A stretch of 16,594 bases of DNA from Actinomycetota bacterium (GTDB lineage Bacteria; Actinomycetota; Coriobacteriia; Anaerosomatales; JAHIQC01), in NCBI GenBank assembly GCA_018902765.1, contig JAHIQC010000124.1, positions 1-16,594 on the forward strand, in the 5' to 3' direction. The position numbers and the translations under genes were made by a program. Under the pieces are notes generated by a model, which searched no databases, was not told the origin of the DNA, and saw nothing but the letters and a program-made list of their open reading frames with translations. Every line of letters starts with the position of its first letter. Within the stretch, counting starts at the first letter, position 1. This document shows positions 1 through 16,594 of the stretch, piece after piece.

Positions 1-2
1 GG

Positions 3-1604
3 CTTCTCGGCGGAACGACCGCCCCCAACGGCGGACGCCTGTCAGTCGGCGCCAAAAGCCCGCTCACGGGCGGACTCAAGGAGTCGAACTCCGGTGGCCA
101 GGCCGCGCACGGAATGGGACGCCTCGGCTTGGCGGCCATCATCGTGACCGGCAAGCCGGCCGATTCGTCCGCTCGCTACATGCTCACAATCGAAAACGAC
201 GGTAGCGCTTCGCTTTCGCGTGTCGATGAGTGGGCCGGCGCCGGCAACTACGTCGTGGCCGACGCCATCAAGGCGATGCGCCCGGATGGCGATCGCTACT
301 CGACCATCACGAACGGCCCCGCGGGCGAAGCCGGCATGAAGGCGGCCGGCATCGCCGTCTCTGACATGAAGGGCTACCCGAACCGCTTCGCAGGGCGTGG
401 CGGCCTCGGTGCGGTCATGGGCAGCAAGGGCCTCAAGGCCATCGTCATCTCCGACAAGGGCCTCGGCTATCTCGAGCATGCGGACAAAGAGGCATTCAAC
501 GCGGCGATGAAGACCTTCGCCGCCGCCCTCAAGGAGCATCCGGTCTCCGGCCAGGGGCTGCCGACCTACGGCACCAACGTACTCACCAACATCCTCTCCG
601 AGGCCGGCGGACTGCCGACCCGGAACTTCTCCGCAGGCTCGTTCGAAGGCGCCGAGGCGACTGGTGGCGAGCGCCAGCGCGAGATCACGCTCGAGCGCGG
701 CGGCAACGTGCAGCACGGCTGCCACACCGGTTGCGTGATCCAGTGCTCTCGCTACTGGGTCGACAAGGCCGGCACCTACGTGACCAAGGGCCCTGAGTAC
801 GAGACTGTCTGGTCGTTCGGCGCCGACTGCGGCATCGACGATCTGGATGTCATCGCCGAACTCGACCGCACGTGTGGCGACTACGGCCTCGACACGATCG
901 AGATGGGCGCCACGCTCGCCGTCTACATGGACTCCGGCGCGCTCGAATTCGGGGACGGTAAGGGCGCCATCAAGGCGCTCAAGAGCGTCTTCGAAGGCGG
1001 AGAGCCGGGCCGGGTCATTGGTGATGGAGCAGAGGCGACCGGCATCAAGTTCGGCGTCGCGCACATCCCGGTGGTCAAGCACCAGGCGCTTCCGGCTTAC
1101 GATCCCCGCACGGTCATGGGTATTGGCGTGACGTACGCCACCTCGACCATGGGCGCGGACCACACCGCCGGCTATGCCGTTGCGACCAACATCCTCAAGG
1201 TCGGCGGCGACGTCGATCCCCTGAAGCCCGAGGGCCAGGTCGAGCTCTCGCGCAACCTACAGATCGCGACGGGTATGCTCGACGCGCTCGGCTTGTGCAT
1301 CTTCGTCGCGTTCCCGGTCCTCGACATACCTGAGGCCTTCAACGCGATCTTCGAGATGACCGCCGCGCACACCGGCGACGCATGGGACGCCGATGCGCTC
1401 ATGCAGCTGGGCAAGGAGACGCTCGTCTTCGAGCGGCTGTTCAACGAGCGCGCGGGGATGACCGCCGCCGATGACCGTCTGCCGGAGTTCTTCACCGAGG
1501 TACCGCTGCCTCCGCATGACAAGGTCTTCGAAGTCACGAATGCCGAACTCGATACCGTGTTCGACTTCGTGCCCGAGACCGCGAAGGGTATGGGCATCTC
1601 ATAG
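3..1604 (+). CDS. Aldehyde:ferredoxin oxidoreductase family protein, 5' end outside window
   Basis: The reading frame is open from the window edge, so the gene starts upstream; 533 residues are visible, and about 80 N-terminal residues are probably missing compared with the complete copy at 4606. Family enzymes oxidise aldehydes to carboxylic acids with ferredoxin, using a tungsten (or molybdenum) bis-pterin and one [4Fe-4S] cluster in the cytoplasm. Visible family signatures are the N-terminal barrel segment KSPLTGG...SNSGG, then AGRGGLGAVMGSKGLKAI, a DYGLD pterin-binding motif, and DALGLC, which supplies the fourth cluster cysteine (visible residue 432). The three clustered cysteines (visible residues 240, 244, 248) are spaced CX3CX3C, whereas Pyrococcus AOR and the second copy here have CX2CX3C. 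A hairpin lies 19 nt after the stop, so this gene may end one transcript before the moaD-like operon starts. Family assignment is firm; the aldehyde substrate cannot be read from sequence. Confidence 0.93.
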   Translation, partial: LLGGTTAPNGGRLSVGAKSPLTGGLKESNSGGQAAHGMGRLGLAAIIVTGKPADSSARYMLTIENDGSASLSRVDEWAGAGNYVVADAIKAMRPDGDRYSTITNGPAGEAGMKAAGIAVSDMKGYPNRFAGRGGLGAVMGSKGLKAIVISDKGLGYLEHADKEAFNAAMKTFAAALKEHPVSGQGLPTYGTNVLTNILSEAGGLPTRNFSAGSFEGAEATGGERQREITLERGGNVQHGCHTGCVIQCSRYWVDKAGTYVTKGPEYETVWSFGADCGIDDLDVIAELDRTCGDYGLDTIEMGATLAVYMDSGALEFGDGKGAIKALKSVFEGGEPGRVIGDGAEATGIKFGVAHIPVVKHQALPAYDPRTVMGIGVTYATSTMGADHTAGYAVATNILKVGGDVDPLKPEGQVELSRNLQIATGMLDALGLCIFVAFPVLDIPEAFNAIFEMTAAHTGDAWDADALMQLGKETLVFERLFNERAGMTAADDRLPEFFTEVPLPPHDKVFEVTNAELDTVFDFVPETAKGMGIS

Positions 1605-1623
1605 CTTGAGTCGATGTGACTAC

Positions 1624-1653
1624 CCCGCGCCTCCACGTATGTGGGGGCGCGGG
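1624..1653 (+). terminator. Terminator-like hairpin after first AOR gene
   Basis: A 13-bp GC-rich stem (arms 1624-1636 and 1641-1653, one G-U pair) closes a 4-nt GTAT loop. It lies 19 nt after the AOR stop and 48 nt before the next start. No run of T follows, so it may terminate weakly, be a processing or stability element, or allow read-through into the downstream operon. A -10-like TACAGT (1659-1664) follows the stem and could start a new transcript, but no matching -35 box is visible. Confidence 0.6.
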
Positions 1654-1701
1654 TGCGTTACAGTAGGAGATGCAGACTCAGAACCTCTCAAGGAGCCCGA
1701 G

Positions 1702-1941
1702 ATGCACGTGGATGTCGCCCTGTTTGCATCACTCTCGACATTCCAGCCCGACGGGGCCGGCGGCCGGCACGCGCGCGCATTCGAACTCGATGCGGGAACG
1801 ACCATCGCCCAAGTGATAGAGACGCTCGCGCTGCCCGACCAACCGCGTGTGGTGTTCGTGAACAGTCGGCACGCCGCCGAGGACTCCGAACTGCACGAAG
1901 GCGACCGGCTCGCCATCTTCCCGCCGGTCGCGGGGGGCTAG
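1702..1941 (+). CDS. MoaD/ThiS-family sulfur carrier protein
   Basis: This 79-residue protein has the length and beta-grasp pattern of MoaD/ThiS and ends in VAGG. The C-terminal Gly-Gly is what gets adenylated and thiocarboxylated in this family. The ATG is chosen because AGGAG (1691-1695) sits 6 nt upstream and the protein then has normal family length. The adenylyltransferase gene starts 2 nt after its stop, so the two are almost certainly translationally coupled. Such carrier/ThiF pairs occur beside tungsten AOR genes, where they are thought to feed sulfur into molybdopterin (tungstopterin) synthesis. That role is inferred here from context, between two AOR genes; thiamine biosynthesis is the alternative, but no other thiamine gene is in the window. 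Confidence 0.88.
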   Translation: MHVDVALFASLSTFQPDGAGGRHARAFELDAGTTIAQVIETLALPDQPRVVFVNSRHAAEDSELHEGDRLAIFPPVAGG

Positions 1942-1943
1942 CC

Positions 1944-2567
1944 GTGAGCGAAGCCACCAGCTGCATGCCTGATCCGGAACTGCGTGCGCGCCTCCGCGCA
2001 GCACGGGTGGCCATCATCGGCTGCGGTGGACTGGGCAGCAATGTGGCGGCCATGCTTCTGCGCAGCGGCGTGCGCACCCTCACGCTGATCGACTTCGACA
2101 CTGTGGCCGAGGACAACCTCAACCGCCAGATGTTCTTTCGCGACCAGATCGGTCGACTCAAGACCGAGGCACTCGCCGAGACCCTACTGCGGATCGACCC
2201 TGGGGCTGACCTGCGACTGGTCACGAGCCGCATCTCCTCGGCGGATCTGATCGACACGGTACGCGACGCCGACGTCATCGCCGAGGCGGTCGACACGGCC
2301 GAGACCAAGGCGATGATCATCGACCTCTGCACGCGCGATCTGCCCGAGGTCCCGCTCGTGACCGTGTCGGGACTCGCGGGCTACGCTTCGGCGAACCGGA
2401 TCGCCACAGAGCGCCTCGCCGACAATCTCTATGTCGTGGGAGACCTCGAGAGCGACATCCGAGACGGGCTCTCGCTGCTGGCGTCCCGCGTCATGGTCGC
2501 CTCAGCGCATCAGGCGCACGCGATCATACGCATTCTGCTCGAGTGTGAGGATGACAAAGATGAGTGA
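1944..2567 (+). CDS. ThiF-family (family 2) sulfur-carrier adenylyltransferase
   Basis: This 207-residue E1-like protein activates the C-terminus of a ThiS/MoaD-type carrier with ATP. Visible motifs are the nucleotide-binding loop GCGGLGS (residues 26-32), D50/D52 and NLNRQ (58-62) of the adenylation site, K73, and the conserved D117 in EAVDTAETK. The C-terminal half, with SGLAGYAS, NLYVVGD and RVMVASAHQA, matches the short ThiF 'family 2' proteins rather than MoeB. No paired CxxC zinc motif is seen, unlike E. coli ThiF and MoeB. The GTG start is chosen because it lies 2 nt after the carrier stop with GGGGG just upstream, and it leaves a short N-terminal tail before the first beta strand. The likely partner is the Gly-Gly carrier encoded just before it; whether it also acts on the tailless carrier encoded next is unknown. 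Confidence 0.9.
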   Translation: MSEATSCMPDPELRARLRAARVAIIGCGGLGSNVAAMLLRSGVRTLTLIDFDTVAEDNLNRQMFFRDQIGRLKTEALAETLLRIDPGADLRLVTSRISSADLIDTVRDADVIAEAVDTAETKAMIIDLCTRDLPEVPLVTVSGLAGYASANRIATERLADNLYVVGDLESDIRDGLSLLASRVMVASAHQAHAIIRILLECEDDKDE

Positions 2568-2865
2568 TCTAAGTGTGACCGTGCGCATGTTCGGGGTGCT
2601 GTGCACGCTGCGCAAAGAACGCGACGAGCCCACGACGGTACAGATCGACGTTCCAGCACAAGGCATCCCCGCGTCACAGATCGCCGATCAACTGGGGCTT
2701 CCGGACGAGCTCATCGAGGGCGTGTTCTGCAACCACACCGTCTACGGCATGGGCCATATCATCCACCCGGGGGACCGGGTCGCGTTCGTGCCCTACGGCA
2801 CGCCGGGCCCGCATCGTTTTGCACTAGGACTCTACGACGCCGGCCGAGGAAAACGGGACGAGTAG
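2560..2865 (+). CDS. Second MoaD/ThiS-like beta-grasp protein lacking the C-terminal Gly-Gly
   Basis: A 101-residue protein with a MoaD/ThiS-like pattern: an N-terminal strand VTVRMFGVL, a central helix IADQLGLPDELIEGVF, and HIIHPGDRVAFVPYG near the end, equivalent to the GDxVxxxPPVxGG region of carriers. Instead of stopping at Gly-Gly it continues about 20 residues as GTPGPHR and a charged tail ending GKRDE. It therefore cannot be a standard thiocarboxylate carrier unless it is processed. The ATG at 2560 is preferred because GAGG (2547-2550) lies 9 nt upstream; an in-frame ATG at 2551 sits too close to that site. The gene overlaps the ThiF stop by 8 bp. It could be a scaffold, a regulator of the ThiF protein, or an AOR-associated small subunit. 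The fold call is fairly confident; the function is unknown. Confidence 0.72.
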   Translation: MSDLSVTVRMFGVLCTLRKERDEPTTVQIDVPAQGIPASQIADQLGLPDELIEGVFCNHTVYGMGHIIHPGDRVAFVPYGTPGPHRFALGLYDAGRGKRDE

Positions 2866-2876
2866 CAGGGGGACCG

Positions 2877-3428
2877 ATGAGTACTGCGCACACCACGCAT
2901 GTCGGCATTATCAGACGCACGAAACGCCTGCTCGCCGGGATCATCTTCTGGGTCATGGGCAGAGGCCTCGTCGCCTGTGCGAGGCTCGACAGCCGGGTAC
3001 GCGACGAGGTCGCCACCTGGCCGGACGGCTCGGTGATCACACTGATGATGTGGCCCGGGACACCCAAGACCTCGGTACGCAAGTTTGACGGGCGCCTGAC
3101 CGCGCTCGGAAGCCGGGACATCGAAGCCACGTTGCGCGTGACCTTCAAGAGCGTGGCCGCATCGGTCCCGGTCCTCCTGGGCATGAAGGCGATCCTGCAG
3201 GCGTTTGCCGAGCACCGCGCAACCGTGCGCGGCGACCTCGGACTCGCGATGTCGCTCGTGCGCTGCCTGCACATCGTGGAGGGGTACCTGTATCCCGACA
3301 TCATGACCCGCCGCATCCTGCCCTCGCCCGCCACACGCCAGGCCGGACACCTGCGAGCCTACGCGGGCCTGCTCGGCGCAAGCGCCCCGATCGCCCCTGC
3401 CGAAACGACCCGAGGAGATGCGGCATGA
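2877..3428 (+). CDS. SCP2-like small protein of the AOR operon
   Basis: A 183-residue, probably cytoplasmic protein. I do not recognise it as a named gene. The middle and C-terminal parts (ATLRVTFKSVAASVPVLLGM, then HRATVRGDLGLAMSLVRCLHIVEGYL) resemble the sterol-carrier-protein-2 fold, in which a beta sheet and helices bind a hydrophobic ligand, and the RGD segment sits where SCP2-like proteins have a conserved Gly-Asp. No catalytic motif is visible. The ATG has AGGGGG (2867-2872) 4 nt upstream and lies 11 nt after the preceding stop; the gene overlaps the dehydrogenase start by 4 bp (ATGA). Context suggests it might carry or present a hydrophobic alcohol or aldehyde, or help assemble AOR. 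Both ideas are inference. Confidence 0.6.
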   Translation: MSTAHTTHVGIIRRTKRLLAGIIFWVMGRGLVACARLDSRVRDEVATWPDGSVITLMMWPGTPKTSVRKFDGRLTALGSRDIEATLRVTFKSVAASVPVLLGMKAILQAFAEHRATVRGDLGLAMSLVRCLHIVEGYLYPDIMTRRILPSPATRQAGHLRAYAGLLGASAPIAPAETTRGDAA

Positions 3429-4609
3429 TTCCCGCCTACTACGAGTTCTCTAACCGCGCGAAGATCCTCTCGGGCGAGTACGCGATCGAACACATCCCGT
3501 TTGAACTCGCGTCGATGGAGTGCGCCCGGCCGATGCTCGTGACGAACAAGCAGCTCCGTGAGCTCGGTCTCGCCGACATCGTGCTTTCCGCACTCGCCGA
3601 CGGCGGCGTGACGGTGGGTGCGATCTTTGACGACGTGCCGGTGGACTCTTCGGTCCAGGTCGTGAACGACCTCGCCGGCGCGTATCGCGAGGCCGGCTGC
3701 GACAGCCTGATAGCGGTCGGCGGCGGCTCCGTACTCGACACAGCCAAGGGCGCGAGCATCGTGCTTTCGACCGGAGCGACAGACCTGCTCGAGCACATGG
3801 GCAGCGAGGTCGTGAACGCCCGCGCGATGGTGCCGCTCATCGCGGTGCCCACGACCTCGGGTACCGGCTCTGAGGTCACCGGCGCAGCCGTCATCAAGGA
3901 CACGGAACGCCACGTGAAGATGGGCTTCGTCACGCCACACCTCGTACCCGACGTCGCCGTGCTCGACCCGCGCATGACCTTGGGACTCCCGCCTCGGCTG
4001 ACCGCCTCGACCGCGATGGACGCGCTCTGCCACGCAGTGGAGGCGTTCAGCTGCCGCCAGGCCAACCCGCTTTCCGACGCGCACGCCCGCGCCGCGATCG
4101 ACCTGTTGCGCGAATACCTGCCCGTGGCGCTGGACGATCCCAAGGACGCCACTGCCCGCCTCGCGCTCGCCAACGCCTCCTTGCTCGCGGGTGCCGCGTT
4201 CTCGAACTCGATGGTCGGCATCGTGCACGCGATGGGCCACGCATGTGGTGGGCAGTGCTCGATCGCCCACGGCGAAGCCATGGGCATCCTGCTGCCCCAT
4301 GGCATGGCCTACAACCTCGACGTGGCGGGCGAACGGTACGCCGAGCTGCTGCTCCACCTCGCGGGCTCTGAGGCCTTCGCCGCGACACCTGCCGAGGACC
4401 GGGCTGCGGCCGCCATCGGGGGCGTGCGCACACTACTCGAACTCGCCGCCGAGAAGGCGGGCATGCCCACGCGGCTCTCGGAGGTCGGCATGACTCGCGA
4501 GCAGCTTCCCGCTGTCGCCGCGCTCGCGATCAACGACGGGGCGATGTCGTTCAACCCCAAGGATGCGAGCGCAGAGGATATCCTCAGCATACTGGAGGGT
4601 GCGCTGTGA
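3425..4609 (+). CDS. Iron-containing (group III) alcohol dehydrogenase
   Basis: A 394-residue protein of normal family length that interconverts alcohols and aldehydes with NAD(P)H in the cytoplasm. The N-terminal dinucleotide-binding half carries GGGSVLD (residues 99-105) followed by TAKG, and then PTTSGTGSEVT. The C-terminal helical half carries the metal ligands seen in the FucO/AdhB family: D199, H203, H268 and H282, with H272 at the active-site position. All four ligands are present, so activity is expected. GAGGAG (3412-3417) lies 7 nt before the ATG. The gene overlaps its neighbours by 4 bp on each side. Sitting directly before an AOR, it most likely produces aldehyde for the AOR to oxidise, or reduces aldehyde formed by AOR from an acid. 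The alcohol chain length cannot be inferred. Confidence 0.93.
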   Translation: MIPAYYEFSNRAKILSGEYAIEHIPFELASMECARPMLVTNKQLRELGLADIVLSALADGGVTVGAIFDDVPVDSSVQVVNDLAGAYREAGCDSLIAVGGGSVLDTAKGASIVLSTGATDLLEHMGSEVVNARAMVPLIAVPTTSGTGSEVTGAAVIKDTERHVKMGFVTPHLVPDVAVLDPRMTLGLPPRLTASTAMDALCHAVEAFSCRQANPLSDAHARAAIDLLREYLPVALDDPKDATARLALANASLLAGAAFSNSMVGIVHAMGHACGGQCSIAHGEAMGILLPHGMAYNLDVAGERYAELLLHLAGSEAFAATPAEDRAAAAIGGVRTLLELAAEKAGMPTRLSEVGMTREQLPAVAALAINDGAMSFNPKDASAEDILSILEGAL

Positions 4610-6522
4610 AGGGCGGCTACGCTGGGCACATCCTGCGCATCGACCTGACGAGCCGCGAGGTCACCGAATACCCGTGGACCGACGCCCAGCGCCGCGCGAC
4701 ACTGGGCGGCAAGGTCATGGCCGCGCAGATCCTGTATGACCTGCTTGAGCCCGGAACCGATCCCCTCGGGCCCGAGAACGTTCTCGTGATCAGCACAGGC
4801 CCGCTCACCGGCACGGGCGCGCCCTCAAGCGCGCGGTTCAACCTCTCCGCGCTCTCGCCGCTCACCGGCATCGTCGCGTCGAGCAACTGCGGCGGTCCGT
4901 TTGGCACCTACCTCAAGAAGGCCGGCGTCGACGCGCTCGTGATCACGGGCAGCTCGGCCGATCCTGTCTGGCTCGAGGTCTCCGAGTCCGGCGTCGCCTT
5001 CCATTCTGCCGAGGAACTGCGAGGGACCCACACTTCGGCGGCCGCGGACGCCCTGTCCGCCGCTATCAGCGAGAAGTGCGGAACACTCGTGATCGGTCCG
5101 GCCGGCGAGAACCTCGTGCGCTACGCGGCCGTGCTCTCGGGTGAGCGTGCGGCCGGACGCGCGGGTCTAGGCGCGGTCATGGGCGCCAAGAACCTCAAAG
5201 GGCTTGCCGCGCACGGCTCGCTCAAGACCGAGATCGCCGATCGCGACGCGTTTCGCGAGCATGTGCGGAAGTGGTCGGCGACACTGAAGGCGCATCCGCT
5301 GACGGGCGAGATGCTTCCCACATACGGCACCGCTGGAATGCTTCCCGACATGAACAAGCTCGGGATCATCGCGACCTCCAATTACCGCCGAGGACAGTTC
5401 GATGGATTCGACGCCATCTCCGGACAAACGATGGCAAGCACCCGCCTCGTGTCCACGAGCGGATGTCTGTCCTGCCCGATCCGTTGCGCGCGCGTGGTCG
5501 AGGTCGACGGGCACAAAGTGAAAGGCCCCGAACTCGAAACGCTGGTGCTTCTGGGAAGCAATCTGGAAAACGCGGACCTCGATTCGATCTGCAGACTCAA
5601 TGTGACCCTCGACGAGCTGGGCATGGACACGATGTCTGCGGGCGTGACGGTCTCACTTGCGATGGAGCTGGCCGAGCGGGGACTTGTGGACTGGCCGCTG
5701 CGCTTCGGCGACGTGAGCGGGCTGGCGCAGCTGTTCGACGACATCGCACACCGACGCGGTATCGGCGACGAACTCGCCGATGGTTCCCGCGTTCTTGGGA
5801 TCCGCTACGGCGCGCCCGAGGCTTCCATGCAGGTCAAGGGCCTCGAGTTGGCTGCGTATGAGCCGCGCGGCGCTTGGGGCCATGCCTTGGGATACGCGAC
5901 CTCTAACCGCGGCGGGTGCCACTTGAACGGCGGCTACATGGTCGCCTTCGAGGGGCTGGGCCTGAAGATGAAGGGGCGCTCAACCCGCAGCAAGCCGGCA
6001 CTCACCGCGATGTTCCAGGACCTCATGGAGGCCGTCTCGGCAGCCGGCGGCTGTCTGTTCACGACCTACGCCGTCATCCCGGCGCCGCTCGTGCGCGGCG
6101 CCGCCGGGCCGCTGGGCAAAGTGACCGCAGCCGTCCTTGGCATCTCGAGCGGCGTGTTGCACGTGCTGCGTGCGGTACCGCGCAGCGCTCTCGGCATCCC
6201 GATGCCGCTCATCCCGCACATCCGCGCCATCGAACTGGCGACAGGCGAGAAGCTGGGCTTTGGGCGGTTCTGGGAGGTCGGCGAGCGCGGCTTTTCGCTG
6301 GAGCGGGAGCTCAACGTACGCTTCGGGGGCTCCTCGGCAGATGACACGCTACCTGGCAGGTGCCTGAACGAAAGGCTGCAGCCCGACGACCCGACCTCGG
6401 TCGTGCCCCTGGCGCGCCTGCTGCCCACGTATTATCGGCATCGCGATTGGAGCGACGCGGGCGTCCCGAACAAGCGCCTGCTGAGTCGATTGGGTATCAG
6501 GCCGAGATCGGAAACCTCATGA
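4606..6522 (+). CDS. Aldehyde:ferredoxin oxidoreductase family protein (complete)
   Basis: A 638-residue protein, close to the usual AOR length of about 600-630. It starts with KGGYAGHILRIDLTS, the typical AOR N-terminus. The N-terminal domain contains STGPLTGTGAPSSARFNLSA and GRAGLGAVMGAKNLKG. The cluster cysteines are C287, C290 and C294 (CX2CX3C, almost the numbering of Pyrococcus AOR) and C483. The first pterin motif is present as ELGMD, but the usual DxxGLC around the fourth cysteine is replaced by SAAGGC, so its substrate pocket probably differs from that of the first AOR here. The GTG start overlaps the dehydrogenase stop (GTGA) and has GGAGG upstream. It should transfer electrons from an aldehyde to ferredoxin, using a tungsten or molybdenum bis-pterin. 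It is clearly diverged from the first AOR and not a recent duplicate. Confidence 0.95.
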   Translation: MKGGYAGHILRIDLTSREVTEYPWTDAQRRATLGGKVMAAQILYDLLEPGTDPLGPENVLVISTGPLTGTGAPSSARFNLSALSPLTGIVASSNCGGPFGTYLKKAGVDALVITGSSADPVWLEVSESGVAFHSAEELRGTHTSAAADALSAAISEKCGTLVIGPAGENLVRYAAVLSGERAAGRAGLGAVMGAKNLKGLAAHGSLKTEIADRDAFREHVRKWSATLKAHPLTGEMLPTYGTAGMLPDMNKLGIIATSNYRRGQFDGFDAISGQTMASTRLVSTSGCLSCPIRCARVVEVDGHKVKGPELETLVLLGSNLENADLDSICRLNVTLDELGMDTMSAGVTVSLAMELAERGLVDWPLRFGDVSGLAQLFDDIAHRRGIGDELADGSRVLGIRYGAPEASMQVKGLELAAYEPRGAWGHALGYATSNRGGCHLNGGYMVAFEGLGLKMKGRSTRSKPALTAMFQDLMEAVSAAGGCLFTTYAVIPAPLVRGAAGPLGKVTAAVLGISSGVLHVLRAVPRSALGIPMPLIPHIRAIELATGEKLGFGRFWEVGERGFSLERELNVRFGGSSADDTLPGRCLNERLQPDDPTSVVPLARLLPTYYRHRDWSDAGVPNKRLLSRLGIRPRSETS

Positions 6523-6905
6523 ACTGGTACCAGGAACTCGCGAAGCCGTCTTGGGCGCCGCAACCGCAGGTGTTCGGCCAGGTCTGGGGCGTGCTCTACC
6601 CCATCATCTTCGTGGCCTATGGCTACGTGGCGTTTCGCGTGTTCAAAGGTGAGTTTCCGAAGGCGTTGCTCGTGCCGATCGCCATCAACCTGCTCGCGAA
6701 CTTCGCGTTCACGCCGATCCAGTTCGGATGGCGCAACCTGCCGCTGGCGGTGGTCGACATACTGATCGTGCTGGTGACGATCGTGTGGTCGATCGTCGCG
6801 TTCTGGCCCTATTCCAAGATCTCCGCGCTGGCGCTCGTACCCTATCTTGTCTGGGTGTCGATCGCGACCGTCCTTCAGACGAGCATCTGGCAGCTTAACC
6901 GCTAG
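6519..6905 (+). CDS. Short TspO/MBR-family membrane protein
   Basis: A 128-residue membrane protein matching the tryptophan-rich TspO/MBR family: WYQELAKPSWAPQPQVFGQVWGVLY at the start and PYLVWVSIATVLQTSIWQLN at the end. TspO proteins are usually about 155-160 residues with five membrane helices. Here four hydrophobic segments are visible (about residues 22-42, 50-72, 77-97, 101-126), and the first helix, which normally precedes WYxxLxKP, is absent. The open frame upstream within the AOR gene is hydrophilic, so a longer start does not restore it. The ATG overlaps the AOR stop (ATGA), so translation is coupled. TspO proteins bind porphyrins or other hydrophobic ligands; its role in an AOR operon is unknown. 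The family call is good, and a TspO-like offshoot with another role is possible. Confidence 0.82.
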   Translation: MNWYQELAKPSWAPQPQVFGQVWGVLYPIIFVAYGYVAFRVFKGEFPKALLVPIAINLLANFAFTPIQFGWRNLPLAVVDILIVLVTIVWSIVAFWPYSKISALALVPYLVWVSIATVLQTSIWQLNR

Positions 6906-6916
6906 CAGCGGCGCCC

Positions 6917-7591
6917 TCAGCGGTCGCGGAACTTCGCGCCGATATGGCCACCGTCACAGAACGGCTTGTTCGCCGAGGAACCGCATCGACACAGCGTCAC
7001 GCGGTTGCGGACTTCGTATGCGGTGCCGTCGGCGGCTTGTATCGCGATACCCCCCCGCACCCAAAGCGGCCCCGAGACCTCGAGAAACGGGTCCTCGATA
7101 AGCGCGATGGAAATCTCCAGCTCAGGTTCGACCGCCTCGTGCGTGTGCCCATCGCACACAACATAGCGCCCGGAAGGACACAGCTGGGCCTCTTCCACAA
7201 CGAGCGCACGAAGCGCAGGGTCGTCGCACTCCTTCACGAGGTTCCAAAGCCCGCCGGCGCGATCGCAGAAGCGTGCCTCGGCGCAGAACTTGCGGGCGTC
7301 TTGCAGCCTCACGCCCGGACCGTCGATGTTCGCTGCGACCTCCGCGAACTTGCCGCGTTCGGCTGTCTCGGTACCATCGAACCCGTTCGACATGTGTGAG
7401 CCGTCGCAAAACGGCTTGATCGCCGAGGCACCACAACGGCACAACATGTAGGTCTCGCCGGCGTCGAGTCTCTCGATTTCTCGCCACGCGACCGACTCGC
7501 CTGCGGCGTTAGTCACGATTTCGACGCGAAGTAGCGGCACTCCGCCGGTGACCAAATAGGGGCCGTTCTCAGTGACTTCGATCTTGTGCAT
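6917..7591 (-). CDS. CDGSH iron-sulfur protein with two CDGSH domains
   Basis: A 224-residue protein with two copies of the CxCx8CDGxH [2Fe-2S] motif: C51, C53, C62, H66 and C201, C203, C212, H216. Each has the three-Cys, one-His ligand set of CDGSH proteins. Between them a segment with C103, C109, C138 and CPSG resembles the Fer4_19 type of small iron-sulfur domain found in similar bacterial proteins. It is probably a cytoplasmic redox or cluster-handling protein; no specific reaction can be named. The ATG at 7591 is preferred because GGGAGG lies about 4 nt upstream and KIEVTENGPYLV is the usual family start. An in-frame GTG at 7624, with AGGTGG 9 nt upstream, would add 11 residues. It converges on the TspO gene with only 11 nt between stops. 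Confidence 0.88.
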   Translation of the reverse strand: MHKIEVTENGPYLVTGGVPLLRVEIVTNAAGESVAWREIERLDAGETYMLCRCGASAIKPFCDGSHMSNGFDGTETAERGKFAEVAANIDGPGVRLQDARKFCAEARFCDRAGGLWNLVKECDDPALRALVVEEAQLCPSGRYVVCDGHTHEAVEPELEISIALIEDPFLEVSGPLWVRGGIAIQAADGTAYEVRNRVTLCRCGSSANKPFCDGGHIGAKFRDR

Positions 7592-7687
7592 TCGGCCTCC
7601 CGAGCCCCCAACGCGTTCGCTCACGTGCAGTCACCACCTACGCGACAGTGTCACTTTCATGAGTGTAGCCGTTCGGTCCCTCGCGAC

Positions 7688-8533
7688 CTACGGCAACGCT
7701 GCGAGTATCACGGCTACGAGCGCGAGTAGAACGCCGAACCACTGCAGGGGCCTCAGCCGCTCCCCCAGCACGATGCGCGCGAGCAGAATCGTCACGACCG
7801 GGTAGAGCGACCCAAGCACCGAGGCGATGGCCAATGGACCGATGCGGATCGCCGTGATCATGGTGATGTTCGCCGCTGCGTCCGTGACGCCGGCGCCGAG
7901 CGTCTGCAAACGAACCGTTCGATCAACCGAGAGCCGGCGGGTCGTGATGAGAGCGAGTACGGCGAACAGCAGCATCGAGGTGACTCGCGCGGACGCGAGC
8001 GGCCACATGCCGCTTGCGGGCGAGGCGAGTGAGAACGCGATGAACCCACCGGAAAAGCCGAAGCCCGCCAGAAGCGAGAGCCCGAGCGCGGAGGGCGGCA
8101 TTTCCTTTTCGCCCTCCTCGGCTTCACCCGATGAGGCGCTCACGATGATGGTAGCCACGAGCGCGAGTGCCAGACCGGCGATCGCGAACGGGCCCACCTG
8201 AGTTCCTCGGAGGAAGTCATATGCAGCCGGCAGCGAACCGGACAAAGCCGCAGTGATCGGCGCGACGATGCTCATGCGTCCACGTGCGAGCGCCGCATAG
8301 AGGGCTCCGACGCCCACGCCACCCGAAACGCCCGAGATGAGCCCCATGCGCACGTCGTGCCAGGCGAACGGCGCCGGGAACAGCAGCAGTCCGAGCGTGA
8401 ACAGCACGAAGCCCACAACATGAGCATTCGCGGTCACGTTGACCGAGGACTCCCTCTTGCTGGCGAAACCGCCAAGGAAGTCCCCGACACCGAACAGTGT
8501 CGAGGTAGCGAGCGATAGAAGGGCGGTCAGCAT
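7688..8533 (-). CDS. EamA/DMT-family transporter
   Basis: A 281-residue, very hydrophobic protein with about ten membrane helices in two halves, separated by a charged cytoplasmic loop (SSGEAEEGEKEMPPS). This is the two-EamA-domain layout of the drug/metabolite transporter superfamily. GDFLGGFASKR near the N-terminus and GSLYPVVTILLARIVLGERL near the C-terminus are typical family segments; the latter matches the conserved end of the second EamA repeat. The substrate cannot be predicted. The ATG lies 3 nt after the typA stop, so the two are probably co-transcribed, although the functional link is not obvious and the start has only a weak Shine-Dalgarno sequence. Confidence 0.9.
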   Translation of the reverse strand: MLTALLSLATSTLFGVGDFLGGFASKRESSVNVTANAHVVGFVLFTLGLLLFPAPFAWHDVRMGLISGVSGGVGVGALYAALARGRMSIVAPITAALSGSLPAAYDFLRGTQVGPFAIAGLALALVATIIVSASSGEAEEGEKEMPPSALGLSLLAGFGFSGGFIAFSLASPASGMWPLASARVTSMLLFAVLALITTRRLSVDRTVRLQTLGAGVTDAAANITMITAIRIGPLAIASVLGSLYPVVTILLARIVLGERLRPLQWFGVLLALVAVILAALP

Positions 8534-8536
8534 GGG

Positions 8537-10348
8537 TTAGCCGTTGCGCTGGCGCTTGCGGTCCTTCTCGCCGAGAAGCCGCTTACGCAGCCGGATGTTC
8601 TTGGGAGTGATCTCGACAAGCTCGTCGTCCTCGATGTATTCAAGGGCCTCTTCAAGCGTGAAGATCAGCGGCGGCGCCAAGACAATGCCCTTATCCGCCG
8701 AGGAAGCGCGCATGTTGCTCAGCTGCTTGGACTTGGCGACGTTGACCACGAGGTCACCTGACTTGGCGCCCTCACCAACGATCATGCCCTCGTAGCACAT
8801 GATTCCCGGTCCCACGAACAGCTTGCCGCGCTGCTGCAGGGCGTCGAGGCCGAACGCGACCGACTTGTCAGTCGACATCGCGATGAGCGAACCGTTCTGG
8901 CGTCCGCCGAGGTCGCCTCGGTAAGGGCCGTACTCGGTGAAGTGATGGAACAACGTGCCTTCGCCGCGGGTGCCGTTCAGGATGCGCGTACGCAGACCCA
9001 TGACGCCGCGAGACGGGATCTTGAACTCGAGGTGCACGTGCTCGTCGCGCTGGATCATGTCGGTCATCTCGCCACCGGCAGATCCAAAGATCTCGATGAC
9101 CTTGCCCGCGTACTCAGACGGGACGTCCACAACAGCCTGCTCGATAGGCTCGAGCTTCTTGCCGTGATCGTCGGTCTTGAGAATCACGCGCGGACGGCCG
9201 ACCCGGAACTCGTAGCCTTCGCGACGCATGGTCTCCATGAGAACCGACAGGTGCAGTACTCCTCGGCCGGCGACTTCCATACCGGTCTTGTCCGGAAGCT
9301 CGGAGATGTTCATCGAGATGTTCGACTCGGCCTCGCGGAACAAACGCTCCTTGATCTGGCGGCCTCCGACGATATCGCCCTCCTGGCCCACGAGCGGGCT
9401 TGTGGAGGCCTCAAAGACGATGGACATCGTGGGTTCTTCGACATGGATCGGAGCCAGCGTGATCGGATCGATACGGCAGGTGAACATGTCGCCGATGTCG
9501 CAGTCCTCGACGCCCACAACGGCACAGATGTCGCCGGCGTGCGCGGACTGCGCTTCCAGACGACCCATACCCTCGAAGGTGAAGAGCTGCTTGACGTTGG
9601 CCTGGTAGCGGCTGCCGTCGTTCTTGATGACAAGGATGCGCTCGCCGGAGTTGATCGTGCCCGAGAAGATGCGCCCGATGCCGATACGACCGACGAAGTT
9701 TGAGTAGTCGATGGTGCAGACCTGCATGGCGACCGGGCCATCCGGGTCGACGTTCGGTGCGGGGATGTGATCGATGATGGCGTCGAGCAAGGGCAGCATA
9801 TCGTCGTTGCCGTCGTCGGGATCGAGGCGCGCGTAGCCATTGACGGCGCTCGTGTAGACGATGGGGAAATCGAGCTGTGCGTCGTTGGCTCCCAGGTCGA
9901 CCATGAGGTCAAAGACCATATCCACGACTTCTGCGGGACGCGCGCCCGGACGGTCGATCTTGTTGATGACGACCATCGGCTTCAGGCCGTGCTCGAGTGC
10001 GTGACGCAGCACGAAGCGGGTCTGAGGCATCGCGCCTTCGAACGCATCGACGATGAGCAGACAACCGTCGGCCATCTTGAGCACGCGCTCGACCTCGCCG
10101 CCGAAGTCCGCGTGGCCGGGAGTGTCGATGACGTTGATCTTGACGTCGCGATGACGGATGGAGATGTTCTTGGCAAGGATGGTGATGCCGCGCTCGCGCT
10201 CCTGATCGTTGGAGTCCAGGACCCGCTCGGCGACCTCCTGGTTTTCGCGGAACACGTGAGTGGTTTGCAGGAGCCGGTCCACGAGCGTCGTCTTGCCGTG
10301 GTCGACGTGAGCGATGATGGCGATGTTACGTACGTCGTTCTGAAGCAC
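8537..10348 (-). CDS. typA: Translational GTPase TypA/BipA
   Basis: A ribosome-associated GTPase of the elongation-factor family, involved in 50S assembly and stress adaptation. The GTPase domain has [10 protein letters not shown] (residues 13-22), the switch I segment [21 protein letters not shown] and NKIDRP. The EF-G-like domains III/V and the BipA-specific C-terminal domain follow, with [21 protein letters not shown] and [16 protein letters not shown] being diagnostic. Its length of 603 residues is normal. GTG at 10348 is chosen because GGAG lies 8 nt upstream; an in-frame GTG at 10357 would add three residues but overlaps that site and has no good Shine-Dalgarno sequence of its own. The rich supply of open frames on the opposite strand is a codon-bias shadow. 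Confidence 0.97.
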
Positions 10349-10364
10349 TTGGGTCACTCCGGTC

Positions 10365-10392
10365 TACATAGTTGGACAGCGCGCCAGCACAA
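10365..10392 (-). promoter_or_regulatory. Possible sigma-70-type promoter of typA
   Basis: On the - strand, TTGTGC (10392-10387) and TATGTA (10370-10365) are separated by 16 nt. This would start transcription about 10 nt before the GTG at 10348. The match is only moderate (TTG of the -35 box, TAT of the -10 box), so the call is tentative. Confidence 0.3.
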
Positions 10393-10443
10393 GGCGCGAA
10401 CAACGAAGAGTAGCACGAAGCGGGCCGTTGTGCTTGAAGCGGG

Positions 10444-10983
10444 CTACGTACGCCACATCTCAGGCAGCATCAATTCATCGGCGACTTGCACTGTTCCTGC
10501 GGCTCGCTCTCGAGCACCCATGCCCATCTCGAGCACCATCCATGCCTCTGGGGGTGTCACCGGATAGGGCGGCAGGATGCCATAGGGCTCAGCTGGTTCA
10601 TACCCGAAGCGGGGGTAGTACTCTGGGTGCCCGAGCACGAGTGAAAGCTGGAATCCGCCGGAAAGTGCTGTGCCAAGGCCCGCGCGCACCAACTCGCCTC
10701 CGATGCCGCAGTGCCGATACGCGGGCACGACGGCCAGCGGAGCGAGAAGCACGGCTGGAACGCCGCCGGCGTATGCGCGTGTGAACAGGACGTGACCGAC
10801 GATGAGTCCATCGTTGTCAGCCACCAATGACAGCTCAGGAATGTAGGCGCTTGACGACATGAGGCCAACGACCAGCTCGGCCTCGCTCGAACCACCGAAC
10901 GCCTCCCGTTCGACGCCGAGCAATGCCTCTGTATCCGCAGGCGTAGCCGTGCGGATCTCGATCGATGACGCTATCCCCCCCAT
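10444..10983 (-). CDS. GNAT-family N-acetyltransferase, YhbS-like
   Basis: A 179-residue acyl-CoA-dependent acetyltransferase. The acetyl-CoA loop is VVPAYRHCGIGGELVRAGL, matching the Q/RxxGxG/A motif. The following GHPEYYPRFGYEPA and the C-terminal EAWMVLEM...GTVQVADEL are typical of the YhbS (COG3153) group, whose substrates are mostly unknown. The N-terminus EIRTATPADTEALLGVEREAFG is the usual first strand and helix. The ATG at 10983 has no Shine-Dalgarno sequence, but TAGAAT lies exactly 6 nt upstream, which suggests a leaderless transcript. It is divergent from the metallo-beta-lactamase-fold gene. Confidence 0.92.
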   Translation of the reverse strand: MGGIASSIEIRTATPADTEALLGVEREAFGGSSEAELVVGLMSSSAYIPELSLVADNDGLIVGHVLFTRAYAGGVPAVLLAPLAVVPAYRHCGIGGELVRAGLGTALSGGFQLSLVLGHPEYYPRFGYEPAEPYGILPPYPVTPPEAWMVLEMGMGARERAAGTVQVADELMLPEMWRT

Positions 10984-10989
10984 ACGTCG

Positions 10990-10995
10990 ATTCTA
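10990..10995 (-). promoter_or_regulatory. -10 box of GNAT gene, leaderless arrangement
   Basis: TAGAAT (5/6 match to TATAAT) on the - strand ends 6 nt before the ATG at 10983. Transcription would start at or next to the A of the start codon. No purine-rich Shine-Dalgarno sequence is present. No clear -35 box is visible at 16-18 nt. Confidence 0.5.
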
Positions 10996-11061
10996 GACCA
11001 TATCGCGGCTCACAGGGTGGGGTGCCGCCGTGCTGGTCAACGCATTGCCCCTTTTGCATGG

Positions 11062-11067
11062 CATACT
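11062..11067 (+). promoter_or_regulatory. -10 box of MBL-fold gene, leaderless arrangement
   Basis: CATACT (4/6 match to TATAAT) ends 6 nt before the ATG at 11074, the same geometry as the divergent GNAT gene. No Shine-Dalgarno sequence is seen. A TTGCCC at 11045-11050 is too close (11-nt spacer) to be a normal -35 box. Confidence 0.42.
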
Positions 11068-11073
11068 TGCGGC

Positions 11074-11928
11074 ATGCCGCAGATCCCCTACAACGCGCGT
11101 CACCTCGCCGGCGACACCTACGTGGTGCCGGCGCTCACCAACGCGGGCTTCATCGAGGGCCTGCTCATCGACACGTGCGAGGACGAAGCGCCGTTTGCGG
11201 GGGTGCCGATCGACCTGCTCGCCATCACCCACGGGCACGCCGACCATTTCTCGATCGGCCACGTCATCCGCGAGGCCGGCGCGCGCGTTTGGGTGGCGCG
11301 CGACGATGCATCACTCGTCGAGAACCCCGACATCAACATCCGCGGCATGTTCTCCTGGGCCAAACCCGGCGACACCCTCACGACCAAGCTCTTCCAAGGA
11401 GTGCCGTGCGGGGTCGACGAGTACATCGAGGACTGGGACGACCCGCGCGCGCTCGCTGTCCCCTTGCCGGGCCACACCATGGGCCACTACGGCTTCCTCA
11501 CGCGCGACCGCGTCCTGTTCAGCGGCGACGCGTTCTACCCGATGGATCTGTGGGAGCGCCACCCGCTGCCCTATGCGATCGATCCGGGCATGGTCGTAAG
11601 CTCCCTTGAGCGTATCCGCGCGACCGACTGTGACTGGATCGTGCCCGCCCATGCGCGCCCCATAGCCCGTGAGGATGCCGAGGAACACATCGACTTTCAC
11701 ATCTCGCAGATCCGCGAGATCGAAGAGCTCTTGCTGGACCGGCTGCGCACCGAGCACACCACCGAACAGGCCATCGCGATGGTTTCGGCCCAGCGGGGCC
11801 TGTCGGAAAACCCGCCGGCCTACTGGCTGGCGGTCGCGACGGTGAAAGGGTTCCTCGGCGAGCTACTTAGTAGGCGGCAGATCGAGTTCTTTGTGCGCGA
11901 ACACGCAGGCTGGTGGCGCACGGTCTAG
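11074..11928 (+). CDS. Metallo-beta-lactamase-fold hydrolase
   Basis: A 284-residue MBL-fold protein with a full dinuclear metal site: HGHADH (H53, H55, D57, H58), GHTMGH (H134), the bridging D152 in SGDAF, and H193 in PAHARP. An extra helical C-terminal region of about 80 residues (ending FFVREHAGWWRTV) resembles the helical tail of glyoxalase II-like and related hydrolases. The substrate is unknown; thioesters or phosphoesters are usual in this superfamily. The ATG is chosen because NARHLAGDTYVV begins the MBL fold directly and the upstream -10 box suggests a leaderless start; an extension to 11017 would read through that promoter. It converges on the patatin gene with 14 nt between stops. 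Confidence 0.92.
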   Translation: MPQIPYNARHLAGDTYVVPALTNAGFIEGLLIDTCEDEAPFAGVPIDLLAITHGHADHFSIGHVIREAGARVWVARDDASLVENPDINIRGMFSWAKPGDTLTTKLFQGVPCGVDEYIEDWDDPRALAVPLPGHTMGHYGFLTRDRVLFSGDAFYPMDLWERHPLPYAIDPGMVVSSLERIRATDCDWIVPAHARPIAREDAEEHIDFHISQIREIEELLLDRLRTEHTTEQAIAMVSAQRGLSENPPAYWLAVATVKGFLGELLSRRQIEFFVREHAGWWRTV

Positions 11929-11942
11929 CCGCGACGGCCGCT

Positions 11943-12761
11943 CTACTCCGCGAGGGGTGCCTGCTGCGCGAACAACTCGCGAAGCTGCGGTAGCGCCGCC
12001 TCGGCTGCCTGCCGGCCGCGAGCTTCGATATCCCCGATGGCTCCGAACTCCCACGCTGGTATCCCTTGCAGCTCGGGCCGGATGACCAGATCTGCCGATT
12101 CCAGCGCCGACGACTGCGTGGAGAGCGCGGCCACATCCACGGTTGCGGCAAACATGTCGCGCATGTTCGTCGGCCTGTGCGACTGGCCCACCGGCAAGAT
12201 GATGTCGACCGCTATCACCAGGTCCGCACCCATCTTGCGGACCACGTCGACCGGGAGGTTATCGACGATGCCTCCGTCCACGAGCAGCATCTCGTCGTGT
12301 TCGATGGGCGGGAACAGACCCGGTATCGCCGCACTCGCCAAAGCGGCGGCGGCAACCGGGCCCTCGGTGATCACGACGCGGGAGCCACTGAGGATGTCGC
12401 ACGCCACGGCTGCGAACGGCGTGGAAAGCCCCGAGAACTCCACTCCATCGACCGCGTGCTCGATGAACTTGCGTAACGGTGAGGTACTGAACACGCTCAT
12501 AGGTTTGCGCCACGCAATGTCTGCGATGTCTCCCCAGCTCAAGCCCTGCATCAACTCATGCATCTCGGCCGAGGAAAGACCTGCGGCCCACGCCGCGCCG
12601 ACAAGTGCGCCCGCGCTCGTTCCAGCGATGAAGTCCGGGCGCATGCCCTCGCGCTCGAGCACTGAGATGACGCCGATGTGCGCGGCTCCGCGAACAGCGC
12701 CGCCGCCCAAGGCCAGCCCGATGCGTTTCGGGCCAGACGCCCGACGTCGAAACCAGCTCAC
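11943..12761 (-). CDS. Patatin-like phospholipase, RssA-type
   Basis: A 272-residue serine lipase or esterase of the patatin family. It has the oxyanion-hole loop GGGAVRG (residues 19-25), the nucleophile S49 in GTSAG, and the catalytic-dyad D162 in DGG. The VDNLPVDVVRKMGAD segment after the dyad is typical of bacterial RssA-like proteins. No signal peptide is present, so it probably acts at the cytoplasmic face on membrane lipids. GTG at 12761 is chosen because GGAGG (12771-12767) lies 5 nt upstream; in-frame GTGs at 12773 and 12767 would overlap that site. It is divergent from the radical SAM gene, with which it shares a regulatory region rich in inverted repeats. Confidence 0.93.
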   Translation of the reverse strand: MSWFRRRASGPKRIGLALGGGAVRGAAHIGVISVLEREGMRPDFIAGTSAGALVGAAWAAGLSSAEMHELMQGLSWGDIADIAWRKPMSVFSTSPLRKFIEHAVDGVEFSGLSTPFAAVACDILSGSRVVITEGPVAAAALASAAIPGLFPPIEHDEMLLVDGGIVDNLPVDVVRKMGADLVIAVDIILPVGQSHRPTNMRDMFAATVDVAALSTQSSALESADLVIRPELQGIPAWEFGAIGDIEARGRQAAEAALPQLRELFAQQAPLAE

Positions 12762-12801
12762 GCGCACCTCCACAGCATCCTATGAATCGTCTCTTGGAGT
12801 A

Positions 12802-12863
12802 TGCCACCAATTGGAACGTTTTCCCTGCTAGCGGTAACTATTGTTACCTTGTGAATGGTGGCA
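12802..12863. repeat. Nested inverted repeats between patatin and radical SAM genes
   Basis: Three dyads overlap here. The outer pair is TGCCACCA (12802-12809) with TGGTGGCA (12856-12863). Inside is the perfect 16-bp dyad GGTAACTATTGTTACC (12833-12848). A third, CTTGTG (12848-12853) with CACAAG (12862-12867), begins on the last base of the second; another CACAAG lies at 12888-12893. The stretch is clearly AT-richer than the flanking genes. The dyads look like operators for one or more dimeric repressors or activators; a folded leader RNA is the other possibility. Confidence 0.6.
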
Positions 12864-12875
12864 CAAGCGTTGCAT
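12859..12875 (+). promoter_or_regulatory. Sigma-54-type -24/-12 promoter match upstream of radical SAM gene
   Basis: TGGCAC-N5-TTGCAT matches the RpoN consensus (TGGCAC-N5-TTGCW) at every core position, with the invariant GG and GC 10 nt apart. The predicted start would be near 12885, giving a leader of about 62 nt with GGAGG before the ATG at 12947. Sigma-54 is generally absent from Actinobacteria, so if the organism belongs there this may be a chance match or reflect an unusual lineage. Confidence 0.4.
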
Positions 12876-12946
12876 ACCTGCTATTGTCACAAGACACTTT
12901 GATCACGCTCCGCACTAGGGGTCACTGGGATTATGGAGGCTTCACC

Positions 12947-14131
12947 ATGGCGCATGTGCGCTCGCTGTTCTTCAACGGCCCGCTCAATGAGGTCGAGGAC
13001 AAATCGCTGGCCGCCTTCAAGAAGGGCCGTCCTTCCGAGGTCATCTGGAACATCACTAACCGGTGCAACCTGCTGTGCGAGCATTGCTACATGTCCGCCG
13101 ACGGGCACGCGCTGCCAGACCAGCTCACCGACGAGGAGACCATAGACCTGGTCAACCAGATGGCGGATGCGGGCGTACCGCTGCTGTTCCTCACGGGTGG
13201 CGAGCCGTTCATGCGCCCGAACTTCTGGGAGATTCTCGAGACCGCAAGCGCGCGAGGCATGCGCGTCACTGTCTCGACGAACTGTACGTTCATCGACCGC
13301 GACGTCGCCAAGCGCCTGCTGGCCAACGGAGTCGGCTACATCGGCACCTCGCTCTACGGCCCCGCCGAGTTCCACGATGCTCTCGTGAAGGTGCCGGGCA
13401 CGCGCGACCGGGTCATTGAATCCATCAAGATCCTGCGGTCCGAGGGTGTCCGCGTCGCGCTCAAGAGCGCCGTCAGCGTCGACACGTGGCCCCACATCTA
13501 CGACCTCATCCAAGAGGCCAAGGATCTGGACTGCGGACTCATCTACCTGTGCGACCTCATCACGTCGGGTCGCTCCGAAGGTGAGTCTGACGGTCGCATC
13601 ACCGCCGACCAGTGGCGCGAGCTGGCCGCCTTCATCGCCGACGACATCACTGACCCGAACTCCACGCTCGAGTACGACATCGGCGCGATGCCCTCATTCA
13701 TCCCCTACGTCGCCGAGCTGCTCATCGCCAAGGGCTACGACCTGTCCCGCGGACTGGAACGCCTCAAGATCATGAGCGCATGCCCCGTGGGCAAGGGCCA
13801 CATGAACATCAACTCCGAAGGCGGCGTCATGCCCTGCCAGTTCGCCCAGGACTGGACGGTCGGCAACCTGCGCGATATGTCGATCGTTGAGGCGACGCGC
13901 GAGCTGTTCAAGCTCGCCGAGGGCGAAACGACCGGGACGTGCTCGAGCGAAAACTGCGAGTACGTGCAGATCTGCCGGGGCTGCCGCACCAAGGCCTGGC
14001 ACGAGTTCGGAGATCCTTTTGCCGAGGACACGACGTGCATCCTGCACGCATCCGGCGACCGAGCTCCGCTCGCTGAGCGCATCAACGCCAAGCGCGCAGC
14101 GGTCCCCTGCGGAGGACCGACCTGCGGGTAG
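12947..14131 (+). CDS. Radical SAM/SPASM-domain enzyme
   Basis: A 394-residue radical SAM protein. The SAM-binding [4Fe-4S] ligands are C40, C44 and C47 (NRCNLLCEHCY), and GGEP is at 84-87. The C-terminal part has a SPASM-like cysteine set for auxiliary clusters: C279, C297, C332, C337, C343, C346 (CxxC at 343-346) and C364, plus two more cysteines in the extreme tail (388, 393). The layout resembles peptide-maturing SPASM enzymes, the haem-pathway enzymes NirJ/AhbC, and the radical SAM maturases reported next to tungsten oxidoreductase genes. With two AOR genes about 6 kb away, that last option is attractive but unproven. ATG at 12947 is chosen for GGAGG (12934-12938), 8 nt upstream. The in-frame extension to an ATG at 12782 crosses the promoter region, has a different base composition and is not conserved-looking. 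Confidence 0.88.
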   Translation: MAHVRSLFFNGPLNEVEDKSLAAFKKGRPSEVIWNITNRCNLLCEHCYMSADGHALPDQLTDEETIDLVNQMADAGVPLLFLTGGEPFMRPNFWEILETASARGMRVTVSTNCTFIDRDVAKRLLANGVGYIGTSLYGPAEFHDALVKVPGTRDRVIESIKILRSEGVRVALKSAVSVDTWPHIYDLIQEAKDLDCGLIYLCDLITSGRSEGESDGRITADQWRELAAFIADDITDPNSTLEYDIGAMPSFIPYVAELLIAKGYDLSRGLERLKIMSACPVGKGHMNINSEGGVMPCQFAQDWTVGNLRDMSIVEATRELFKLAEGETTGTCSSENCEYVQICRGCRTKAWHEFGDPFAEDTTCILHASGDRAPLAERINAKRAAVPCGGPTCG

Positions 14132-14170
14132 CAACCCGCGGTCCGGCGCACACACCACGAATAGAACGCA

Positions 14171-14202
14171 GAGAGGGCCGGCCCAGAAGGGTCGGTCCTC
14201 TC
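14171..14202. terminator. Terminator-like hairpin after radical SAM gene
   Basis: A 13-bp stem (14171-14183 with 14190-14202, two G-U pairs when read on the + strand) closes a 6-nt loop, CAGAAG, 39 nt after the radical SAM stop. There is no T run on either side. It could serve transcripts from both directions because the flanking genes converge. An outer ACGCA/TGCGT pair may extend it. Confidence 0.6.
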
Positions 14203-14240
14203 CCATCGCTGCGTGACAGCGACATCTTTGCTGTGCGGGT

Positions 14241-14283
14241 AGACGCCACGGTGAGGCGTGTTTTCGCCTCGACGCCGCCGTCT
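14241..14283 (-). terminator. Hairpin directly after the candidate small ORF
   Basis: An inner 6-bp stem, GAGGCG/CGCCTC (14253-14258 with 14265-14270), has an A-rich loop on the - strand. It lies inside an outer AGACG/CGTCT pairing (14241-14245 with 14279-14283) that begins at the stop codon of the small - strand ORF. Read on the - strand it could end transcription or protect the 3' end of a small mRNA. There is no T run, so this is tentative. Confidence 0.4.
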
Positions 14284-14350
14284 AGGAGGTCACGACCTCC
14301 GCTTCGATCGCAGCGGTCTCGACCAGCGCAACGATGCTTGTACTACTCAA
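14282..14350 (-). CDS. Candidate 22-residue peptide gene with an extreme Shine-Dalgarno sequence
   Basis: I do not recognise this peptide. On the - strand, AAAGGAGGAGGTGATCCAGC (14371-14352) precedes a TTG at 14350. Fifteen of these bases (14366-14352) are complementary to the conserved bacterial 16S rRNA 3' end, far more than in any other gene in the window. The TTG opens a 22-codon frame encoding MSSTSIVALVETAAIEA followed by EVVTS and a TAG stop. A hairpin follows the stop at once. The peptide has no cysteine, no signal peptide and an acidic C-terminal half. The gene lies 85 nt downstream of the DUF362 gene on the same strand and converges on the radical SAM/SPASM gene. It could be a RiPP-type precursor or another small regulatory peptide. 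The strong ribosome site is seen; a coding role is inference, and the TTG start and 10-nt spacing are weaknesses. Confidence 0.4.
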   Translation of the reverse strand: MSSTSIVALVETAAIEAEVVTS

Positions 14351-14435
14351 CGCTGGATCACCTCCTCCTTTAGTACTCGGCCGCCCGATCGCGACCTCGG
14401 AATTCTCCGTAACGACCTGCTAGCGAGTGCCATGC

Positions 14436-15608
14436 CTACTTTCGGTGAATCAACCTGCCGAGGAGCGGCGTGCGCACCTTGATCGCCTTGTCCGGGCACA
14501 TCTCCTGACAGCAGTAGCAGCGAATGCAACGCGAGTAGGTGTGGACCGGAACGTGGCCGTCCTTGGCACCACAGGGAGTGGCCCAGTCGACCGCCTTGGG
14601 CTCCACGGGGCACACCTTCACGCACGTGCCGCACTTGGTGCAAAGCTCGGGCACGATGTAGGGCTTGGGCACGATCATATTGCGTGCGAACGGACCTGCG
14701 TCGCCGCGACCCGTGGTGGACTGCGGCGAGCGGTTCACGTTGTAGTCCTCGGCGATGAAGGGCTCGATCGGATCGCCGACGAGCTCGACGTCCTCGTAGC
14801 TACCGAGCCCGTACTGCTGGCCGTAGACGTTCGTGCCGACCATCGCGGGATCGAGCGCCATCATGCGGCACATCGTCGCGTCGAGTGCCACCGGATCGGC
14901 CGAGATCAGGATCACGTTCATCTCGCGAGCATCACCACCGCGGGGCCCGTTGCCCTCCATCGCGGTGATGCCATCCATGATGTAGAGACGCGGCTTGAGT
15001 GCGAGGTTGAGGTCCACGAGCATCTGGCTGAAGCGATCGATGTCGGGCATCCGCACATGAAACTCACCCTTACGCGTCCCGACGATGCACCCGAACTGGT
15101 TCTTGACCGCACCGGTGACGCGAGCCATGCCGTGGGTCTTGAACTTGGGCAGCGAGATGATCCCATCGGCATCGAGCGCGCCGTTGGCAAAGAAGAACTG
15201 CTTGATGAGGTGGCCTTCAGGAAACGAGATCTGTCTGCCTTCGGTGAACTCCGCGAACGGAATGTTCAGTCGATCGGCCGGCTCACCCAGACCGGACTTG
15301 CGCGCGGCGTGCTCCGGGTTGCCAAAGCCCGGCGAGTCACCGTACTTCACGTGGACGGCGTGCGCCTGCAAGTGCCGGGCGACCGCGGCGAACACAGCGG
15401 GGTGAGTTGTGACCGCCGCTGCAGGTGCAGAACCCACAAGCACGTTCGGCTTGAGCAGGATCTCCTCGGAAGGTGAGGCGAAGGCGGTTATCCCGCCGAG
15501 GAGCTCAAGTCCTCGGCCGACGGCGTCAAAGACCGCGGACTCGTCGTAGGATTCGCACCGGATGATGGCGACTTTCGAGGACATAGCGGCTCCATTGATT
15601 GTGATCAT
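14436..15608 (-). CDS. DUF362 protein with C-terminal 2x[4Fe-4S] ferredoxin domain
   Basis: A 390-residue protein. The N-terminal 300 residues match DUF362 (SSKVAIIRCESYD, LLKPNVLVGSAP, VKYGDSPG, SLPKFKTHGMARVTGAVKNQFG). The C-terminal 70 residues carry two ferredoxin-type motifs, CTKCGTCVKVCP (323-334) and CIRCYCCQEMCP (361-372), with an insertion of 26 residues between them. DUF362 proteins with such tails are common in anaerobes and are thought to be cytoplasmic iron-sulfur electron-transfer or cluster-handling proteins; no reaction is established. ATG at 15608 has GGAG 5 nt upstream. An equally good ATG at 15584, also with GGAG at 5 nt, would start directly at MSSKVAII, the usual family start, and give 382 residues. 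It is divergent from the secreted CxxCH gene. Confidence 0.9.
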   Translation of the reverse strand: MITINGAAMSSKVAIIRCESYDESAVFDAVGRGLELLGGITAFASPSEEILLKPNVLVGSAPAAAVTTHPAVFAAVARHLQAHAVHVKYGDSPGFGNPEHAARKSGLGEPADRLNIPFAEFTEGRQISFPEGHLIKQFFFANGALDADGIISLPKFKTHGMARVTGAVKNQFGCIVGTRKGEFHVRMPDIDRFSQMLVDLNLALKPRLYIMDGITAMEGNGPRGGDAREMNVILISADPVALDATMCRMMALDPAMVGTNVYGQQYGLGSYEDVELVGDPIEPFIAEDYNVNRSPQSTTGRGDAGPFARNMIVPKPYIVPELCTKCGTCVKVCPVEPKAVDWATPCGAKDGHVPVHTYSRCIRCYCCQEMCPDKAIKVRTPLLGRLIHRK

Positions 15609-15815
15609 ACGTGCTCCCTTAAGAATAGGGCACCTTGCGAGTCTGCGGTGGCGACACTCGCACACGCCGGCTCGGCTACATGAGACCCGTGTGTGGGTCT
15701 TCTCACAAAGGCGGGCACGGCACGCTTCGCGCTTTTGCGCCCACTGGATTCACGAGCAAAGGCTGATCCGGTCCGGTTCGGCCGCACGCAAGAACGAACT
15801 TGGAGGTGCGTACTA
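15609..15815. other. 207-bp divergent intergenic region with hairpins
   Basis: This region separates the DUF362 gene (-) from the CxxCH protein gene (+). Towards the + strand gene a small hairpin, AGACCC-GTGTGT-GGGTCT (15683-15700), is followed by GC-rich segments that could pair, and then by the ribosome site GGAGG (15802-15806). The purine-rich GCAAAGGC segment (15756-15763) was compared from memory with the c-di-GMP-I riboswitch core and does not fit. On the - strand TATTCT (15627-15622) could be a -10 box for the DUF362 gene. No clear -35 box is seen for either gene. Confidence 0.35.
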
Positions 15816-16594
15816 TTGAGGAAACTCAGACTCGGCGCGATATTGGTGCTGGCGGCAGTGGGCTTTTCGGCCATCTATGCCTCTGGCGCTCACGCTTTTC
15901 CCACACGGACTACTCCGTGTAGTGGGTGCCACAGCGGGGCAAACATCCCCGTGACCGCCACGCTGGCAACGACTGTCGGCACGTCGGCTACCTACAATGT
16001 CAGCGCTCCTGGTGCCGACTCGATCGCCGTGTTCGACGGCAACACCAAACTTGTCACCATTACAGCGGCGTCCGGCCAGTTCTCTGTCACTACGGGCAAG
16101 ACCTACAGCGTCTTTGCAGTAGCCGGCCCGGGCACGGGTGACGGTCTCGGCAGCACGAGTGTCAGCCCCGCAGCTCCGGTACCGGTGGACACCACCGCTC
16201 CGGTGACGACCTCGAACGCGGTTGCCACCTACGTCTCCTCGGCGAGCATCACGCTTGCAGCGACTGACGCGGGCTCAGGTGTCGCGAACACGTACTACCG
16301 CCTCGATAGCGGCGCGCAGGTCACGGGTCGGACGATCAACGTCTCGACGCTGGGCTCGCACACGATCGAGTTTTGGTCGGTCGACGTGGCCGGCAACACC
16401 GAGACCCACAAGACCGCGAGCTTCACGATCACAGCTCCGGTGCCGGTGGACGCCACCGCTCCGGTGACGACGTCAAACGCGGTTGCCACCTACGTCTCCT
16501 CGGCGAGCATCACGCTTGCAGCGACTGACGCGGGCTCAGGTGTCGCGAACACGTACTACCGCCTCGATAGCGGCGCGCAGGTCACGGGTCGGAC
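15816..16594 (+). CDS. Secreted CxxCH protein with OmpL47/Ig-like repeats, 3' end outside window
   Basis: The gene begins with TTG, with GGAGG (15802-15806) 9 nt upstream; 259 residues are visible and the frame runs off the window. Residues 1-27 form a signal peptide with a basic N-terminus, a hydrophobic core (AILVLAAVGF) and an AHA cleavage site before F28. Immediately after it is a single c-type haem motif, C35-S-G-C38-H39. A Ser/Thr-rich beta domain follows, then repeats of 87 residues beginning at residues 120 and 207. The repeats contain DAGSGVANTYYRLDSG and HTIEFWSVDVAGN, typical of OmpL47-type beta/Ig-like repeats in exported proteins. The protein is probably exported and surface-associated, perhaps in electron transfer or adhesion; one haem motif at the mature N-terminus is the only redox element seen. 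Unusual points are the TTG start and the near-identical repeats. Confidence 0.88.
   Translation, partial: MRKLRLGAILVLAAVGFSAIYASGAHAFPTRTTPCSGCHSGANIPVTATLATTVGTSATYNVSAPGADSIAVFDGNTKLVTITAASGQFSVTTGKTYSVFAVAGPGTGDGLGSTSVSPAAPVPVDTTAPVTTSNAVATYVSSASITLAATDAGSGVANTYYRLDSGAQVTGRTINVSTLGSHTIEFWSVDVAGNTETHKTASFTITAPVPVDATAPVTTSNAVATYVSSASITLAATDAGSGVANTYYRLDSGAQVTGR
16173..16594 (+). repeat. 261-bp tandem repeat inside the CxxCH protein gene
   Basis: A 261-bp unit (87 codons) begins at 16173 and again at 16434; the second copy is cut by the window end after 161 bp. Over those 161 bp only four bases differ, and the last 113 or so are identical. The in-frame period and near-identity indicate recent duplication or ongoing homogenisation, so copy number may vary between strains and the region may be prone to assembly collapse. 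Confidence 0.92.

Follow-up and report, generated by a model that had tools for sequence, protein, structure and literature searches.

A predicted small RNA gene of Anaerosomatales with a probably translated micro-ORF and a ribosome-binding site complementary to 15 nucleotides of the 16S rRNA tail

Dual-function small RNAs such as RNAIII/hld and SgrS/SgrT are stand-alone structured transcripts with a promoter and a terminator that also carry a short translated open reading frame (ORF), and in leader-peptide attenuators a micro-ORF overlaps helices that are mutually exclusive. A report on Staphylococcus aureus describes an extended Shine-Dalgarno (SD) interaction: the extension seen consists of two further base pairs, and about 30% of initiation sites are predicted to have it (PMC13009471). 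The element described here resembles dual-function RNAs in that it has, as far as its sequence tells, a promoter and a terminator of its own, and an ORF that genome comparison places under selection. It differs from them in a peptide that is weakly or not conserved, in an SD with about 15 bases of complementarity to the 16S tail, and in an ORF segment that forms a long-range helix at the expected front of the ribosome. With the attenuators it shares a micro-ORF overlapping mutually exclusive helices; unlike them, it has no common downstream gene and is apparently a separate transcription unit. As in S. aureus, where this is described for a GUG start among others (PMC13009471), the pairing extends towards the start codon, whereas the element has about 15 pairs, in one gene per genome.

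The window (the whole stretch of DNA that was analysed, 16,594 nucleotides) belongs to the order Anaerosomatales, from which cultured members were first reported as recently as 2022 (PMC9686372). A sequence-only reading of the gap between two genes had noted on the minus strand an SD region complementary to 15 nt of the 16S rRNA 3' end, then a TTG, 22 codons, a stop and a hairpin. All parts are present as described, inverted repeats being seen downstream of the TAG when the minus strand of the window is read directly, and the complementarity is exact over 15 nt since six 16S 3' ends from the order are identical. The features of the locus are these:

14163..14411, minus strand: the predicted RNA, with ends placed about 12 nt after the -12 element and just past the terminator hairpin
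14422..14437, minus strand: promoter-like AGGCATGGCACTCGCT of the sigma-54 -24 GG / -12 GC type, overlapping the end of the DUF362 gene
14398..14409, minus strand: 5' hairpin P1 (CGGA-GAAT-TCCG), from folding
14366-14352, minus strand: extended SD AGGAGGTGATCCAGC, exact 15-nt complement of the 16S 3' tail (duplex -33.8 kcal/mol)
14282..14350, minus strand: micro-ORF MSSTSIVALVETAAIEAEVVTS, with TTG at 14350-14348, 22 codons and TAG at 14284-14282, intact in 36/36 elements counted
14328..14336, minus strand: P3 5' arm CATCGTTGC, ORF nt 15-23
14276..14281, minus strand: P5 5' arm ACGGCG, directly after the stop
14216..14221, minus strand: P5 3' arm CGCTGT, the stretch ahead of the P3 3' arm
14204..14212, minus strand: P3 3' arm GCAGCGATG; three P3 pairs have compensated changes, in four genomes
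14206..14222, minus strand: rival local hairpin TCGCTG / CAGCGA, which uses the 3' arm of P3
14171..14202, minus strand: terminator-like hairpin GAGAGGACCGACCC...GGGCCGGCCCTCTC with a weak T-run; 7/11 main-helix pairs are changed on both sides
12947..14131, plus strand: radical SAM/SPASM enzyme gene (context; Pfam Radical_SAM and SPASM)
14436..15602, minus strand: upstream DUF362 / 4Fe-4S gene (context; Pfam)

The small gene had originally been placed in about 130 bp. The gene itself proved genuine and its extent had to be revised, as the conserved unit covers about 250 nt and includes a promoter-like sequence of its own; the aligned copies run in the order promoter-like sequence, hairpin, SD, ORF, long-range helices and terminator. 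Loss of the ribosome site, the frame or the peptide from close relatives with both flanking genes had been named as an outcome that would speak against it: among the carriers in the order, site and frame are kept, and the peptide is not clearly conserved. Matches to the gap DNA occur in 31 of 61 genomes, counting that of the window, and a covariance model (R1) matches positions 14144-14415 with an E-value of 6.7e-52, the window being one of its 20 training sequences. R1 detects the element in 37 of the 69 Anaerosomatales genomes; the 20 copies from which it was built match by construction, and 17 of the 37 carriers lie outside this training set. The raw tally at an E-value of 0.001 is 39/69, from which two weak hits were left out, and weak hits in G051, G059 and G067 (25-27 bits) were set aside. 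The copies at contig ends in G033 (C70) and G068 (C218) were regarded as duplicates, and the divergent copy of G014 (66 bits) was omitted from the ORF counts, which cover 36 elements. About half of the order is without a detectable copy, the complete single-contig genome G013 among them; the sole genome of the same genus, G001, is uninformative about the presence of the element because its contig stops inside the enzyme gene. Across 346 genomes of the class, order included, R1 gave only two weak partial hits outside the order (G196 and G216; 23-28 bits), searches over many genomes using stricter filters by which weak matches are lost. When the GTDB genome collection was scanned with a sequence pattern, 21 contigs matched, apparently all from Anaerosomatales carriers of the element, one being labelled Aeromicrobium; a pattern scan of viral contigs returned none. 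In the window no Rfam match exceeds the gathering threshold, four sub-threshold matches falling in 14100-14500, and no title or abstract opening on this RNA was met in a literature search that reached few subscription papers. A tmRNA identity was considered and rejected, with ARAGORN calling no gene in the window. Judged by these comparisons, the gap holds the gene of a translated, structured, order-specific RNA; we are highly confident that this gene exists and is under selection for translation, and it is probably transcribed.

The promoter-like sequence departs from the sigma-54 consensus, TGGCACG-N4-TTGCT, and matches it at 8-10 of 12 positions. Of the 35 elements with sequence in this region, 33 carry it at -70 to -74 relative to the SD; in G014 its position is -57, and G015 is without it. 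The pattern GG-N10-GC alone is common in GC-rich DNA, so that the weight comes from the fixed place together with the 8-10/12 matches. The Sigma54_DBD domain is found above its cut-off in 58 of 61 genomes and was not found in the window's own assembly, which is 73% complete.

The 16S 3' end reads GGCTGGATCACCTCCTTTCTA in the Anaerosomatales genome G013; the E. coli 16S tail also contains GGATCACCTCC. The 15-mer occurs a single time in the window's own 2.09 Mb assembly, and among the 69 genomes of the order it has 29 occurrences in 27 genomes versus none for a reversed-pattern control. Six of the 29, in G003, G008, G011, G013, G032 and G050, are not in the element, each of them being the 16S gene itself; the remaining 23, in 21 genomes, are within the element or its contig-end copies. 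An exact 15-mer is present in 21 of the 37 carriers, and the other 16 have at least one change, several of them C to T, which gives G-U pairs. Duplex energies between the SD and the 16S tail span -26.3 to -37.7 kcal/mol over the 37 elements (median -33.0). All of 361 called comparison genes, each scored with its best alternative start, are weaker than the elements, the best reaching -24.5 and the median -13.8 kcal/mol. In predicted folds of the free RNA, about 65% of the SD is paired (median), later bases of the ORF being its most frequent partner (17/36). For about half of the 22-codon class, the commonest predicted partner is GCGCTGGTC (ORF nt 22-30 of this class; window 14321-14329), an ORF stretch that resembles the 16S tail. 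The 13-codon class does not have this stretch; in some of its members, the SD is predicted to pair with CCTC near the stop.

The RNA of the window has a predicted fold of -117.7 kcal/mol (z -4.16), and none of 200 shuffled sequences was as stable. Over 37 sequences, 12 of 27 pairs are changed on both sides, with 97.6% of cells paired, against a shuffle mean of 4.0 (0/500 as high) and values of 2 to 6 for slid controls; the pair counts lean towards the model's structure, as the alignment (A5) was fitted to it. Seven of the 12 doubly changed pairs lie in the main terminator helix, and the terminator could form in both states of the RNA, the one with P3 and the one with the local hairpin. The latter is nearly invariant and consequently gains no covariation support of its own. 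An automatic best-stem search found P1 with at least 4 pairs in 34/37 elements, with 3 pairs in two and without an anchor in one, a few of these stems, for example that of G014, being probably due to chance. The terminator-like hairpin may also end the convergent enzyme gene.

The intact ORFs comprise 22 codons in 20 genomes and 13 codons in 16 genomes. They start with TTG (21 elements), GTG (11) or ATG (4), and end with TAG (28), TGA (5) or TAA (3). Five of the 33 distinct ORFs have a G at the second stop position, all of them with A at the third and none reading TGG (p 2.4e-4, a value that assumes independent sequences and is weakened by their relatedness). The other two frames contain stops in 28/36 and 28/36 elements; frame 0 is open by the manner of its choice, since the scripts picked an NTG that lies 9-23 nt downstream of where the SD core begins and gives 22 or 13 codons, a rule that favours intact frames. 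Comparison of the copies supports an RNA gene whose start, stop and frame are under selection, and likewise the match to the 16S tail and the pairing of P3 and P5.

The leading edge of an initiating ribosome lies at about +15/+16, the toeprint position. In 36/36 elements, nt 15 is the first ORF base of P3, with an SD-to-start spacing that is one base longer in four, this constancy depending on the ORF start chosen by the script. In predicted folding, P3 has a probability of at least 0.5 in 16/36 free RNAs and in 29/36 when the stretch from the SD to nt 14 is forced to be single-stranded; in the controls, this number is 22/36 when an equal stretch upstream of the SD is blocked and 13/36 when the later ORF is blocked. 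As the upstream block also raises P3, the docking effect is only partly specific. P3 remains below 0.5 despite an occupied start in 7/36 (G015, G019, G027, G031, G040, G046 and G059), near zero in four of them. With the front of the ORF occupied, the local hairpin is predicted at 0.5 or above in 30/36 and below 0.5 in 6/36, the loss of P3 in this state being built into the constraint.

These data lend themselves to a model in which a 30S subunit would dock via the near-complete complement of the 16S tail. While the ribosome occupies the start codon, P3 would form between the distant 3' arm and ORF bases 15-23, which lie just ahead of the expected leading edge; the elongating ribosome would then melt P3, and the 3' arm would move to the local hairpin beside the terminator. 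The act and the position of translation, more than the peptide, would set the shape of the RNA, which would in turn govern an action in trans or its stability. The whole would be an independent small RNA, probably driven by sigma-54. We give an even chance to the complete reading, that is, an independent, structured, translated small RNA with a regulatory role that works by reading the position of the ribosome; of its parts, sigma-54 control is probable from the promoter matches, and structural switching would accord with the folding predictions. If true, a maximal docking site, a reading frame and a front-of-ribosome helix would be kept more strictly than the peptide, and the element would offer a natural test of ribosome position, instead of a protein product, as regulatory signal.

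The same features could serve to trap ribosomes, a reading that we hold to be a minor possibility: the over-long SD would slow release, P3 would block the way, and ribosomes or 30S subunits would be parked under sigma-54 conditions. There is a small likelihood, too, that the RNA senses and holds the initiating ribosome as an RNA-based hibernation or dosage device, reshaping when the ribosome leaves. A 16S pairing energy beyond that of all 361 genes, a P3 placed exactly at the expected front of the initiating ribosome, and TTG or GTG starts in 32/36 elements agree with trapping, whereas the retained stop and codon length mean that ribosomes must often reach the stop, and a single-copy gene would presumably need very high expression to titrate ribosomes. 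That the 22- or 13-residue peptide is itself the product acting in the cell, as in an ordinary small-protein gene, fits the conservation of the ORF in 36/36 and the 13-codon class, in which the nonsynonymous to synonymous ratio is 0.60 in frame 0 (2.38 and 1.00 in the shifted frames) and the variability per codon position (0.09/0.07/0.14) shows some third-position excess, so that some constraint on the peptide is possible. In the 22-codon class, however, the ratio is 1.33 (0.55 and 0.74 in the shifted frames) and there is no third-position excess (0.25/0.21/0.18); all these ratios rest on few, RNA-constrained codons, and those of the shifted frames vary as well (0.55 to 2.38). Moreover, 9 of the 22 codons, and the residues they encode, are absent in 16/36 elements, and the near-invariant residues are Ile6-Ala7 (ATC GCT, in helix P3) and a Glu (GAG) near the end, the best conserved codons being among those that pair in P3. 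Type I toxin mRNAs are recognised by a conserved hydrophobic toxin together with an antisense RNA, and the peptide here is not clearly conserved. As the amino acids are not clearly conserved in the manner of a protein, translation seems to matter more than the peptide, and a small-protein gene appears similarly unlikely. The opposite proposal, a non-translated small RNA whose ORF is a by-product of RNA conservation, would explain the strong conservation of the SD and P3 at the RNA level; it is quite improbable given start and stop codons that vary within their classes and other frames that usually contain stops.

The genomic neighbourhood bears on two further explanations. SPASM-type modification had been suggested in the sequence-only reading, with the ORF encoding a precursor peptide of the radical SAM/SPASM enzyme next to it. 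The two do adjoin in the window, and they lie within 7.5 kb of each other in all 16 genomes that have both on the same contig (distances of 4 to 7,500 bp; within 355 bp in 7 and over 2 kb in 9), the other 5 of the 21 genomes with both having them on different contigs. Nevertheless, among 61 genomes, some of them incomplete, 32 have the element, 35 have an orthologue of the enzyme and 21 have both; 11 of the 32 carriers are without the enzyme and 14 of the 35 enzyme carriers are without the RNA, so that presence of one is not significantly associated with that of the other (Fisher p = 0.20). The arguments against its own proposal that this reading had raised, convergent orientation and lack of Cys, Trp or Tyr, are borne out in the genomes compared: the RNA is always on the strand opposite to the enzyme in the same-contig genomes, and among the 33 distinct ORFs, whose middle is variable, none of these three residues is conserved. 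A role as precursor peptide is thus extremely doubtful, and we read the proximity of RNA and enzyme as old synteny. For the enzyme, none of the best 25 of 71 matching NCBIfam models reaches its cut-off. A cis-acting leader or attenuator of a downstream gene would be suggested by the micro-ORF and the mutually exclusive helices. Yet flanking genes differ among the loci, the next called gene is convergent in 18/30, and in the 12 co-directional loci a single family recurs, in 3 of them (downstream genes were called with a simple purpose-made gene caller). With a next gene that is convergent or mostly unrelated, a cis-regulated gene is unlikely, and since the terminator pairs fit either state, we regard attenuation as very unlikely.

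Elsewhere in the window, aldehyde ferredoxin oxidoreductase-like genes occupy 3-1604 (identified by eye) and 4606-6522 (by Pfam), and the stretch between them carries MoaD/ThiF-like genes, recognised by eye, and an iron alcohol dehydrogenase identified by Pfam. A TypA/BipA-like GTPase gene was recognised by eye at 8537-10357; its family is represented 11 times among the element loci retrieved, so that the neighbourhood looks old. Positions 15819-16594 hold the start of a gene with a CxxCH motif and, behind it, a repeat (by eye about 260 bp) that is cut off by the contig end; this region has no Pfam match.

A scan of 10 genomes for the promoter motif gave 18 sites versus 5 for a reversed control, those other than the element and a second locus lying in or before unrelated genes. 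This second locus, R2, was reached via the scan and would encode an RNA some 110 nt long, with a sigma-54-type promoter of textbook form (TGGCACG-N4-TTGCT-like), a C-rich, anti-Shine-Dalgarno-like stretch similar to UCCUCCCCCC and a strong terminator. The element itself points to a possible sigma-54 small-RNA regulon in Anaerosomatales. R2 resembles the RNA of the window in promoter type and in a GCGACCCGC-like stretch seen by eye in both. It differs from it in its length (about 110 versus about 250 nt), its richness in C and its occurrence, with matches in 67/69 genomes of the order versus 37/69. No Rfam match was obtained for five R2 loci. R2 was also considered as a pairing partner of the RNA's ribosome site and rejected, since pairing of this strength is seen at 5 to 69% of 359 gene sites in the 14 genomes covered, each represented by one R2 copy (17 had both loci available, and in three of them the script did not locate R2). 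Two or more R2 matches are present in 52 genomes, and one weak hit lies elsewhere in the class. Examples are L168, L170, L171, L174 and L176 (in G017, G027, G042, G039 and G032, respectively), and the window's own genome carries R2 at G000:C243:1552-1686 and C266:2221-2358.
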